Positions 1 to 64,000 of a stretch of 64,000 nucleotides of DNA are shown in pieces. The stretch is from an uncultured Latescibacterota bacterium (GTDB lineage Bacteria > Latescibacterota > UBA2968), in NCBI GenBank assembly GCA_951812755.1, contig OX638329.1, positions 62,001 through 126,000 on the forward strand, read 5' to 3'. The notes under the pieces are model-generated. The model did not search any database. It was not told where the DNA came from and saw only the letters and a program-made list of their open reading frames with translations. How positions within the stretch are numbered: position 1 is the first letter of the stretch; the number at the start of each line of letters is the position of its first letter. Both the position numbers and the translations under genes were made by a program.

Positions 1-1
1 G

Positions 2-1540
2 CACGACGTCTATCGCATCGAGCTTTCCACTGGCGAGCGGACCCTGATCGAAGAAAATCCGGGCTTTGTCTCTTACCTGTTCGACAACGACGACCACACG
101 CGTTTTGCCATGACATTTTCGCCGACCGGGGGACAGGTGATCCTCCAACGGAACGAGAGCAACCAGTGGCAACCCTTCCTGGAAGTCCCCAACACCGACG
201 CCCTGACGACCTATCTGACCGGCTTCGACAAATCAAACCAGATCCTCTATATGATCGACAGCCGCAAGCGAAACACAGCCGCCCTGTTCACCCTCGATCT
301 GGCGTCCGGCAAACAAGAACTGGTGGCCGAGGACGGCCGCGCGGATGTGGGCGGGATGCTGGTTCATCCGACAGAGAAACACGTGCAAGCCGTGTCGTTC
401 ATTTACGACCGCAACCGCTGGCACGTACTGGACCCGGCGATACAAGAAGACATAGATTACTTGCACTCGGTGGAAGACGGCGAATTGTCCATCACCAGCC
501 GCACGCTCGACGACCGCTTGTGGATAGCGGCCTACGCCCTGGACAACGGGCCGGTCAAATACTACCTGTACGACCGCACCGGGAAGCAGGCGAATTACCT
601 GTTCAGCAACCGCACGGACCTGGACGAGTACCAACTGGCCAGGATGCACTCCCTGACCATCAAATCCCGCGACGGATGGAATCTGGTCAGCTATCTGACG
701 CTTCCCCCCGACAGCACCCCCGACGGCGAGGCTCGACCGAGCAATCCGGTACCGCTGGTTCTGCTGGTTCACGGAGGTCCCTGGGGGCGCGACGTCTGGG
801 GCTACGATTCGCAGCATCAATGGCTGTCGAACCGCGGTTACGCCGTGCTGGGCGTCAACTTCCGCGGCTCGACCGGCTTCGGCAAGGAATTCACCAACGC
901 CGGCAATGGCGAGTGGGCCGGCAAAATGCACGACGACCTGATTGACGCTGTCAACTGGGCGATCCGTGAAAAGATCACGCAACGCGACCAGGTGGCGATA
1001 ATGGGCGGCAGCTACGGCGGATACGCGACCCTGGTCGGGCTGACCTTCACCCCCGATACATTCGTCTGCGGCGTCGATATTGTCGGCCCGAGCAACCTCG
1101 TCACATTGCTACAAAACGTGCCGCCTTATTGGGTTCCGATCTTGCCAATGATGAAAGACCGCGTAGGTGACTGGACAACAGAAGAGGGCCAGAAATCCTT
1201 ACTGGCCAAATCGCCGCTTGCGCGCGTAGATCAGATCCAGCGGCCTCTGCTAATCGGCCAGGGTGCCAACGACCCGCGCGTCAAACAAATCGAATCCGAT
1301 CAAATTGTCGAGGCGATGAAGCAAAAAAACATCCCCGTGACCTACGTGCTTTATCCGGATGAAGGGCACGGATTCGCACGGCCAGAAAACCGCTTGTCGT
1401 TTTACGCCGTCGCTGAGGCGTTCTTGTCCGAGCACCTGGGCGGACGGTTTGAACCGGTCGGAGAAGACTTTCAAGGATCAAAAATTCAGGTGCCAGAGGG
1501 CGCGGACCAGGTCCCTGGACTCCAGGCGGCTCTGGCGTAA
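2..1540 (+). CDS. S9 family prolyl oligopeptidase, 5' end outside window
   Basis: Serine peptidase of the alpha/beta-hydrolase S9 (acylaminoacyl/prolyl oligopeptidase) group, which cleaves short peptides. The frame is open from base 2, so the annotated ATG at 110 is internal and the gene begins before the window. The visible N-terminal half is beta-propeller-like. The catalytic domain follows: oxyanion segment LLVHGGPWGRD, nucleophile motif GGSYGG (about base 1010), the acid in NDPRV (about 1268) and the histidine in DEGHGF (about 1362). The triad is complete, so the enzyme should be active. The next gene starts 12 bases after the stop and is probably co-transcribed. No signal peptide can be judged because the start is missing. 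Confidence 0.9.
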   Translation, partial: HDVYRIELSTGERTLIEENPGFVSYLFDNDDHTRFAMTFSPTGGQVILQRNESNQWQPFLEVPNTDALTTYLTGFDKSNQILYMIDSRKRNTAALFTLDLASGKQELVAEDGRADVGGMLVHPTEKHVQAVSFIYDRNRWHVLDPAIQEDIDYLHSVEDGELSITSRTLDDRLWIAAYALDNGPVKYYLYDRTGKQANYLFSNRTDLDEYQLARMHSLTIKSRDGWNLVSYLTLPPDSTPDGEARPSNPVPLVLLVHGGPWGRDVWGYDSQHQWLSNRGYAVLGVNFRGSTGFGKEFTNAGNGEWAGKMHDDLIDAVNWAIREKITQRDQVAIMGGSYGGYATLVGLTFTPDTFVCGVDIVGPSNLVTLLQNVPPYWVPILPMMKDRVGDWTTEEGQKSLLAKSPLARVDQIQRPLLIGQGANDPRVKQIESDQIVEAMKQKNIPVTYVLYPDEGHGFARPENRLSFYAVAEAFLSEHLGGRFEPVGEDFQGSKIQVPEGADQVPGLQAALA

Positions 1541-1551
1541 ATGAGAACCAC

Positions 1552-2523
1552 ATGACAATCTCCCTCGACCCCATCCGCGACGATTTGATCGCCTGGGCGG
1601 AATCCCTCTACCTCCCGGACACCGGAGCCTTCCGCAATGGCGACGCACCCGCGCCCAGCCTTCCGAGCACCCTCTTCATCACCTATATTCTGTACAGCAT
1701 GAACGCGCTCGACGCAGTCGCGCTTGACCGCGCAAAATGGATCGCCTGGATCCAGTCACAACAGAGCGAACAGGACGGAACCTTTGCCTTCCCGCCCTCG
1801 GACAGGCGGGGCATCGCATTTTGGAACGCAGTTCGCGCACTCAACATGCTGGACGCCCAGATCCTGAAATTCCCCGACGACCAGCGCAACGCAACAACCA
1901 TCGCCGGACTCTACCAGTGGTTCAAAACCTGGAAAGCATCGGGCGACACCCATCACGAAGTCCTCGCGCGCGTACCCATGCTCGTCAGCCATCCAGACCC
2001 CGCCTGGGTCAACGCCTTCTTCGACGAACTCGCCGCACAACAGCACCTTGCGCTGGGAACATGGCCCGGTGAAGGACCTACCAACATCAGCCGCACATTT
2101 GCCTACAGCCTGATCTACACGGGCATGGACAAACTCCCGCCCCAAGCTGAGAAAATCGTAGATGCCATGCTAAGTCTCCAGGAAGAGAACGGCTTCTGGC
2201 ACGGAAGTCCAAATTTTTCAACCATGGACGCGGTCTATCTGCTATCGCGACTGCCAAAAGCGACCGGGTGGCGCGAGGCAGAAGCAAACGCCGCGCTACA
2301 CCGCACAGCAGATGCGCTCATGCCCTATTACACAGCGCACTCAGAACGCGACAAGCAGGACACCCATCAATTCGCGGCCACCGTACAAACACTCGCCCTG
2401 CTATACGAAGCATTGCCCCAGCGATTCACGACATCTCATCCGTGGCGATTCGGATGGCGCAACAGGGCATTCTGGCAGTGCCGCGTAATTGAAGAGGCAT
2501 TGGCTGATAAAGGCAAGATATAG
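1552..2523 (+). CDS. alpha/alpha-toroid-like protein of unknown function
   Basis: A 323-residue soluble protein without signal peptide or membrane segment. It contains recurring helical blocks with motifs such as IQSQQSEQDGTF, SLQEENGFWHGSP and TMDAVYLLSRLP. These resemble the QW-like and prenyltransferase/squalene-cyclase toroid repeats (Q-x-x-x-G-x-F/W). Family knowledge: such folds occur in terpene cyclases and prenyltransferases but also in uncharacterised proteins. No DxDD or DxxD catalytic motif is obvious, so I do not assign an enzyme activity. It sits 11 bases after the S9 peptidase stop and is probably its operon partner. The start gives an ATG preceded by a modest purine run. Confidence 0.75.
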   Translation: MTISLDPIRDDLIAWAESLYLPDTGAFRNGDAPAPSLPSTLFITYILYSMNALDAVALDRAKWIAWIQSQQSEQDGTFAFPPSDRRGIAFWNAVRALNMLDAQILKFPDDQRNATTIAGLYQWFKTWKASGDTHHEVLARVPMLVSHPDPAWVNAFFDELAAQQHLALGTWPGEGPTNISRTFAYSLIYTGMDKLPPQAEKIVDAMLSLQEENGFWHGSPNFSTMDAVYLLSRLPKATGWREAEANAALHRTADALMPYYTAHSERDKQDTHQFAATVQTLALLYEALPQRFTTSHPWRFGWRNRAFWQCRVIEEALADKGKI

Positions 2524-2533
2524 ATTAAAACAG

Positions 2534-2717
2534 AACGTCATGTGTGACTTTGAAATAATGGTGAAGAAAACAAGCAATCGGTGGTCAGCAGTCAGAAAAA
2601 CAAGGATTTTAGAGCCGTCATTGCGGCATGGTGTTAGCCGCAATCCAGTGGTTTTGACTTTCTTATATCTGTTTATCGGTATTACTATATGGCGGTTTTG
2701 AAGTCACACATCACGTT
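2534..2717. mobile_element. MITE-like element, copy 1 (184 bp)
   Basis: Bounded by 17-bp terminal inverted repeats, AACGTCATGTGTGACTT (2534-2550) and AAGTCACACATCACGTT (2701-2717), with one mismatch. They are flanked by a 7-bp direct repeat AAAACAG (2527-2533 and 2718-2724), which looks like a target-site duplication. The centre carries a perfect 8-bp palindrome, ATTGCGGC at 2620-2627 and GCCGCAAT at 2637-2644. A second, 22-bp longer copy lies in inverted orientation at 37709-37914. There is no transposase, so it would be non-autonomous. Confidence 0.85.
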
Positions 2718-2724
2718 AAAACAG

Positions 2725-2884
2725 AGTAAATTACTGACCTGAGCGTATTATTTTTTCGCAAGACATACACTCTTATACCTTGCAATATAACACATGCTAT
2801 ATAAATATTGATATTCATACGACCATATTATATATTCCGGTTGTCCAAAAATCGAGACATGACAGGTAGAAGGATATATCACCC
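2725..2884 (+). promoter_or_regulatory. AT-rich leader of the defence island
   Basis: About 160 AT-rich bases between the MITE and the first island gene, in contrast to the GC-rich genes around it. It contains several TATA-like boxes (for example around 2800-2815 and 2825-2836) but no single clear -35/-10 pair that I would defend. A purine-rich AGAAGGA about ten bases before the ATG at 2885 serves as ribosome-binding site. Because the first gene begins with an XRE-type HTH, this leader is the natural place to look for an autoregulatory operator. That is inference. Confidence 0.4.
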
Positions 2885-5800
2885 ATGATTTTAACTGACC
2901 TACCCAGCGACTATGCCCTAAGAATCAAAAACATCCGGGGCGTCAAAGAACTGACTCAAACGCAGTTCGCGGAACGCATTGGTGTGTCTTATGCCTCTGT
3001 CAACCGCTGGGAGAACGGACAGTCGCGTCCCAACAATCTGGCCTGGCAACGCATCTTAGAGATGGAAGCGAGCGCCCATGAAGGCATTGACGATGTACCA
3101 GCAATACCAGAAGCGAGATCAACACCTTCACAGAGCATGGACTTTTCCGCTAACCCGGACGCTATTTCGGCAGTCGCCGAGGCGCATCGCCTCACCTACG
3201 GGCATCTTTTTAACTCCGCATTTGCCGCTGAAACATCGCTAATTGACCCACTCCCTCATCAGCGCATTGCCGTGTACGAACAAATGCTGCAACAGGCTCC
3301 CCTGCGATTCTTGCTGGCAGACGACGCGGGTGCCGGTAAAACGATCATGACGGGCCTGTACGTACGCGAAATGTTGTCCCGCAGACTCATCCGCCGCGTG
3401 CTCATCGTCCCACCTGCCGGTCTGGTCGGCAACTGGGAGCGAGAAATGCGTACCCTATTTCACCTGCCATTTCGAATCATCAGCGGCGCGGACGCGCGAA
3501 CCGGCAATCCCTTCATTGGATCAGACAGCGACCGAGCAATCGTCAGCATCGATACCCTGGCTGGGGAACGCATGTTTAACCACCTCAAAGACCCACAGAC
3601 TAACGCTTATGACCTCGTCGTCTTCGACGAAGCGCACAAACTATCCGCGGATCGCCAGCTAGATTTCCGGGTACGCAAAACAGATCGCTACAAACTGGCA
3701 GAAGCCCTATCTGGCGCTGAGGTAGATAATGAAGACTGGAGACTCCCCTGGTCGGCCCAACATCTGCTATTGCTCACCGCAACGCCTCATATGGGAAAGG
3801 ATCATCCCTACTACTATCTATGGCGTCTGTTGCTGCCGGATGCACTCTCTACCTATGATGCTTTCGAAGAGTTTCCCCAAGAATCTCGGCAAAGGCACTA
3901 TATCCGCAGGACCAAGGAAGAGATGGTCCACTTTAACGGCTCTCCGCTATATCCACAGCGAAACTGCGACACCCTGGGTTACGCCCTCTCGCAAGGACCA
4001 GAAGGTGAACAGGAACTCTACGACGAAACAACGGAATATATCCGGTACTATTACAACCGCGCTGGCTTTTTGAACCGCTCTGCCGCCCGCCTCGCAATGA
4101 GCGTCTTCCAGCGACGTCTCGCCAGTTCCACGTACGCCCTCCTGCGCTCCTTTGAGCGTCGCCATGAGAAACTCGAAGGACTGATTGACGATATACAGAA
4201 CGGGCGTCTCAATGAGGAACAACTCGCACGCCAACAACGACGCCTTGACACTCTCGACAATCTCTATGAAACGCACACCGCCGATGAGGAAGATGATCGA
4301 GAGCAACAAGAGACGTTTGAGAGCAATGTCCTGGGCGGCACCATCGCGGTCAATCTCAGCGAACTGGAGGCAGAGCGCATCAAGGTCGCAGAATTGCTCA
4401 ACAAAGCCCAGAACCTGTATGATACTGGCGAAGAATCCAAATTCGAGAAATTGCGCGAGGTGCTCAGTAATCCGAAATACACCGACGAAAAATTCATCAT
4501 CTTCACCGAGCACCGCGACACAGCGGAGTTCCTTGTGCGTAGGCTCGAAGGTCTTGGCTACACCGGTCAAGTCGCCCTGATCCACGGTGGCCTGCCCTAC
4601 CAGGAAAGAGAGCGACAGGTCGAGTTTTTCCGCCGATCAGCAACCGAGGGTGGAGCCAACTACTTGGTAGCTACCGACGCCGCTGGCGAAGGCATCAATT
4701 TGCAGTTCTGCTGGCTAATGGTGAACTACGACATCCCCTGGAACCCGGCGCGACTCGAGCAGCGGATGGGTCGTATCCATCGCTACGGACAGACACACGA
4801 TCCCGTAGTCATCATCAACCTATTAGCCAGCGGCACCCGCGAGGGACGGGTCCTGAAAACGCTACTCGACAAGCTGGAAGCGATCCGCCGACAACTCCAA
4901 TCCGACAAGGTTTTCGACGTCGTAGGCCGACTGTTTGAAGAATACTCCATGAAGGACTATCTCGAACAGGCGATCACTAAAGACGCCGATACCGTTGCTG
5001 CGCAATTGGAAGGCAATCTCACCGAAGATCAAATCCATGCTCTCGAAAAAAAGGAGCGTATGATCTATGGAGAAGGTGGCGAAGTGCGTCGCCGATTACC
5101 CCGTCTCAGAGAGGAAGCAGATCAGGAAAACTACCGCCGGCTGCTGCCTGGTTACGTGCGACGCCTCGTGGAAAAAGCCGCGCCGCTACTCGATCTGCAC
5201 ATTGAAGGGGACCCCGAAGAAACCTTTACCCTGGTGCCCACTCGGCCCCGTGCGACCGATCCCCTGCTGTCCGCACTTGAAATATATCCCGAAAGCGCGT
5301 GGAATCGACTGACAGTACACAAGCCGATAACCCGAGAAAACGCGATCTGGCTACACCCTGGCGAGCCGGTATTCGACAGTATCTCTGCAACAATTCTGAA
5401 TCGCTTCGGGCGCGATGGGCTAAAAGGAGCCATATTCACCGATCCCTATGCAACTGAGCCGTATCTGTTCCACATCGCACTCATTTCTGTCGAACAGCAC
5501 GACCAGGTCAACACACAGGAGACTAATCTGCTATCTGCCCTCAATAATGACGAAACAGCCCCGAAACTGCTCGAATCGCGACTCGTCGGACTGCGCCAAT
5601 TGAGCGATGGTACCGTAGAGGAGTGTGCGGTTGAGCATCTTCTTCTCCTCAGAGGTGCCCACGGCATTGCGCCGAGCCGGGTACCACTTGCCACTTTTGC
5701 TCGCACCATGGCTCAGGATGCCACCAATTTTGTCCGTGATGAAGTCACCCAACGACTCGCACAAACCCATCGACAGCGCATCCTCAGCGATCTGCCTTCG

Positions 5801-6487
5801 CGCATGGACTTCGTCAACCGCGGCTTTGACTTCCAGGCAGCCGAACTCGCAGCAGTTCGATCCAGTCTGACCCAAAGGGCACGCGCTGGTGATCAGCATG
5901 CCAATACAGAACTCACCAGAGTCAAAGGACAACAGCGAAGCCTGACGGATTTACGCAACCGTCGCCTCGCCGAACTACAAGCCGAATCGGACCTCATCCA
6001 GGCCGGTGAAATGGAATTCCTCGTCCATGCCCTCGTGGTACCCGTCCAGGATTCTGAGGAAACCGAGCGTTACGACGCCGATGTAGAAGCCATCGCTGTG
6101 AAAGTCTCCACCGCCTACGAGGAAAGTTTTGGTGCCGAGATCCAGGATGTCTCACGACCCGAACTCGCACGGCGCGCAGGACTGACCGACTGGCCGGGCT
6201 TCGATCTCAGATCTCGCCATCCTGAAAATGACCAAGGAAACGCAGAAGAACGCGCTATCGAAGTCAAAGGCCGCGCTGGCTCTGGTAATATTCAAATGAG
6301 CGAAAACGAATGGGCCAGAGCCTGCAATCTGCGCGATGATTACTGGCTCTACGTCGTCTTCGACTGCGCCACGCCACGTCCACGTCTCGTGAGAGTACGC
6401 GACCCGTTTGGCAAATTACTCGTCAGAACCCACGAATCTGTTACATTTACAGTTACCTCAGGAGAACTGTTGGAAGCCGCCGAGTAA
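2885..6487 (+). CDS. HTH-SNF2 helicase with C-terminal DUF3883 domain
   Basis: 1200 residues in three parts. Residues about 10-60 form an XRE helix-turn-helix (TQTQFAERIGVSYASVNRWE). A superfamily 2 SNF2/RapA-type motor follows: Walker A DDAGAGKT, DEAH box VVFDEAHK, motif III TATPH, and motifs V/VI EGINLQF and RMGRIHRYGQ. The C-terminus (about 1090-1180) matches DUF3883 (RAIEVKGRAGSGNIQMSENEW), a domain common beside restriction-like systems. Known family context: DrmD of DISARM class 1 and BREX type 3 helicases. It opens the island and lies 18 bases before the protease gene. The DNA-binding head could make it its own repressor or guide loading; neither is shown. Confidence 0.88.
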   Translation: MILTDLPSDYALRIKNIRGVKELTQTQFAERIGVSYASVNRWENGQSRPNNLAWQRILEMEASAHEGIDDVPAIPEARSTPSQSMDFSANPDAISAVAEAHRLTYGHLFNSAFAAETSLIDPLPHQRIAVYEQMLQQAPLRFLLADDAGAGKTIMTGLYVREMLSRRLIRRVLIVPPAGLVGNWEREMRTLFHLPFRIISGADARTGNPFIGSDSDRAIVSIDTLAGERMFNHLKDPQTNAYDLVVFDEAHKLSADRQLDFRVRKTDRYKLAEALSGAEVDNEDWRLPWSAQHLLLLTATPHMGKDHPYYYLWRLLLPDALSTYDAFEEFPQESRQRHYIRRTKEEMVHFNGSPLYPQRNCDTLGYALSQGPEGEQELYDETTEYIRYYYNRAGFLNRSAARLAMSVFQRRLASSTYALLRSFERRHEKLEGLIDDIQNGRLNEEQLARQQRRLDTLDNLYETHTADEEDDREQQETFESNVLGGTIAVNLSELEAERIKVAELLNKAQNLYDTGEESKFEKLREVLSNPKYTDEKFIIFTEHRDTAEFLVRRLEGLGYTGQVALIHGGLPYQERERQVEFFRRSATEGGANYLVATDAAGEGINLQFCWLMVNYDIPWNPARLEQRMGRIHRYGQTHDPVVIINLLASGTREGRVLKTLLDKLEAIRRQLQSDKVFDVVGRLFEEYSMKDYLEQAITKDADTVAAQLEGNLTEDQIHALEKKERMIYGEGGEVRRRLPRLREEADQENYRRLLPGYVRRLVEKAAPLLDLHIEGDPEETFTLVPTRPRATDPLLSALEIYPESAWNRLTVHKPITRENAIWLHPGEPVFDSISATILNRFGRDGLKGAIFTDPYATEPYLFHIALISVEQHDQVNTQETNLLSALNNDETAPKLLESRLVGLRQLSDGTVEECAVEHLLLLRGAHGIAPSRVPLATFARTMAQDATNFVRDEVTQRLAQTHRQRILSDLPSRMDFVNRGFDFQAAELAAVRSSLTQRARAGDQHANTELTRVKGQQRSLTDLRNRRLAELQAESDLIQAGEMEFLVHALVVPVQDSEETERYDADVEAIAVKVSTAYEESFGAEIQDVSRPELARRAGLTDWPGFDLRSRHPENDQGNAEERAIEVKGRAGSGNIQMSENEWARACNLRDDYWLYVVFDCATPRPRLVRVRDPFGKLLVRTHESVTFTVTSGELLEAAE

Positions 6488-6505
6488 CTCAGAAAGGAGA
6501 TCAAA

Positions 6506-6880
6506 ATGGGAGCCACGCAGGTAACCGTTACAATTCGAAATCCGGCTGAGCCGCACAAAACCTGGGAAGGCCTCTTTCTGGTTGACACAGGAGCGACTGA
6601 TTGTCTCGTACCGAGACCACATCTGGAATCCATCGGTCTCATCCCCAAAGGTCAGCGAGTGTATGAATTGGCCGACGGCAGTGAGATCAGAATGGATATT
6701 ACGACCGCAGACATCGAATTTATGGGTGAGATCGTCGGTGGAACGGTCCTATTCGGGGAAGCAAATGCCGAACCGCTGCTCGGGGTAACCGCCCTGGAGT
6801 CCGTAGGCATCGAAGTTGATCCGCTCAACCAGCGGCTGAAAAGGCTACCCGCTGTACGCCTCAAGAGCTTGCGGTCATGA
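6506..6880 (+). CDS. retropepsin-like clan AA aspartic protease
   Basis: A 124-residue single-domain protein with the aspartic protease signature FLVDTGATDCLVP (residues about 27-39) and the second hallmark PLLGVTALESVGI near residue 90-105, as in single-chain retropepsin-like proteins that act as homodimers. It starts behind a strong AGGAG box 18 bases after the helicase stop, so it is probably translated from the same mRNA. Family members are widespread in bacteria and archaea, mostly of unknown role. Its place inside a defence operon suggests proteolytic activation or turnover of a neighbour, which is inference. No signal peptide or membrane segment is visible. Confidence 0.85.
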   Translation: MGATQVTVTIRNPAEPHKTWEGLFLVDTGATDCLVPRPHLESIGLIPKGQRVYELADGSEIRMDITTADIEFMGEIVGGTVLFGEANAEPLLGVTALESVGIEVDPLNQRLKRLPAVRLKSLRS

Positions 6881-6982
6881 TGTGTCGGAGCCAGTTATTC
6901 GTCGCCGACTACCAGAATTTGGTAAATAAGTGGACAGTGTACGACAACTCGGAGAATACCTTGTATTATTAGAGTCTAAAAA

Positions 6983-9900
6983 ATGAACACTAACAGAACC
7001 ATACAGGCTCTCGCATCTTTCACTGATGAGGGGCGATTTGAGGAGCTTGCTACGACTATCCTGCGTGAAGCCGACCCACTTTATAAGTCGCTCGTTCAAA
7101 CAGGTGTCAATAGTAAAGGTAAGACTGTTAAAGCACCCTTAGACGGAATCTGCTTTGTCCCTGGAGCTAGGCCACCACACCTAATCGCGGTTCATCATAC
7201 AACTGCCGCGCGTAATGACCTGAAAAGAAAATGGCTTTACGATCCAGATGCAGCGACACCTTCTGATAAATCGAAGAAACCATCGACGCCATCTGGAGAT
7301 TTTGTCAAGACAGCCAAAATAGTAGCGGAAAAACGGAAAGAAATTTCGGACTTACGCAGTACCCTGGTGTTGACAACAAATCAGGAACCTTCGGAAGAGG
7401 TCATTAGTGAAGTCGAGATCGCGGGACATGCTCACGATATTGAAATTGATCTTTGGTCACGCTCAAGACTCGCACACTTTCTGGATAATTACCCAGTTGG
7501 TCATTGGATTCGACGCCAGTTTCTGCAAATTGAACAGGAACTCCTTTCCCCAGAATTGCTGCACGAACTTTCACTCAAGAGCTTGAAAAATTATCCTCCA
7601 CTTGATGATGCCAAAGCCTGGATACCGCGTGCCCTTGACGAGACTCTCGCATCAAGCCTTCATCGCGACGTAACCTTCGTAGTGGCAGGGACCGGTCAGG
7701 GTAAGTCAGTAGCTTGCTATCGAAAGCTTGACGCGCATGTGCGAGCGAGAGGATTTGGACTGGTCTTATCGCACGATGACATTACCTCAGCAACGACACT
7801 TGATCAGGCAATCGCTAACGCGCTACGTCAACTTCATCCTGCTTTGGCCTCTGAGGAAACAGCTTTATCCATCTGTTCTCCTGAACGCTCGTTGCTGCTG
7901 GTCGTCGAAGACATCAATAGAGCGGACCAAACGCAGTTTTTAGCAGAAAAAATCGCAAGCTGGAGCTGTGCACAAGTAGAGACAAAAGACAAGAGTAATT
8001 GGCACCTCTTATGCCCCTTGTGGCCAGAAACGCTCGTTTTGCTGGGAGACCAAGCTCGCAAGCGCATCGAACCGCTCCTTGTGTTCGCTGGAGGCTTCAG
8101 CGAGAACGAAGGTCGTGATGCAGTTATCGCACGGGCCAGACTGGTTGATAACGAACTCAGTTCATTGAGCGCATTGTCTATATCTCAGTCACTCGGTCAC
8201 GACCCTCTCCTCATCGCTCTCTATGACTTCGACAATACGCCTGATCCGGGCCAGGTAATCGGCCAATTCGTCAACAACTCCGTATCTCGGACTGCAGCAG
8301 CAGAGGAAGAATATCCATCAGCCGAATACCACAAAGCACTACGCATGCTCGCGGGAGAAATGCTGGCCCATCGGCAAATTGATCCACAATGGCTTAATGT
8401 TAGTGAATGGGTGAATATTCAAGGCGAACCGTTGCGTTTGATTGGCCGCATTGCAAACCGTGGCGAACTGATCCATCTCACGGATTCAACTGTGAATCAG
8501 CGACTTGAATTTCGCCATGACCGGGTGAGAGATTGGCTCCTCGCCGACGCGGCGGCAGAACTTGAACACAGAAATGCCTTACCAGCTTATATTGTTGCGG
8601 AACCCTACTATGCTGAAGTGATGGGGACGGTTTTGGTTTCGAGTTCACCAAAACCTAACTTTCTCCGTCGAGTTGCCGAAGCTAATCCTCTCGCGTTATT
8701 CCACGCGCTGCGCCTTGCTGGCAACGCAGCGCAGTCCTCCTACGATGCTATACTTCAGGCAATTGATAGCTGGCTCGACAATCCAGCCACGCATGACCGC
8801 TCTAACCTCCACTTGCGATTGGAGGCGTTAGCCATGTTGTCAGAAACGGACTCTCAACACGTCCCAGCGATCGTCAGGAAGTTCTCAGATCTAAGAACCC
8901 ACAGCGGTCAACTCGCCCGTCTGCGCAACGGAGACATTACTGGTGGAATTGAGCTATGTATAAAATTGGAACCGGGCGTTGGTGCTCCGTGGAGGGACGT
9001 CCAGATCGAACACGCAAAACTTCATCACGGTGCGAAACTGAGCAAAGACCTTGACGGTTTTCTCAAGCGAAAAGATCTGAACGGTTCGACAAGAGTAGGA
9101 GCTTTGCGGCTAGCCGGTCATATCGGCAACCCAGGTTTGGCTCGCGCTATAGAAATTTGTTGGAATATCGACGATGAAAAACTTAATCATCTCGACGAAT
9201 ATCTCTGGGCTTTCGGACAGTGCTGCGGAAATGAGCCGGCACGTTTTCTCGGTCCAATTTGTGATGCTTGGGCGACGTTACCAAATAAACCTGAAAGGGA
9301 AGGTGACTATTCCCCTCGAGAGGCCCTTGTAGCCTATGAGCTTCGCTTCGCTTTTCGTCAACGGCCACCCCAAACAGCAATTGACTACTTTGTTCAGCGT
9401 GCAACTCATAACGATCTGAAACGGCCAATCACTATTATGCTGAACGATATAGATCATCCAAAGGCGTTAGCATTCAGTGTACTGGAGCGTGCGGCAATTT
9501 GGCGACAGACTGGAGAAATCAATTCGTTTTCTTATTTTCTGTTCGGGGCGACCAATGAATGGCGACGTGCCCAGGAAGAGGGGCGTCCTATGTCAGATGC
9601 GTCGCGCGAACTTCTCCTTAGCCTTTGGCAGAATGATGAGAATGACAAATTTCTTCGGTCTGCGGCGTTTTCGCTATGGGCGGCAACCAAACAAGAAGAT
9701 GACTTGGACGTACTCCGCAGGATCTCAGTACCAGAGTACCTTGCCGACCACATCCTCGAGCAACGACTGGTCCGTGGAGACCAGCAAGCAATCCCGGATC
9801 TGATAGGAAAGCTGAACACGAGCAACAAGGACTATTGGTGGCATCAGGCGCGCCACCTATGGTCACCGGAACTGACGGACGAGTTAGATAAATTCTTGAG

Positions 9901-10630
9901 CAATCGCGATGGAGGGGGCAGTATTACGAGCGAACTCATCATGCGATTACCAACTAAGGAGGCCGAACGGCTTCTCCTCAAACATTGGGATCAACTTCGC
10001 TTCTCATTTTACTTTGTTCAAGCGGCGTTGTATGTTGCGACAAAGCCTCTGTTGGAGGTCGCAGCCACCGCGATCAAAGACTGTTCAAAGCCAGCCGCAC
10101 TTATGATGTTTTTGCGTACGCACTTCGGAATAAAGGTAAAAGGCCATCCAGGCCTCAAACGAGAGAATCAAGTGCTCGCTCTCGCCCCTTACTTGGACTT
10201 GCTGTCTGACTTGGATATCTCAATGCTTTGGGATGAGTGCAATGATCGCGGTTGGTTTGCTACACGCAAGAAGCTTCTGGATAGTCGATTAGGATCATCC
10301 TCCGCACACCGAATATGGAATCGCGATCGTGCTATTAAGGAACTCGACAGAATGGTTGAGGAAAAGCAGTCGCATTGGTGGTTCAATCACTGGATTGACC
10401 AAAATCTTAAGACCGATGTTTCTTGGAATGAGATTTTTGAAACTCTAATGTTGTGGCTTGAAGCTCGGCGATCGCTTGAAGCGTTAGAAGCTGTGGCCTC
10501 GGCTGTCGCGTTTAGAGGGAGGCGCGAGGATCTGAGATCGCTGAGGACCTATGAAGACATGAACGAGAACGGAGTAAAAGAGTTGATCTGTGATACTGAG
10601 TTCGCCGTACGACGGCGAACGCTCAGCTAA
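6983..10630 (+). CDS. large NTPase with nuclease-like N-terminus (STAND-type candidate)
   Basis: 1215 residues. The N-terminal 100 residues (RFEELATTILREAD ... KAPLDGICF ... LIAVHHTTA) resemble a Mrr/Cap4-like restriction-nuclease fold, with a conserved E and D but no clear ExK. A P-loop AGTGQGKS sits near residue 235, and a Walker B-like LLLVVEDINRAD about 75 residues later. The remaining ~700 residues are helical and lack enzymatic motifs, as expected for a repeat sensor. This effector-NTPase-repeat order is typical of STAND defence proteins such as Avs. Base composition is lower in GC than the flanking helicase and methylase, hinting at separate acquisition. Exact family not recognised. 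Confidence 0.65.
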   Translation: MNTNRTIQALASFTDEGRFEELATTILREADPLYKSLVQTGVNSKGKTVKAPLDGICFVPGARPPHLIAVHHTTAARNDLKRKWLYDPDAATPSDKSKKPSTPSGDFVKTAKIVAEKRKEISDLRSTLVLTTNQEPSEEVISEVEIAGHAHDIEIDLWSRSRLAHFLDNYPVGHWIRRQFLQIEQELLSPELLHELSLKSLKNYPPLDDAKAWIPRALDETLASSLHRDVTFVVAGTGQGKSVACYRKLDAHVRARGFGLVLSHDDITSATTLDQAIANALRQLHPALASEETALSICSPERSLLLVVEDINRADQTQFLAEKIASWSCAQVETKDKSNWHLLCPLWPETLVLLGDQARKRIEPLLVFAGGFSENEGRDAVIARARLVDNELSSLSALSISQSLGHDPLLIALYDFDNTPDPGQVIGQFVNNSVSRTAAAEEEYPSAEYHKALRMLAGEMLAHRQIDPQWLNVSEWVNIQGEPLRLIGRIANRGELIHLTDSTVNQRLEFRHDRVRDWLLADAAAELEHRNALPAYIVAEPYYAEVMGTVLVSSSPKPNFLRRVAEANPLALFHALRLAGNAAQSSYDAILQAIDSWLDNPATHDRSNLHLRLEALAMLSETDSQHVPAIVRKFSDLRTHSGQLARLRNGDITGGIELCIKLEPGVGAPWRDVQIEHAKLHHGAKLSKDLDGFLKRKDLNGSTRVGALRLAGHIGNPGLARAIEICWNIDDEKLNHLDEYLWAFGQCCGNEPARFLGPICDAWATLPNKPEREGDYSPREALVAYELRFAFRQRPPQTAIDYFVQRATHNDLKRPITIMLNDIDHPKALAFSVLERAAIWRQTGEINSFSYFLFGATNEWRRAQEEGRPMSDASRELLLSLWQNDENDKFLRSAAFSLWAATKQEDDLDVLRRISVPEYLADHILEQRLVRGDQQAIPDLIGKLNTSNKDYWWHQARHLWSPELTDELDKFLSNRDGGGSITSELIMRLPTKEAERLLLKHWDQLRFSFYFVQAALYVATKPLLEVAATAIKDCSKPAALMMFLRTHFGIKVKGHPGLKRENQVLALAPYLDLLSDLDISMLWDECNDRGWFATRKKLLDSRLGSSSAHRIWNRDRAIKELDRMVEEKQSHWWFNHWIDQNLKTDVSWNEIFETLMLWLEARRSLEALEAVASAVAFRGRREDLRSLRTYEDMNENGVKELICDTEFAVRRRTLS

Positions 10631-10653
10631 CAACACGGTATAAAGGCCACACT

Positions 10654-10764
10654 ATGACTAACAAACGCCTTACCGCCTTTCCGCTCAAGCAAGTGTCGCT
10701 GGACTCTGTCCACGAGAAGAACGTGCGGGCTGGACACATCCTGACGCTACAAGTGGTTGATTGA
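10654..10764 (+). pseudogene. truncated second copy of the DUF1156 methylase start
   Basis: An open frame of 36 codons, MTNKRL...FPLKQVSLDSVHEKNVR...GH followed by a stop. It repeats the first ~35 residues of the intact methylase that starts at 12678 (MTPNDKRL...FPLKQVSLDSVHEKNVR...GH). DNA identity is high, including a long identical run over SLDSVHEKNVR, then collapses just where the intact gene continues into IWPARRP. The AAA/TOPRIM pair lies exactly between the two copies. It may still be translated as a short leader, but it looks like the scar of a disrupted or replaced methylase gene. Confidence 0.85.
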
Positions 10765-10790
10765 AACAACAAGGCAATGGAGAAACCGAT

Positions 10791-12107
10791 ATGCTAAAGC
10801 GTATTCATATCCAGGGTTACAAGTCTCTTGAAGACGTAGAAGTGTCTCTGTCTCAGCTTGTGGTTCTGTTCGGACCGAATGGGGCTGGTAAGAGCAATTT
10901 GCTCGATGCGTTACAACTGCTATCAAAGCTGGGGACGAGCCGGACACTCAAAGAAGCCTTTGATCCACCCTATCGCGGCAAGCCACTCGAATCCTTTACC
11001 ATTGGGCAAAAAGGTATCAAGGGCCTGCTTGAACAAGAGAGGCTGTCGTTCTCGATTGAAGCCGATCTGAGCTTGTCGGACGCGGTCATTAATTCCGTCA
11101 ATCGACAGATACGCGAAATGCGTCGTCCGCACCGTGAGGTTGGGTCTAAAGAGAGAAGCAAGCCTCCCACCTATGTCCGCGAACGCGACTTGCGCTACCG
11201 CATCGAAGTAGAAATGCTGCCCAAGTCGGGTATCCTGCGCGTGGCCGATGAATACCTGGCCGCTTTGAATGCCAATGGAGAGCCTACCGGCAGGCGTAAG
11301 CCCTTTCTTGAACGGCAGGGTGAAAGCATCCACCTGTGGCCCGAAGGACAGGCGCACCCCACCTATTACTATTATGACCGTTACCTGGACCACAGCATCC
11401 TCTCTATGCCTCTTTATCAGCCGCACTATCCCCACCTTGCGGCGGCGCGGTGCGAAATGGAGAGTTGGCTGTTCTTCTACTTTGAGCCGCGCGAACGCAT
11501 GCGCGCAGCCAACCCGGTAAAGGAAGTGCGCCACATCGGCTTGATGGGCGAAGAACTCGCCGCCTTTCTCAATACCATGAAAGCAACCGATGACAGGCAG
11601 TTCAGAGGGGTCGAAAAGGCATTACATACGCTGATGCCGAACATTGACGGCATTGAGGTGGATGTAAGCGATCTCGGCGAGGTCGAGCTTCGTCTCAAGG
11701 AAGGCGGTGTTGCGATACCGGCCCGCGTAATCTCGGAAGGTACGTTGCGTATGCTCGGACTTCTGGCTCTGACTGGAGTTGACGAAGCTCCTGCATTGGT
11801 CGGATTTGAGGAACCGGAAAATGGCATTCACCCGCGCCGCATCCAATTGATTGCGGATTTCCTGAAAACACAGGAGACACTGAGACAGACGCAGTACATC
11901 GTCACCACGCACTCGCCGATTCTCCCCGATCTGCTACCGGACAGTTCCCTGTTTGTGATGAACCGAATTGACCGCAAAACGCGAATCGAGCCATTTTCTA
12001 CCTGGGGACCATTGGGACAGAGTAGTGATATCGATCAAGCACTCTCGGACAAACAGGAGACACTTTCCGTATCTGAGCGCATTCTGAGAGGGGATTTCGA
12101 TGCGTGA
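10791..12107 (+). CDS. AAA ATPase, OLD/AAA_15-like (module 1)
   Basis: 438-residue ABC-type ATPase of the RecF/OLD class. Features seen: MLKRIHIQGYKSLEDV start typical of the class, Walker A GPNGAGKSN, signature-like SEGTLRMLGLL, Walker B LVGFEEPENGIHP, and the switch histidine TTHSP. An upstream in-frame ATG (10761) exists, but the ATG at 10791 has a GGAG box at 8 bases and begins with the family-typical N-terminus. It overlaps the next gene by 8 bases. Paired AAA/TOPRIM genes are known from OLD-like, Gabija-like and PARIS-like defence, where the ATPase senses invasion and controls the TOPRIM nuclease. The paralogous pair at 16111-17930 has the same layout. Confidence 0.85.
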   Translation: MLKRIHIQGYKSLEDVEVSLSQLVVLFGPNGAGKSNLLDALQLLSKLGTSRTLKEAFDPPYRGKPLESFTIGQKGIKGLLEQERLSFSIEADLSLSDAVINSVNRQIREMRRPHREVGSKERSKPPTYVRERDLRYRIEVEMLPKSGILRVADEYLAALNANGEPTGRRKPFLERQGESIHLWPEGQAHPTYYYYDRYLDHSILSMPLYQPHYPHLAAARCEMESWLFFYFEPRERMRAANPVKEVRHIGLMGEELAAFLNTMKATDDRQFRGVEKALHTLMPNIDGIEVDVSDLGEVELRLKEGGVAIPARVISEGTLRMLGLLALTGVDEAPALVGFEEPENGIHPRRIQLIADFLKTQETLRQTQYIVTTHSPILPDLLPDSSLFVMNRIDRKTRIEPFSTWGPLGQSSDIDQALSDKQETLSVSERILRGDFDA

Positions 12108-12681
12108 GATTGCGCTCTTTGTTGAGGACTATGCACATCGACAAGTTATCGGTGCTCTCGTGCGCCGGATCGCCGTGGAATACAATATCCCGATACGCCT
12201 CGACTGGCGCAACGCAGTAGGTGGGCACGGCAAAGTCATCGCGGAACTTGACGATTACCTGCGCGATCTAAAGCGGCAGGGGAGTCCCTGGCCAGACTTG
12301 ATCGTCGTCGCCACCGATGCCAATTGCAAAGGACTAAACGAGCGTACGCGAGAGATCGTCCCCCAAGATGCCCCTGCACCAATGATTCTTGCTATTCCCG
12401 ATCCGCATATTGAGCGTTGGCTGTTGCTCGACGGCGCGGCCTTCAGGGCCGTGTTTGGCAGGGGTTGCGACGCACCCGATCAGAAATGTGCTCGAGATCG
12501 CTATAAACAACTGCTGATTGAGGCCATTTATGCCACGGGAACAACACCCAGAATCGGCGGTATCGAATATGCAGAAGATATTATCCAAAAAATTAATATC
12601 AACCGCGCCGCGCGAGTGGATAGATCTTTCAATCGCTTCGTGTCGGATTTACGCAACACGTTTCGAGGATGGCAAGCATGA
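12100..12681 (+). CDS. TOPRIM-like (DUF4276-type) partner of AAA module 1
   Basis: 193 residues. The N-terminus IALFVEDYAHRQVIGALVRR carries the TOPRIM glutamate. A second acidic cluster is DLIVVATDANCKG, and a third block is IPDPHIERWLL. This is the pattern of DUF4276/DUF3226-like TOPRIM proteins, although the usual DxD reads DAN here. It overlaps the ATPase by 8 bases and its TGA overlaps the ATG of the methylase (ATGA at 12678), so all three are translationally coupled. By analogy with AriB or OLD, it would be the nuclease or toxin effector. That is inference; catalytic competence with DAN is uncertain. Confidence 0.7.
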   Translation: MREIALFVEDYAHRQVIGALVRRIAVEYNIPIRLDWRNAVGGHGKVIAELDDYLRDLKRQGSPWPDLIVVATDANCKGLNERTREIVPQDAPAPMILAIPDPHIERWLLLDGAAFRAVFGRGCDAPDQKCARDRYKQLLIEAIYATGTTPRIGGIEYAEDIIQKININRAARVDRSFNRFVSDLRNTFRGWQA

Positions 12682-15600
12682 CTCCTAATGATAAACGCTT
12701 AATCGAAGTCGCCTTTCCGCTCAAGCAGGTCTCGCTGGACTCTGTCCACGAGAAGAACGTGCGGCATGGACATATCTCCACGTTGCATATATGGCCGGCG
12801 AGGCGACCGCTGGCCGCGTCCCGGGCCGCGCTGATTGCGACACTGCTTCCCGATCCCGGCAATTCCGAGAAACGGAAGGCGATTCTGGAACGCATGGCTG
12901 GCAGGGTAATTGAAAAGATCGAACGCAAGCGCGTAAGTGGGCGTACGGTTGAGAAAGTCAAAGAGGAAACAATCGGCGGCATCCTGCACTGGAAGAGAGA
13001 GAATGATCCGGATATCCAGTGGTTCCGCGAAGAAATCCGCAAGGCTTATGGTGGTCGTGCGCCTAAGGTCCTAGACCCGTTCGCTGGCGGCGGTGCCATT
13101 CCCCTCGAAGCCATGCGCCTGGGCTGCGACGTGACCGCTATGGACATCAACCCGGTTGCATGGTTCATCCTCAAGTGTACCCTCGAATACCCCCAAAAAC
13201 TCGCCGGTCAAACTCGTCCATTGCCCGAATTCGCATTGAAAGACCGCGAATTTATGGAGGACTTTCTAAAAACAAAAGGCTTTAAAGGAGCTGGCCTGCG
13301 GACATTCCTCGAGCGGCTTGGCCATGGCGATGGTGGCGAAATCCAACTCGACCTCGTACAATACGACGATCCGATACTTGAAGCGGACCTTGCCTGGCAT
13401 GTCCGTGCCTGGGGACGTTGGGTACTGGCAAGGGCACGCAAGGAATTATCTTCGTATTATCCTACCTACGCCGAGTTCGAGCCATTGGAACCGGACGAAA
13501 AATTTAAGCCGCGCCCCAGACAATTGCTGGAGGTTGACGAAGATGGCGTACCCCAAATCGATCCGCTCAACGCCGAGTTTGACGACGCCTATCTCAAGGA
13601 CAAGAACAATCCGCGCTGGATCGCCAAACCGCTAGTGGCCTATCTTTGGGCGCGAACTGTGACCTGCAAACAATGTCGGGCTACGCTACCGCTGCTCAAG
13701 ACGCAATGGCTGTGTAAGAAATCTCGAAAGCGCGTGTTGCTAACGATGGAACCCAATGCCGATCAGACTGGCGTTGTTTTCGACGTGCAGAATGACGTAC
13801 CATACAATGGCGGCAACGCGGCACAGCGACGAGAATACGACAAGCGTATTGGCGCTGGAACCATGTCTCGCACAGGTGCAACCTGCCCCTGCTGCGGCAC
13901 GATCATGACCATGGAGGATATCCGCCTTGAAGGTCGTGCTGGACGTCTAAATGCGACCATGACGGCTGTGGTGGTGGATGGAGGAAGGAAAAAGGGTAAA
14001 GAATACCGTTTGCCGACGAACCATGAGCTTGCAATGGCAGAAGTGACCGAGGAACAGCTTCAGGAACTGTATGCGGATATCCCGTTTGGGTTACCAGAGG
14101 AACCAATCATTGAGGACGCGAAACGAAATACGTGGTGTGTTCAATATGGAAAAACTTCTTGGCGCAAGCTGTTCACCAACCGGCAGCTATTGACTCTTGG
14201 CGAGTTTATTCGCGCATTGCGCACTATTCCAGAACAACTCGATGGCTGCCCATCTGAATGGGCGGAAGCAATAGCCGGTATTCTTACATGTGGCTTTGAC
14301 AGAATGCTCGATTTCAACTCGACGGTACTCTCCTGGATTACAAGTGTTGAGGCAATACGTAATGTCTTCTCCCGGTACGCATTGCCGATGTCTTGGGATT
14401 ACTCCGAGGCTGCTCCTCCAAACGATGTGAGAGGTGGATGGGACATGTGTGTCAACGCTGTCTCAAATGCTTTAGAAACTGCTTCAAAGGCGACAAATCA
14501 TTTTGCTACGATTCCCAGTGTAACCATTGGAAGTGCGACTTCCACAAAACATTCAGAAACGTTCGATGTTATCGTTACCGATCCTCCATACTATGACGCA
14601 ATCGGTTATTCCGTCCTTATGGACTTCTTCTATGTCTGGCTTCGGCGATCAACATATGGATTGTCTGCCGAGACCGAGTCAATCTTCTCCGAAGCCCTTA
14701 GCCCCAAATGGGATCATGACGCAGAGGATGGCGAACTCATAGATGACGCCAGCAGATTTGGTGGCGACAAAGAGCGATCCAAGCAGAATTATGAAGACGG
14801 CATGGCCCGCTCGTTCCGTTCTTGTCACGCTGCTTTGCAGCCGGATGGGCGACTCGTGATCGTGTTCGCCAACAAGCAGCCCGATGCCTGGGAAACCTTA
14901 GTAGCGGCACTCATACGCGCTGGTTTTGTAGTGGACGGAAGCTGGCCAGTTCAAACGGAGCAAGCTGCACGAATGCGTGCACAGACCTCTGCCGCCCTCG
15001 CATCATCCATCTGGATCGTCTGCAAGAAGCGCCCCCCTGCTCGTCCCGGTTGGGACAACACCGTGCTCAATGAAATGCGCGAGAATATCACACAGCAACT
15101 CCGCGACTTCTGGGACGCGGGTATTCGGGGACCGGACTTCGTGTGGGCCGCGACCGGGCCAGCACTCGAAGCCTTTAGCAAGCACCCCGTTGTCAAAAAG
15201 GCAAACGATCCGAACGAATTCATGACCGTCTCGGAATTTCTCCGCGAAGTGCGGCGCATGGTCGTCGATTTTGTCGTTGGTCGCGTCCTGACCCACGATG
15301 ACGAAGAAGCTATCACTGGACTTGACGATGTAACCACCTATTATCTGCTCCATCGCCACGACTTCGGGATGGAAGACGCGCCTGTAGGCGGCTGCATCCT
15401 CTACGCGCTATCTTGCAACCTCTCCGACTCAGCCCTGGTCAACCAGTACGATCTCCTGGCCCAATCGGGCAAAGGGGGGTCCAGCGATGAAACCAGCGAC
15501 ACAACAGAAGAATCGGAAACCACGGGCGGTGGCGCAAAGGTCAAACTCAAAACCTATAGCAGACGTCAGGGCCGCAACCTCGGCCTCGACGCACCGAGCG

Positions 15601-15857
15601 GACGGCCTGTACCATTAATCGACCAGGTACACAAACTAATGCACCTCTGGCGCGCCGGAGACCAGGTCAAAGTTGACGATTATCTCGACACACGCGGTCT
15701 CCAGAGCAACGCCCTGTTCAATCAGATACTCCAGGCACTCATCGAACTGGCCGACGCCGGTTCCGATGAACGATCAATTCTCGAAGCCCTGAGCAATCAC
15801 GTAGCCGCACGAGGCAATGTCCAGGCACCGGGGCAGAGACGGCTCCAATTCGGATAG
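12678..15857 (+). CDS. DUF1156 DNA adenine methylase with zinc ribbons
   Basis: About 1059 residues, COG1743-type. The N-terminal DUF1156 block is FPLKQVSLDSVHEKNVR ... IWPARRPLAASRA. SAM-binding motif I is VLDPFAGGGAIPLEAMRLG, near residue 130. Two CxxC zinc-ribbon halves occur, CKQC near residue 330 and CPCC near 400. Catalytic motif IV is VTDPPYYDAIGY near residue 635. It probably makes N6-methyladenine as the self-marking arm of the system, as PglX-type enzymes do in BREX. I choose the ATG at 12678 rather than 12669 because it overlaps the TOPRIM stop and aligns with the truncated copy at 10654. A long acidic/serine linker (about 15470-15530) precedes a C-terminal helical region. Confidence 0.9.
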   Translation: MTPNDKRLIEVAFPLKQVSLDSVHEKNVRHGHISTLHIWPARRPLAASRAALIATLLPDPGNSEKRKAILERMAGRVIEKIERKRVSGRTVEKVKEETIGGILHWKRENDPDIQWFREEIRKAYGGRAPKVLDPFAGGGAIPLEAMRLGCDVTAMDINPVAWFILKCTLEYPQKLAGQTRPLPEFALKDREFMEDFLKTKGFKGAGLRTFLERLGHGDGGEIQLDLVQYDDPILEADLAWHVRAWGRWVLARARKELSSYYPTYAEFEPLEPDEKFKPRPRQLLEVDEDGVPQIDPLNAEFDDAYLKDKNNPRWIAKPLVAYLWARTVTCKQCRATLPLLKTQWLCKKSRKRVLLTMEPNADQTGVVFDVQNDVPYNGGNAAQRREYDKRIGAGTMSRTGATCPCCGTIMTMEDIRLEGRAGRLNATMTAVVVDGGRKKGKEYRLPTNHELAMAEVTEEQLQELYADIPFGLPEEPIIEDAKRNTWCVQYGKTSWRKLFTNRQLLTLGEFIRALRTIPEQLDGCPSEWAEAIAGILTCGFDRMLDFNSTVLSWITSVEAIRNVFSRYALPMSWDYSEAAPPNDVRGGWDMCVNAVSNALETASKATNHFATIPSVTIGSATSTKHSETFDVIVTDPPYYDAIGYSVLMDFFYVWLRRSTYGLSAETESIFSEALSPKWDHDAEDGELIDDASRFGGDKERSKQNYEDGMARSFRSCHAALQPDGRLVIVFANKQPDAWETLVAALIRAGFVVDGSWPVQTEQAARMRAQTSAALASSIWIVCKKRPPARPGWDNTVLNEMRENITQQLRDFWDAGIRGPDFVWAATGPALEAFSKHPVVKKANDPNEFMTVSEFLREVRRMVVDFVVGRVLTHDDEEAITGLDDVTTYYLLHRHDFGMEDAPVGGCILYALSCNLSDSALVNQYDLLAQSGKGGSSDETSDTTEESETTGGGAKVKLKTYSRRQGRNLGLDAPSGRPVPLIDQVHKLMHLWRAGDQVKVDDYLDTRGLQSNALFNQILQALIELADAGSDERSILEALSNHVAARGNVQAPGQRRLQFG

Positions 15858-15862
15858 ATATA

Positions 15863-16114
15863 ATGTCCATACCTGCAATTCATCCGGGGGAACATCTCGC
15901 CGAGGAGTTGAGAGAACTCGATATGAGCGCAGCATCACTTGCACGACAGATTGAGGTATCCCCCAATCGAATCACCGAAATCCTCAATGGGCGACGTGCA
16001 ATCACTGGCGATACGGCCCTGAGATTGGCTCATTTTTTTGACACCAGTGCAGAATTCTGGCTAAATTTGCAGAAGCTCTATGAGTTGCGAATTATTGAGG
16101 AGAAAATCCGATGA
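15863..16114 (+). CDS. HigA-like XRE regulator without toxin partner
   Basis: 83 residues, HigA/VapI type: IHPGEHLAEELRELDMSAAS followed by a helix-turn-helix LARQIEVSPNRITEILNGRR and the typical TAEFWLNLQ-like end (SAEFWLNLQKLYEL). It starts 6 bases after the methylase stop, and its TGA overlaps the ATG of the next ATPase (ATGA at 16111). No HigB-like toxin is adjacent. It most likely serves as transcriptional regulator of the island or of AAA module 2, or has been recruited as antitoxin to that module. The last two options are inference from the coupling. Confidence 0.85.
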   Translation: MSIPAIHPGEHLAEELRELDMSAASLARQIEVSPNRITEILNGRRAITGDTALRLAHFFDTSAEFWLNLQKLYELRIIEEKIR

Positions 16115-17370
16115 TTACGTCGATTCGACTCGTAAATTTCAAGAACTTCGCCGACGAAACCCTGCGTATAGGCCCATTCACAGTAATCGTGGGCGCAAAC
16201 GCCAGCGGCAAGAGCAATATCCGCGACGCCTTCCGCTTCCTGCACGGCATAGGCCGAAACTATACCCTAGCGGAGATCATTGGCGGGAAGTCCCGCTCGG
16301 ACTGGGAACCAATCCGTGGTGCAGCCAATGAAATCATCCGCTTTGGACAAGAGATGTTTTCTATTGAGGTTGAGATGAAGCTTGACTATGAGAGAGAGCG
16401 TTCTGAGAAGGCGCATTATATGATCGAGATAGGTCCCGACGAAAGAAAACCCGGTGAATTTCAAATAAAAAAAGAAAAACTTAAGATCGAATCAGAGACC
16501 ATCTACATAGCGCAAAGTGACGGTGAGAAGCTCAGGGTTCACGGTGCGTGGGACAAAGAGCAGAAAGAAATTCTGCTTGAATCAAATCGAGCAGTTCCGA
16601 TGCAGCTTATAGACCATTTCCAGGTTGAAGCAGTCAGCCAGAAAGTATTTCGCAAGCTTATACCAAAGATGGCAGACATCTACTTCATTCTGTCTGACAT
16701 GCGTTTTTTAGAACTGTCTCCGGACAGAATGCGAGAGGCTTCCTTCCCCGGTGCGAACGTGTTGGGCGATTTCGGTGAAAATTTGCCGACTGTACTGGAG
16801 GAAATTTGCATCGATCCCGAACGACAGGAGATTCTGACAAGTTGGGTACATGAACTCACGCCCATGGATGTGCAGGGATTCGATTTTCCGCGTGATCCAA
16901 GTGGTCGGATTCATCTCAGACTGTGTGAGGCAAACGGCAGACAGGTATCGGCCTATAGCGCGTCGGACGGCACGCTGCGTTTTCTCGCCATGCTGGCCGT
17001 GTTGCTCGGCAGAAATCCCAGGGGCCTGTATTTCTTTGAAGAAATTGATACTGGCATTCACCCGGCGCGGCAATGGCTCTTGCTCGAACTGATTGAAAAG
17101 CAGGCAGCAAAGGAAGACATTCAGATAATAACCACCACCCATGCGCCAGATCTATTGACCTTTGTCAACGACAGCACATTCGAGAATATGTCCGTCGTTT
17201 GCCGGCTGGAAGATTCGCACGACGCCATCATCCGCCGAGTTGCCGAACTACCCAACGCGAGGGAATTACGCAAGTCCCAGGGACTGGGCAGGCTCCTTAC
17301 CGAAGGCTGGATGGAAACCGCTCTCGCCTTCACCGAAGACTACGACGAAGCGGAGGGTGACGGCGAATGA
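16111..17370 (+). CDS. AAA ATPase, OLD/AAA_15-like (module 2)
   Basis: 419 residues with the same architecture as module 1: MITSIRLVNFKNFADETL start, Walker A VGANASGKSN, signature-like SASDGTLRFLAML, Walker B LYFFEEIDTGIHP, and TTTHAPDLL. The two ATPases share motif order but little continuous sequence, so they are paralogous families rather than a recent duplication. It overlaps the HigA-like gene (ATGA) upstream and the TOPRIM partner (ATGA at 17367) downstream, forming a tight three-gene unit. Role by family: ATP-driven sensor controlling the TOPRIM effector. Confidence 0.85.
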   Translation: MITSIRLVNFKNFADETLRIGPFTVIVGANASGKSNIRDAFRFLHGIGRNYTLAEIIGGKSRSDWEPIRGAANEIIRFGQEMFSIEVEMKLDYERERSEKAHYMIEIGPDERKPGEFQIKKEKLKIESETIYIAQSDGEKLRVHGAWDKEQKEILLESNRAVPMQLIDHFQVEAVSQKVFRKLIPKMADIYFILSDMRFLELSPDRMREASFPGANVLGDFGENLPTVLEEICIDPERQEILTSWVHELTPMDVQGFDFPRDPSGRIHLRLCEANGRQVSAYSASDGTLRFLAMLAVLLGRNPRGLYFFEEIDTGIHPARQWLLLELIEKQAAKEDIQIITTTHAPDLLTFVNDSTFENMSVVCRLEDSHDAIIRRVAELPNARELRKSQGLGRLLTEGWMETALAFTEDYDEAEGDGE

Positions 17371-17930
17371 ACATCCTCATCATTCCCGAAGACTTCCGCA
17401 ACGATCAGTATATTCTAAAACCCCTTTTCTCGCGGCTCTTTCGATCTATAGGTAAGCCGCATGTAACTGTTGATGTCTGCCGTGACCCTCTGCTCGGCGG
17501 CGTCGGAGAAGCACTGAAACGAGAGCGCATTGCAGAGGTCGTCGAAAAACACGAGGGAATGACGGATATCTTCATCCTGTGCGTTGATCGTGACGGCAAC
17601 ACGAATCGTCGTCAGAGACTTGACCACATCGAAGGGGAATTTGGAGATACTCGAATATTCCTGGCTTCAAACGCCTGGGAGGAAATTGAGACATGGGTCC
17701 TCGCGGGCCTTGATTTGCCCAGAGGTTGGCGGTGGTCTGAAGTTCGAGCAGAAATACAAGTCAAGGAAATTTACTTCGAGCCGCTTGCCGCCCAGCGCAA
17801 CTTATCGGACGCACCCGGTGGTGGTCGAAAGTTTCTCGGAGAAGAGGCATCGCGCCGAATCGGCGCAATCCGACAGAAATGTCGCGAGGATTTTGACGCC
17901 CTTGCCCGGCGTCTCGAAGATGCGATATAA
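17367..17930 (+). CDS. TOPRIM-like (DUF4276-type) partner of AAA module 2
   Basis: 187 residues. ILIIPEDFRNDQYIL carries the first acidic residue, LCVDRDGN is a clear DxD, and NAWEEIETWVLAGLDLP is the third conserved block. This is the DUF4276-like TOPRIM arrangement with an intact DxD, unlike module 1. It is coupled to its ATPase through a 4-base overlap and followed 20 bases later by the DUF499 gene. Expected role: metal-dependent nuclease or other effector held in check by the ATPase. No membrane segment. Confidence 0.75.
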   Translation: MNILIIPEDFRNDQYILKPLFSRLFRSIGKPHVTVDVCRDPLLGGVGEALKRERIAEVVEKHEGMTDIFILCVDRDGNTNRRQRLDHIEGEFGDTRIFLASNAWEEIETWVLAGLDLPRGWRWSEVRAEIQVKEIYFEPLAAQRNLSDAPGGGRKFLGEEASRRIGAIRQKCREDFDALARRLEDAI

Positions 17931-17949
17931 CACCTGAACGAGGTTTGAC

Positions 17950-20900
17950 ATGACGCGAAAACTCCCCTATAAACCCTGGCACGAGGTCGTGCAATTGCGC
18001 GACGACCTGAAGACCGGCGAACTCTCGCTGGCCGTATTTGCCGCTGACCTGTACGATGTGGTCATGCAAAAAGGCCAACGACCCGTTTACGAAGACCCCG
18101 ACAAGTTCTTCGCCCTCACCTTCCCCACCTACAACCTGAGGGAACTGGTCAAAGATGTGTGTCTCCGCCTGGCCGCCAAGACCGATAAGGCGTATCGAAA
18201 ACTCTCCGTCAACTACGGCGGCGGCAAAACCCATACACTCATCGCGCTCAGACATCTGGCACACAATCCGGACGCGCTGCCCGATCTGCCAGCAGTCCGG
18301 GAGTTCGAGGCCCACATTGGCTTCAAGCCGCCAAAGGCACGGGTCGTAGCGCTGTGCTTCGACAAGATTGACCTGGAAAAGGGCGTCGAGACAACGGGTC
18401 CCGATGGCACCATTAGAATGCTCAAACATCCCTGGAGCATTCTCGCCTTTCAACTGGCGGGCGCAGACGGTCTCAGACTCATCCACGCCGAAGGCAAAGA
18501 CGAGGAGCGCGAAACACCACCTGCAGAACCGCTCGTGGTGGATCTGCTATCAAGACCACAAGAAGAGGGCCTTTCAACCCTGATTCTCCTCGACGAAGTA
18601 TTGATGTATATCCGCACAAAAGTGGAAAATGATCCGGACTGGCGTGGACGGTTAATGAGCTTCTTCCAATACCTCACACAAGCCGTTGTGAAGGTAGATC
18701 GCTGCGCCATGGTGGCATCACTTCTCGCCTCCGATCCCAAAAAGCGTGACAAATTGGGAAACGAATTGTTTCAAGACGTATCCGACGTCTTTGGCCGCCA
18801 GATGGAAGAAGACGCCAGTCCCGTGAGCAAAGAGGACGTGGCAGAAGTTCTGCGGCGCCGTTTCTTCAAACCCGAGTCCATTAGCGATGAGAGCGTTTTT
18901 CGTCCGCATGTGACCTCGGTGGTGAGTAACATCGCAGCACTCGACGAACAGACCAAAAAAGAGCAAGGAACCGCAGAAAAACGCTATTTAGACAGCTATC
19001 CCTTTCACCCGGACCTCACCGAAATCTTCTACACTCGCTGGACCCAAATCGAAGGATTCCAGCGCACCCGCGGCATTCTGCGGACATTTGCCATTGCCCT
19101 GCGCGATGCGGAAAAGTGGGACACAAGCCCGCTGGTAGGGCCAAATGTATTTTTGAACGCCCCGGAAAAGACCGACCTATCTGAATCCGCTGGAGAACTC
19201 GCATCCTTTGCCAGCGTTGACACAGAAACCGGCAGTCATCATGAATGGGGTCCCATTCTCGAAGGCGAACTTGGCAAAGCGCGTGAGATTCAATCCGAAG
19301 CGACGGGTCTGCGCCACCGGGAAATCGAACAGGCAGTCATTTCAGTATTTCTGAGTTCTCAGCCAATCGGCCAAAAGGCATCGACGCAAGAGTTGCTCGT
19401 ACTGCTCGGAGCAGCCAACCCGGACAAGATAGAATTGGAAAAAGCCCTGCGTCGCTGGACCGAACTGTCCTGGTTTTTAGACGAAGTGGAGATCTCTGCA
19501 GGAGAACCCGACTCGAGCGACCAGTTGCCGAGGGCCTGGCGGCTGGGCAATCGCCCCAACCTGCGCCAGATGCACCACGATGCCTGTAATATGCGCGTAC
19601 CATCCACACTCGTGGAATCACAGGTCATCGATGCAATCGAAAAACTCAGGGAACTTACCTCAGGTGCATCCGCGGCCGGGGCAAGAGCCCACACCTTGCC
19701 AGAACGCCCGCAGGATATCGCGGACGATGGCGAGTTCCGCTACGCAGTCCTCGGTCCAAAAGCAGCCTCAGAATCCGGCAAACCCAGCGCAGAAACGAAA
19801 CGGTTCATAAACGAGACGACCGCGGCTGACCGCCCTCGCGTCTATCGCAACGCAATCGTCCTCGCTGTTCCCTCCAGAGACGGTCTCGATGCCGTGCGCA
19901 CGCGAGTTCGAGAATATTTGGGGTGGCAAGAAGTCCGCGATCAACTCAAGGACCAGCAGATCGATCCCATTCGTCAACAGATGCTCGCCGATGAGATAAG
20001 GACGGCAAGCAAACGCATCCCGGATGCAATCAGACAGGCATACTCCATAGTCGTGACCGTCAACGAAAGCAATGACATCCATGCGTTCAAAATCGTGATA
20101 ACCGACGAACCTTTATTCACGATCATCAAAGCCGACAAGCGATCTCGCATCCAGGAAACCGCGATCAGCGCAGAGGCGATGATGCCGGGCGGTCCCTACG
20201 ACTTGTGGCGAGAAGATGAGCAATCCCGCCGGGTCAAGGATCTGGTCGGTGCTTTCGCGCAGTTCCCAAAACTACCCAAGATGCTACGATCAAAAGAGAT
20301 TCTGGATACGGTCGTACAAGGGGTTCAGCAAGGAATCTGGGTGGCGCAGATCGTGCGACCAGACCGCACCGTCAAAACATTCTGGCACACGGCTATTGAT
20401 GAGCCTGCCCTCAAAGACTCCAGTCTGGAGGTATGGCTACCCGAATTTGCCACACTGAGCGAACTCGCGCCCGATTTGCTGGCGTACCAGAGGCTCCCGG
20501 GACTCTGGTCGGGCGAAGAAATCAGTGTCCAGGACATGTATGACTACTTCGCCGGTGATCACACCGTGAGCGTGCCCAAAGAGGGCTACGAAGAAATACT
20601 CACCATCCCGAAATGCGAATCAGCGCATGTCGAGACCGCAATTTCACAAGCCGTAGAACAAGGACTGGTGTGGTTGACCAGCGGACCGGCGTCAATTTTG
20701 AAGGAGCCTGTCCCTGCTGGCGTGCTCAGTGCCTCTGCGATATTGCGACCCCCACCCGAGCGGATCGACGTTGCCGAACTAATGGGCGATTCGATCCCAG
20801 ATGCGTGGAAAAACGATAAGACAAACGCCCTTGCCATTGCCACTGCGCTCTCCGCCCAGCGAGGCATAACCCTCCCCTGGCACACAGTGAAGTCGGCGAT

Positions 20901-21264
20901 AGATGATGGCATCCGCGCCCGATGGATCGAACAAAGCGACAGCAACATCACCTGGCCGTGCGACATCTCTGGTGCCCAGCATGTGGACCTTCAGATTCCG
21001 CAAGACCAAAAAATTCGCGAGGATGAAAAGGACCGCTACCAGCCTACGCCATCGGGAATGCTTACTGCAGAAGCTGCCCTGGAAGCCAATGGTATCCAGG
21101 ATTTGGCGGATCAGATCCCAGACATAGCTAAGGCAGCGGTCGGCAATAACCTAAAATTTAACGTCCGTATCGAGTTCAGCGGAGAACCTACTCCCGATCC
21201 GGAGCAAGTACAAAAGATCAACGAATTGCTCTCTGATGTGTCCGACGATCTAAAGCTCACTTGA
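17950..21264 (+). CDS. DUF499 AAA ATPase
   Basis: 1104 residues of the COG1483/DUF499 type: N-terminal KPWHEVVQLRDDLKTGEL, Walker A NYGGGKTHTLIALRHL near residue 95, Walker B LSTLILLDEVLMYI near 215, and sensor-like segment CAMVASLLASDP. In known genomes DUF499 ATPases travel with DUF1156 methylases and helicases. BrxC/PglY of BREX is a functional analogue. It is the last gene of the island, with a GAGG box before the ATG. After its stop, 47 bases lead to an unrelated metabolic gene, which marks the island's right edge. Probably the large NTPase that links recognition to restriction or modification. Confidence 0.88.
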   Translation: MTRKLPYKPWHEVVQLRDDLKTGELSLAVFAADLYDVVMQKGQRPVYEDPDKFFALTFPTYNLRELVKDVCLRLAAKTDKAYRKLSVNYGGGKTHTLIALRHLAHNPDALPDLPAVREFEAHIGFKPPKARVVALCFDKIDLEKGVETTGPDGTIRMLKHPWSILAFQLAGADGLRLIHAEGKDEERETPPAEPLVVDLLSRPQEEGLSTLILLDEVLMYIRTKVENDPDWRGRLMSFFQYLTQAVVKVDRCAMVASLLASDPKKRDKLGNELFQDVSDVFGRQMEEDASPVSKEDVAEVLRRRFFKPESISDESVFRPHVTSVVSNIAALDEQTKKEQGTAEKRYLDSYPFHPDLTEIFYTRWTQIEGFQRTRGILRTFAIALRDAEKWDTSPLVGPNVFLNAPEKTDLSESAGELASFASVDTETGSHHEWGPILEGELGKAREIQSEATGLRHREIEQAVISVFLSSQPIGQKASTQELLVLLGAANPDKIELEKALRRWTELSWFLDEVEISAGEPDSSDQLPRAWRLGNRPNLRQMHHDACNMRVPSTLVESQVIDAIEKLRELTSGASAAGARAHTLPERPQDIADDGEFRYAVLGPKAASESGKPSAETKRFINETTAADRPRVYRNAIVLAVPSRDGLDAVRTRVREYLGWQEVRDQLKDQQIDPIRQQMLADEIRTASKRIPDAIRQAYSIVVTVNESNDIHAFKIVITDEPLFTIIKADKRSRIQETAISAEAMMPGGPYDLWREDEQSRRVKDLVGAFAQFPKLPKMLRSKEILDTVVQGVQQGIWVAQIVRPDRTVKTFWHTAIDEPALKDSSLEVWLPEFATLSELAPDLLAYQRLPGLWSGEEISVQDMYDYFAGDHTVSVPKEGYEEILTIPKCESAHVETAISQAVEQGLVWLTSGPASILKEPVPAGVLSASAILRPPPERIDVAELMGDSIPDAWKNDKTNALAIATALSAQRGITLPWHTVKSAIDDGIRARWIEQSDSNITWPCDISGAQHVDLQIPQDQKIREDEKDRYQPTPSGMLTAEAALEANGIQDLADQIPDIAKAAVGNNLKFNVRIEFSGEPTPDPEQVQKINELLSDVSDDLKLT

Positions 21265-21311
21265 GATGAACTCCGATTTGGAACTTATAACAGAGTAGGA
21301 GCACATCACCC

Positions 21312-22436
21312 ATGAAAATCACCCATGTGGAGACCATCGTAATCAAAAACATCCAGCCCTATCGCGGGGGAAGATACTGGCTCTTTGTTCAGCTCATCAC
21401 CGACGAAGGCATCGTCGGACTGGGTGAGCGACCCTCGGGCAATGCCACCAATTTGGACTCCCAAATCAGCCTCATCAAAAACCTGTGTCAGCAATTCGCC
21501 ATCGGCACAAGCCCATTCGACATCGAAAGCCTGTGGCAACGCATCTTTGCCTCTCGGCACGACTATCGCCACCCCGGCCTTGACGCCACGCCCGCCTTAA
21601 GCGCCATCGAGATGGCGTGTTGGGACATCGTCGGCAAAGCATTGAACCAGCCCATCTACAACCTGCTCGGCGGCAGGGTCCACGACAAACTCAGGGCTTA
21701 TGCCTACATGCCGACCGACGGCATCTGGGAAAATCCAGAACGCGCGGGTGAAATAGCAACCCGTCTGGTCGCAGACGGAAACACCGCCTGCAAATTCGAC
21801 CCCTTCCACCCCATCTTTCCCAATCCGCGCGACTTCTCACTCAAAACCATCCGCCACGTCGCCAAAATATTCAAAAGCATCCGAGACGCCGTCGGCGACG
21901 AATTGGAAATCGGCATCGGCACCCACGGACAATTCAGCACATCTGGCGCAATCCGCGTGGCAAAAGAACTGGAAGAATTTAGCCCCTTCTGGTTCGAGGA
22001 ACCCGTCCCCCCAGAAAACATCGACGAAATGGCCCGCGTCGCCGCCCATACCAGCATCCCAATTGCCACGGGCGAACGACTCGTCACCAAATACGAATTT
22101 GCCGAACTCCTCAAAAAACAAGCCGCACAAATCCTCCAATTAGATGTGGGACAATGTGGCGGGATATTGGAATCCAAAAAAATCGCCAGCATGGCCGAAG
22201 CCCACTATGCCCTCATCGCACCCCACATGTATTGCGGTCCCGTCGCCGCTGCCGCCGCAGTGCAACTCGACACATGCTCGCCGAATTTTCTAATCCAGGA
22301 ATTCAACGCCAACACCCTCCACAGCGAAATATTCGTAGAGCCAATCCAATTTGAAAGCGGCTATATCACCCCGCCAACAGGACCCGGTCTGGGGATCGAA
22401 CTCGACGAATCAGTCGTTGCGAAACACCGTGCGTAA
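21312..22436 (+). CDS. enolase-superfamily (mandelate racemase/dehydratase-like) enzyme
   Basis: 374 residues, MR/MLE subgroup, near the galactonate-dehydratase type. Seen: capping domain, the CKFDPF segment, metal ligands FEEPVPPEN and ATGER, and the catalytic base candidate APHMYCGP. The first metal ligand, normally D in a D-x-N/H-G motif, appears as IGIGTHGQ with glycine in the aspartate position. Some relatives in uncultured bacteria appear to share a GTHG motif, so it may define a subfamily rather than an inactive enzyme. Substrate is probably a sugar acid. It stands alone between the defence island and the HigBA pair, behind a GAGTAGGAG-like box. Confidence 0.85.
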   Translation: MKITHVETIVIKNIQPYRGGRYWLFVQLITDEGIVGLGERPSGNATNLDSQISLIKNLCQQFAIGTSPFDIESLWQRIFASRHDYRHPGLDATPALSAIEMACWDIVGKALNQPIYNLLGGRVHDKLRAYAYMPTDGIWENPERAGEIATRLVADGNTACKFDPFHPIFPNPRDFSLKTIRHVAKIFKSIRDAVGDELEIGIGTHGQFSTSGAIRVAKELEEFSPFWFEEPVPPENIDEMARVAAHTSIPIATGERLVTKYEFAELLKKQAAQILQLDVGQCGGILESKKIASMAEAHYALIAPHMYCGPVAAAAAVQLDTCSPNFLIQEFNANTLHSEIFVEPIQFESGYITPPTGPGLGIELDESVVAKHRA

Positions 22437-22568
22437 GGTTGCGTAAAACTGTGTTATCGGCTATAATCTATTGTTGTCATATAATCATTATGAGATGCTA
22501 ATGTATTTAAGAGGCAGTCCTTGAACTGATGCCATTGCCGGCGTGATGAGCTTCCAAACCGAATTTTT

Positions 22569-22604
22569 TTATGACGAAATGCCCAATTATGGTATAATAC
22601 GCAT
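22569..22604 (+). promoter_or_regulatory. promoter of higBA, probably leaderless
   Basis: A perfect -10 box TATAAT at 22593-22598 ends six bases before the higB ATG (22605). The expected transcription start therefore falls on or next to the start codon. A weak -35 (TTATGA, 22569-22574) lies 18 bases upstream. No Shine-Dalgarno sequence precedes the ATG, which agrees with leaderless translation of the toxin. Confidence 0.6.
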
Positions 22605-22898
22605 ATGAGAATTATTTCACGCAGGGCTTTGAGAGAATTTTGGAGAACGCATGCAGATTCCGAACAGCCGCTTAAAGCCTGGTATGCCAATGTGAAACGG
22701 GCCGATTGGAAAACGCCATCCGATGTAAAAGCCGCATATCGAAATGCCAGTTTTGTCGAAAACAATCGGGTGATATTCAACATCAAGGGTAATGCCTACC
22801 GTTTAGTCGCGGCAATTGATTATCAATACGGTATCGTTTATATTCGATTTGTTGGTACACACCAGATATACAATAAAATCAACACAGCCACGATATGA
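22605..22898 (+). CDS. higB: HigB-type mRNA interferase toxin
   Basis: 97 residues of the HigB/RelE fold: MRIISRRALREFWRTHADSE, AWYANVKRADWKTPSDVK, VIFNIKGNAYRLVAAIDY and FVGTHQIYNKIN are all typical of the HigB family, which cleaves mRNA on ribosomes. It is followed after 10 bases by its antitoxin, the toxin-first order usual for hig loci. The toxin may be poorly translated relative to the antitoxin because it lacks a Shine-Dalgarno sequence, which would help keep the antitoxin in excess. It sits between an enolase-superfamily gene and a partial duplication, a typical accessory setting. Confidence 0.92.
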   Translation: MRIISRRALREFWRTHADSEQPLKAWYANVKRADWKTPSDVKAAYRNASFVENNRVIFNIKGNAYRLVAAIDYQYGIVYIRFVGTHQIYNKINTATI

Positions 22899-22908
22899 GG
22901 TGATAACC

Positions 22909-23307
22909 ATGGATATTAAACCCATCAAAACCGAATCAGACCATGAAGCCACTTTGAGAGAGATCGAACGGCTTTGGGGAGCAACTTATGGTTCGCCAGA
23001 AGGTGATAAACTCGATGTTTTGGTCACGCTCGTTGAAGTTTATGAACAGAAGCACTACCCTATCCCGCCACCGGATCCAATTGAGGCAATCCTTCACCAC
23101 ATGGAGAGTCAAGATTTGTCTCATCGTGATCTTGAACCCTATCTGGGTTCAGGCACCAGTGTGTCAGAGGTTTTGAATCGAAAATGCTCACTGTCACTGA
23201 ACATGATTCGCAAGTTGCATAAGGGTCTTGGAATTTCGGCGGATATTTTGGTTCAGCCTTATGAGTGCTCTGCTAAGAGGAGTTCGCCCGTTAGACAATT
23301 AAAATAA
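22909..23307 (+). CDS. higA: HigA antitoxin
   Basis: 132 residues. The frame is open from 22816, but the ATG at 22909 has a GAGGTG box eight bases upstream and starts just after higB, so I use it. The N-terminal half (ESDHEATLREIERLWG ... LVTLVEVYEQKHYPIP) is the HigA type that wraps the toxin. The C-terminal helix-turn-helix (SHRDLEPYLGSGTSVSEVLN) should bind the operon promoter. Ends 12 bases before a rho-independent terminator. Confidence 0.92.
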   Translation: MDIKPIKTESDHEATLREIERLWGATYGSPEGDKLDVLVTLVEVYEQKHYPIPPPDPIEAILHHMESQDLSHRDLEPYLGSGTSVSEVLNRKCSLSLNMIRKLHKGLGISADILVQPYECSAKRSSPVRQLK

Positions 23308-23320
23308 CAGCAAAAAAGAA

Positions 23321-23353
23321 AACGCCCCAGCATAGTTTTGCCGGGGCGTTTTT
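23321..23353 (+). terminator. bidirectional terminator after higBA
   Basis: Stem AACGCCCC (23321-23328) with GGGGCGTT (23343-23350), followed by TTTT on the + strand and preceded by an A-run that gives a T-run on the - strand. It lies between convergent higA and the lyase-like remnant. A diverged copy is at 25619-25650. Confidence 0.85.
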
Positions 23354-23384
23354 GTGTGTCAGATAAACCAATTCTCAAACCCGT

Positions 23385-24029
23385 TCACCGAAACACAATG
23401 CGATACGTCAATGTATTTTCAGCGTTGATGTGCGCTGTCACGACCTGGCGGTCGCCGGACTTGAGATCGGTATAGGAAAAAGTGAGCGCGTTTTCGGTTT
23501 CAATATAGAGCGAAACATCACCGCGTGTGAGAACCGCTCCGTTCTTTTTTGTATCCATATCTCCTTTCAAAAGTGGAAGAACCTCGGCAAATGCGCCGGG
23601 GTAGTTGACAGAAACGGTGATCGCATCGCTGGCAAAGAGAATCGTCTTGCTGCCGGTTTCGCCGAGAGGATAGGAAATCTCGAGATCGCCATCGGGCAGG
23701 TCGCGGATGCCGGGTTGTGGTATGACCGGATTGCCATTGATCCGAAAAGCAGCAGCAATATCGGACTTTTCACAGAGCGTATTATTGACAATCGTCCCCC
23801 AGGCTGCATGGTCTGTATCCGTTTGGGATTGCAGAACAGCACCAGCGCGAGGATGCCAGAGCAACCCCAGTCCATACCGCTGTTGGGCACTGAGCACAGA
23901 CCCCGTATTAAAAGCGACGTAATAGGTTGGACGACGGACAAACGTAAAAACCACCGGATGACGACTATCAACCCTTTGGTGTGTGAAGTGGTCTCGTGCG
24001 ATATAGGGCAACATCGCAGTGGCCGCTTT
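23385..24029 (-). pseudogene. 3' fragment of the lyase-like gene at 25700-27496
   Basis: Encodes the last ~210 residues of the 598-residue protein described at 25700, starting within KKAATAMLPYIARDHF and differing at only a few positions (for example YVAF for YAAF, NPVIPQ for NPVIPR). The frame is intact and no internal stop has accumulated, so the duplication looks recent. The 5' two thirds are missing and replaced by the promoter and ncRNA region at 24056 onward. No Shine-Dalgarno sequence or native start is present. Probably not expressed as a functional protein. Confidence 0.88.
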
Positions 24030-24055
24030 TTTCACGAGATATGAAAAATTTATTG

Positions 24056-24084
24056 TTGCAAACGATTGGTTTATGTTGTATTAT
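24056..24084 (+). promoter_or_regulatory. sigma-70-type promoter of structured RNA
   Basis: TTGCAA at 24056-24061 and TATTAT at 24079-24084 are separated by exactly 17 bases. The predicted start, about 24091, coincides with the first base (ACCTG...) of the long outer helix of the RNA candidate that follows. Confidence 0.65.
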
Positions 24085-24090
24085 CAGGCT

Positions 24091-24345
24091 ACCTGTTTAA
24101 TCTTTAGTTACCGGCTGGAAGACGCCGGACCAGATGTAATTTGTCTAACTTCCAGCCGGTTAAATGCTATGGTTTCGGTCTCCGAAAGGGCCGAACTTAA
24201 TCCTGACTATAGATTAAGCAGGTAACCTGTGGCATTTGACCGGCTCTATAATGCAACCGAGTGCCATAGGTAAGATGGCACTCGGTCTTATAACACACTA
24301 ATTAACCGCGTGTCATCTCGCTTACGACACGCGGTATTTTTTTAT
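24091..24345 (+). ncRNA. structured non-coding RNA candidate, about 250 nt
   Basis: No plausible ORF. An outer helix pairs 24085-24107 with 24207-24229 (23 positions, two mismatches, one G-U). Inside it lie a perfect 12-bp hairpin, ACCGGCTGGAAG (24110-24121) with CTTCCAGCCGGT (24149-24160), and a second hairpin TTTCGG/CCGAAA (24173-24178, 24182-24187). This makes a three-way junction. TTCGG could alternatively pair with a second CCGAA at 24191-24195. Downstream come another perfect 12-bp hairpin, ACCGAGTGCCAT (24256-24267) with ATGGCACTCGGT (24275-24286), and a terminator hairpin CCGCGTGTC (24306-24314) with GACACGCGG (24326-24334) and a T-run. It does not match any RNA class I can name. Confidence 0.6.
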
Positions 24346-24632
24346 TTCAGACTGTAAATCGAGGAGGTGTTAAACTGGATGTGGCATAGGAGAATACAAC
24401 TGAATCTAAAAAAATCGCAGGCATGTGTTGTGCCTGCAGGAACGGCAGAAGGCCGCTCGGATTGGTAGCCTGTGGCCTTCTGCCGCAATATTAAAGAGAT
24501 GGAAACGGTCCTGTAAACCGCAACCCGCTCTGTTCACAATGTAAAGTTCCACAACCACAAAATCAAGTTGCATTTTTCCGCTTGCTGCTTGCTGCAACAC
24601 GGTATCCGCCTCATTCATCAGGAGTCACGCTC
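24346..24632. other. intergenic stretch with two more hairpins
   Basis: No gene seen. Contains GCAGGCA (24417-24423) pairing with TGCCTGC (24431-24437) and a perfect 12-bp stem CGGCAGAAGGCC (24443-24454) with GGCCTTCTGCCG (24474-24485). Neither is followed by a T-run, so they are not simple terminators. They may be leader structure of the secreted-protein mRNA downstream. Confidence 0.5.
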
Positions 24633-25520
24633 ATGATAGGAGTATTTCAATACCTGGGCAAATCGACAAACGGTAACCCAGTGTCTCGACCAACTCGGTC
24701 TGCGGGCACTGTCGCTGCCCGGTGGACGGCAAGGCTGTTGGTGGCGGTTGCCGCGCTGGTTGCCGCGCCACCGACGCTGGCCCAGACCGAAATCTGGTCC
24801 GCCACCCTCTCCGTCAAGGACCTCGGCCCATATGGACTTGGCTGCAGAACCTCCCCCACAGGCCATAGAGAAAAAAAATGTAGCGAACAGGCTGTCCTCA
24901 CCGACAATGACTTCACCTACGACAACACCGACTATGTCTTCAAATGGATACTACGCAGTCCATCGGACGAGCTTTGGCTGAAATTCGAAAACTATGTCGG
25001 CGTTGAATCCTCCTTCGAGCGCCTCACGCTCCACATCGATGACAAAGCCTTCCTCATGGTGGACGCCGACAACAAGTCGGCCACCATGAGGATCTGGCAC
25101 AATCCCGGCCTCGACTGGTCCGCCGGGAACTCCGTCTTGTTGCGCATCACGGAGGACACCCAACAATCTCTCAATCCACTCACGGCGACGTTTGAGGTCT
25201 TGCCGGAGACGCACAATGGTAGTGCTTTCAGCTTTCAGATTGCGTTCAGCGAGGATGTTGCGGCGACGGCTGACGCCATGCGCGACCACGCGCTCGTCGT
25301 GGGCAAAGGCAAGGTGACGAATGCTGGTCGCATGGACGGGCGCGACGATCTGTGGAGCTTCACGGTGACGCCATCCACAAGCGACGAGGATGTCACGATC
25401 CTGCTGCTACGCAATCGGCCCTGCAACGAGCCGGGCGCCATCTGCACCGGAAGGCAGAGGCGGCTTTCTAAGTCGCTTGCGGGCCTCGTCGTAGCTGCTA
25501 CTTCGAAACACAGCAAGTAG
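24633..25520 (+). CDS. secreted protein with two Ig-like beta domains
   Basis: 295 residues from the ATG at 24633, which has an AGGAG box eight bases upstream; the longer frame from 24582 lacks one. Signal peptide: basic n-region, hydrophobic LLVAVAALVAAPPTLAQ, cleavage after Ala-Gln. The mature part begins with the IWSATLSVKDLGPYGLGC ... LTDNDFTYDNTDYVF ... LTLHIDDKAFLM pattern of bacterial cell-surface repeat proteins. It continues with the companion LPETHNGSAFSFQIAFSED ... VTILL beta-sandwich. Both resemble fibronectin/cadherin-like modules of large adhesins, here as a single short protein. No enzymatic motif. It lies between the two copies of the partial duplication, so it arrived with the ncRNA or between duplication events. 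Confidence 0.75.
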   Translation: MIGVFQYLGKSTNGNPVSRPTRSAGTVAARWTARLLVAVAALVAAPPTLAQTEIWSATLSVKDLGPYGLGCRTSPTGHREKKCSEQAVLTDNDFTYDNTDYVFKWILRSPSDELWLKFENYVGVESSFERLTLHIDDKAFLMVDADNKSATMRIWHNPGLDWSAGNSVLLRITEDTQQSLNPLTATFEVLPETHNGSAFSFQIAFSEDVAATADAMRDHALVVGKGKVTNAGRMDGRDDLWSFTVTPSTSDEDVTILLLRNRPCNEPGAICTGRQRRLSKSLAGLVVAATSKHSK

Positions 25521-25595
25521 CCGGTCAGCAAGCGGTGATTCGAAGACGCTTTTTTGTATTTATAGAAACGCTACCATTGCTAATCCCTGGTAATG

Positions 25596-26346
25596 CAAAA
25601 TAACAGCAGAAAAAGAAAACGCCCCAGCATCGCCGTGCTGGAGCGTTTTTATGTGTCAGGTAAACCAATTCCCAAAGGTTTTCTGTTTAGCGGAATTATT
25701 CACCGAAATGCAATGCGATACGTCAATGTATTTTCAGCGTTGATGTACACCGTCACGACCTGGCGATCACCGGACTTGAGATCGGTATCGGAAAAAGTGA
25801 GCGCGTTTTCGGTTTCAATATAGAGCGAAACATCACCGCGTGTGAGAACCGCTCCGTTCTTTTTTGTATCCATATCTCCTTTCAAAAGTGGAAGAACCTC
25901 GGCAAATGCGCCGGGGTAGTTGACAGAAACGGTGATCGCATCGCTGGCAAAGAGAATCGTCTTGCTGCCGGTTTCGCCGAGAGGATAGGAAATCTCGAGA
26001 TCGCCATCGGGCAGGTCGCGGATGCCGGGTCGCGGTATGACCGGATTGCCATTGATCCGAAAAGCAGCAGCAATATCGGACTTTTCACAGAGCGTATTAT
26101 TGACAATCGTCCCCCAGGCTGCATGGTCTGTATCCGTTTGGGATTGCAGAACAGCACCAGCGCGAGGATGCCAGATCAACCCCAGTCCATACCGCTGTTG
26201 GGCACTGAGCACAGGCCCCGTATTAAAAGCAGCGTAATAGGTTGGACGACGGACAAACGTAAAAACGACCGGATGACGACTATCAACCCTTTGGTGTGTG
26301 AAGTGGTCTCGTGCGATATAGGGCAACATCGCAGTGGCCGCTTTTT
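25596..26346. repeat. partial duplication, copy B
   Basis: Parent copy of the 23300-24029 fragment, including the terminator and the C-terminal coding region of the intact lyase-like gene. Confidence 0.9.
25619..25650. terminator. terminator downstream of the lyase-like gene
   Basis: Hairpin CGCCCCAGCA...TGCTGGAGCG with one mismatched pair, A-rich before and T-rich after. It can serve both the + strand secreted-protein gene and the - strand lyase-like gene. Confidence 0.8.
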
Positions 26347-27496
26347 TTTGTTCCAGCGTGGGATACCAGGTAATGTGATCCCGGTGCAAAAACGCATAAG
26401 GCGTAAACGCCCAAAACTCACCCACCTGGAGCGGCGCAACACGGGGCCAATTGGCTTCAAGGCGGGCGCGGGCATCTGCGATATCCCCTGCATGTGCTTC
26501 AGCCGTGCGACCATAAGCGCGAGGCAACTCGAGTACTTCACCGAGCGCAGTCGTGTCGATATCGCCAGAGTTAGACCTCTCGGCACCGCCGAGATTGACG
26601 CGATACTCGGTGAGAAAAGCTCTCTGCTGTCGGGTTTCAATGGCGCGGTTGAGCGCGTAACCCGTACCATCGGGTTCGCGCACGGCATTGTAGGAAAACC
26701 AATCGTACCAGCGCCGTTCTTTTTCAAGGAAAACGGACGCCCGATCCGTGCCGCGAGCATAGTGATACGCAACGTGGATATCGCTGTGGTGAGTGCCGAG
26801 AAAATAGCCCCAATCGGGACCGCTGCGCTCGTAAAAATAACCGGCTGGACTCTGAAATTCAGTCAGACTCTCTTCGAGACGCTGATCGAGCAAGCGCTCG
26901 AGTTCTGAATCGGGAAAGAGATCCAGATACGCCAGCGCGCCGCCCCATGCATTGGCGTACTGATTGGTAAAATTGCGGCCATGGGTTTGCAACTTATCCA
27001 GCGTAAAGGTCGCGTAGAGTGCTTTGCGGTCAGCGGCTATGACGCGCTGGTGCAAAGTTGGATCAATGGGCGGACCACTGTCGAGCAGATGGAGGGTTTG
27101 CCCCATAAACTTTGTGGCAAAAGCAGTAGCGGCGAGATTCCACTTGCCGGAACCGTATTCGCTGAAACGCCCATCCCCGTTTTGAATGCCGCACCAGAAG
27201 TCGAGAGCAGCTTCGAGACGCTGACGCAGGTCGGGCTGTGCGAAAAACACATTCCAGGGACGGTTGGTACAAAAAAAGAAAGCCAGCGCGAGAATATTTT
27301 CCATAATACGCGCATTGTGCGGTTTGTTGTCCTTCGGATTTCGCCACACCGAGATATTGATAAAGCCGCGGTCAGGACCATCCATCTCAACGGCATTGGC
27401 AACGCGGTGAAAATGCGACAAATAATAGGGTAAATCGAGTTCATTATCGGCAAAATCAGCGGGTGAAAAATCAGCAACAGGCGCGGGACTAAGCAT
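25700..27496 (-). CDS. lyase-like alpha/alpha-toroid protein, function uncertain
   Basis: 598 residues, no clear signal peptide. The N-terminal ~370 residues contain tryptophan- and tyrosine-rich helical motifs (ALDFWCGIQNGDGRFSEYG, FTNQYANAWGGALAYLDLF, YFYERSGPDWGYFLGTHH) like toroid-fold polysaccharide lyases. The C-terminal ~200 residues are beta-rich (VVFTFVRRPTYYAAFNTG, LIWHPRAGAVLQSQ, AAWGTIVNN) like the sandwich domain of heparinase-type lyases. The HH and Y residues could be catalytic, but I cannot place the family exactly. It starts 50 bases from a terminator and has an AAGGAG box. Its 3' third is duplicated at 23385-24029. Confidence 0.6.
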   Translation of the reverse strand: MLSPAPVADFSPADFADNELDLPYYLSHFHRVANAVEMDGPDRGFINISVWRNPKDNKPHNARIMENILALAFFFCTNRPWNVFFAQPDLRQRLEAALDFWCGIQNGDGRFSEYGSGKWNLAATAFATKFMGQTLHLLDSGPPIDPTLHQRVIAADRKALYATFTLDKLQTHGRNFTNQYANAWGGALAYLDLFPDSELERLLDQRLEESLTEFQSPAGYFYERSGPDWGYFLGTHHSDIHVAYHYARGTDRASVFLEKERRWYDWFSYNAVREPDGTGYALNRAIETRQQRAFLTEYRVNLGGAERSNSGDIDTTALGEVLELPRAYGRTAEAHAGDIADARARLEANWPRVAPLQVGEFWAFTPYAFLHRDHITWYPTLEQKKAATAMLPYIARDHFTHQRVDSRHPVVFTFVRRPTYYAAFNTGPVLSAQQRYGLGLIWHPRAGAVLQSQTDTDHAAWGTIVNNTLCEKSDIAAAFRINGNPVIPRPGIRDLPDGDLEISYPLGETGSKTILFASDAITVSVNYPGAFAEVLPLLKGDMDTKKNGAVLTRGDVSLYIETENALTFSDTDLKSGDRQVVTVYINAENTLTYRIAFR

Positions 27497-27546
27497 GGAT
27501 CAGCTCCTTTGGTAACGATTCGTCGAAGAGAGCAAACCATTAAAAT

Positions 27547-27580
27547 AAAAAAGCGGTGATCCGAAGACCACCGCTTTTTT
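27547..27580. terminator. terminator of the sigma/HtrA-like operon
   Basis: Perfect 12-bp stem AAAAAAGCGGTG (27547-27558) with CACCGCTTTTTT (27569-27580). The end of the - strand HtrA-like gene is 18 bases away. Confidence 0.88.
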
Positions 27581-27597
27581 GCGTTTCCTGTAAACTC

Positions 27598-28716
27598 TTA
27601 TTTGTCGCGATGCAAAATTTGCTGCAAACGCCCGACTTCGCGTTGCAGATAATTGATATGTTGATAAACCGCTGCATCTACTGGCTCTATCAGAGGCTCT
27701 GGGCGCAAAGCGATCAAAGCTGCGCTATCCATCTGATCCAGCTCGACCTGTATCGCCACCACCCGTCCCTCGCGTCGAATACCCAGCATCGCGGTCTCGC
27801 CCGGCGTACTTTCCAGCACCATCCGCTTCAAATGCACCGGACCACCAATGGCGCGCCCCCGATATGAAAGCACCACATCTCCCGGCCGAATCCCGCCCTC
27901 AGTTGCAGGACTATTGGGCTGCACATTGACCACCACCACCTCGTTGCCCCGTGGTGCAACCTCCACACCCAATTTGCCATACGCCATCTGCCCATGTGCA
28001 ACCAGCGCACGCGCTACCCGCATCGCGCGATTGATCGGAATGACAAAAACCGACGACGGCATCGAACCCCATCCAAATAGCGGGCTATTGTCTTGTACAA
28101 TGGCGCGAACCGGATCTTCATAGCGCCACACCATCCCCCCAACCCGTCCATTGCTGCAAAACACAGGTGCTCCGCCATAACTGCTCTGCACGCGAGCCGA
28201 TACCTGAAACAAATCCGTATCCCGATAGATCTCGTACACCATCCCAACAGCAGGCACCAGATTGCCAAAGTCATTGCCCAACAAAAGGGCGTAATGACCA
28301 ATTTTAATATGCTGTGAATCTCCCACCACAACCGTGGGCAAATTTTCTGCCTCTACGCGAATAACAGCAATCCCCGAAATCGGATCTGCCCCCACGAGCA
28401 CAGCCCGCACCTGCACGCCAGAAGCCAACGTCACCCGAATCTCATCGGCATCAGCAATAGCGGCTTCAATCGTTAAAATATAACCCTGGGGATCAAAAAT
28501 AAACCCCGTACCGTGGGTAAACACCGAACCAAACGGCCCGCTATCTGCCCGCGCACGGGGGGGATACAGCGTGTGAATCCGCACCACACTCTGCCGATTA
28601 TCTTCCAAAATTGCAGCAATTTCCTCTTCAAGCGCGCACAACAGGCTGCGTTCTTCCGTCCATCCCTGGCCCACAACAAGCAGGCACAATACCATTGCAC
28701 AACACAAACACCTCAT
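27598..28716 (-). CDS. HtrA-like periplasmic protein with PDZ domain, catalytically dead
   Basis: 372 residues from the ATG at 28716 (signal peptide MRCLCCAMVLCLLVVGQGW). The trypsin-like domain aligns with HtrA/DegP from GTGFIFDPQGYILT onward and ends in a good PDZ domain (PNSPATEGGIRPGDVVLSYRGR). All three catalytic residues are gone. The NHVV histidine region reads IEAAI (residues 83-87), the DPxTDLA aspartate reads DPISGIA (Gly115), and the GNSGGP serine reads SSYGGA (Tyr180). The fold core is kept, so it is likely a binding protein rather than a protease. It is the third gene after an ECF sigma factor and its anti-sigma factor, the position of MucD/DegS-like regulators. Confidence 0.85.
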   Translation of the reverse strand: MRCLCCAMVLCLLVVGQGWTEERSLLCALEEEIAAILEDNRQSVVRIHTLYPPRARADSGPFGSVFTHGTGFIFDPQGYILTIEAAIADADEIRVTLASGVQVRAVLVGADPISGIAVIRVEAENLPTVVVGDSQHIKIGHYALLLGNDFGNLVPAVGMVYEIYRDTDLFQVSARVQSSYGGAPVFCSNGRVGGMVWRYEDPVRAIVQDNSPLFGWGSMPSSVFVIPINRAMRVARALVAHGQMAYGKLGVEVAPRGNEVVVVNVQPNSPATEGGIRPGDVVLSYRGRAIGGPVHLKRMVLESTPGETAMLGIRREGRVVAIQVELDQMDSAALIALRPEPLIEPVDAAVYQHINYLQREVGRLQQILHRDK

Positions 28717-28748
28717 GATCCCGCCTCTCTCCACTTGCCGAGCCAACG

Positions 28749-29345
28749 TCAAAATGAATACGAAACGGGAACCTGTTTCACATCGCGCAGGTCGCGCATA
28801 TTCGATGGCCGCTGCTTCAACTGCAATGCGGAATCCACACGCGCCGAGTCCCGATAATGGCGAGAATCCAGACTATAAGATTCCTTGGACAAACGCTCCA
28901 ATTCCAGAGCACCTACATCAACATTCGGCAATCTCTCGCCCGGCACCAATGGAATTTCCGGACGCTCCACTGCCATCTGTGGGGCAGGTATTATATCGCT
29001 ATAAAAAACCACCTGAGTCAACCCCAGGCCGATCACCACAGCCGCAGCCAGCGTTGTAATGGTCCGCGAGACAGAAGAGAACAGTGTTCGCCGCACTTTT
29101 TGCAAAGACTGTTTTTCTTTTGAAACAGCCATCGCCAAATGGCTGCGAAGAGCAAAGTCAAACTCAGCCGATGGGCGAACCTTTGGCAATTGCGCCATGC
29201 GCTCCTTCAAAGCTTGCACATCGGCCAACAAAACGCGACAATGCTCGCACTCGGCAGCTTTGCGATCCATTTCTGCCATCTCAAGCGGACTCATTTCACC
29301 ATCTACATAAGCCGAAACTCGCGCTTCAAAATCGGTAACGGTCAT
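28749..29345 (-). CDS. membrane anti-sigma factor, zf-HC2-like
   Basis: 198 residues. The N-terminal cytoplasmic domain resembles the anti-sigma zinc finger (FEARVSAYVDGEMSPLE, then CEHC at 33-36). However, the histidine expected four residues before the first cysteine is lysine, so metal binding may be lost. One transmembrane helix spans about residues 95-115 (TITTLAAAVVIGLGLTQVVF). The periplasmic tail of ~80 residues could be the sensor or the docking site for the HtrA-like protein encoded next. It lies 38 bases after the sigma gene and is certainly in its operon. Expected role: sequester the sigma factor until envelope stress. Confidence 0.82.
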   Translation of the reverse strand: MTVTDFEARVSAYVDGEMSPLEMAEMDRKAAECEHCRVLLADVQALKERMAQLPKVRPSAEFDFALRSHLAMAVSKEKQSLQKVRRTLFSSVSRTITTLAAAVVIGLGLTQVVFYSDIIPAPQMAVERPEIPLVPGERLPNVDVGALELERLSKESYSLDSRHYRDSARVDSALQLKQRPSNMRDLRDVKQVPVSYSF

Positions 29346-29383
29346 GTCTATATTTTACCTCCGAACAGGGTTTCCGGGATATC

Positions 29384-29995
29384 TTAGACACTCAGGCCCA
29401 CATCCCGACCTTCATTTTTTAATTTTTGTTGTAATTTTAAGCGCCCGCGATTGACGCGCGATTTCACGGTCCCAACCGGACACTTCACAATTTCAGAAAT
29501 TTCATAATACGACATACCTTCCACATCGCGCAACAAAATCACCTGGCGGTAATTATCGGGCAACGAAGCAATCGCATTCTGAATCTCCACATTGAACAGC
29601 GAAGTTTCCGCCATGTGATCGGGACGCATAGATTCATCGGGCAATTCCATGCCCGTATCTGACTCCTCGTCTCGATGCAGAGAAAACAACCGCCACCGCT
29701 TGCGCCTTCTCAACTCACTTTTAGCCAAATTTCCGGCAATCGTAAACAGCCATGTAGAAAAATTGGCAATGGCGCGATATTCCTCGCGCTTTCCAAACGC
29801 ACGCAAAAACGCCTCTTGTACGATATCTTCTGCTGTTTCCCGATCGCCCACAAAGCGAAAAACAAAATTGTACAACCGCCCTTGATAGCGCCGCACAATT
29901 TTTCCATAAGCATCAATATCTCCAGCAGATACCTCAGCTAAAATCTCCACATCTGACTGTTCGCCCAGTCCATATCTCGAGTTTGCCATAAGCAT
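29384..29995 (-). CDS. ECF RNA polymerase sigma factor, RpoE-like
   Basis: 203 residues with both sigma regions. Region 2 is GKIVRRYQGRLYNFVFRFVG plus DRETAEDIVQEAFLRAF. Region 4 is IASLPDNYRQVILLRDVEGM followed by the HTH YYEISEIVKCPVGTVKSRVN. Two close ATGs (29995 and 29989) both follow a GGGAGGG box; I keep the first. The operon continues into an anti-sigma factor and an HtrA-like protein, so this is an envelope-stress type sigma, probably autoregulated. It is divergent from acetyl-CoA synthetase with about 205 bases between them, in which I see no certain promoter. Confidence 0.93.
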   Translation of the reverse strand: MLMANSRYGLGEQSDVEILAEVSAGDIDAYGKIVRRYQGRLYNFVFRFVGDRETAEDIVQEAFLRAFGKREEYRAIANFSTWLFTIAGNLAKSELRRRKRWRLFSLHRDEESDTGMELPDESMRPDHMAETSLFNVEIQNAIASLPDNYRQVILLRDVEGMSYYEISEIVKCPVGTVKSRVNRGRLKLQQKLKNEGRDVGLSV

Positions 29996-30200
29996 GGAAT
30001 CCCTCCCTTAGGCCTGTGTCCCCCTCCCCGCCCAAAGCCTTATATCCTCAATCCTTACATTAAACCCCTCAGGCTCCTTCATAGTTCCCAAAAATACGCG
30101 CCGCCTGCTTTTCCACATTGCGCCCTAATCAATCCCATCTTATATTCAACATCCCAAAACCAAAATAGATGACATTCACGTAAGAAAGCGAGGTACCCCG

Positions 30201-32195
30201 ATGGCAGCAAATCAGGTGGTCGAACAAAACGGAAAATACATCCCACCACAAAATCTCAGCACCAATGCACATGTCCCCAGTATTGATGCCTACGGGAAAC
30301 AATACGAAAAATCGATTGCCGATCCCGAAGCATTCTGGGCTGAAATTGCCAATTCATTCCACTGGTACAAAAAATGGGACACCGTGCGGTCCTACAACTA
30401 CAATATGGACAATGGGCCAATTTTTATCAAGTGGTTTGAGGGGGCCAAAACCAACATCACGCACAACTGCATCGACCGTCACCTCGCGTCTCGAGGAGAT
30501 CAAACCGCCATCTTATGGGAAGGCAACGAACCTGGTGAAGACGCCAAACTCACCTATAGTGAACTGCACGAGCAAGTCTGCAAATTTGCCAACGTACTCA
30601 AATCCCGAGGCGTAAAAAAAGGTGACTGCGTCTCCATCTACATGCCCATGATCCCCGAACTCGCCATCGCCATGCTCGCCTGCGCGCGCATCGGCGCTGT
30701 CCACTCAATCGTCTTTGGCGGTTTCTCAGCCGAAGCACTGGCAGACCGCATTGTCGATTCCTCCTGCCAGATCGTACTCACCACAGATGGCATGTTCCGC
30801 GGCGACCGCCCCATGGAACGCAAGCAACCCGCCGACGAAGCCATTGCATTGGCCGACTCGCGCATGGGGAACACCAGCGTTCACACCTGCATCGTCGTCC
30901 AGCGCGTGGGTGAAGACAGTGGCATCGCGTGTCCCATGCGTGAAGGACGCGACTTATGGTGGCACGAAGCCATGTCAGAAGCTGATGCCGACTGCCCCTG
31001 CGAAGAAATGGACGCCGAAGACCCGCTCTTCATCCTCTACACATCTGGCTCCACCGGCAAACCCAAAGGCGTGCAGCACAACATAGGTGGCTACATGGTG
31101 TACACGGGCTACACGCACAAAAACGTCTTTGACTATCAGGACGGCGACATCTACTTTTGCGCCGCCGACATAGGCTGGGTCACGGGTCACTCCTACATCA
31201 TCTATGGGCCTTTATCAAATGCCGCCACCACCATCATGTTTGAAAGCACGCCCGTCTATCCCGATCCGGGCCGATATTGGCAAGTCATCGACAAATACAA
31301 AGTCAACCAATTCTACACCGCGCCCACAGCCATACGCGCCCTCACCCGAGAAGGCGACGAATGGCCCGCCAAATACGACCTGTCATCCCTCAAAATACTC
31401 GGCACTGTGGGCGAACCCATCAATCCCGAAGCCTGGCAATGGTATCACCGCAATGTCGGGCGAGAGCGATGCCCCATCGTGGATACCTGGTGGCAAACCG
31501 AAACCGGGGGCATTCTCATCAGTCCCCTGCCCGGCGCAACCCCCACCAAACCCGGATCCGCGACCTTTCCCCTCTACGGCATCAAACCCGTGGTCCTCGA
31601 ACCCGAATCGGGCAAAATCGTCGAAGGCAATGGCGTCGATGGCGTACTCGCCATCGCAGAACCCTGGCCGGGACAAATGCGCACCGTCTATGGCGATCAC
31701 AAACGCTTTGAAGAAACCTACTTTCAGCAATACAAAGGCTTCTACTTTACCGGTGACGGCTGCCGCCGCGACGAAGACGGCTACTACTGGATCACCGGCC
31801 GCGTAGATGACGTCATCAATATCTCGGGCCACCGCATGGGCACCGCCGAAGTTGAGAGCGCCCTGGTCTCACACGGGAAAGTGGCCGAAGCAGCCGTGGT
31901 CGGTTTCCCACACGAAATCAAAGGACAGGGCATCTATGCCTACGTCACCCTCAACGTGGGCGAAGCCTATACCGACGACCTCAAAGCCGAACTCGTCCAG
32001 CAAGTCCGCACCGAAATCGGCCCCATCGCCACCCCAGACGTAATCCACTGGGCACCGGGCTTGCCCAAAACGCGCTCGGGCAAAATCATGCGCCGAATCC
32101 TGCGCAAAATCGCCGAAGACGACACCTCGGACCTCGGCGACACCTCAACCCTCGCCGACCCAACCGTCGTTGACGACCTCCTCGCCAACCGGTAG
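30201..32195 (+). CDS. acs: acetyl-CoA synthetase
   Basis: 664 residues, full length for AMP-forming acetyl-CoA synthetase, which activates acetate with ATP and CoA in the cytoplasm. Motifs: [14 protein letters not shown]-loop [29 protein letters not shown], hinge/motif [20 protein letters not shown], and the C-terminal lysine site TRSGKIMRR that is acetylated in known enzymes. It starts behind a GCGAGG box. A strong terminator lies 5 bases after the stop, so it is monocistronic. Lets the cell use free acetate. Confidence 0.97.
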
Positions 32196-32200
32196 GAACA

Positions 32201-32234
32201 AAAAAAGCGGGCACAAAATCGTGCCCGCTTTTTT
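32201..32234. terminator. terminator after acs
   Basis: Perfect 14-bp stem AAAAAAGCGGGCAC (32201-32214) with GTGCCCGCTTTTTT (32221-32234), symmetrical enough to serve the convergent Rpn-like gene too. Confidence 0.95.
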
Positions 32235-32256
32235 ATTTTTTTAATCGGTCATCATC

Positions 32257-33210
32257 TTACGGCACCACGTCATCTAACATATGTTCAAATGCTTCAAGAC
32301 TGGACACCTGGACCGCCGAGCGGAGCACCTGTTTGAGGCGTTGCAAATCTTCAATGGCGGCAATGCGCGCAGATATAGGGTGTGACTCGTGCATATTAAA
32401 TCGAATATCTAACACTTCGAGGATATCTTCGAGCGTGCTTTTTCTTTCACCTTGCTCAATACCTTGCTCAATACCTTGCTCAATACCTTGCTCAAGGCCC
32501 TCCTCTCTGGCTTCCGCTCTACTTTGTTGGGTAAGGTGTTGAAAAAGAGATGATTCGCGGATCAGATCCATGATGCCCTCCTTGAAAATGATAGCAGAAA
32601 TGGTTTCAGACTCATACACCAACTCGCTCAACGCCACCATGCCTGCGAGATAATCCGCCCTGGATGACCGGGCGATAGGGCGCGTCCGAGCCGTGTGAAT
32701 ACACTGTTGCAACCACACATCAGATGCCATGCCTTCAGGTGGCTTCATCAATGGCGTGAAAGGGATCAGTCCCGAATGCTCTGCAGCAAGGATGCGTTGG
32801 CCTTCTATCTCAATCAGTCTGATCACGCGATACCGAATCGTGATTTCGTAGTCGAGATGCTCCTGGACATAGTACCCGGGATCGCGCCGCCCAGCATTGG
32901 GACGCAGGTAGATCACATTGGAATATATCGTCAGGCCATGATGCTCAATGGCTCGTCCAATATAGCCCGCCATGCGGCGCGGCATAGGCGGATTGGTGCT
33001 GTCAGTCGTTTGAAACTCGTTGTGGACCAATGCCTCCTCGCCATCCATACGCACGCGAATCAGGCTATCGGTTTGGCGTGCTTCAACAGTGAACTGCTCT
33101 GTGTCAATGACTGCAAGAACTTCAACATCCTCGCGTCCGAGGGTGAAGCTGGCAAAGTCGTCAGGATATTTCTGAATCAGGTGTTTGGATATCGTATCAA
33201 ATTCTGCCAT
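32257..33210 (-). CDS. Rpn-family (PD-(D/E)XK) nuclease/transposase-like protein
   Basis: 317 residues from the ATG at 33210; the longer frame from 33270 has no support. The N-terminal half (VEVLAVIDTEQFTVEARQTDSLIRV, ALVHNEFQTTDSTNPPMPRRMAGYIGR) is the nuclease core seen in Rpn/YhgA-like and DUF4351-type proteins, with E/D and HNEFQ in the place of the ExQ/ExK motif. The C-terminal part contains the run EQGIEQGIEQGIEQGE, usual in this family and encoded by a 12-bp tandem repeat. Family members promote RecA-independent recombination or are decayed transposases. No partner genes. Confidence 0.8.
   Translation of the reverse strand: MAEFDTISKHLIQKYPDDFASFTLGREDVEVLAVIDTEQFTVEARQTDSLIRVRMDGEEALVHNEFQTTDSTNPPMPRRMAGYIGRAIEHHGLTIYSNVIYLRPNAGRRDPGYYVQEHLDYEITIRYRVIRLIEIEGQRILAAEHSGLIPFTPLMKPPEGMASDVWLQQCIHTARTRPIARSSRADYLAGMVALSELVYESETISAIIFKEGIMDLIRESSLFQHLTQQSRAEAREEGLEQGIEQGIEQGIEQGERKSTLEDILEVLDIRFNMHESHPISARIAAIEDLQRLKQVLRSAVQVSSLEAFEHMLDDVVP
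32450..32495. repeat. 12-bp tandem repeat in coding sequence
   Basis: Three perfect copies of CCTTGCTCAATA followed by a partial fourth; on the - strand it encodes the EQGI repeats of the Rpn-like protein. Copy number is a likely slippage site, and changes stay in frame. Confidence 0.9.
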
Positions 33211-33670
33211 GTGAGATACCTGGTCTGAGGGTTGGTTGTATCTTGGACAAACGCAACAGTCAGACCTCAAGCAAATATCAGGCCAATTATCACAAAATTG
33301 AGCGATAAAAGGAGGCTCGACAGAAATGTAGGCACCTCATTATGCTTTCAATATGCAGTATTGTGGTCTTGTTCACAACTTGAATTTAAATCCGCAGATG
33401 GACGCAGATGGGCACAGATGAAAGGCGAAAGGGTACATTTTGAGCCATGAACAGGCGGCATAGTGAAAGATATGTACCACATGCCCGAAGCCAGCCAATC
33501 CCCCTTGTCAGAATCAGGATGGGCAGGATGTGAGGATGTACAGGATAAACCACCCCCTCAAACCACCCATCCAAAACCCATTACACACCCTCCGTGAATT
33601 ACGAAGGGATAGGTGGTCAATAAAAACCGTCGCCATGATATTGCCTTTGATACGAGTAAGAGCAATACAT
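33211..33670. other. intergenic region with two dispersed repeats
   Basis: No gene seen. Holds a CGCAGATG-type repeat (33391-33426, related to 59850-59884 and 36685-36722). It also holds a separate AGGAT-rich repeat (33511-33546) in which CAGGAT/GAGGAT recurs every ~8-10 bases. Confidence 0.6.
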
Positions 33671-36600
33671 TTACTGATCTACGACACGCACGGGAATGGG
33701 AATGGTGCGAAAATCTATATGATTATCACGCGTGACTTCGAGGACGATAGTGGTTTCGCCTACTTTTAGGCCACGCAATTGGAATTCAAACTTTCCTACA
33801 TCTGTGGGAGCCTGATAAACTTCGACAATCGTGGGATCGGCAATGGTCGCGGTAAATTTGAAATTAGGCTCATCCGGTGGATCTATTTCGTCGCCATCGT
33901 GGTCAAGGAACATAATACTCCATTTAGCGGTAAATCCACCATTGGGAACTCTGAGATGGCCTACCCGACCACCGCTGGCATCGATCTGCCCTTGAAAATA
34001 GCGGAAAAACCGATTGCCAAAATCTATGAGGACCAGACCCTCGGGTTCGAAACGTTCTTTCTCTTCCTTGCCGAAGCTTCTGCCAAAGATCAGAAAATCG
34101 CCAAATCCAATAGTGCCATCTTCATCCAGATCATACTTTGCGTCATACTGCTCATCGCCACGACTTAAACCAAACTGGCCTACAAATAGCACAAAGTCGT
34201 CAAAACCAACTCGCCCATCGCCATTAAAGTCCGGCGTAAGAACCGCAAGCTGTAATGCCACGCTGGTATTATCAAACGTTACCTCTTCACGTTGTCCCCC
34301 GCGACCGAGTTCGGCACGCACCAACCGAAGCGTTGTGCCAGAAAACGTACTCGTTGTGCGAAAACGAATACTTCCCACCAGACCGCTATCGACTGCGGCT
34401 TTTCCTCCAAAAGATACCAGACTAATCTCAATAGCAGTTGGATTCGTGCTTGGCAAGGCAAGCACCTGAGTATTTGGCAGAACACCACCCGGATCAAATC
34501 CCTCATAAAGCACTTGCGTCGCATTGTATTCAAAGCGAACGGAAATGCCATCTGCACTCTGAATATCTTTGCCAAAGACTTCAATAGACACAACCGCCCC
34601 GGGAGAAACATCAAGATTTGTGACCGCTTGATCGCCTGCTGCACCATCCCCATCCAGAGAAAGTGAAAAGTTGGCCTGTGACGCCCCTTCCAGACCCAGT
34701 GCAGATATATCCCACAGTTTGATCAACCTATCCCCTTCTGCTCCCGAAGCAAGAATATCCCCATCCGGTGAAAACGCAATAGACTGGACCCTTCTTGTAT
34801 GCCCCGAAAGTGTGACGATATGTTCTTTTGTCGCCACATCCCACAAATTGATACCACCGCCCCCTGCCCCTGACGAACCTGAAGCAAGTGTTCTGCCATC
34901 CGGTGAAAACGCAACAGGTTCACTACCACCCCCAAGTGTAGCAATATGCTCTTTTGTCGCCACGTCCCACAGATTGAGCAGGTGCCGAGTGTATCCGGAC
35001 CCTGATCCGGAGGCGAGAATCGTTCCATCGGGTGAAAACGCAATAGATCCGGCACCAGATACATTCACCTCCTCATCTGAAAGTGTAGCGACATGTTGTT
35101 TCGTCGCTACGTCCCACAGGTTGATTACGCCATCACCAGACCCCCCCGAAGCGAGCATTGTACCATCGGGTGAAAAGGCCACAGAAAATATCCAACTCCC
35201 ATGCCCTCTGAGGGTGGCAATATGTTGTTTCGTCGTTACATCCCACAACTCGATTGTGCCATCATTTGATCCGTAAGACCCGGATGCAAATATTGACCCA
35301 TCAGGCGAAAATGCAATAGCATGACTGCGATGCTGCTCGCCGAGGATGGCGACATGTTCTTTTGTTGCCAGGTCCCACATCTTTGTCCCTGAAGCGAGTA
35401 TTGACCCGTCAGGAGAAAACGCAATAGACCAACTACCGTCATGCAACGTGACGATATTTGTTCGCGTTGCCGCATCCCACAAATTGACCGTGCTACTATT
35501 TGATGCAGAAGCAATTGTTGTCCCATCAGGAGAGAACGCAACTGATATAACACCAGAATCTGTTTGCTTTAGCGTAGCAATAAGTTGTGACGAAATTTCT
35601 ATCAGTGGGAAAAATGCACCCTGAACATTCCCTTCAGTATCAACGGCTAAGACAAAAATTGAATGTCTAACGAGAGTGGAAAGGCTTGTACCGCTATCAG
35701 ATGGAATAACGCCGTCATAATCGAATTGAACGATGGCATCTGTTTCGCCATCCAATCCCTGACACATCTTCACCTCAAGCGACCCCGCGGCGGGGTGCGA
35801 GTCTCTTGTTCTAAGAAATAGAAGCACCTGATGAAGACCATCTGAATCGCTAACTTTGAGTTGGATAGAGACGCTCTGTGAACTTGCCGGATATTCACGC
35901 GATGATATAAGTTCAAAGAAGGGTGACGCCACTCCTTCAATAAGTTCGCGGAAGCCGGTTTCCGAGTCTCCTTCAATTGGAATATCGGGATTGAAGTAGG
36001 GATGAACAGCCAAATATTCGGCATTACATGCAGATAATTGACCTTGTCCAGGACCATACGACATGATGTAAGCATCATCATTGAAATCATGCTGTAAACC
36101 GAAGCCATGCCCAAGTTCATGTGCCGCTGTGTGGAATCTAAATCCACCAGGAACCAACGCATCACCGCCACTTTTTCCCCTATTGCCTCCTGTGCCTCCT
36201 GCACGCCGACCACCACCAGTCCCAATTGCATTTATACTATTGTCAACGACGATGAGGTAAATGTTCGCATCACGATCAAACGCCTGTTCAACTTCCTCAA
36301 GCACAGTACGAGATGTGTTGTCAAGATAGTGACTATCAGGGTGTTGACCATCCATGCGATGAATTAGTGGTTCGCCCTGGGCATCAGTTTCAAAGCGAAA
36401 GGTTTTGTTCCCATACCCATGTGCTTGCATCTGCTCGGCATAAAAGGTCTGAATCTGGCGAATCGCAACTTTCACCGAATCAACCACTTCCTGACGAAAA
36501 GGACGGTCATTGGGCAAGAAGTAGATCATCCGCACGGTACGCGGTTCGCCCACGTTCAAATTAAGCGCGTGCTTTGTAGCAGCGTAGATGCTATCGCGTG

Positions 36601-36745
36601 CCTGCGTGTCTTCGAGATTGAGAGGCAGGCAAAAATGCACATCATTCGATGGTTGTGGCGAAGCATATACGACAGACGAGAAGCAACCGCAGATAAACGT
36701 AGATAGACACAGATAAAAAGCAAAACGAAGAACTGACTTTTTCAT
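33671..36745 (-). CDS. secreted metzincin with WD40 propeller, cohesin and dockerin
   Basis: 1024 residues. N-terminal signal peptide or lipoprotein signal (FYLCLSTFICGC). A metallopeptidase domain carries the metzincin motif HELGHGFGLQHD (about 207-218) and Met-turn AYIMSYG. A beta-rich linker leads to seven WD40-type repeats, each with IAFSPDG or VAFSPDG and ILASG, enough for one seven-bladed propeller. A cohesin-like domain follows (VSPGAVVSIEVFGKDIQSADGI), then a two-repeat dockerin (DFNGDGRVGFDDF and DLDEDGTIGFGDF), then a C-terminal Ig-like domain. It probably works outside the cell. Having both cohesin and dockerin in one chain would permit self-assembly. No operon partners. Confidence 0.88.
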   Translation of the reverse strand: MKKSVLRFAFYLCLSTFICGCFSSVVYASPQPSNDVHFCLPLNLEDTQARDSIYAATKHALNLNVGEPRTVRMIYFLPNDRPFRQEVVDSVKVAIRQIQTFYAEQMQAHGYGNKTFRFETDAQGEPLIHRMDGQHPDSHYLDNTSRTVLEEVEQAFDRDANIYLIVVDNSINAIGTGGGRRAGGTGGNRGKSGGDALVPGGFRFHTAAHELGHGFGLQHDFNDDAYIMSYGPGQGQLSACNAEYLAVHPYFNPDIPIEGDSETGFRELIEGVASPFFELISSREYPASSQSVSIQLKVSDSDGLHQVLLFLRTRDSHPAAGSLEVKMCQGLDGETDAIVQFDYDGVIPSDSGTSLSTLVRHSIFVLAVDTEGNVQGAFFPLIEISSQLIATLKQTDSGVISVAFSPDGTTIASASNSSTVNLWDAATRTNIVTLHDGSWSIAFSPDGSILASGTKMWDLATKEHVAILGEQHRSHAIAFSPDGSIFASGSYGSNDGTIELWDVTTKQHIATLRGHGSWIFSVAFSPDGTMLASGGSGDGVINLWDVATKQHVATLSDEEVNVSGAGSIAFSPDGTILASGSGSGYTRHLLNLWDVATKEHIATLGGGSEPVAFSPDGRTLASGSSGAGGGGINLWDVATKEHIVTLSGHTRRVQSIAFSPDGDILASGAEGDRLIKLWDISALGLEGASQANFSLSLDGDGAAGDQAVTNLDVSPGAVVSIEVFGKDIQSADGISVRFEYNATQVLYEGFDPGGVLPNTQVLALPSTNPTAIEISLVSFGGKAAVDSGLVGSIRFRTTSTFSGTTLRLVRAELGRGGQREEVTFDNTSVALQLAVLTPDFNGDGRVGFDDFVLFVGQFGLSRGDEQYDAKYDLDEDGTIGFGDFLIFGRSFGKEEKERFEPEGLVLIDFGNRFFRYFQGQIDASGGRVGHLRVPNGGFTAKWSIMFLDHDGDEIDPPDEPNFKFTATIADPTIVEVYQAPTDVGKFEFQLRGLKVGETTIVLEVTRDNHIDFRTIPIPVRVVDQ
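36685..36722. repeat. CGCAGAT-type dispersed repeat inside a signal-peptide coding region
   Basis: Matches the family at 59850-59884 and 33391-33426 (CGCAGATxAACGxAGATxxACACAGATAAAA). Read on the - strand it encodes the hydrophobic core FYLCLSTFICGC of the metzincin's signal peptide. Confidence 0.8.
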
Positions 36746-36791
36746 GGGTTTGTGCTCCTTTGATCTACTTCTATTGGCGATGATATCTTAT

Positions 36792-37487
36792 TCACGATTC
36801 AAGACGTGCCCCATTATACGCTTTTTCTAAAGCAGATAAAGACTTATGGGCAGATGTAAAGGCAGCCTTGAGTCTTTCTTGCAAGTCCTGTTCAGGCCAG
36901 ATTATATTGCAGGATTCCCAAGCCAGAAATTCAGCTATCTCAAGGCAATCTGATGCCATAGCGGGAAGTCCTCCGAGTTCAAGCCCCCAGAGCTTAGGCG
37001 TGAAGTGAATAAACTTGTTTCTCAAACCGTGTAATAATTTGATAGATCTGCCTTGTGTACCTTTGGGAACGAACGTCTGGCTATCCACGTACCTTTTCAT
37101 TCGGGGCTTATCGTCTTTGATCTTCTTGTAAAGGTCAAGAAAGTTAGCGAGTTTCAAATCAGGCTGGGGTAACTCGTCAATTCTATTGCTTTTACACCGG
37201 TCTTTATGCCAGCTTAACCACCGCTCTTTATCCTTTTCTCGGAAAACATCCAGGTCATTTCCTATCGCGAGGACCATCATTCCCTGGATACCGCTATGCA
37301 GAGAGATGATCGCCCACTTCCACCGGTGAGGGTCATCTATGACTTGCTGTAACTGTTCGGAGAGCATCTCAAAGTCCAAAACCGTTTCGACTGATTCATC
37401 TGTTTTCAGCCATTCATTTTCCAGATCATTTGGCTCTTCTTTAGAATAGAATATTGCCTGGTACATTTTGCGAGATTCCGTAGTCAT
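36792..37487 (-). CDS. HEPN-like protein of unknown function
   Basis: 231 residues, soluble and helical. The most telling segment is LLHGLRNKFIHF, which fits the R-x4-H motif of HEPN ribonuclease/toxin domains; it is followed by TPKLWGLELGGLP. Upstream is a block WAIISLHSGIQGMMVLAIGND. The ATG overlaps the stop of the preceding short gene (ATGA at 37484), so the two form an operon. HEPN proteins are often toxins paired with a small antitoxin. The partner here is truncated by the MITE, so the toxin may now be silent or uncontrolled. Functional call is inference from the motif. Confidence 0.55.
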   Translation of the reverse strand: MTTESRKMYQAIFYSKEEPNDLENEWLKTDESVETVLDFEMLSEQLQQVIDDPHRWKWAIISLHSGIQGMMVLAIGNDLDVFREKDKERWLSWHKDRCKSNRIDELPQPDLKLANFLDLYKKIKDDKPRMKRYVDSQTFVPKGTQGRSIKLLHGLRNKFIHFTPKLWGLELGGLPAMASDCLEIAEFLAWESCNIIWPEQDLQERLKAAFTSAHKSLSALEKAYNGARLES

Positions 37488-37708
37488 TTCACCAATCCCT
37501 TCTGCCGTCCGCGGCGTAGTGTGCGTTTTTGGTCTGAGGGATTTGAGGGATAAGCTGTGATGACGCGCCCGTTGCGTATCACGACCTTGCGATTCACAAG
37601 CCGGCTTAGTGCTTGTATCTCTCGCTTGCGGGTCTCGATCTCGCGGGCGGCATCCCGGTTACGCATAAAATAGGTCTCATCGTCAATCTGCGTGCCATAC
37701 TCGAGAAT
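37484..37708 (-). pseudogene. 5'-truncated partner gene of the HEPN-like ORF
   Basis: Coding sequence is recognisable from the MITE border inward: ILEYGTQIDDETYFMRNRDA followed by a basic helix and VVIRNGRVITAYPSNPSDQK. The only ATG (37666) lies well inside this conserved stretch, so the true start was upstream and has been cut off by the element at 37709. The frame continues into the MITE terminal repeat without a proper start. It overlaps the HEPN-like gene by four bases. Family not recognised; the RNGRVITAYPS end is reminiscent of small toxin-antitoxin partners. Confidence 0.65.
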
Positions 37709-37914
37709 AACGTGATGTGTGACTTCAAAACCGCCACATAGTAATACCGATAAACAGATATAAGAAAGTCAAAACCACTGGATTACTGGCGTTGTGCTTG
37801 CGCGTGGCGGCTAACACCTTGCCGCAATGACGGCTCTAAAATCCTTGTTTTACTGACTGCTGACCACTGATTGCTTGTTTTCTTGACCATTATTCAAAAG
37901 TCACACATGACGTA
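37709..37914. mobile_element. MITE-like element, copy 2 (206 bp, inverted)
   Basis: Reverse-complement copy of 2534-2717 with the same terminal repeats (AACGTGATGTGTGACTT at 37709-37725, AAGTCACACATGACGT at 37898-37913). It contains 22 extra internal bases that copy 1 lacks, which exactly explains the length difference. No clear target duplication is visible here, possibly because one flank was lost. Confidence 0.85.
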
Positions 37915-37924
37915 AATAAAAATA

Positions 37925-37955
37925 CCGCCCTCCCGATATAGGAGAGCGGCATAGA
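37925..37955 (-). terminator. terminator of the YgiT/PIN locus
   Basis: On the - strand the stem CCGCTCTCC pairs with GGAGGGCGG (one G-U) and is followed by TATTTTTATTT. It lies about 100 bases after the YgiT-like gene. Confidence 0.75.
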
Positions 37956-38047
37956 ATGGGTCGGCGCGACGGACCAATGCCTGTGTTCTTCGCATTTCAA
38001 AATATATCTCGTCGCATGTCGGAGATTGTAATGTAGCTCATCGCGAG

Positions 38048-38305
38048 TTATGCAAATGCAGCGACTGCTACGGTGCGTTTAGTCGCAATGCCTTCTCGCT
38101 CGCGCTTAATGCATTCAACTTCATGCAGGGTTTGTGCTGTCAAATAGCTTTCGCCACAATGAGGACAACTCATCACAGGCACACCTTCAATAACAAGAAG
38201 AGACGAGCCTTTCCCGTAACTACGTGAAACGTAACGCTGGCGCACCTCCGCCTTCCCACATATATCGCACACCACGGCTTGGCTCCTTGTTATTTTACTC
38301 GACAT
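38048..38305 (-). CDS. YgiT/MqsA-type zinc-finger antitoxin
   Basis: 85 residues. Two zinc-binding pairs are seen, VCDICGKAEVRQ and MSCPHCGESYLT, the signature of YgiT-type antitoxins that usually accompany a DUF4258 or MqsR-like toxin. The C-terminal DNA-binding part of MqsA is absent, as in short family members. Its ATG overlaps the stop of the DUF4258 remnant just upstream (ATGTCGAGTAA), so translation is coupled. It is the last gene of a four-gene overlapping array on the - strand. Confidence 0.85.
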   Translation of the reverse strand: MSSKITRSQAVVCDICGKAEVRQRYVSRSYGKGSSLLVIEGVPVMSCPHCGESYLTAQTLHEVECIKREREGIATKRTVAVAAFA

Positions 38306-38417
38306 AAATAGTAATGATAACCAATTTTCCAGTTAAACTCAGCTTGGTCACGACAATGACGACATCCGAACCAGAAGTTCGACCTTCTACAAGATATTTC
38401 CACAACAATGGGATCAT
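38295..38417 (-). pseudogene. C-terminal remnant of a DUF4258 toxin
   Basis: A 40-codon frame starting at an ATG that overlaps the preceding stop (ATGA) and ending within the YgiT start. The sequence YLVEGRTSGSDVVIVVTKLS ... LVIITIYVE is the conserved last third of DUF4258 proteins, which are normally about 80-100 residues. The N-terminal two thirds, with the catalytic-type histidine region, are missing. It was too short to be noticed by length filters. It could be a minimal peptide retained for coupling or simply debris. Confidence 0.7.
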
Positions 38418-38587
38418 TCATCTTCATAATGTTGCAGTTTCTTTTTTAATTCGTTACGCAATGCATGAGACTTGCTTTGGTAGAATGCCAATTGCTCTTT
38501 TACAGTTCTATCCTTGAGTTGCTCATAGTGCGTGTCTCGAATCCGGCGCACTATCTTAACCGCATCAAACGTCTTTTTCGTATCCAT
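38414..38587 (-). CDS. small antitoxin-like partner of the PIN toxin
   Basis: 57 residues, charged and helical (KTFDAVKIVRRIRDTHYEQL, then LRNELKKKLQHYEDE). It overlaps the end of the PIN gene by 23 bases and ends with TGA overlapping the next start. Small proteins of the form K-FDAV-x-R-x-R...E-x-LAFY accompany PIN-domain genes in many genomes. The order here is toxin first. No DNA-binding motif is obvious. Assignment as antitoxin rests on position and type. Confidence 0.65.
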   Translation of the reverse strand: MDTKKTFDAVKIVRRIRDTHYEQLKDRTVKEQLAFYQSKSHALRNELKKKLQHYEDE

Positions 38588-39041
38588 AATTAGTCACCTC
38601 ACGCGGAGAGTATATCTGTAATGGTTTATAGCCAAGTTCAATGTTCACAGCGGTGAACAGACGTATCTTGTCAAAGTGTACGATGTGCTTGAAATTCCAG
38701 CTAACCAACACATCAACTTCTGCAACCGAAGCCAAAGCGATATGCAGGGCATCATCGAAGAATTTGGCCGTCAGAATCTGTTGTTCCAAGTAGGTTTCAG
38801 CAAGTTGCACGGCTTCCTCTGTAGCGTTGAGAAATTCAGGCTCCAGAGTCAATAATTCCGAATAAATATCTCGAATAGGCTCAGGGGCATCCCGAACCTC
38901 CGCGTCAACGACTTCGGATACGACCGGCCGGAAGTTGCCCAAACGAAAATCTTTCATCAAGCCATTTGACCAAGGGGCAAACTCATCATCATGGCAACCG
39001 CCGAGGACGGAAGTATCAACATATACACGCTGTAATCTCAT
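38565..39041 (-). CDS. PIN-domain toxin (VapC-like ribonuclease)
   Basis: 158 residues. PIN-domain acidic residues are recognisable: VYVDTSVLGG at the start, VSEVVDAEV in the middle, and AKFFDDALHIALASVAEVDVLVSWNFKHI for the third and fourth positions. Such proteins cleave tRNA or rRNA as type II toxins. The start ATG at 39041 is preceded by AT-rich sequence. The small antitoxin-like gene overlaps its 3' end. It heads an overlapping four-gene array. Confidence 0.88.
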   Translation of the reverse strand: MRLQRVYVDTSVLGGCHDDEFAPWSNGLMKDFRLGNFRPVVSEVVDAEVRDAPEPIRDIYSELLTLEPEFLNATEEAVQLAETYLEQQILTAKFFDDALHIALASVAEVDVLVSWNFKHIVHFDKIRLFTAVNIELGYKPLQIYSPREVTNYGYEKDV

Positions 39042-39409
39042 GTAGCCTCATTGTATAACATCAGCGAGTTTCTGGCAAAATCGTATTGGTATCGACAAAT
39101 CTATGGGTTAAGGGCGGCCTGTTCAAATTTCGCTTGGAGAAAAACTAACTGGTTTTTCAAAAATTAGCTATTATTTTTCTCTGATAGACTGGATTACTGA
39201 CGTTGTGCTTCGCGTGGCGGCTAAAACCATGCTGCGATGACGGCTTTGTTGATGGGTTTGATGGATACGTGAGGAGATCAATAAATATGACTACTGCATC
39301 GTGGCGTAAGTCTTGCGACATATAGAAGTGAACATCAAAACCTTCTGGATTGCGGCTTAAACCATGCCGCAATGACAACCGCAAGTCAAATTGATATGAC
39401 CAGTTTCTT
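39042..39409. repeat. repeat-rich intergenic region
   Basis: No intact gene. Contains a long REP-type unit at 39187-39244 (GGATTACTGACGTTGTGCTT then a GGCGGC...GATGACGGC end). It also contains a short unit at 39349-39373 with a perfect palindrome ATTGCGGC/GCCGCAAT. Both belong to the family found in the MITE core. Confidence 0.75.
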
Positions 39410-39640
39410 TTGCCGAGATGCACTACTAAAGCACAATATGGGACTTTTGAATTTGGTGATTTTTTAGACATTTCACCTCAAAGCCTTTGTGATATAGAAA
39501 AAGAAAGAAGAATCCCAAGCCCCAGCAGGGCAGCCAAAATTGCCAGACAACTCGGCGAGCCAGAAAGCTTCTGGGTACAGCTTGCACTACAAGACATGCT
39601 ACGAAAAGAAAATTTGAACCTCGTTGTCTCCATCGATTGA
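39410..39640 (+). pseudogene. degenerate XRE-family antitoxin
   Basis: The frame opens at a TTG and reads GTFEFGDFL directly into DISPQSLCDIEKERRIPSP, then SRAAKIARQLGEPESFWVQL and LRKENLNLVVSID. The second half is a standard XRE antitoxin. However, between FGDFL and DISP the first helices of the HTH (normally ~20 residues) are missing. No ATG or Shine-Dalgarno sequence is evident. An in-frame deletion of the HTH start is the simplest reading, so DNA binding should be lost. No toxin gene is adjacent. Confidence 0.6.
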
Positions 39641-39658
39641 AATCGGCCCACCTGGCCC

Positions 39659-39961
39659 CTATCCCTTCAACTCAACAATAATATTCCGCCAGGGTTCATC
39701 ACCCACATTGATGGCCTCGTGAATATCTTCGCCATCCACATCTCGCCATTGCACATGCCCGTCCACCATATCGCGGGCCTCGCGTTTGACGCCATCTGAT
39801 GAGACACCCTGGAGTTTCCCACCGCCGATAACCACGTACAAATAGTCATTCTCGTGCCGGTGCATGCCCGTACTCTCGCCCGGGGCAAGCGCGAGATCCC
39901 AAACGCGCACGCGATCGTTTTCAAAGAGCAGCTTAGTCCCAATATCTTCGGATATATTCAT
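39659..39961 (-). CDS. cupin-domain protein
   Basis: 100 residues from the ATG at 39961. A single conserved-barrel cupin: PGESTGMHRHENDYLYVVIGGG is motif 1 (H-x-H, with the acidic residue in E/D) and HEAINVGDEPWRNIIVELKG corresponds to motif 2. Two or three metal-binding histidines are present. Small cupins of this type bind metal and an unknown small ligand or act as isomerase or dioxygenase subunits; no substrate can be inferred. An AAGGAGAAC box precedes the ATG. Stands alone among repeats. Confidence 0.85.
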   Translation of the reverse strand: MNISEDIGTKLLFENDRVRVWDLALAPGESTGMHRHENDYLYVVIGGGKLQGVSSDGVKREARDMVDGHVQWRDVDGEDIHEAINVGDEPWRNIIVELKG

Positions 39962-40020
39962 CTTTGTTCTCCTTTGGATAAGTGATCTTGTAAAAAAATC
40001 TGCTAACATTTTTTCTAATT

Positions 40021-40080
40021 GACTGGATTACTGACGTTGTGCTTCGCGTGGCGGCTAAAACCCTGCCGCAATGACAACCG
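40021..40080. repeat. REP-type dispersed repeat unit
   Basis: Near-identical to 39187-39244 and to the core of MITE copy 2 (37785-37845): GACTGGATTACTGACGTTGT followed by GGCGGCTAAAACCCTGCCGC and AATGAC. Confidence 0.85.
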
Positions 40081-40151
40081 TCGTTCGTCACGCCTGCATG
40101 TTTTAAGCAGGCGTCCAGTGGATTCAGAAACTTATTTGAAAAACCAATAAG

Positions 40152-41219
40152 TTACGCAGTAAATTTCTGCGCGACAAATATGTCGGCGCGCCGGCCCAGC
40201 ACCGCGATATCTTTAATCTGTTCAATCGGCGTAAGATTGGTTCGCGCCAGCACACTTTTGATCATATTCCACTCGCTGGAAAGAATCGCAACAATACCGT
40301 CAGGGCGCAAAATTCGGTCAATTTCCGCAAAAGCAGATTCATAGAGCGCGCGGAGTTCAAAAACAGACCCAACCTGACGGCCCCAGGGCGGATTGGTCGC
40401 AACCTTGTCAACCGATTGATCGGGCAGAGGCAATTGACGCGCATCCCAGTGATAAACATCGCGCGGTTTGTGGCGACTGCCAAAATTCTCCAGCGTATCT
40501 ACAACCGCTTGTTCGTCAATATCCCCGCCCTGAACCAGAGCGTAGCGACCCGCAAGCGCGCGCTCAATCATAACCGTGCCCGCGCCGCACATCGGATCCA
40601 GAAAAACATCGCCATCTTCCGGACGGGTAAGCTGAACGAGTGCCCGCGCAATAGTCGGACGCAACGAAGCGGGTCGGTTAGCCGTCTTATACGTGCGATG
40701 GCGCATCGTGCGATCCGTAAGACGCAACCCCAGACGCACCTGCCTGCCGGTCTGCTGCAACCACAATTCCACATTGGCATCGTCGGGCACGAGACGCCAT
40801 TTGGGAAAGCGGCGCCCCACACCCCGTTCAACCGCATCCTGCATCTGATAGCGACGGTAAGATTGCCAGCCCTGCATGGACGCCTGAACAATAACGCGAT
40901 ACCTTGTGCGCCCTCTGGGCAACCCATTGAACTGCCTGTGTACATTAAGCGACGGAATCAGATCGGGTATCTCACCCAGCGTATTGAGATCCTCGCGCGC
41001 TCCACTCAACGGCATATCCGCAAGATTAAAAAAAATATCCTCCACCGTACCGAGTTGGCGCAACGCCAGCGGATCACCACGCCAGTTAAACTGCACCAAA
41101 TCGTAATCTCGCACGCGGTCTGTCTGCACATTGGAAAGGCGATTCCCAAAACAAAACCGCAACTCCCGCACAGTAACCTGCCCAATGCCCTTGAATGACG
41201 TAGTATATAAAGTCGTCAC
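40152..41219 (-). CDS. THUMP-domain RNA methyltransferase (Trm14/TrmN-like)
   Basis: 355 residues. N-terminal THUMP-type RNA-binding domain (SFKGIGQVTVRELRFCFGN at the beginning), then a Rossmann methyltransferase: motif I FLDPMCGAGTVMIERALAG near residue 215 and catalytic KVATNPPWGRQVG near 275. The NPPW motif indicates N2-guanine methylation, as in tRNA position 6 enzymes. The ATG at 41252 lies in a dispersed repeat, and its residues (NTDKRQEKD) look non-native. The GTG at 41219 has an AAGGA box and begins the conserved part, so I use it. Confidence 0.85.
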   Translation of the reverse strand: MTTLYTTSFKGIGQVTVRELRFCFGNRLSNVQTDRVRDYDLVQFNWRGDPLALRQLGTVEDIFFNLADMPLSGAREDLNTLGEIPDLIPSLNVHRQFNGLPRGRTRYRVIVQASMQGWQSYRRYQMQDAVERGVGRRFPKWRLVPDDANVELWLQQTGRQVRLGLRLTDRTMRHRTYKTANRPASLRPTIARALVQLTRPEDGDVFLDPMCGAGTVMIERALAGRYALVQGGDIDEQAVVDTLENFGSRHKPRDVYHWDARQLPLPDQSVDKVATNPPWGRQVGSVFELRALYESAFAEIDRILRPDGIVAILSSEWNMIKSVLARTNLTPIEQIKDIAVLGRRADIFVAQKFTA

Positions 41220-41257
41220 AGTATCCTTTTCTTGCCTTTTATCTGTATTCATCCGTG

Positions 41258-41288
41258 TAAAACGCTCAAATTATTCGCGTTTTTTCTG
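41258..41288. repeat. dispersed ~30-bp palindromic repeat, copy 1
   Basis: Reverse complement of 49866-49896. Contains AAAACGC ... GCGTTTT arms around an AT-rich centre and lies between bioD and the THUMP gene. Confidence 0.8.
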
Positions 41289-41312
41289 TGGTTGCTTTTT
41301 GCCTTTCCATTC

Positions 41313-43440
<2,128 letters not shown>

Positions 43441-43443
43441 CGT

Positions 43444-44430
43444 TCATCGCCCATCGCTCATCGCCGCGCCAACCTCCCGCGCAACCCGGGGACGACGCAA
43501 CTTCCAGATCATGCCATCGTAGATAAAATGCATAAACGATGTGCCATAAGTAAAAACGAGAAAGATCGGAAGAGAAAGAAATTTGAGGCCGTATAACAGG
43601 CCGCTGACCACAACAATAAAGCCCGTAGTATAGGGCACGATATGCTTTCCCGCTCGCGTCAACACAGGCGACGCAAAAGCATCGAGTTTTGCCTTATTGT
43701 GAACCGTAAGCGCAACAAGGGCGATATATTCCGCTGCATGGCTAAAGCTGGTCGCAGTGAAAAGGGCATCTGACGACAAAATGGGGACAATGCCATACAT
43801 GAACGCGACCGAAGCAAAAAAGAGCAACTTGGGCCAGTTGATCTGCGCGCCCCGAAATTCGTAGATAAGCCACGCAATTGTAACAGCGATAGCTGCGACA
43901 TATATCGCCTGCGCCCCCACCTGGGGAAGCGGCGTGCCGATAAGCGTATGCAGATAATGCATAACGCGACCTTCGACATTGGCCTGAAACGCAAACAGAT
44001 ACCCAAAGCCCGCAATGCCCCAGAGATATGAAGTCCATGCATCGAGCTGCTTGTGTCCCCATTGCCCCTTGCCGGAATAAATCCGCAAAATACCGTACTT
44101 TTGACGGACAAAATGGAAATAATTAAAAAGATACCAGAAAGCGAACATCTCGGGCTCTTCAACGCGAAAATAATAACACATCGCGACAAACCCCAGACAC
44201 AGCACCGGGGTTATGAGATAGATCAGCCGCCGACGTTCAAATTCAATGCGGTCGAGATAAACGAGGGGAAAAGTGAAATACCGGTGGGCAACAAATGACG
44301 TGACCGCAATGAGACGGAAGGTCTCACCGTGGTCAGGGAGAAGATAAGGAGCGGCAAAAAATACCAACCATCCGAGTGAAATACAGCACAAATCAACAGA
44401 TGGGGAAATAATCCAGTGAGATTTTTTCAT
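43444..44430 (-). CDS. polytopic membrane protein of unknown function
   Basis: 328 residues with about eight hydrophobic helices. A histidine-containing block between helices reads YLFNYFHFVRQKYGILRIYS, and SFSHAAEYIALVAL and TSFMHFIYDGMIWKLRRP occur later. Repeated H residues next to aromatic stretches suggest metal or haem binding, as in membrane desaturase-like proteins, but I cannot name the family. It sits in the leftward run immediately before bioA (3-base gap) and 6 bases after the amidase, so it is co-expressed with both. Confidence 0.7.
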   Translation of the reverse strand: MKKSHWIISPSVDLCCISLGWLVFFAAPYLLPDHGETFRLIAVTSFVAHRYFTFPLVYLDRIEFERRRLIYLITPVLCLGFVAMCYYFRVEEPEMFAFWYLFNYFHFVRQKYGILRIYSGKGQWGHKQLDAWTSYLWGIAGFGYLFAFQANVEGRVMHYLHTLIGTPLPQVGAQAIYVAAIAVTIAWLIYEFRGAQINWPKLLFFASVAFMYGIVPILSSDALFTATSFSHAAEYIALVALTVHNKAKLDAFASPVLTRAGKHIVPYTTGFIVVVSGLLYGLKFLSLPIFLVFTYGTSFMHFIYDGMIWKLRRPRVAREVGAAMSDGR

Positions 44431-44436
44431 CGCACA

Positions 44437-45411
44437 CTACGCACGGGTCGCGCCCAGGGTTTCGAGGACTTGCTTGGGAATTTTGCAAACAAAAGTATAT
44501 GCGGGATCAAACATATTGCCCATATCGTATTCAACGGCTTCGCCGAGCAACACATGCACGGTGCGCTCATCCAACCCAAAATCCGACACAAGCCAGCGGA
44601 TCATTTCAGTGGTCGCGTGCTCCACGCACTGATCGAGCGGACGGGCATTGCCAACCGTTAAAATATGCGTATCGTTTTCACCCCGCGGCCAGTTGATCGT
44701 TTTACCCTTGTGCAGATGAACTGTAAAACTCACATCAAAAGAAATTTCAATACCCGTACCCACAATTTCACCATCGCCCTGAAGCGCGTGCCCATCGCCA
44801 ATGTGAAAAAGCGCGCCCTCGACGAAAACCGGCAAATAAACCGTCGTGCCCTCGTTGAAACGCTTGTAGTCCATATTCCCGCCGTGCGTGGATGAAGTCG
44901 CAGTCGAAATTGCCTGCCCCCGCGGCGGCGCAACCCCAAAACACCCGGGATGCGGATTGAGCGGCAAAATTAGATCACTTAACGGACGGGTAGCGGGACT
45001 GCCATAACCGGGCGTGGTATGGTCGCGATTACGAGAGACCTCCACCGGGCGTGCCGTGCGATTTTCAAAATCGATCTCCCATAAAACCCGCGCAATATCA
45101 TCGTCAAATTTGGGCACATAACCCGGATCGAGCACATTGGGCGCAACGCGCGCAGACGTATAGCCATGCGAGCGATTGGGCATCAAATAATCAAACACAA
45201 CCGAAATCGAATCCCCCGGCTTTGCACCCTCAATATAAAAAGGACCCGTCTGGGGATTGCCGCCCTCTGTCACCTGCTCGCCCGTCATATCCCTGCCACC
45301 CGCACAAACCGTGGTCGTCGAAATCGTATCGCCACTTGCAATGGTCAGAACCGGATCGTGGGATCCGATAGCCGTGTGATAATGCGTGGGAATAAAATCG
45401 TGGTGTGCCAT
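44437..45411 (-). CDS. acetamidase/formamidase family amidase
   Basis: 324 residues, FmdA/AmdA family: HTAIGSHDPVLTIASGDTI near the start, GPFYIEGAKPGDSISV, GCFGVAPPRGQAISTATSS, GGNMDYKRFNEGTTVYLPVF and GDGHALQGDGEIVGTGIEI. These enzymes hydrolyse short aliphatic amides to acid and ammonia in the cytoplasm. In uncultured marine bacteria they are frequent and the substrate is usually unknown. Preceded after 21 bases by the BNR-repeat gene and followed by the membrane protein, as part of a long leftward transcription unit. Confidence 0.93.
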   Translation of the reverse strand: MAHHDFIPTHYHTAIGSHDPVLTIASGDTISTTTVCAGGRDMTGEQVTEGGNPQTGPFYIEGAKPGDSISVVFDYLMPNRSHGYTSARVAPNVLDPGYVPKFDDDIARVLWEIDFENRTARPVEVSRNRDHTTPGYGSPATRPLSDLILPLNPHPGCFGVAPPRGQAISTATSSTHGGNMDYKRFNEGTTVYLPVFVEGALFHIGDGHALQGDGEIVGTGIEISFDVSFTVHLHKGKTINWPRGENDTHILTVGNARPLDQCVEHATTEMIRWLVSDFGLDERTVHVLLGEAVEYDMGNMFDPAYTFVCKIPKQVLETLGATRA

Positions 45412-45432
45412 AAATACTCCAAAAAGATAATG

Positions 45433-46344
45433 TCAAGCAATCATCCGTATTTTTTCTTGTGCCTCCCAGGCACACGCCCATGATTTACCTCGGTCCTCAC
45501 TCGTATAAAGCGTCTTACCAACAGCCGCCCATGCACAACCGTCCTTTGAAAACGCAATGTGGAACGTATCGATATTGTGCGGAACCGTTCCTGGAAAACC
45601 CTCTGTAACGTGTTCCCATGTACTCCCCGCATCATCCGAGCGATAAAGCTGACCTGAAGCCTCTCCGTGTGGCCCCTTGCTAACCGTAGCCAGCAAACAA
45701 TCTGGATCATCGGGATGCACGGCAATAGCGCGACCGTAATAATAGGGAAAACCCTCAGACCTGTGTGACCACGACCTCCCGCGGTCATCGCTCACATACA
45801 CCGCACGCGCTGTATTCGCATACACGCGACCATCATCCCGGGGCGATGTCGCCACCTGATGCACATCATCGTGCAAATCGGGCGTCACGGGTTCCCATGT
45901 CTCGCCCCAATCTGCCGAGCGCATAATACTACCCACATGAATATCGGCATAAACCCAGCCATCCGTTGTCCTGGCAAAACTGCGCACATCTGGCGGACCA
46001 CCCCAGGGCGTGTACCACTTATCGCGCACCGAAAGCTGGTCAAAAGACTCGACGCGATAGGTTTTTCCATCGTCATAACAATAAATATGGGACTCGCCCG
46101 TACCGATAAGCAAGCGCAGGGGTTCCTCATCAATAATAATCAAACATTCGATATCCTGCTCAATACCCGTGGCAACAGTTTGAGAGCCCGTTTGGGTACA
46201 CACAAACAAATCGCCATTTTTCAGGGCAACAACGCCATAAACCTCGCCTTTGGCAAGCGCGGCAACATCGCCTTCCAGAATCTGCACAGGAGCGGCCTGC
46301 TCCTCAAAACCCGCATGTACTGTTCGCGACGTAGCAATCAGCAT
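45433..46344 (-). CDS. BNR/sialidase-like beta-propeller protein
   Basis: 303 residues with several Asp-box/BNR repeats: MRSADWGETWEPV, YVSDDRGRSWSHRSEG, YRSDDAGSTWEHVTEG and YTSEDRGKSWACAW. These form a six- or seven-bladed propeller like photosystem II assembly factor YCF48 or VPS10-type proteins. No signal peptide is evident, and the sialidase catalytic residues (RIP motif, Tyr/Glu pair) are not seen, so it is probably a binding rather than a hydrolytic protein. First gene of the leftward run that includes the amidase and biotin genes. Confidence 0.8.
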   Translation of the reverse strand: MLIATSRTVHAGFEEQAAPVQILEGDVAALAKGEVYGVVALKNGDLFVCTQTGSQTVATGIEQDIECLIIIDEEPLRLLIGTGESHIYCYDDGKTYRVESFDQLSVRDKWYTPWGGPPDVRSFARTTDGWVYADIHVGSIMRSADWGETWEPVTPDLHDDVHQVATSPRDDGRVYANTARAVYVSDDRGRSWSHRSEGFPYYYGRAIAVHPDDPDCLLATVSKGPHGEASGQLYRSDDAGSTWEHVTEGFPGTVPHNIDTFHIAFSKDGCAWAAVGKTLYTSEDRGKSWACAWEAQEKIRMIA

Positions 46345-46796
46345 AACGCACCTCCATGATTAATCCATGTTTAAAGAGTCGGGAAAAGGATTTCCCTCCT
46401 ACAATACGCCTGTTGGAGCGGCATCCCTGCCGCGATCACCCAGTTTCAAGAACCAATGTATCTGATTAGTATTAAAAGCAATTTAACGGATCGCCCGCCC
46501 CCTGTAAACCCCAAAATCCATTGCTCGACAATTCTAAGAAGCTGTTTTAAAATTAATACCTGATGTTACGCATGTCAGGCGTTTTGTCATGCTGAGCGTA
46601 GCCGAAGCATCTTTTCCACCTGAGTTGGTAAGAGATTCTTCGACTCCGCTACGCTACGCTCAGAATGACAGGGCAATAGAGCATAGACGGGAAAGGGGCA
46701 AAATGAGTTTTAAAACAGCTTTTAAAAACTTGACAAACTCCGAAATGTCGGATTATTTGTATTGTCTTTGCATCCTGTACAGAGGAGATCGATACC
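46345..46796. other. intergenic region with inverted-repeat element
   Basis: No gene. Contains an 86-bp inverted-repeat unit (46585-46670) and further GC-rich sequence at 46405-46440. A GGAGATCG box precedes the PhyH start at 46797. The divergent promoters of the leftward operon and of phyH must lie here but are not distinct. Confidence 0.6.
46585..46670. repeat. TGTCATGCTGAGCGTAGC-type inverted repeat
   Basis: Arms TGTCATGCTGAGCGTAGC (46585-46602) and GCTACGCTCAGAATGACA (46653-46670) match at 17 of 18 positions, with an internal GAAGCATCTTTTCC...AGATTCTTCG part. This type of unit is widespread in unrelated bacterial genomes. Confidence 0.85.
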
Positions 46797-47648
46797 ATGA
46801 AACATTGGAAACCCACCGCTGAACAAAAACACCAATGGGAAGAAAAGGGATTCTTTATCGAGCGCAACGTCGTACCAGAAGACACTGCTTTTGACATGCG
46901 CGGCGTCATAAAAAATGAATTGCTCAAACCCGAGCCAAGTGGCAACCCCAATGCAGATCCCATGGACCCCATGGGCGATACCCCAGACGCACGTGCCCTG
47001 AGATTTCGAAAACTGGGCAATTTCTGCGTCGAGTCTCCCCTCATCTGGCATACATTTCACGCTGGGGAAGAGATGCTCGCCATGGCGCGATATTTTTTGG
47101 GCAACGACATCATCGTCAAATTCAACAGCGTATTTGTAAAACCCGCCAAAACGGGCAGCGCAACGCCCTGGCACCAGGACAACGGCCTCTGGCGCGACGG
47201 AGAAACTGAGCCATTTAATGCGTGGATGGCACTCGACCCGGCAACGCGCGAAAACGGGTGTATGCAATTTGTTCCGGGCAGTCACAAAGGTGAGATTGTA
47301 CAACATGTCCTGTATGAAGACAGTATTCACGGTGAACTGCCCCGCGACCTCGTAAAAACGCGCATAGAACAATGCGGCATAGAACATATTGAAGCCAATC
47401 CGGGTGATGTGGTCTGCTGGCACAGCAGCCTGTGGCATTACAGTCCACCAAACCCCAGTCCAAACAGCCGCATAGCCATAGCGGGCGTGTGGACAAATCC
47501 CAAAATCAACGCCGGGCGCATGCGTCCGCTACACCGCTGGGGCATGAAAAACGGCCAACTCTGCACCGCATTTCCTCCCGAATTCGTCAAAATCAAAAAC
47601 GGCGAACACCACCAGCCTGGAGCCTTTCCCAAAGCAATAAAACAATGA
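46797..47648 (+). CDS. phytanoyl-CoA dioxygenase (PhyH) family protein
   Basis: 283 residues. Non-haem Fe(II)/2-oxoglutarate oxygenase: metal ligands in ATPWHQDNGLW (H-x-D) and VVCWHSSLWHYSPPNPS (distal H), with SRIAIAGVW supplying the 2-oxoglutarate arginine region. Substrate unknown; the family ranges from lipid to natural-product hydroxylases and is greatly expanded in some uncultured phyla. It has an AGGAGA box. Its stop overlaps the start of the transporter gene (ATGA at 47645), suggesting that the transporter brings in or exports its substrate or product. Confidence 0.92.
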   Translation: MKHWKPTAEQKHQWEEKGFFIERNVVPEDTAFDMRGVIKNELLKPEPSGNPNADPMDPMGDTPDARALRFRKLGNFCVESPLIWHTFHAGEEMLAMARYFLGNDIIVKFNSVFVKPAKTGSATPWHQDNGLWRDGETEPFNAWMALDPATRENGCMQFVPGSHKGEIVQHVLYEDSIHGELPRDLVKTRIEQCGIEHIEANPGDVVCWHSSLWHYSPPNPSPNSRIAIAGVWTNPKINAGRMRPLHRWGMKNGQLCTAFPPEFVKIKNGEHHQPGAFPKAIKQ

Positions 47649-49861
47649 ACAAACAAGGAACCATAGAACGTTCCATTGGTCTGGCAGGTGCGACAGGCGT
47701 AGGCATTGGCGCCATTGTCGGAGGCGGCATACTGGCACTTGCGGGCGTAGCTTATGCGACCACCGGACCGGCGACACTGGCCGTCTTCGCAGCCAATGGT
47801 GTGATAGCCGTACTGACCGCATTGAGCTTTGCCGAGATGTCAACCGCATTCCCCGAATCCGGCGGCACCTATACATTTGCCAAAAACGTATTGTCCGTAC
47901 GCGCGGCTTTCGCTTTTGGATGGGTGGGCTGGTTTGCATCCATCGTCGCCGGCGTACTCTACGCCCTGGGATTTGCCTCCTATGCTGCGATAGCACTGCA
48001 AGAATGTGGGCGTCTTCTCTTTGGCATTGCACCAGAATGGCTCGTTGGTCATGCGATGGTTGCAACGCTGGCCATCTGCGCAACAGCCTATTATACCTTC
48101 GCCCTCATTCGCACGAGTGGAAGTGGGGACAACTGGATCAATTTTGCAAAAATGATCGTTTTTGCCGTGCTTATCGGCGGCGGTCTATGGGCACTCACGG
48201 GCAAAAGTCTGACGGCTATACACACCAGCTTAACGCCATTTCTCACCCATGGTACAGCCGGATTTTTTCAAGCCATGGGATACACCTTTATCGCACTCCA
48301 GGGTTTTGATCTCATCGCCGCCGTTGCCGGCGAAGTACGCACTCCCGAACGCACATTGCCACGCGCCATGCTCTTGTCTCTCGCAGCGGCTCTGGGCGTC
48401 TATCTGCCTCTGCTCTTTGTGATAGCGACTGTAGGTGTGCCACCTGGACAGACGATAGGTGCCCTCAGCGCCAAACATCCCGAAGTCGTGGTGGCTCTGG
48501 CAGCGCGACATTTTCTGGGTGAAACGGGTTTCTGGCTGGTGCTGATCGCCGCCATTTTGTCTATGCTATCGGCACTACAGGCCAATTTGCTCGCCGCTTC
48601 CCGCGTAGCCCTCACCATGGCACAAGACCGCACCCTTCCCGCACCCATCGGCGAAGTACACATTCGCTATAACACGCCCATAACCGCAATATGTGTCAGT
48701 GCCCTGACAATGGCAACGCTGCTGATGGTCGTGCCCGATGTGGCGGCTGCTGGCGCTGCGGCGAGTTTGATTTTTCTCATCTCTTTTGCCATGACACACT
48801 GGACCAGCATCCTGGCCCGAACGCGACGGCGAACACCCGCACCATTCCACACGCCATTTTTCCCCCTCATACCCGTCACAGGTGGTCTGTGCTGCGCTGG
48901 ATTGGCACTTTTTCAAGCCCTGTCCGTACCAACCGCTGGCTTGATCTCAGCGGTGTGGCTGGGACTGGGTGGATTATTGTATTGGGCATTATTGGCGCGA
49001 CGCGCGCGCGTTGTAGATGCCTCTGCCGAAGCCCTCGACCCGCAACTGCTTCAAATGCGCGGTCGCAGTCCACTGGTCCTCGTCCCCGTGGCCAATCCTC
49101 AAAATGCCTCTGCCATGGTCGCAGTTGCCCACGCGCTCGCACCGCCGGGCGTAGGGCGCGTATTGTTATTATCCGTAGTAGCTACCCCAGAAGAGGGATG
49201 GCACGAGGAAGAACCACCTCATACCTTGCGCGACACACAGACAGTACTCAGAGAAGCCGTAACAGCCTCTTTTGCTTCTGGAATGGCACCCGAAGCACTG
49301 ATGACCATCGCGCCGCAACCATGGCCCGAGATTGTGCGGGTTTCTCGCGTACACCGCTGCGAAAGTTTATTATTGGGTTTGAGCGACGTCAACAGTGCCC
49401 ATCTGGAAGAACTCATCAGTTCTGTGGCGTGCGACGTGGTGGTATTACACGCGCCACCGGGCTGGCACTTAAAGAACATACATCGCGTACTGGTACCCAC
49501 GCGAAGTCTCGGTGCCCACGACAAATTTCGCGCCCGCTTGCTGGGCAGTCTGTGCCGCACGGGCAACCGCGAAGTCACATTTTTGCAGGTATTGCCCGAA
49601 CACATGAGTGATTTTCAGTGTGACCGCGCACAGCGCAGACTGACGCAATTTGCAAACGAAGAAGTTCCCACCAGAGCCGATGCCCTGGTGGTGCGCCACA
49701 ACAAACCCCTCGAAGCAATTACGGATATGGCGAATAACTACGACCTGACAGTTTTGGGATTGGAGCGCATTGACAAAAACCGCAGACAATTTGGACAACT
49801 CGCACCAATTCTCGCACAAAACATCAATTGCGCCACCATCATGATCAGCAGGCGAGGGTGA
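47645..49861 (+). CDS. APC-type amino-acid permease with C-terminal USP domain
   Basis: 738 residues from the ATG at 47645 (the frame runs back to 47432 inside phyH, without meaning). The first ~420 residues form about 12 membrane helices starting GLAGATGVGIGAIVGGGILAL, the TM1 motif of the APC superfamily. The cytoplasmic C-terminus has two universal-stress-protein-like halves (PLVLVPVANPQNASAMVAVA, then NIHRVLVPTRSLGAHDKF ... TVLGLERIDKNRRQFG). USP fusions are known for cationic amino-acid transporters and Na/H antiporters and may sense nucleotides. Coupled to phyH. Confidence 0.9.
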   Translation: MNKQGTIERSIGLAGATGVGIGAIVGGGILALAGVAYATTGPATLAVFAANGVIAVLTALSFAEMSTAFPESGGTYTFAKNVLSVRAAFAFGWVGWFASIVAGVLYALGFASYAAIALQECGRLLFGIAPEWLVGHAMVATLAICATAYYTFALIRTSGSGDNWINFAKMIVFAVLIGGGLWALTGKSLTAIHTSLTPFLTHGTAGFFQAMGYTFIALQGFDLIAAVAGEVRTPERTLPRAMLLSLAAALGVYLPLLFVIATVGVPPGQTIGALSAKHPEVVVALAARHFLGETGFWLVLIAAILSMLSALQANLLAASRVALTMAQDRTLPAPIGEVHIRYNTPITAICVSALTMATLLMVVPDVAAAGAAASLIFLISFAMTHWTSILARTRRRTPAPFHTPFFPLIPVTGGLCCAGLALFQALSVPTAGLISAVWLGLGGLLYWALLARRARVVDASAEALDPQLLQMRGRSPLVLVPVANPQNASAMVAVAHALAPPGVGRVLLLSVVATPEEGWHEEEPPHTLRDTQTVLREAVTASFASGMAPEALMTIAPQPWPEIVRVSRVHRCESLLLGLSDVNSAHLEELISSVACDVVVLHAPPGWHLKNIHRVLVPTRSLGAHDKFRARLLGSLCRTGNREVTFLQVLPEHMSDFQCDRAQRRLTQFANEEVPTRADALVVRHNKPLEAITDMANNYDLTVLGLERIDKNRRQFGQLAPILAQNINCATIMISRRG

Positions 49862-49942
49862 TCCGCAGAAAAAAACGCGAATAATTTGAGCGTTTTCGCA
49901 GATGAACGCAGATGAAAAAGAGGGACTGTGAAGTGTGAACAA

Positions 49943-50037
49943 TCGTAGGGGCGAAAAATCTTTCGCCCACCATCCATCGCAGGGGCAACCCTTGTGGTTG
50001 CATCGTAGGGGCGAAAAATCTTTCGCCCACCATCCAT
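49943..50037. repeat. two 35-bp direct repeats with internal hairpins
   Basis: Identical units starting TCGTAGGGGCGAAAAATC and ending in CCACCATCCAT at 49943-49977 and 50003-50037. Each forms a GGGCGAAA/TTTCGCCC stem. Between them lies GCAACC...GGTTGC, a related palindrome. Confidence 0.9.
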
Positions 50038-50082
50038 GGACGCAAAAAACTGGTTGCAACACTGCGCGAACACAGAGGCGAA
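50036..50082 (+). pseudogene. 47-bp scar of a PhyH gene: start fused to end
   Basis: Bases 50036-50069 equal the first 34 bases of the intact gene at 50758. Bases 50062-50082 equal 21 bases near its 3' end (51544-51564). The two parts share the 8-bp CTGCGCGA, which occurs at both places in the intact gene. A copy that lost everything between these microhomologies gives exactly this sequence. The fusion is out of frame. Confidence 0.8.
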
Positions 50083-50188
50083 CTCACAAAGACCATCCAT
50101 AATTTAATCAAATACTTGACTTTCTATACTCTCCTCTATATTCTATTCTTAGCATAGTTCGTAATAGTTTATAGAGGAGATAAAAGTA

Positions 50189-50629
50189 ATGGCTACCGAT
50201 CAGGAGAATATAGATTTCTCAGTCTTTGAATTGTTTGCCAAGAAGGCAGCTATCCATATTGATACTCAAACTGAGATAATCAAAAGATTGGATAGTAGAG
50301 ACGCTGATAATAAAGAGTTTCTAAAGAGACTCGATAAACGTATAGATCAAACAGACAAACGAATAGAACAAGTAGATATACGTATAGTTCAGAATGAGAG
50401 GTTTATCAACAATCTTGATAAGCAACTTGTCGAACTCAGAACAAGCTTCTCAGACTTTAAAGAGTTTATCAAATTTAGATTCGATTCAGTAGATGAAAAA
50501 TTTGGAGCTATAGATAAGAAATTTGAAGATATGGATAAAAGATTTGACAAGATTGGTAGTCTTGTAAGATGGACAATAGTAACAACTATTTTAGGTCTTT
50601 CAGCACTTGCAGCCTTTCTCAAGCTATAG
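50189..50629 (+). CDS. AT-rich coiled-coil protein with C-terminal membrane anchor
   Basis: 146 residues. Residues about 30-115 are a continuous heptad-rich coiled coil with repeated DKRID/DKRIE and KFEDMDKRF units. The last ~22 residues (WTIVTTILGLSALAAFLKL) form one transmembrane helix. It resembles Bdr/DUF1640-like proteins, whose role is unknown. The gene is strikingly AT-rich against GC-rich neighbours, uses A/T-ending codons, and has its own promoter region, GAGGAG box and terminator. It lies between a PhyH scar and an intact PhyH gene. Probably acquired horizontally. Confidence 0.75.
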   Translation: MATDQENIDFSVFELFAKKAAIHIDTQTEIIKRLDSRDADNKEFLKRLDKRIDQTDKRIEQVDIRIVQNERFINNLDKQLVELRTSFSDFKEFIKFRFDSVDEKFGAIDKKFEDMDKRFDKIGSLVRWTIVTTILGLSALAAFLKL

Positions 50630-50650
50630 CTATAATCTACAGTCAAAAGA

Positions 50651-50682
50651 AAGAGACAAGTACTTGATAGTGCTTGTCTCTT
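50651..50682 (+). terminator. terminator of the coiled-coil gene
   Basis: AAGAGACAAGTAC (50651-50663) pairs with GTGCTTGTCTCTT (50670-50682) with one G-U, followed by a short T-rich stretch. Confidence 0.8.
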
Positions 50683-50757
50683 TATGTATCTATTAAATTC
50701 CCTAATCTACTTTAAGGACTCATATTTAGAACACATCCTTTAATAAAGGAAAACATC

Positions 50758-51588
50758 ATGGACGCAAAAAACTGGTTGCAACACTGCGCGACAGACGTGC
50801 AACTCAGGCAATTTAACGACGAGGGCTATTTGATCGTCGAAGACGCCCTACCTCCCGACCTCCTCGCGCGATTGAATGACGCCGTCAATCGGGTAGAAGC
50901 AAAGGAGCGCGAGGCAAAGGGACTGAAATCAGATGCGATGTTGAGCAAATTCCGAACCGTTGTGGAAGACGATGCCTTTCTGGAATTGCTCGATAATCCC
51001 AAAACATTTCCGTTATTATGGGATATTTTGGGATGGAATATCCAGCTCTATATTTCCCATCTGATCGTATATCCCCCCGAGCAAAAGAAACGCGAGATAC
51101 ACCAGGGCGGCTGGCATCAAGACGGCGGGCGACCCGTGCCCGAGATGGAACGCCCGCACCCGCGTCTATCCCTGAAAATCAGTTACTGGCTAAGCGATGT
51201 TGACACGCCAGAACACGGCGCAATGCAAATTGTGCCGCGCAGCCATAAACTGGACACAAAACCCGAAGGGAGCGATGTGATGCCCGTATGTGTCAAGGCG
51301 GGAACAGCCGTCCTCTTTGACCGCAGAATGTGGCACCGACGGGGGATTAACACATCCGATGTCACGCGCCGCGTGCTATTCTTTGGTTACAGTTATCGCT
51401 GGCTGCGGGGGCTGGATTACAACCTCATCCCCGAAAATATACTCGGCAAATGCGACCCCATCCGCCGTCAACTACTCGGCGATGGGATAGACGTAAAAGG
51501 CTGGTGGCAACCCACAGAAGCCGATGTCCCCCTCAAAAGCTGGCTGCGCGAACACAGAGGCGAAGAATATCTCGAAGCACTGGGATAG
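50758..51588 (+). CDS. phytanoyl-CoA dioxygenase (PhyH) family protein
   Basis: 276 residues. Fe(II)/2-oxoglutarate oxygenase: metal ligands in GGWHQDGGRP (H-x-D) and FDRRMWHRRGINTS (distal H), with arginine in TRRVLFFGYSYRW. It belongs to a different PhyH subgroup from the gene at 46797 and shares only the motifs. It starts after an AAAGGAAAAC box, and a strong terminator lies 12 bases after the stop. A deletion remnant of a second copy lies 700 bases upstream. Substrate unknown. Confidence 0.92.
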   Translation: MDAKNWLQHCATDVQLRQFNDEGYLIVEDALPPDLLARLNDAVNRVEAKEREAKGLKSDAMLSKFRTVVEDDAFLELLDNPKTFPLLWDILGWNIQLYISHLIVYPPEQKKREIHQGGWHQDGGRPVPEMERPHPRLSLKISYWLSDVDTPEHGAMQIVPRSHKLDTKPEGSDVMPVCVKAGTAVLFDRRMWHRRGINTSDVTRRVLFFGYSYRWLRGLDYNLIPENILGKCDPIRRQLLGDGIDVKGWWQPTEADVPLKSWLREHRGEEYLEALG

Positions 51589-51600
51589 CGATTGACCAGA

Positions 51601-51636
51601 AAAAGAGCCATAACGAATGAATGTTATGGCTCTTTT
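51601..51636. terminator. terminator after PhyH gene
   Basis: Perfect 14-bp stem AAAAGAGCCATAAC (51601-51614) with GTTATGGCTCTTTT (51623-51636), between convergent genes. Confidence 0.93.
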
Positions 51637-51662
51637 ATTTTCTGAGAAATCCCACCGGATCC

Positions 51663-52487
51663 TCACTCACGCTCGCCAAAAGACCACAGCTTGAGAATCG
51701 TCTTACACAAAATCCATTCGAGATCGTCATCATTAAAGAACATGTGGTCGCGTATTAAATCCAGAGAGCCTTTGTACCCACAACTCCTGAACACATGGGG
51801 AAAATCCGTCCCCCACATCAAACGCTCGGGACCGTACACATCGTAAATGCGCTTGATCATATCGTGCGTATCGCGGTGCGGATAGGGCGTATTGGATCGC
51901 TGTTCCACATTGGAAATCTTGACGCACACATTGGGATACTGCCCCCAATTGAGCAAATTGGTCAGCAAAGGCTTGGGATCGGGCTCATCCGCGGGAATAT
52001 TGGCAATGTGATCAACCACAACATTGACCTCGGGAAACCGGGCAATAATGGGTTCGATAGGCGCGTGATCCTCAGCCCCACCAAACAGATTGAAGCACAG
52101 ACCCAGATCCCGCGCACGCGCCCATAGCGGATCCTTGTCAGATGCAGCCAGACCTTTAGGGTCGCCATAACGCGACAGATGAATGCGCATCCCACCAAAA
52201 CCCTCTTCTTTGTGCAAACGCTCCAGCTCATCTGCCGCATCGGGTGATGTGGGGTCCACAAGCGCCTGCGCCGCGAGCTTATCGGGATACTGCTTGAGAC
52301 AGTCCGCGACATAGCGATTATCAAAAAGATAGTGGATCGGCTGAACAATAACCGCTTTATCCACCCCTGCGTCCGCCATCGTCTCAAACAAAAGCTCGAC
52401 CGAACCCGCCTCGTTGGGACGACTGGGACCATAGGGATAGGTTTCTTCGTCATCGCTCCACACATGGAGATGGGGATCAATAATCAT
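51663..52487 (-). CDS. amidohydrolase 2 family metal-dependent hydrolase
   Basis: 274 residues from the ATG at 52487 (GAGGTTC box); earlier ATGs in frame lack one. TIM-barrel amidohydrolase: IDPHLHVWSDD gives the H-x-H metal pair, KAVIVQPIHYLFDNRYV the second strand, VVDHIANIP a further histidine, and LMWGTDFPHVF the catalytic aspartate. The family includes lactonases (such as 2-pyrone-4,6-dicarboxylate lactonase) and decarboxylases. Followed on the same strand by the aldo-keto reductase upstream (52 bases), a pairing found in sugar catabolism; substrate unknown. Confidence 0.9.
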   Translation of the reverse strand: MIIDPHLHVWSDDEETYPYGPSRPNEAGSVELLFETMADAGVDKAVIVQPIHYLFDNRYVADCLKQYPDKLAAQALVDPTSPDAADELERLHKEEGFGGMRIHLSRYGDPKGLAASDKDPLWARARDLGLCFNLFGGAEDHAPIEPIIARFPEVNVVVDHIANIPADEPDPKPLLTNLLNWGQYPNVCVKISNVEQRSNTPYPHRDTHDMIKRIYDVYGPERLMWGTDFPHVFRSCGYKGSLDLIRDHMFFNDDDLEWILCKTILKLWSFGERE

Positions 52488-52538
52488 GATGAACCTCATT
52501 GCGTTATCAGTTGTGAAAAATAAACAACAAAACGCCAA

Positions 52539-53450
52539 TCACCGACCATCTGGCGCATCTTGCAAAATCTTCTCAATACGTTCCAATTCATCGTCCGAAA
52601 ACTCGACATCTGCCGCGCCTACGTGTTCTTTGACCTGATCGGAATTTTTCGCGCCAACGAGCACACATGTGACTTCCTCGCGGCGAAGAAGCCAGGCAAT
52701 AGCGAGTTGAACCATCGTGATATCTTTCTCGGCAGCAACGGATTTTAACTCATCTGCCACTGCGAGATAACGGGCGAAAAGATCGCCTTGAAAGCGAGGC
52801 GAACCGGCGCGCTCGTCGTCTTCGGAAAAGACGTAGCCGGGCGCGTATTTGCCCGTAAGCAAGCCCTTCCCCAGAGGACTGTGCGCGAGAATACCAATAC
52901 CCGTTTGTCTGCAAAAATCCAGATCCTCGGCTTCAATATTGCGGTCAAACATATTGTAGCGCGGCTGGTTGGAGTGAAATGGGGCAATATTGTACGCCTG
53001 TTGCATCTGTGTCGCATTGAAGTTGGAAACCCCGATAAAGCGCGTTTTGCCCTGTTCTTGCAGCCGGGCCATGGTTTCCATACTCTCTTCAATGGGATAT
53101 TGCGGGTTCCAACTGTGGATTTGATACAAATCTACGCAATCGACATCGAGATTTCGCAGGCTATTTTCAATGGCGTTTTCAATGTCCCCGCGAGAATATT
53201 GACGACTGACTTTCGTGGCGAGAAAGCACCGCTCGCGATAGCCATCTTTGAGTGCCCTGCCCAATGTAGCTTCGCTGGTGCGATATGCCTGAGCAGTATC
53301 GAGCAGAGTAATACCGCTGTCAATAGCGGTACGCACAGTATCAATACAATCCCTATCATCCATATTGCCCATACCGCCGCCAATGGGCCAGGCACCCAGG
53401 CCGATAACCGGGATGTCGGCACCGTCTTTGCCGAGTTGTCGATAGTTCAT
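52539..53450 (-). CDS. aldo-keto reductase
   Basis: 303 residues from the ATG at 53450, which has an AAAGGAG box; the longer frame is not needed. NADPH-dependent AKR barrel: GLGAWPIGGGMGN, LLDTAQAYRTSEATLGRAL (catalytic Asp and Tyr), FLATKVS (Lys), LYQIHSWNP (His), RFIGVSNFNATQ, and the C-terminal cofactor loop VLVGAKNSDQVKEH. All four catalytic residues are present. Likely co-transcribed with the downstream amidohydrolase gene and so part of a small carbohydrate-oxidation pathway (inference). Confidence 0.94.
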   Translation of the reverse strand: MNYRQLGKDGADIPVIGLGAWPIGGGMGNMDDRDCIDTVRTAIDSGITLLDTAQAYRTSEATLGRALKDGYRERCFLATKVSRQYSRGDIENAIENSLRNLDVDCVDLYQIHSWNPQYPIEESMETMARLQEQGKTRFIGVSNFNATQMQQAYNIAPFHSNQPRYNMFDRNIEAEDLDFCRQTGIGILAHSPLGKGLLTGKYAPGYVFSEDDERAGSPRFQGDLFARYLAVADELKSVAAEKDITMVQLAIAWLLRREEVTCVLVGAKNSDQVKEHVGAADVEFSDDELERIEKILQDAPDGR

Positions 53451-53558
53451 AACAGACTCCTTTATAATAAAAAGGTGCAAGTTCTGTGCTTGATCTTCGG
53501 CATGTGATGTGATATGTTCTCAGTGGTCAGTCAAAAAATTCGCTCAAAAACCTTCTGG

Positions 53559-53583
53559 ATCGCGGCTGAAACCATGCCGCGAT
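53559..53583. repeat. short REP unit with compensatory change
   Basis: ATCGCGGC (53559-53566) pairs with GCCGCGAT (53576-53583). The unit at 39349-39373 has ATTGCGGC/GCCGCAAT, so T-A became C-G on both arms. The flanking CCTTCTGGAT and ATGACA are shared. The first ATG of the RNase D frame (53582) falls inside this repeat. Confidence 0.85.
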
Positions 53584-53596
53584 GACAGGCAAAACC

Positions 53597-54760
53597 ATGT
53601 CCCTAATCAATACACCCGACGCGCTCGAAACCCTTGTCAACCGCACCCTAAACGCGCCCTGTGTGGGCATTGATACGGAATTTGTCTGGGAGCAAACCTA
53701 TTATCCGCGCCTGGGCATTGTACAGGTGGGATTTTCAGAAAATGATTGCCACCTGATAGATACCGTCACATTGTCGGATCTATCGCCTCTGGGTGCGTTA
53801 ATAGCAAATCGCCACACAGTAAAAATTTTGCACGATGCACAGCAAGACCTCTGGATCTTGAGGCGGATAACTGATGCGGTACCCTGTAATATATTCGATA
53901 CGCGTTGTGCAGCGGGCTTCGCGGGTTTGAGTTCAACCCTATCGCTGGGCAATTTGTTGCGCCTGTGTCTCAATATACAATTGCCCAAAACAGAAACGCG
54001 CACAAACTGGTTGAGACGACCATTATCGAATAATCAACACGCCTATGCCCTGAATGACGTGCGATATTTGCCCGCTCTACGCGAACATCTCCTGACCGAC
54101 ATACAGCGACGAGGCCGAGAAAACTGGTTGGCAGAAGAACTCCGTCAGTACGATGTTGCCAAATTGTACGACGACCGCACGCCCGAAGAACAATATACGC
54201 GCGTAAAAGGCACGGGACGACTTTCAAGACGCGATATGGCCATCGTGCGCGAACTGGCAACCTGGCGCGAAAAAGAGGCCCAACAGGCAGACCGCCCCAG
54301 AGCCTGGATCATGAGGGATGACGCCATCGTGCAAATTGCCCGGCGCAAGCCGCGATCAATCCGATCGCTGAAACAGTTGCGGGGTATCCCAAGATCAACT
54401 GTAAATCAGTACGCCAATAGCCTCCTCAACGCTGTACAACGCGGATTGGCAACTGACGAAAAAAATTGCCCACCCATATCGCCACCTGAGCGACCCAATC
54501 TATTTGACGATGCGCGTCTCGACCTCGCCATGGCTTTTTTGCGCGGACAGTGTCTATCAGAAGGGATCGATATCGCAATGGTCGCATCGCGGTCAGATAT
54601 CAAAGAATTCATTTCCAAAAAAAATGCGCCGGATAATCCGTTGCACACAGGTTGGCGGCACGAATTTTTGGGCGCGGACCTCACCGCGCTCTTAAATGGC
54701 AAACACGCCATCGGCATCGATCCCGACACCCGCTTGCCTACATTGTTTCGGGATGCGTAA
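53597..54760 (+). CDS. rnd: ribonuclease D
   Basis: 387 residues from the ATG at 53597; the ATG at 53582 lies in a REP unit. 3'-5' exoribonuclease of tRNA maturation. DEDD exonuclease residues: GIDTEFVWEQTYYPRLGIVQ (motif I), ILHDAQQDLWIL (motif II) and AYALNDVRYLPALREHL (motif III, Tyr type). An HRDC domain follows (REKEAQQADRPRAWIMRDDA ... RSLKQLRGIP). No clear Shine-Dalgarno sequence is seen. Convergent with the IMPACT-family gene, 7 bases between the stops. Confidence 0.93.
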   Translation: MSLINTPDALETLVNRTLNAPCVGIDTEFVWEQTYYPRLGIVQVGFSENDCHLIDTVTLSDLSPLGALIANRHTVKILHDAQQDLWILRRITDAVPCNIFDTRCAAGFAGLSSTLSLGNLLRLCLNIQLPKTETRTNWLRRPLSNNQHAYALNDVRYLPALREHLLTDIQRRGRENWLAEELRQYDVAKLYDDRTPEEQYTRVKGTGRLSRRDMAIVRELATWREKEAQQADRPRAWIMRDDAIVQIARRKPRSIRSLKQLRGIPRSTVNQYANSLLNAVQRGLATDEKNCPPISPPERPNLFDDARLDLAMAFLRGQCLSEGIDIAMVASRSDIKEFISKKNAPDNPLHTGWRHEFLGADLTALLNGKHAIGIDPDTRLPTLFRDA

Positions 54761-54767
54761 TCCACCC

Positions 54768-55379
54768 TCACACCTCTTCAACCTGTGCCTGTCCCCTGGT
54801 TAAATTCCCCACCGCCTGTTTGAAAGGCGCAACTTGTTCTGTGGGCACGGCCAGTTCGCATGTAATATCGGCCCCAAAATCTTCAGCGACAACACGCACT
54901 TCAAAATCCGGAAGCAACCGCTTGAAAGATTCATAAGCCGCATAGCCAATCGTCGCCAAAACCGCGACGCGCATCACGCGCTCCTTGCATTGAACCTTCT
55001 CAAGCGCGTGTTGAACACCGCCTGAATAAGCCCGCACAAGACCGCCCTTCCCCAACTTTGTCCCACCAAAATAGCGCGTCACCACTACTACCACATCACC
55101 GATCCCCGAATGCGTCAGCACGGTCAGCATCGGACGACCAGCCGTGCCGTGCGGTTCTCCATCATCGCTCATTCCCACATTGCCCGTTGTACCTGGTGGC
55201 CCGATCAAAAATGCCCAGCAATTGTGTGAAGCATCGGGAAATTCGGCGCGGATTTGATCGATAAACACCCGAGCTTCTTCCCGTGCCGGTGTATGCGCCA
55301 GGGTAGTAATAAATCGACTGCGCTTAATTTCGTCTTCCACACGGCATGTCTCCGCGGGAATGGGATAGCGACTGGACAT
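54768..55379 (-). CDS. IMPACT/YigZ family protein
   Basis: 203 residues from the ATG at 55379; the longer frame relies on a TTG. N-terminal UPF0029 domain with family hallmark KRSRFITTLAHTP ... SHNCWAFLIGP ... SDDGEPHGTAGRPML and VVVVTRYFGGTKLGKGGLVRAY. The C-terminal DUF1949 ferredoxin-like domain is present. Bacterial YigZ is a conserved protein of uncertain function linked to translation. Upstream is a short AATTCCT tandem repeat (55398-55426). Confidence 0.95.
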   Translation of the reverse strand: MSSRYPIPAETCRVEDEIKRSRFITTLAHTPAREEARVFIDQIRAEFPDASHNCWAFLIGPPGTTGNVGMSDDGEPHGTAGRPMLTVLTHSGIGDVVVVVTRYFGGTKLGKGGLVRAYSGGVQHALEKVQCKERVMRVAVLATIGYAAYESFKRLLPDFEVRVVAEDFGADITCELAVPTEQVAPFKQAVGNLTRGQAQVEEV

Positions 55380-55431
55380 AAGAGCTATTAAGGACAAGTC
55401 CTAATTCCTAATTCCTAATTTTTAATTGTCA

Positions 55432-57408
55432 TTACCACCCATGAACAGAATGTCCATCTTCGGGAAAAAACGCAAAATCCACAACAGAAGACACACCCAC
55501 GCCAACGACATAACCGATCACAAGACCAAAGAACAAAGGGATACAGCGCCGATAGAGCGAAATGCCACCAATGCGCAGAATAATGAGTTTGGACGCCCAT
55601 GTCAAAAAAATACTGAAAGCATAGACCCGAGAACCCGACATCTTTTGAAAAGCCAGACCCAGGGGATGCAAGGGCCACCACGGGACGCGATTGCGAAGAA
55701 GCATAAGCAGACCCGCTTGCCCAAGCCCAAAAACCCAGACCGCTACTTTACCCGGATCAAAAACCGTTTTATCTGCGCCAACAATAGCGGAAACCATGCG
55801 GTCATACGTGCGAATATTGGACCCACTAAAACCCGACAGCCCCAGGTTTTGACCCGCGTAGTTATACCCCAAATGAACAATAAAAAGACAAGACCCGAAG
55901 AAACCCGAGGCAAAAGCCAACAGAACAATCCAGAAAACCCAGCGGCGGCGGACATCATTCCCCAGAAGCTTGAGATGGTGAGGCAGCGCAGGCCATGCGG
56001 GAATGCGCGAATTGCCAAAAAATGCACTCGAATTAATCACGCCCAATGCAACGGTATTTTGTTGCGTGAGCGTTGCAGTCCCCGTAAAAATTTCGACAAT
56101 TTGCCCCCCCTTGCCCCCAACCGGAAAAAGATAAGAAAAACCACTCGCCGCAGTGTATTTTGCCACAGTAAAATACGCTGCATAAAGCAGTAAGAGGTGG
56201 AAGAGAGCGAGAAAAGGCGACAGACCCACTGCTATGAACCAGCCAAAAACAAAAATAGTCGCCGCAATAAAACCGAGCAACGATAGGCGATACGATACCA
56301 GACCGTCATCTGCCTGCCCCGTCACGGCTGCGCGAAGAACATGCCGCAAATGACCTCGCGCGACCCACACCGCCCACACTGCCAAAAAGATGAAAGCACC
56401 ATGAGATTCTAAAATCAGAATCTCAGCCGCCTCAGCCTGTTGCCCGGAAAGCCCCACATTAAAACCCGTGCGAGCCATCACCCCTTCTTTGACAATGGCG
56501 ATAAGACGAAAAGCCCAGAAACTGAAGAGGATGTCCAGATTACACATATAAGTAAGGCCCAAAACAGGAGGCAAAATACGCAAATAGAACGATGGAAAAT
56601 TGCGCGCAATAGGCACCTCTTTGGTCAAATAACCGTCGTAAATGCCAATTCGAGGCAAGCTGATGGCAAAATAACCGAGAATATTCCAGGCAAAAACACC
56701 GAAAACAATAAAAAAACCCACCCAAAAGAATTTATTCCGAAAAATGCCGGGTATAACGCGGCCAGGGTCGTCAAAGCCCTCGGTCAATGCAATCGGAAAA
56801 GCCGCGAGAGGAAAAGTGAGACGCTCGTTCTCCTCCCATTGCTTTTGAAAAATGACCGAGAGACATAACCCGGCAACAACAAGGGCAATAGATACGGCAA
56901 ACCACCAGTGCAACGAAGCCAGCCAACCGCGCCAGGGAATGCTCGCACCATCGGGAAGCCCCTCGTAATACGTGCGAATAATTTCGGGCGTTGCCTGGGG
57001 CAAACACCACCACGGCAAAATGTCAAAAAGGACCTCTTCCCATCGGTTTTCGGGCGAGGCGTAATAAAACGGCGTACTGACAATGCCGCCCCAATAGGTC
57101 GTCCACCCACTTGCCGAAACCGTACCCACAATCCACGACATACTGTAGATAACGAGAAGTTCTGTGCTGCGCAAAGCCATGCGTGGCCACGCGAGCTTTA
57201 AAATGAGATTGATCACGAGCCATGCGACAAAGGGCAAGAGCATGGCCATAGACAATTGCGACTTGACCAGCGACGCAGACCCCAAAATCATGCCCGTGTA
57301 ATCGCTGTAAATATTGAGCAACGCCGCAGTAGCCGCACCCAGGATAATGGATCGGACGGTAATGCGCCGCGGGCGCGCAGGTTCGGGTTGTGATTGTGCA
57401 AGTGCCAT
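55432..57408 (-). CDS. large polytopic membrane protein (DUF6785/DUF6784-like)
   Basis: 658 residues with about 14 hydrophobic helices and few charged loops. It begins with a short cytoplasmic tail and RSIILGAATAALLNIYSDYTG, then ELLVIYSMSWIVGTVSASGW, WWCLPQATPEIIRTYYEGLP, FPLAAFPIALTEGFDD and GYNYAGQNLGLSGFSGSN. The N-terminal layout recalls oligopeptide-transporter-like proteins. I place it in the DUF6785/6784 group typical of uncultured bacteria; transport substrate unknown. No partner gene. A modest AGGTGAAGG-type leader precedes the start. Confidence 0.7.
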   Translation of the reverse strand: MALAQSQPEPARPRRITVRSIILGAATAALLNIYSDYTGMILGSASLVKSQLSMAMLLPFVAWLVINLILKLAWPRMALRSTELLVIYSMSWIVGTVSASGWTTYWGGIVSTPFYYASPENRWEEVLFDILPWWCLPQATPEIIRTYYEGLPDGASIPWRGWLASLHWWFAVSIALVVAGLCLSVIFQKQWEENERLTFPLAAFPIALTEGFDDPGRVIPGIFRNKFFWVGFFIVFGVFAWNILGYFAISLPRIGIYDGYLTKEVPIARNFPSFYLRILPPVLGLTYMCNLDILFSFWAFRLIAIVKEGVMARTGFNVGLSGQQAEAAEILILESHGAFIFLAVWAVWVARGHLRHVLRAAVTGQADDGLVSYRLSLLGFIAATIFVFGWFIAVGLSPFLALFHLLLLYAAYFTVAKYTAASGFSYLFPVGGKGGQIVEIFTGTATLTQQNTVALGVINSSAFFGNSRIPAWPALPHHLKLLGNDVRRRWVFWIVLLAFASGFFGSCLFIVHLGYNYAGQNLGLSGFSGSNIRTYDRMVSAIVGADKTVFDPGKVAVWVFGLGQAGLLMLLRNRVPWWPLHPLGLAFQKMSGSRVYAFSIFLTWASKLIILRIGGISLYRRCIPLFFGLVIGYVVGVGVSSVVDFAFFPEDGHSVHGW

Positions 57409-58230
57409 AAGGTGAAGGTAAGGAGGGGTTTAAGTATCCAATGATATTGTGGGTAAGGATATATCGCGCACTTGTCAAGAATGTATTGTATCGGGCTATT
57501 GCTGTAGTCGTTGTAGCAGACTCTGTAGTCGTCCAAAAACATCCCCCAAAAATTGAGAATTGTGCTCTTTTAATAGGGGACGATATGTTGTTTTTTTAAA
57601 TTATCTATTGCCTTTTTTACGAAAATACTGTAAATAAATAATATAGCGGCTTATGGACGATATGCCGTTCTCGATGAAGCCCTATTCAAACGTTTACTCA
57701 TCAGGAGACGACCATTTATGACTTAAAACTTTGAAGAACAATAAGTTATATCTCCCTCCAAATTGTCTTCACAGCGGCCCCAGTGCCGGTCAAAGCGCAG
57801 GACCATTCTCTCCCTCATCTGGGACGACCCCACGATAAAGCCGTTCCCTATTACCAGATTCTCTAGCTCGACCGCACCTGGATGCACCGCATCTCTCTTA
57901 TATCACCTGTTGTCATCTGTGATCGCTCTCGATTGTGGCGCAAAGACTTGCAGTGGTAGCGCAGGCTGTCGTATAACATCGCAATTTTAACTTCCCTTAA
58001 AATGCGATTGTGCTACATTTGGGCGTTAACTGCATTTCCCCACAATATCTTGTATATTCCCTTATATCCCCTTTCAGTTTTTTATAAGGTTTGTATATCA
58101 TCCATTTGTCGTAAAAATTGGACGTTATACCGCCTGATGGTAAAAATCTCTATCTGGATATTTTTTACCGACCATTCTATATCGAATAAAAACAATAATT
58201 TATATCCATAATTATCTGAACAGCCTCACA
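57409..58230. other. long AT-rich gap with possible decayed gene
   Basis: No convincing gene in ~820 bases. AGGAG at 57702 precedes ATG-ACT-TAA, a two-codon frame. After it, around 57745-57970, GC content rises, and a signal-peptide-like stretch (ISLQIVFTAAPVPVKAQDHS) is interrupted by stops, as expected for a decayed secreted-protein gene. The remaining sequence (57990-58230) is AT-rich without structure that I can name. Confidence 0.4.
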
Positions 58231-58258
58231 TTGGCACAGATATTGCGTTAAATATAAT
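58231..58258 (+). promoter_or_regulatory. overlapping sigma-54-like and sigma-70-like promoter
   Basis: TGGCAC (58232-58237) and TTGC (58243-58246) give GG-N10-GC, the -24/-12 spacing of sigma-54 promoters. The same place also gives TTGGCA (58231-58236) and TATAAT (58253-58258) with a 16-base spacer. Either would start transcription about 15-20 bases before the ATG at 58278. Confidence 0.55.
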
Positions 58259-58277
58259 GCTCAAAAGGAAAAAATAA

Positions 58278-59336
58278 ATGAGCACACAACCCAATGGCTT
58301 AATAGAAGATAAAAAACGCGCCGCCCGGCGCATTGAAGTCGGCTCTCTCGAAGACGAAATAGAAACCTGTTTTGCACGCGGCTGGAGCGACGGCCTGCCC
58401 GTCGTCCCCCCCACCGAAGAACGCATAATGCGCATGCTATCGGGAACGACCCGCGCGCCCGACGAATTGGTGGGTATTGTCCCCCCAAATTACAACAAAT
58501 GCACCGTTGAAAAAGTCGCCATCAACGCTGTCCTCGCCGGATGCAAGCCCGAATACTTGCCCGTCGTACTCGCAGCAGTTGAAACCGCACTCACAGAGGC
58601 CTTTTGCATGCACGGACTGCTCGCCACCACATTTTTTGCCGGACCCATGATCGTCGTCAACGGACCGATCACACGCGAAATCGGCCTGAACGCACGGGTC
58701 AACGCGCTCGGGCAGGGCAATCGCGCCAACGCGACCATCGGACGCGCCCTTCAACTCGTCATCCGCAACATCGGCGGCGGTATCCCCGGCGGCATTGATC
58801 GCGCCATGCTCGGCAACCCGGGCAAATACACCTTCTGCTTTGCCGAACGCGAAGACGATTCCCCCTGGGAATCCCTCGCTGTCGAAAGGGGATTTTCACC
58901 CGACGCATCCACAGTCTCGCTCTTTGCAGCCAGCGGCGTCACCCCCATCATGGATCAGGCGTCCCGAGATCCCGACGCCCTGTGCCGATCCTTCGCCGCC
59001 TGCCTCAAAGCTGACGGCCATCCCAAACACGCAAACAGCCCGCCTCCCGTACTGGTCATATCGCCAGAACACACCCGCCGCTATGCAGACGCAGGCTGGT
59101 CAAAAACCCGGTTCCGCGACACATTAAATCAGTACCTCCAACTCCCCGCATCAGAACTGATCCCAGGCGCGGGCGACATCCCGGAAGGCACGCGGGCAAA
59201 AGACAAAGAAACCATACCCAAATTTCGCAACAACACATTGCACATCGTCCGCGCAGGCGGAGACGCGGGCTTATTCTCTGCCCTCATCAGCAGTTGGGGC
59301 GGCAGCCAATCCATCACAAAGGAGATCGCGCCATGA
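58278..59336 (+). CDS. conserved protein encoded with UGSC selenoprotein
   Basis: 352 residues, soluble, no signal peptide. Conserved-looking blocks: FARGWSDGLPVVPPTEERI, IVPPNYNKCTVEKVAINAVL, NARVNALGQGNRANATIGRA and IGGGIPGGIDRAMLGNPGKY. I do not recognise a named enzyme family. The stop overlaps the start of the selenoprotein gene (ATGA at 59333), so both are made from one mRNA in fixed ratio and probably act together, perhaps as a redox pair. The ATG follows an AAAAGGAAAAA box. Confidence 0.75.
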   Translation: MSTQPNGLIEDKKRAARRIEVGSLEDEIETCFARGWSDGLPVVPPTEERIMRMLSGTTRAPDELVGIVPPNYNKCTVEKVAINAVLAGCKPEYLPVVLAAVETALTEAFCMHGLLATTFFAGPMIVVNGPITREIGLNARVNALGQGNRANATIGRALQLVIRNIGGGIPGGIDRAMLGNPGKYTFCFAEREDDSPWESLAVERGFSPDASTVSLFAASGVTPIMDQASRDPDALCRSFAACLKADGHPKHANSPPPVLVISPEHTRRYADAGWSKTRFRDTLNQYLQLPASELIPGAGDIPEGTRAKDKETIPKFRNNTLHIVRAGGDAGLFSALISSWGGSQSITKEIAP

Positions 59337-59845
59337 AATTGCTCGACCCCACATCCGAACAAAAACCAGCACAGAGAGAACGGGTAAAACGCCCGCAATC
59401 ACTCGACGGACTGACCATTGGACTTCTCGACATATCCAAAAGCCGGGGCGACGTATTCCTCGACCGCATCGAAACGCATCTCGCACAGCGCAACCTCAAA
59501 GTCAATCGCTACATCAAACCCACATTCACGCGCCCGGCACCCATCGAACTCCAGCAACAAATCGCCACCGAATGCGATGTGGTCGTCGAAGGCCTGGCCG
59601 ATTGAGGGTCCTGTACAACGTGCAGTGTGCACGACACGACCAACCTGGAAACGCGTGGTATTCCCACCGTCTTTGTCGCATCCGAGCCGTTCCGTGAAGC
59701 AGCCGATGCCCAATCAACTGCCCTGGGATTTAATCCCGCCCGCGTCTTTGTAGGCCATCCCATCCAGGATCGCACCGACGAAGAAATGCGGGCACTTGCC
59801 GATGGTGCTATTGAACGCATTCTGAAAAGGATTAGAGCAGAGTAA
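59333..59845 (+). CDS. UGSC-motif selenoprotein (TGA at 59603 read as selenocysteine)
   Basis: 170 residues including selenocysteine at position 91. Two open frames, 59333-59605 and the following one, are in the same phase and separated only by TGA. The junction reads VVVEGLAD-U-GSC-TTCSVHD, exactly the U-G-S-C redox motif known from metagenomic selenoproteomes. The part after the TGA (TRGIPTVFVASEPFREAADA, ARVFVGHPIQDRTDEEMRAL) continues the same domain. A SECIS-like hairpin follows the TGA directly. A frameshift or nonsense mutation is unlikely, since there is no other disruption. Requires selA/B/C/D elsewhere in the genome. Probable thiol/selenol redox enzyme, substrate unknown. Confidence 0.9.
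59607..59641 (+). promoter_or_regulatory. bacterial SECIS-like hairpin
   Basis: Begins two bases after the TGA. GGTC (59607-59610) pairs with GACC (59638-59641), TGT (59612-59614) with ACA (59634-59636), and CGTGCA (59619-59624) with TGCACG (59628-59633). There is a 4-base bulge ACAA on the 5' side and a GTG apical loop. Position, size and a G-U in the loop agree with SelB-binding bacterial SECIS elements inside coding sequence. Confidence 0.8.
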
Positions 59846-59849
59846 AGCA

Positions 59850-59884
59850 TCCGCAGATGAACGCAGATACACACAGATAAAAGG
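59850..59884. repeat. CGCAGAT-type dispersed repeat
   Basis: TCCGCAGATGAACGCAGAT followed by ACACACAGATAAAAGG, shared with 33391-33426, 36685-36722 and partly 49897-49914. Confidence 0.8.
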
Positions 59885-59916
59885 CTAACATGTAGATAAA
59901 AAAGGATCTACCCCCA

Positions 59917-60324
59917 ATGAACGACAAAAAAATCACCAGAACAAACGAAGAATGGCGCGAGCAACTCACGCCCGAGCAATACTACGTCTGCCGTCAAAAA
60001 GGTACGGAACGCGCCTTCACCGGCATGTACTGGGACTGCCGTGAAGAAGGCGTATATCGCTGTGTATGCTGCAACGCCGAACTCTTCCGCTCAAACCAGA
60101 AATTCGACTCACACTGCGGATGGCCCAGCTTTTTTGACGCCATTGACCCCGAACGCATCAACCAGCACGAAGACCTGAGCTTTGGCATGCGCCGCATCGA
60201 AGTCACCTGCGCCCGCTGCGACGCCCACCTGGGCCACATCTTCGACGACGGACCCGCACCCACGGGCCTGCGCTATTGCATCAACTCCGTAGCCATTGAT
60301 CTGGACCGCGATGAAGAATCGTAA
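59917..60324 (+). CDS. msrB: peptide-methionine (R)-S-oxide reductase
   Basis: 135 residues, single-domain MsrB, which reduces the R-sulfoxide of methionine in proteins. Zinc-binding pairs CVCC and [18 protein letters not shown] (substrate tryptophan/histidine region), [11 protein letters not shown], and catalytic cysteine in [10 protein letters not shown]. The catalytic residue is Cys, not Sec, even though the genome appears to use selenocysteine. Cytoplasmic, no signal peptide. Follows the selenoprotein gene by 71 bases with a repeat between, so a separate promoter is possible. Confidence 0.97.
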
Positions 60325-60364
60325 AACACATTCTCCTCACGAAAACCTCACGGACAAAAAGAAA

Positions 60365-63300
60365 ATGTTCTCACAAATTGAACAAATCTTCTCGCACCTC
60401 ATCCGCATCCGCCTGACAGCCTTCATTCTCATGCTGGCACTGCCAATCGCGGCAAAAGCACAGATGGAGCCAGTGATAACGATTGAGTCAAGCCCTACCA
60501 GCGTCATGGAAAGCAAGAGAGCCACATTTATCATATCGGCGATCCCGGCCCCAACCAGCAACCTGACGGTGAACATAAAGGTGTCCAGCGGGGGACCGGT
60601 CCTCCCCAACAACTACACGCCGCCTACAACAATCACCGTCGGTACCTCTGGCCAGGCCACAATGACAGTGCCAACCGTAGATTTCACGGAAAATCCGGAC
60701 GATAAAAACTGGGGCTCGGTGAGAGTAAGAATAAAAGAAGGGACTGGCTACACGATCGGTGAACATGGAAGTACATCCGTGCAAGTGATCGACCAGGATG
60801 CGACCGCTGTTCCGACCTTGACGCTTCACGCAGACCGGACGCAAGCCGCGGTAGGCGACGAGGTGACGGTCACAATAAAGCGCTCCGAACCTTACAACAG
60901 GCGGCATCGGGTGGATATCCGGATGTCCGGACATGGGGGACTCTTCAACGATCGTGAAATTGATGAATGGGAACCGATAGTAGAAATTCTTCATCCGGCT
61001 TCTCACAACAGGCATCCGATGACGGAGAGGTCGCTTTCTATCACCGTGTGGCCAGAAAAGAACTGTCAAAAAACGCAGGGGCGCAAAATTGAAGCCTATC
61101 TCTACAATGCCTACTACTATGGAGAAAACCTTCTAGAGAATACTGGAGATGTGGAATATAAAGTAGGCGACCCATCCGCGATAACCATAGATGTTTATTA
61201 CCCCTCGAACCGGGCACCAACAGGATCCCCGACAATCAGCTACTCGGGCGATCTTGAAGATGATACAGTACTAACAGCGGAGACCTCTAACATCCAGGAT
61301 CCCGATGGCCTCAACGGTGTGTCATATACCTATCAGTGGTACCGGGTGATAGGCAGTGCAGAGACCCAGATCTCCGGAGCCACGAGTTCGACTTACACAG
61401 TGGAAGGGGGAGAAAACGGAGCCGACAATGGTTACAAGCTAAAAGTTCGAGTGGCTTTCACCGACGATTTGTGCAATCCCCAGATATCGGACAGCGCGTT
61501 GACACCTACCGTGGGTGGCGCAGGTACACAGGTAATGCCAGTCGGGACAATTGAAGCGAATCCCCCAACCATCACCGAAGGTCAGTCCAAGACATTCAAA
61601 ATCAAAATGACCCCTGCCCCGACGACCTCACTAAATGCAGAAGTGCGCATCAGCCAGATCGGCGATTTCATCACCGGCTCACCGGGCGTGGGCACGCACA
61701 CAGTCACCTTCAACCCCAACCAGGCCACTGCCACAATAACAGTCAATACTGAAGATGATCAGGTAGATGAACCGAATGGCGAGATACGCGTGGAACTGTT
61801 GAGCAGAACAGGCTATACAGTAGGCACCCAATCCTCGGTAACCATCATCGTTGAGGACAACGACAATCCACGAGTAAAAATCGAAGCGGTAACGACCCCC
61901 ATCACCGAAGGCGATGATGCAGAATTCACAATCACAGCGGACCCCGTACCGGCAACCTCAATAACCGTGACCGTAAGCGTCACCGAGAACCGCGATTTCA
62001 TCAGCGGCACATCGCCCTCAACCGTCAGCTTCAGCGCCAATCAGGCCACCGCCACACTCACAGTCGCAACGGATGACGATAATACAGATGAGCTGAATGG
62101 CACGATAAGAGCACAACTACAGAGCGGAACAGACTATACAACAGGCTCTCCATCCTCGGCAACCGTCACCGTTGAAGACAACGACATGCCACAGCTATCA
62201 ATCGGTGCGGACCAGACCGTTGCAGAGAGCGCGGGCAGCATGGAATTCACCGTGACACTAAATGGACCGAATGCACAGACAGTAACGGTGGACTATGAGA
62301 CATCGGACGGCACGGCGACACAACCTGGCGACTATACGCGAAGGAGCGGCAGGCTGACATTCTCCCCGAGCGGAGCCCGCTCACAGACCATCCGCGTGAC
62401 GATCCGGGATGACAATATAGATGAGAACAATGAAAACTTCACCCTGACGCTGAGCAATGTGAGCAACGCGACGCTGGGGACTGCCTCTGCGACCGGAACG
62501 ATCACCGATGATGACACGCGCGGAGTCAGCGTGGAGCCGACGGCACTGAACGTGCCGGAAAATGGCAGCAACACCTACAGGGTGAAACTGGATTCGGAGC
62601 CTACGGAGAACGTGACCGTGTCGGTGATCGTGCCAACAGGCACAGATGTGTCGGCAAATAAGACGAGTCTAACATTCACGACAGGCAACTGGCGTAACGC
62701 GCAGACGGTGAGGGTGGATGCGGCTGATGATACCGACTCGAATTCAGATCCACCGGAGACGATCAGGCACACGGTAAGCGGTGGGGACTACGCCGGAGAG
62801 TCAGCAGCCTCGGTGACAGTAACAATCGTCGAAAACGACATATCGACGCTGAGCATTGACAATAAAAGTGCGTCTGAGAGCGCCGGGACAATGTCGTTCA
62901 CGGTGCGTCTGAGCGTGGCGAGTACCCAGCCCGTGACAGTAGATTACGCGACATCAAACGGCACGGCGATAGCACCTGGAGACTATACCCCGGATAACGG
63001 CATGCTGACATTCCCTGCGAGTAGCACGGCGTCGCGGACGATCAGTGTGACAATAGTGAACGACGATATAGATGAAGACAACGAAACCTTCACTGTAACA
63101 CTGAGCAATGCGAGCAGCAACGCGATGCTGGCGGGTGGAGGCACCTCCATCTCGGCGACCGGAACGATACAGGACAACGATACGCGCGGCGTGAGGGTAT
63201 CACGCACCTCCCTGACGGTGAACGAGGGAAGCAGCAATACCTACACGGTACAACTCCAGTCGGAACCGACGAGCACAGTAACAGTCGGAGTGTCAGTGAC

Positions 63301-64000
63301 CGGCAATACGGACGTATCGGTAGATAAACCAAGTCTAACGTTCACGACCAATACCTGGAACACGGCGCAGACAGTGACGGTATCGGCGGACCAGGACACC
63401 GACTCGACGAACGACTCAGCCACCGTACAACACACAGTCAGCGGCGGCGACTACGGCAACGTAACGGCGGCCTCAGTGAGAGTGACAGTAGATGACGACG
63501 AGACGCCTGGACCACCGACACCGCCAATAACGCAACAGCCACCACAGCCACCACCTACGCCACAGCCACCACCTACGCCACAGCCACCTACGCCACAGCC
63601 ACCTACGCCACAGCCACCTACGCCACAGCCACCTACGCCACAGCCTGGGGTCCCACAGGTATCAATCTCAGCAGGTACCTCACCTGTCACCGAAGGCGAG
63701 GATGCGACATTCACAATCACAGCATCCCCTGCGCCCACAACAGCAATAACCGTGAGCGTAAACGTCAGCGAGACGGAAGATGTCATCAGCGGCACACCGG
63801 AGGCAGCCGTCACCATCGGCACCTCTGGCCAGGCCACACTAACCGTAGCAACGGACGACGATAATGTAAGAGAAGACGACAGCGTAATAACCGCTCAAGT
63901 ACAAACCGGAACAGGCTACACAGTAGGCGATCCATCTTCGGCAACCGTCACCGTGAACGACGACGACGCCCCAGGGGTAAAGGATCCAGATCTGCCAGAA
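60365..64000 (+). CDS. giant secreted Calx-beta repeat protein, 3' end outside window
   Basis: Open through the window end (1212 codons seen, no stop), so it is easily missed by tools that require a stop. Signal peptide ends LALPIAAKAQ. The body is a chain of Calx-beta-type modules, each ending in a D-rich Ca-binding strand such as SVTIIVEDND, ATVTVEDND, GTITDDDT, TGTIQDNDT and VRVTVDDDE, plus one Ig-like domain (SYTYQWYRVIGS, about 61325). A proline-rich PPTPQ linker (63542-63642) precedes a further module. An earlier in-frame ATG at 60311 overlaps msrB; 60365 gives the better signal peptide. Likely a calcium-stabilised adhesin or matrix protein. Confidence 0.88.
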   Translation, partial: MFSQIEQIFSHLIRIRLTAFILMLALPIAAKAQMEPVITIESSPTSVMESKRATFIISAIPAPTSNLTVNIKVSSGGPVLPNNYTPPTTITVGTSGQATMTVPTVDFTENPDDKNWGSVRVRIKEGTGYTIGEHGSTSVQVIDQDATAVPTLTLHADRTQAAVGDEVTVTIKRSEPYNRRHRVDIRMSGHGGLFNDREIDEWEPIVEILHPASHNRHPMTERSLSITVWPEKNCQKTQGRKIEAYLYNAYYYGENLLENTGDVEYKVGDPSAITIDVYYPSNRAPTGSPTISYSGDLEDDTVLTAETSNIQDPDGLNGVSYTYQWYRVIGSAETQISGATSSTYTVEGGENGADNGYKLKVRVAFTDDLCNPQISDSALTPTVGGAGTQVMPVGTIEANPPTITEGQSKTFKIKMTPAPTTSLNAEVRISQIGDFITGSPGVGTHTVTFNPNQATATITVNTEDDQVDEPNGEIRVELLSRTGYTVGTQSSVTIIVEDNDNPRVKIEAVTTPITEGDDAEFTITADPVPATSITVTVSVTENRDFISGTSPSTVSFSANQATATLTVATDDDNTDELNGTIRAQLQSGTDYTTGSPSSATVTVEDNDMPQLSIGADQTVAESAGSMEFTVTLNGPNAQTVTVDYETSDGTATQPGDYTRRSGRLTFSPSGARSQTIRVTIRDDNIDENNENFTLTLSNVSNATLGTASATGTITDDDTRGVSVEPTALNVPENGSNTYRVKLDSEPTENVTVSVIVPTGTDVSANKTSLTFTTGNWRNAQTVRVDAADDTDSNSDPPETIRHTVSGGDYAGESAASVTVTIVENDISTLSIDNKSASESAGTMSFTVRLSVASTQPVTVDYATSNGTAIAPGDYTPDNGMLTFPASSTASRTISVTIVNDDIDEDNETFTVTLSNASSNAMLAGGGTSISATGTIQDNDTRGVRVSRTSLTVNEGSSNTYTVQLQSEPTSTVTVGVSVTGNTDVSVDKPSLTFTTNTWNTAQTVTVSADQDTDSTNDSATVQHTVSGGDYGNVTAASVRVTVDDDETPGPPTPPITQQPPQPPPTPQPPPTPQPPTPQPPTPQPPTPQPPTPQPGVPQVSISAGTSPVTEGEDATFTITASPAPTTAITVSVNVSETEDVISGTPEAAVTIGTSGQATLTVATDDDNVREDDSVITAQVQTGTGYTVGDPSSATVTVNDDDAPGVKDPDLPE
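63542..63642 (+). repeat. tandem repeat encoding a PPTPQ linker
   Basis: A 15-bp unit CCACCTACGCCACAG repeats in tandem with small variants, encoding Pro-rich PPTPQ repeats in the frame of the Calx-beta protein. Likely variable in copy number. Confidence 0.9.

Follow-up and report, generated by a model that had tools for sequence, protein, structure and literature searches.

A UGSC-family selenoprotein of an uncultured Latescibacterota bacterium, its fixed partner protein and its kinship with the selenoproteins of glycine and proline reductases

An uncultured Latescibacterota bacterium carries, in the stretch of DNA analysed here (the window, 64,000 nucleotides of contig OX638329.1), a gene that almost certainly encodes a selenoprotein, with an in-frame TGA apparently read as selenocysteine (Sec). 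It is a new member of the known UGSC family rather than a new selenoprotein. The UGSC gene follows a gene for a protein that belongs to no named family, and the products of the two genes very probably work as one functional unit. On balance, by analogy with better-known enzymes, this unit would probably be a thioredoxin-dependent two-component selenoenzyme. What is new here is the homology of UGSC to the selenoproteins of glycine reductase (GrdB) and proline reductase (PrdB), the fixed partner, and the thioredoxin domain tethered to that partner, which this organism has lost. The combination of a GrdB-type Sec domain, a partner of new fold and a tethered thioredoxin, together with the loss of the latter in this organism, was not found described in the literature examined, which included the 2008 paper on the family (PMC2398784). 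The features concerned are as follows.

58278-59336, + strand: partner protein, 352 residues, no named family, with near-invariant Cys89 and Cys187; confident structural model with no fold match in the PDB
58278-58305, + strand: first codons of the partner, up to a deletion junction; about 120 codons (thioredoxin domain and linker) are missing after about 58305
59319-59324, + strand: Shine-Dalgarno-like AAGGAG, read from the sequence, within the partner gene and 5' of the UGSC start
59333-59845, + strand: UGSC-family selenoprotein gene, 170 residues, Sec at residue 91 (NF041046, E = 1.2e-46; PF24696, E = 6e-45)
59603-59605, + strand: in-frame TGA as Sec codon, in an ADUGSC motif; shared by all 12 above-cut-off genomes of the phylum and by 76 of 80 contig loci
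59607-59641, + strand: SECIS-like hairpin of 35 bases, with an apical stem (59619-59624 paired with 59628-59633), a loop at 59625-59627, a folding energy of -13.2 kcal/mol and nearly frozen wobble positions
59917-60324, + strand: msrB (methionine-R-sulfoxide reductase), 71 bases downstream of UGSC and kept beside it in the window's genus

The UGSC gene and its selenocysteine codon

The UGSC product scores 158.3 bits against the NF041046 profile (curated cut-off 125) and 153.9 bits against PF24696 (cut-off 25), and it contains the [U/C]GSC motif, in which the TGA at 59603 is followed by GGG TCC TGT (GSC). In 2008, Zhang and Gladyshev placed UGSC among the selenoproteins most abundant in aquatic metagenomes (PMC2398784), and it still figures with the selenoproteins of largely uncharacterized function in a review from 2026 (PMC13188914). 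The window gene agrees with the known family in sequence, length, ADUGSC motif, the occurrence of Sec/Cys pairs and the SECIS element. Nothing essential differs, but ordinary gene calling misses it.

The first-pass annotation had recognized the gene by its TGA, the GSC that follows and the open frame beyond, and this reading holds: the frame runs uninterrupted to a TAA at 59843-59845. Translation table 11 breaks the gene into two fragments (59294-59605 and 59627-59845), as had been anticipated, and the ATG at 59333-59335 does overlap the stop TGA of the 352-residue protein (59334-59336) in a coupling ATGA. The TGA itself, by splitting the gene under plain table 11, is the only thing that would speak for a pseudogene, a sequencing error or a genome-wide reassignment of TGA, and such a reading is exceedingly improbable. 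The codons 3' of the TGA are under purifying selection like those before it, with pN/pS values of 0.12 and 0.15, respectively (calculated from pooled counts, not as pairwise medians). A global code in which TGA means Trp fails as an explanation because the adjoining partner gene uses TGA as its stop.

The machinery for Sec insertion, proposed earlier as a check, is complete in the organism's 6.53 Mb genome, which contains selA, selB, the tRNA-Sec gene (selC; 73.3 bits against a cut-off of 47) and selD, the last with one in-frame TGA of its own. Homologues also speak against an accident of sequencing. When 64 genomes of the phylum were searched, all 12 above-cut-off UGSC matches had exactly one internal TGA. 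When genome contigs were scanned using the partner as query, 80 loci from many phyla came up, and 76 of these have TGA at the Sec site. The other four comprise one Blastococcus locus with TAG in the exact place of the TGA, one contig that ends before the site and two loci with no UGSC. Since a tRNA-Sec with anticodon CUA has been published in Geodermatophilaceae (PMC5330540), the Blastococcus TAG fits a tRNA-Sec that reads UAG and serves as a natural control for Sec decoding. Cys-containing counterparts, which the first-pass annotation had suggested looking for, were also found: CGSC with a Cys codon (TGC or TGT) occurs in UGSC homologues of halophilic archaea, Arthrobacter, Embleya, Roseovarius and Variovorax.

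The 35-base hairpin that had been noted two bases past the TGA is likewise borne out. Taken by itself, the window hairpin is only moderately strong, as about 4% of 1000 synonymous recodings of the window sequence fold as well. The hairpin is convincing because its synonymous positions are conserved. Among 88 Sec genes of many phyla, codons +5, +6, +7, +8 and +10 have third-position entropies of only 0.24, 0.16, 0.00, 0.27 and 0.36 bits, whereas most neighbouring codons have about 1-1.9 bits. In the apical stem, the two wobble-wobble pairs are preserved in 99-100% of unique sequences. Its position just 3' of the UGA and its short, G-containing apical loop are those of a bacterial SECIS element. 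Sec genes (n = 95) have a mean folding energy of -16.5 kcal/mol over 45 bases and Cys genes (n = 7) one of -11.7 kcal/mol, a difference that is indicative only, since the Cys genes are few and the site was misplaced in one of them. An Rfam scan of the window gave no match.

In several loci, selA and selB lie directly downstream of the partner-UGSC pair, so that the module and the genes for Sec insertion can move together. Both genes adjoin the pair at loci L065, L080, L087, L110 and L115, and at L152 selB is found further off. Sec-encoding UGSC genes on plasmids of Paracoccus and Acidovorax (L035, L037 and L152) are unannotated or split in public records.

The partner protein and its tethered thioredoxin

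No Pfam or NCBIfam family was found for the partner, searched either alone or together with 79 relatives. Its predicted model is good (pLDDT 91, pTM 0.90). Resemblance to a fumarase or cyclic-amide hydrolase fold was considered and rejected as insignificant (best TM about 0.3). A PDB sequence search with the UGSC and partner profiles returned chance matches only.

Adjacency and gene fusions lend strong support to the idea, raised in the first-pass annotation as a possibility, that the 352-residue protein is the partner of UGSC. UGSC lies directly downstream of the partner, on the same strand and within 370 bp, in 75 of the 80 loci. This figure holds for the closest of at least 586 partner relatives, which these loci represent. 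Among the remaining five, UGSC is nearby in three, the contig ends too early in one, and one has none. More distant plasmid copies of the partner (29-46% identical) have UGSC adjacent or fused in 15 of 16 loci; a Haladaptatus copy has no UGSC within 4 kb. Single-gene fusions of UGSC and partner exist with Sec (genome G024 and an Acidovorax plasmid), with Cys (Neorhizobium) and with Met at the Sec site (Sporomusa and Vibrio). Mention of a UGSC/Unknown_1 fusion occurs in the 2008 paper (PMC2398784), and this may have been an early sight of the present partner.

A separate Sec subfamily appears to be represented by divergent UGSC-like selenoproteins of about 245 residues with the motif VVD-U-CGASSCSLHD (L021, L023, L024 and L025, in genomes G061, G021, G023 and G022). 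Their C-terminal part is unrelated, and no partner is found within 1.5 kb.

Two cysteines of the partner are near-invariant and many of its polar residues are invariant, which would suit a partner that is catalytic alone, with the Sec/Cys of UGSC making or repairing a modification on it, for instance by reducing the conserved cysteines. The Haladaptatus copy and the Met at the Sec site of some fusions lean the same way. However, the fused USTC/CSTC lineage (L022 and Neorhizobium) keeps Sec or Cys in UGSC but has Ala at the first of the partner cysteines, and in L022 the second one is missing too, which makes catalysis by the partner alone improbable.

An N-terminal thioredoxin domain is present on the partner in 79 of the 80 loci, and the 80th begins at a contig edge. 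The CxxC of this domain is invariant in all 47 aligned sequences, and its profile matches thioredoxins in the PDB at 1.4e-6. The codons missing from the window partner are kept in 10 of its 12 close relatives. Where the relatives read MSTQPNGLI-AVVKQDCPTC...-ETVLAARRIE, the window reads MSTQPNGLI-EDKKRAARRIE, while the junction in a second congener (G031, locus L010) is MSTQ-IEIGSLEDE. Since the two junctions differ, the two in-frame losses look independent.

A CPxC thioredoxin domain tethered to the partner, or trxA/trxB as neighbours, is what the relatives share with the thioredoxin/TrxB system. Arthrobacter has the gene order trxB-trxA-partner-UGSC, and trxB is found near the pair in Roseovarius and Variovorax. 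With the domain gone from the window partner, in contrast, any thioredoxin must act in trans. The lost domain was not found elsewhere in the organism's genome, where a free thioredoxin is present. No canonical NADPH thioredoxin reductase scored above cut-off in the same genome. A frame of 192 aa (G000:C1:2597714-2598202) resembles thioredoxin reductase in its first and last parts, with no match to the middle NADPH domain. That the tethered thioredoxin is gone could also mark the beginning of decay, but selection on UGSC is intact.

Fold and kinship with GrdB and PrdB

The AlphaFold model of UGSC (pLDDT 93.8) has alternating strands and helices, with Sec91 placed between strand 83-89 and helix 92-107. 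It is predicted to be a flavodoxin/Rossmann-like domain, as such folds match the model at a TM of about 0.4-0.5. A thioredoxin-like fold was the guess made for UGSC in 2008 (PMC2398784); this is unsupported, with no thioredoxin among the matches listed.

The sequence points to a different kinship. Among 74 UGSC members, 65 match TIGR01917, the model for selenoprotein B of glycine reductase (best E 5e-5), and 58 match the sarcosine GrdF model (best E 1.6e-5), although the members are related and these tests are not independent. When a wider UGSC set was aligned by hhalign to the true GrdB and PrdB of Acetoanaerobium noterae and Peptoclostridium acidaminophilum, the probability was 93-95% for GrdB (E 4e-7 to 6e-8) and 72% for PrdB, against 0.7% for a GrdE control. 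The signal appeared only with these true sequences and the wider UGSC set; two near-identical PrdB-like sequences gave none. Sec91 aligns on Sec346 of GrdB (ADUGSCTTC with STUGTCTRC), followed by RGIP with AGIP and then by HP. Scores against the curated GrdB and PrdB models are about 12 bits, compared with cut-offs of 300-800. UGSC is therefore related to the C-terminal Sec domain of GrdB/PrdB but stands alone, and it is not a member of those families.

Like UGSC, the GrdB/PrdB proteins have this C-terminal domain with Sec after a strand, the U-G-x-C-T sequence and the GIP and HP motifs. UGSC differs from GrdB in being without the large N-terminal part. GrdB/PrdB systems include the pyruvoyl subunits GrdE/PrdA, to which the UGSC partner is unrelated: homology was rejected at an hhalign probability of 0.1%, and there was no Pfam match (pyruvoyl family PF09338). 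The UGSC system is further set apart by the thioredoxin tethered to the partner and by its wide occurrence in groups not known for Stickland fermentation. In the genome of the window organism, no match to PrdB or to GrdB was found, the absence of GrdB being weak since the PF07355 control also gave none.

PrdB-like selenoproteins of 406 residues with an IUPNC motif occur in two genomes of the same class (L123 1408-2625 and L124 958-2175). Cys-type GrdB-family proteins (CPVC/CPIC) are found on plasmids of Roseomonas and Haematobacter, outside anaerobic reductase operons (L134 3860-4768 and L135 3854-4780).

Gene neighbourhoods and a possible mechanism

On plasmids, the partner-UGSC pair is surrounded by genes for CoA transferases, a CoA ester lyase and the isocitrate lyase/PEP mutase family, as well as TRAP and tripartite carboxylate transporters. 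These neighbourhoods look catabolic and for that reason hint at a small carboxylate as the substrate. Phosphosulfolactate synthase genes near the pair in Arthrobacter (L033 5671-6459) and the haloarchaeon Natrinema (L154 853-1320) possibly point to a sulfonate or C3-acid substrate. Clustering of the neighbours found no single conserved pathway gene besides selA/selB and, in some loci, thiolase. Within the window, msrB is possibly on the same transcript as UGSC. Upstream, on the opposite strand, lies a gene for a DUF6785/DUF6784 membrane protein (55432-57408).

In the proposed mechanism, the partner would bind and present a small, probably carboxylate, substrate, which would be attacked by the selenolate of Sec91. 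The resolving cysteine, Cys94 or Cys97, would then form a selenenylsulfide with Sec91, and thioredoxin, normally tethered to the partner, would reduce this bond and reset the enzyme. In the window species, a free thioredoxin would have to do the reduction in place of the lost tethered copy. Most likely, a carbon-heteroatom bond would be cleaved reductively. This is the chemistry of GrdB/PrdB, for which selenolate attack on carbon and a later selenenylsulfide have been proposed, glycine reductase receiving its electrons from thioredoxin (reviewed in PMC10298544). This chemistry may be carried over to UGSC by analogy, but the pyruvoyl chemistry of glycine and proline reductase is not transferable because the partner is unrelated to GrdE/PrdA.

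Several points stand against a thioredoxin-driven mechanism of this kind: the organism's own genome is without an above-cut-off NADPH thioredoxin reductase, the msrB neighbour fits an antioxidant role as well, and in the fused lineages with Met at the Sec site the redox step is gone or moved. The pair might instead be a thioredoxin-dependent antioxidant or repair reductase, acting on a peroxide, sulfoxide or disulfide with the partner as target or scaffold. A UxxC motif with a fused thioredoxin is typical of thiol oxidoreductases, and a redox role was assumed by earlier authors (PMC2398784). However, the homology of UGSC is to GrdB/PrdB rather than to peroxiredoxin or thioredoxin, and together with the catabolic look of the plasmid neighbourhoods this leaves an antioxidant function rather unlikely.

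More tentatively, and with the balance somewhat against it, the cleavage reading can be extended: UGSC and its partner might constitute a third branch of the GrdB/PrdB group, in which the pyruvoyl subunit has given way to a substrate subunit of new fold that carries its own tethered thioredoxin. Such a branch would cleave a carbon-heteroatom bond in a small carboxylate, and its bacteria and haloarchaea would not be among the amino-acid-fermenting anaerobes.

The partner represents a widespread protein family that is itself without an entry in Pfam or NCBIfam. The window organism, whose partner has no tethered thioredoxin, provides a natural experiment. For the UGSC family at large, what was a “hypothetical selenoprotein” becomes an enzyme open to testing, now that it has a fixed partner, an electron donor tethered to that partner and a link to glycine and proline reductase.
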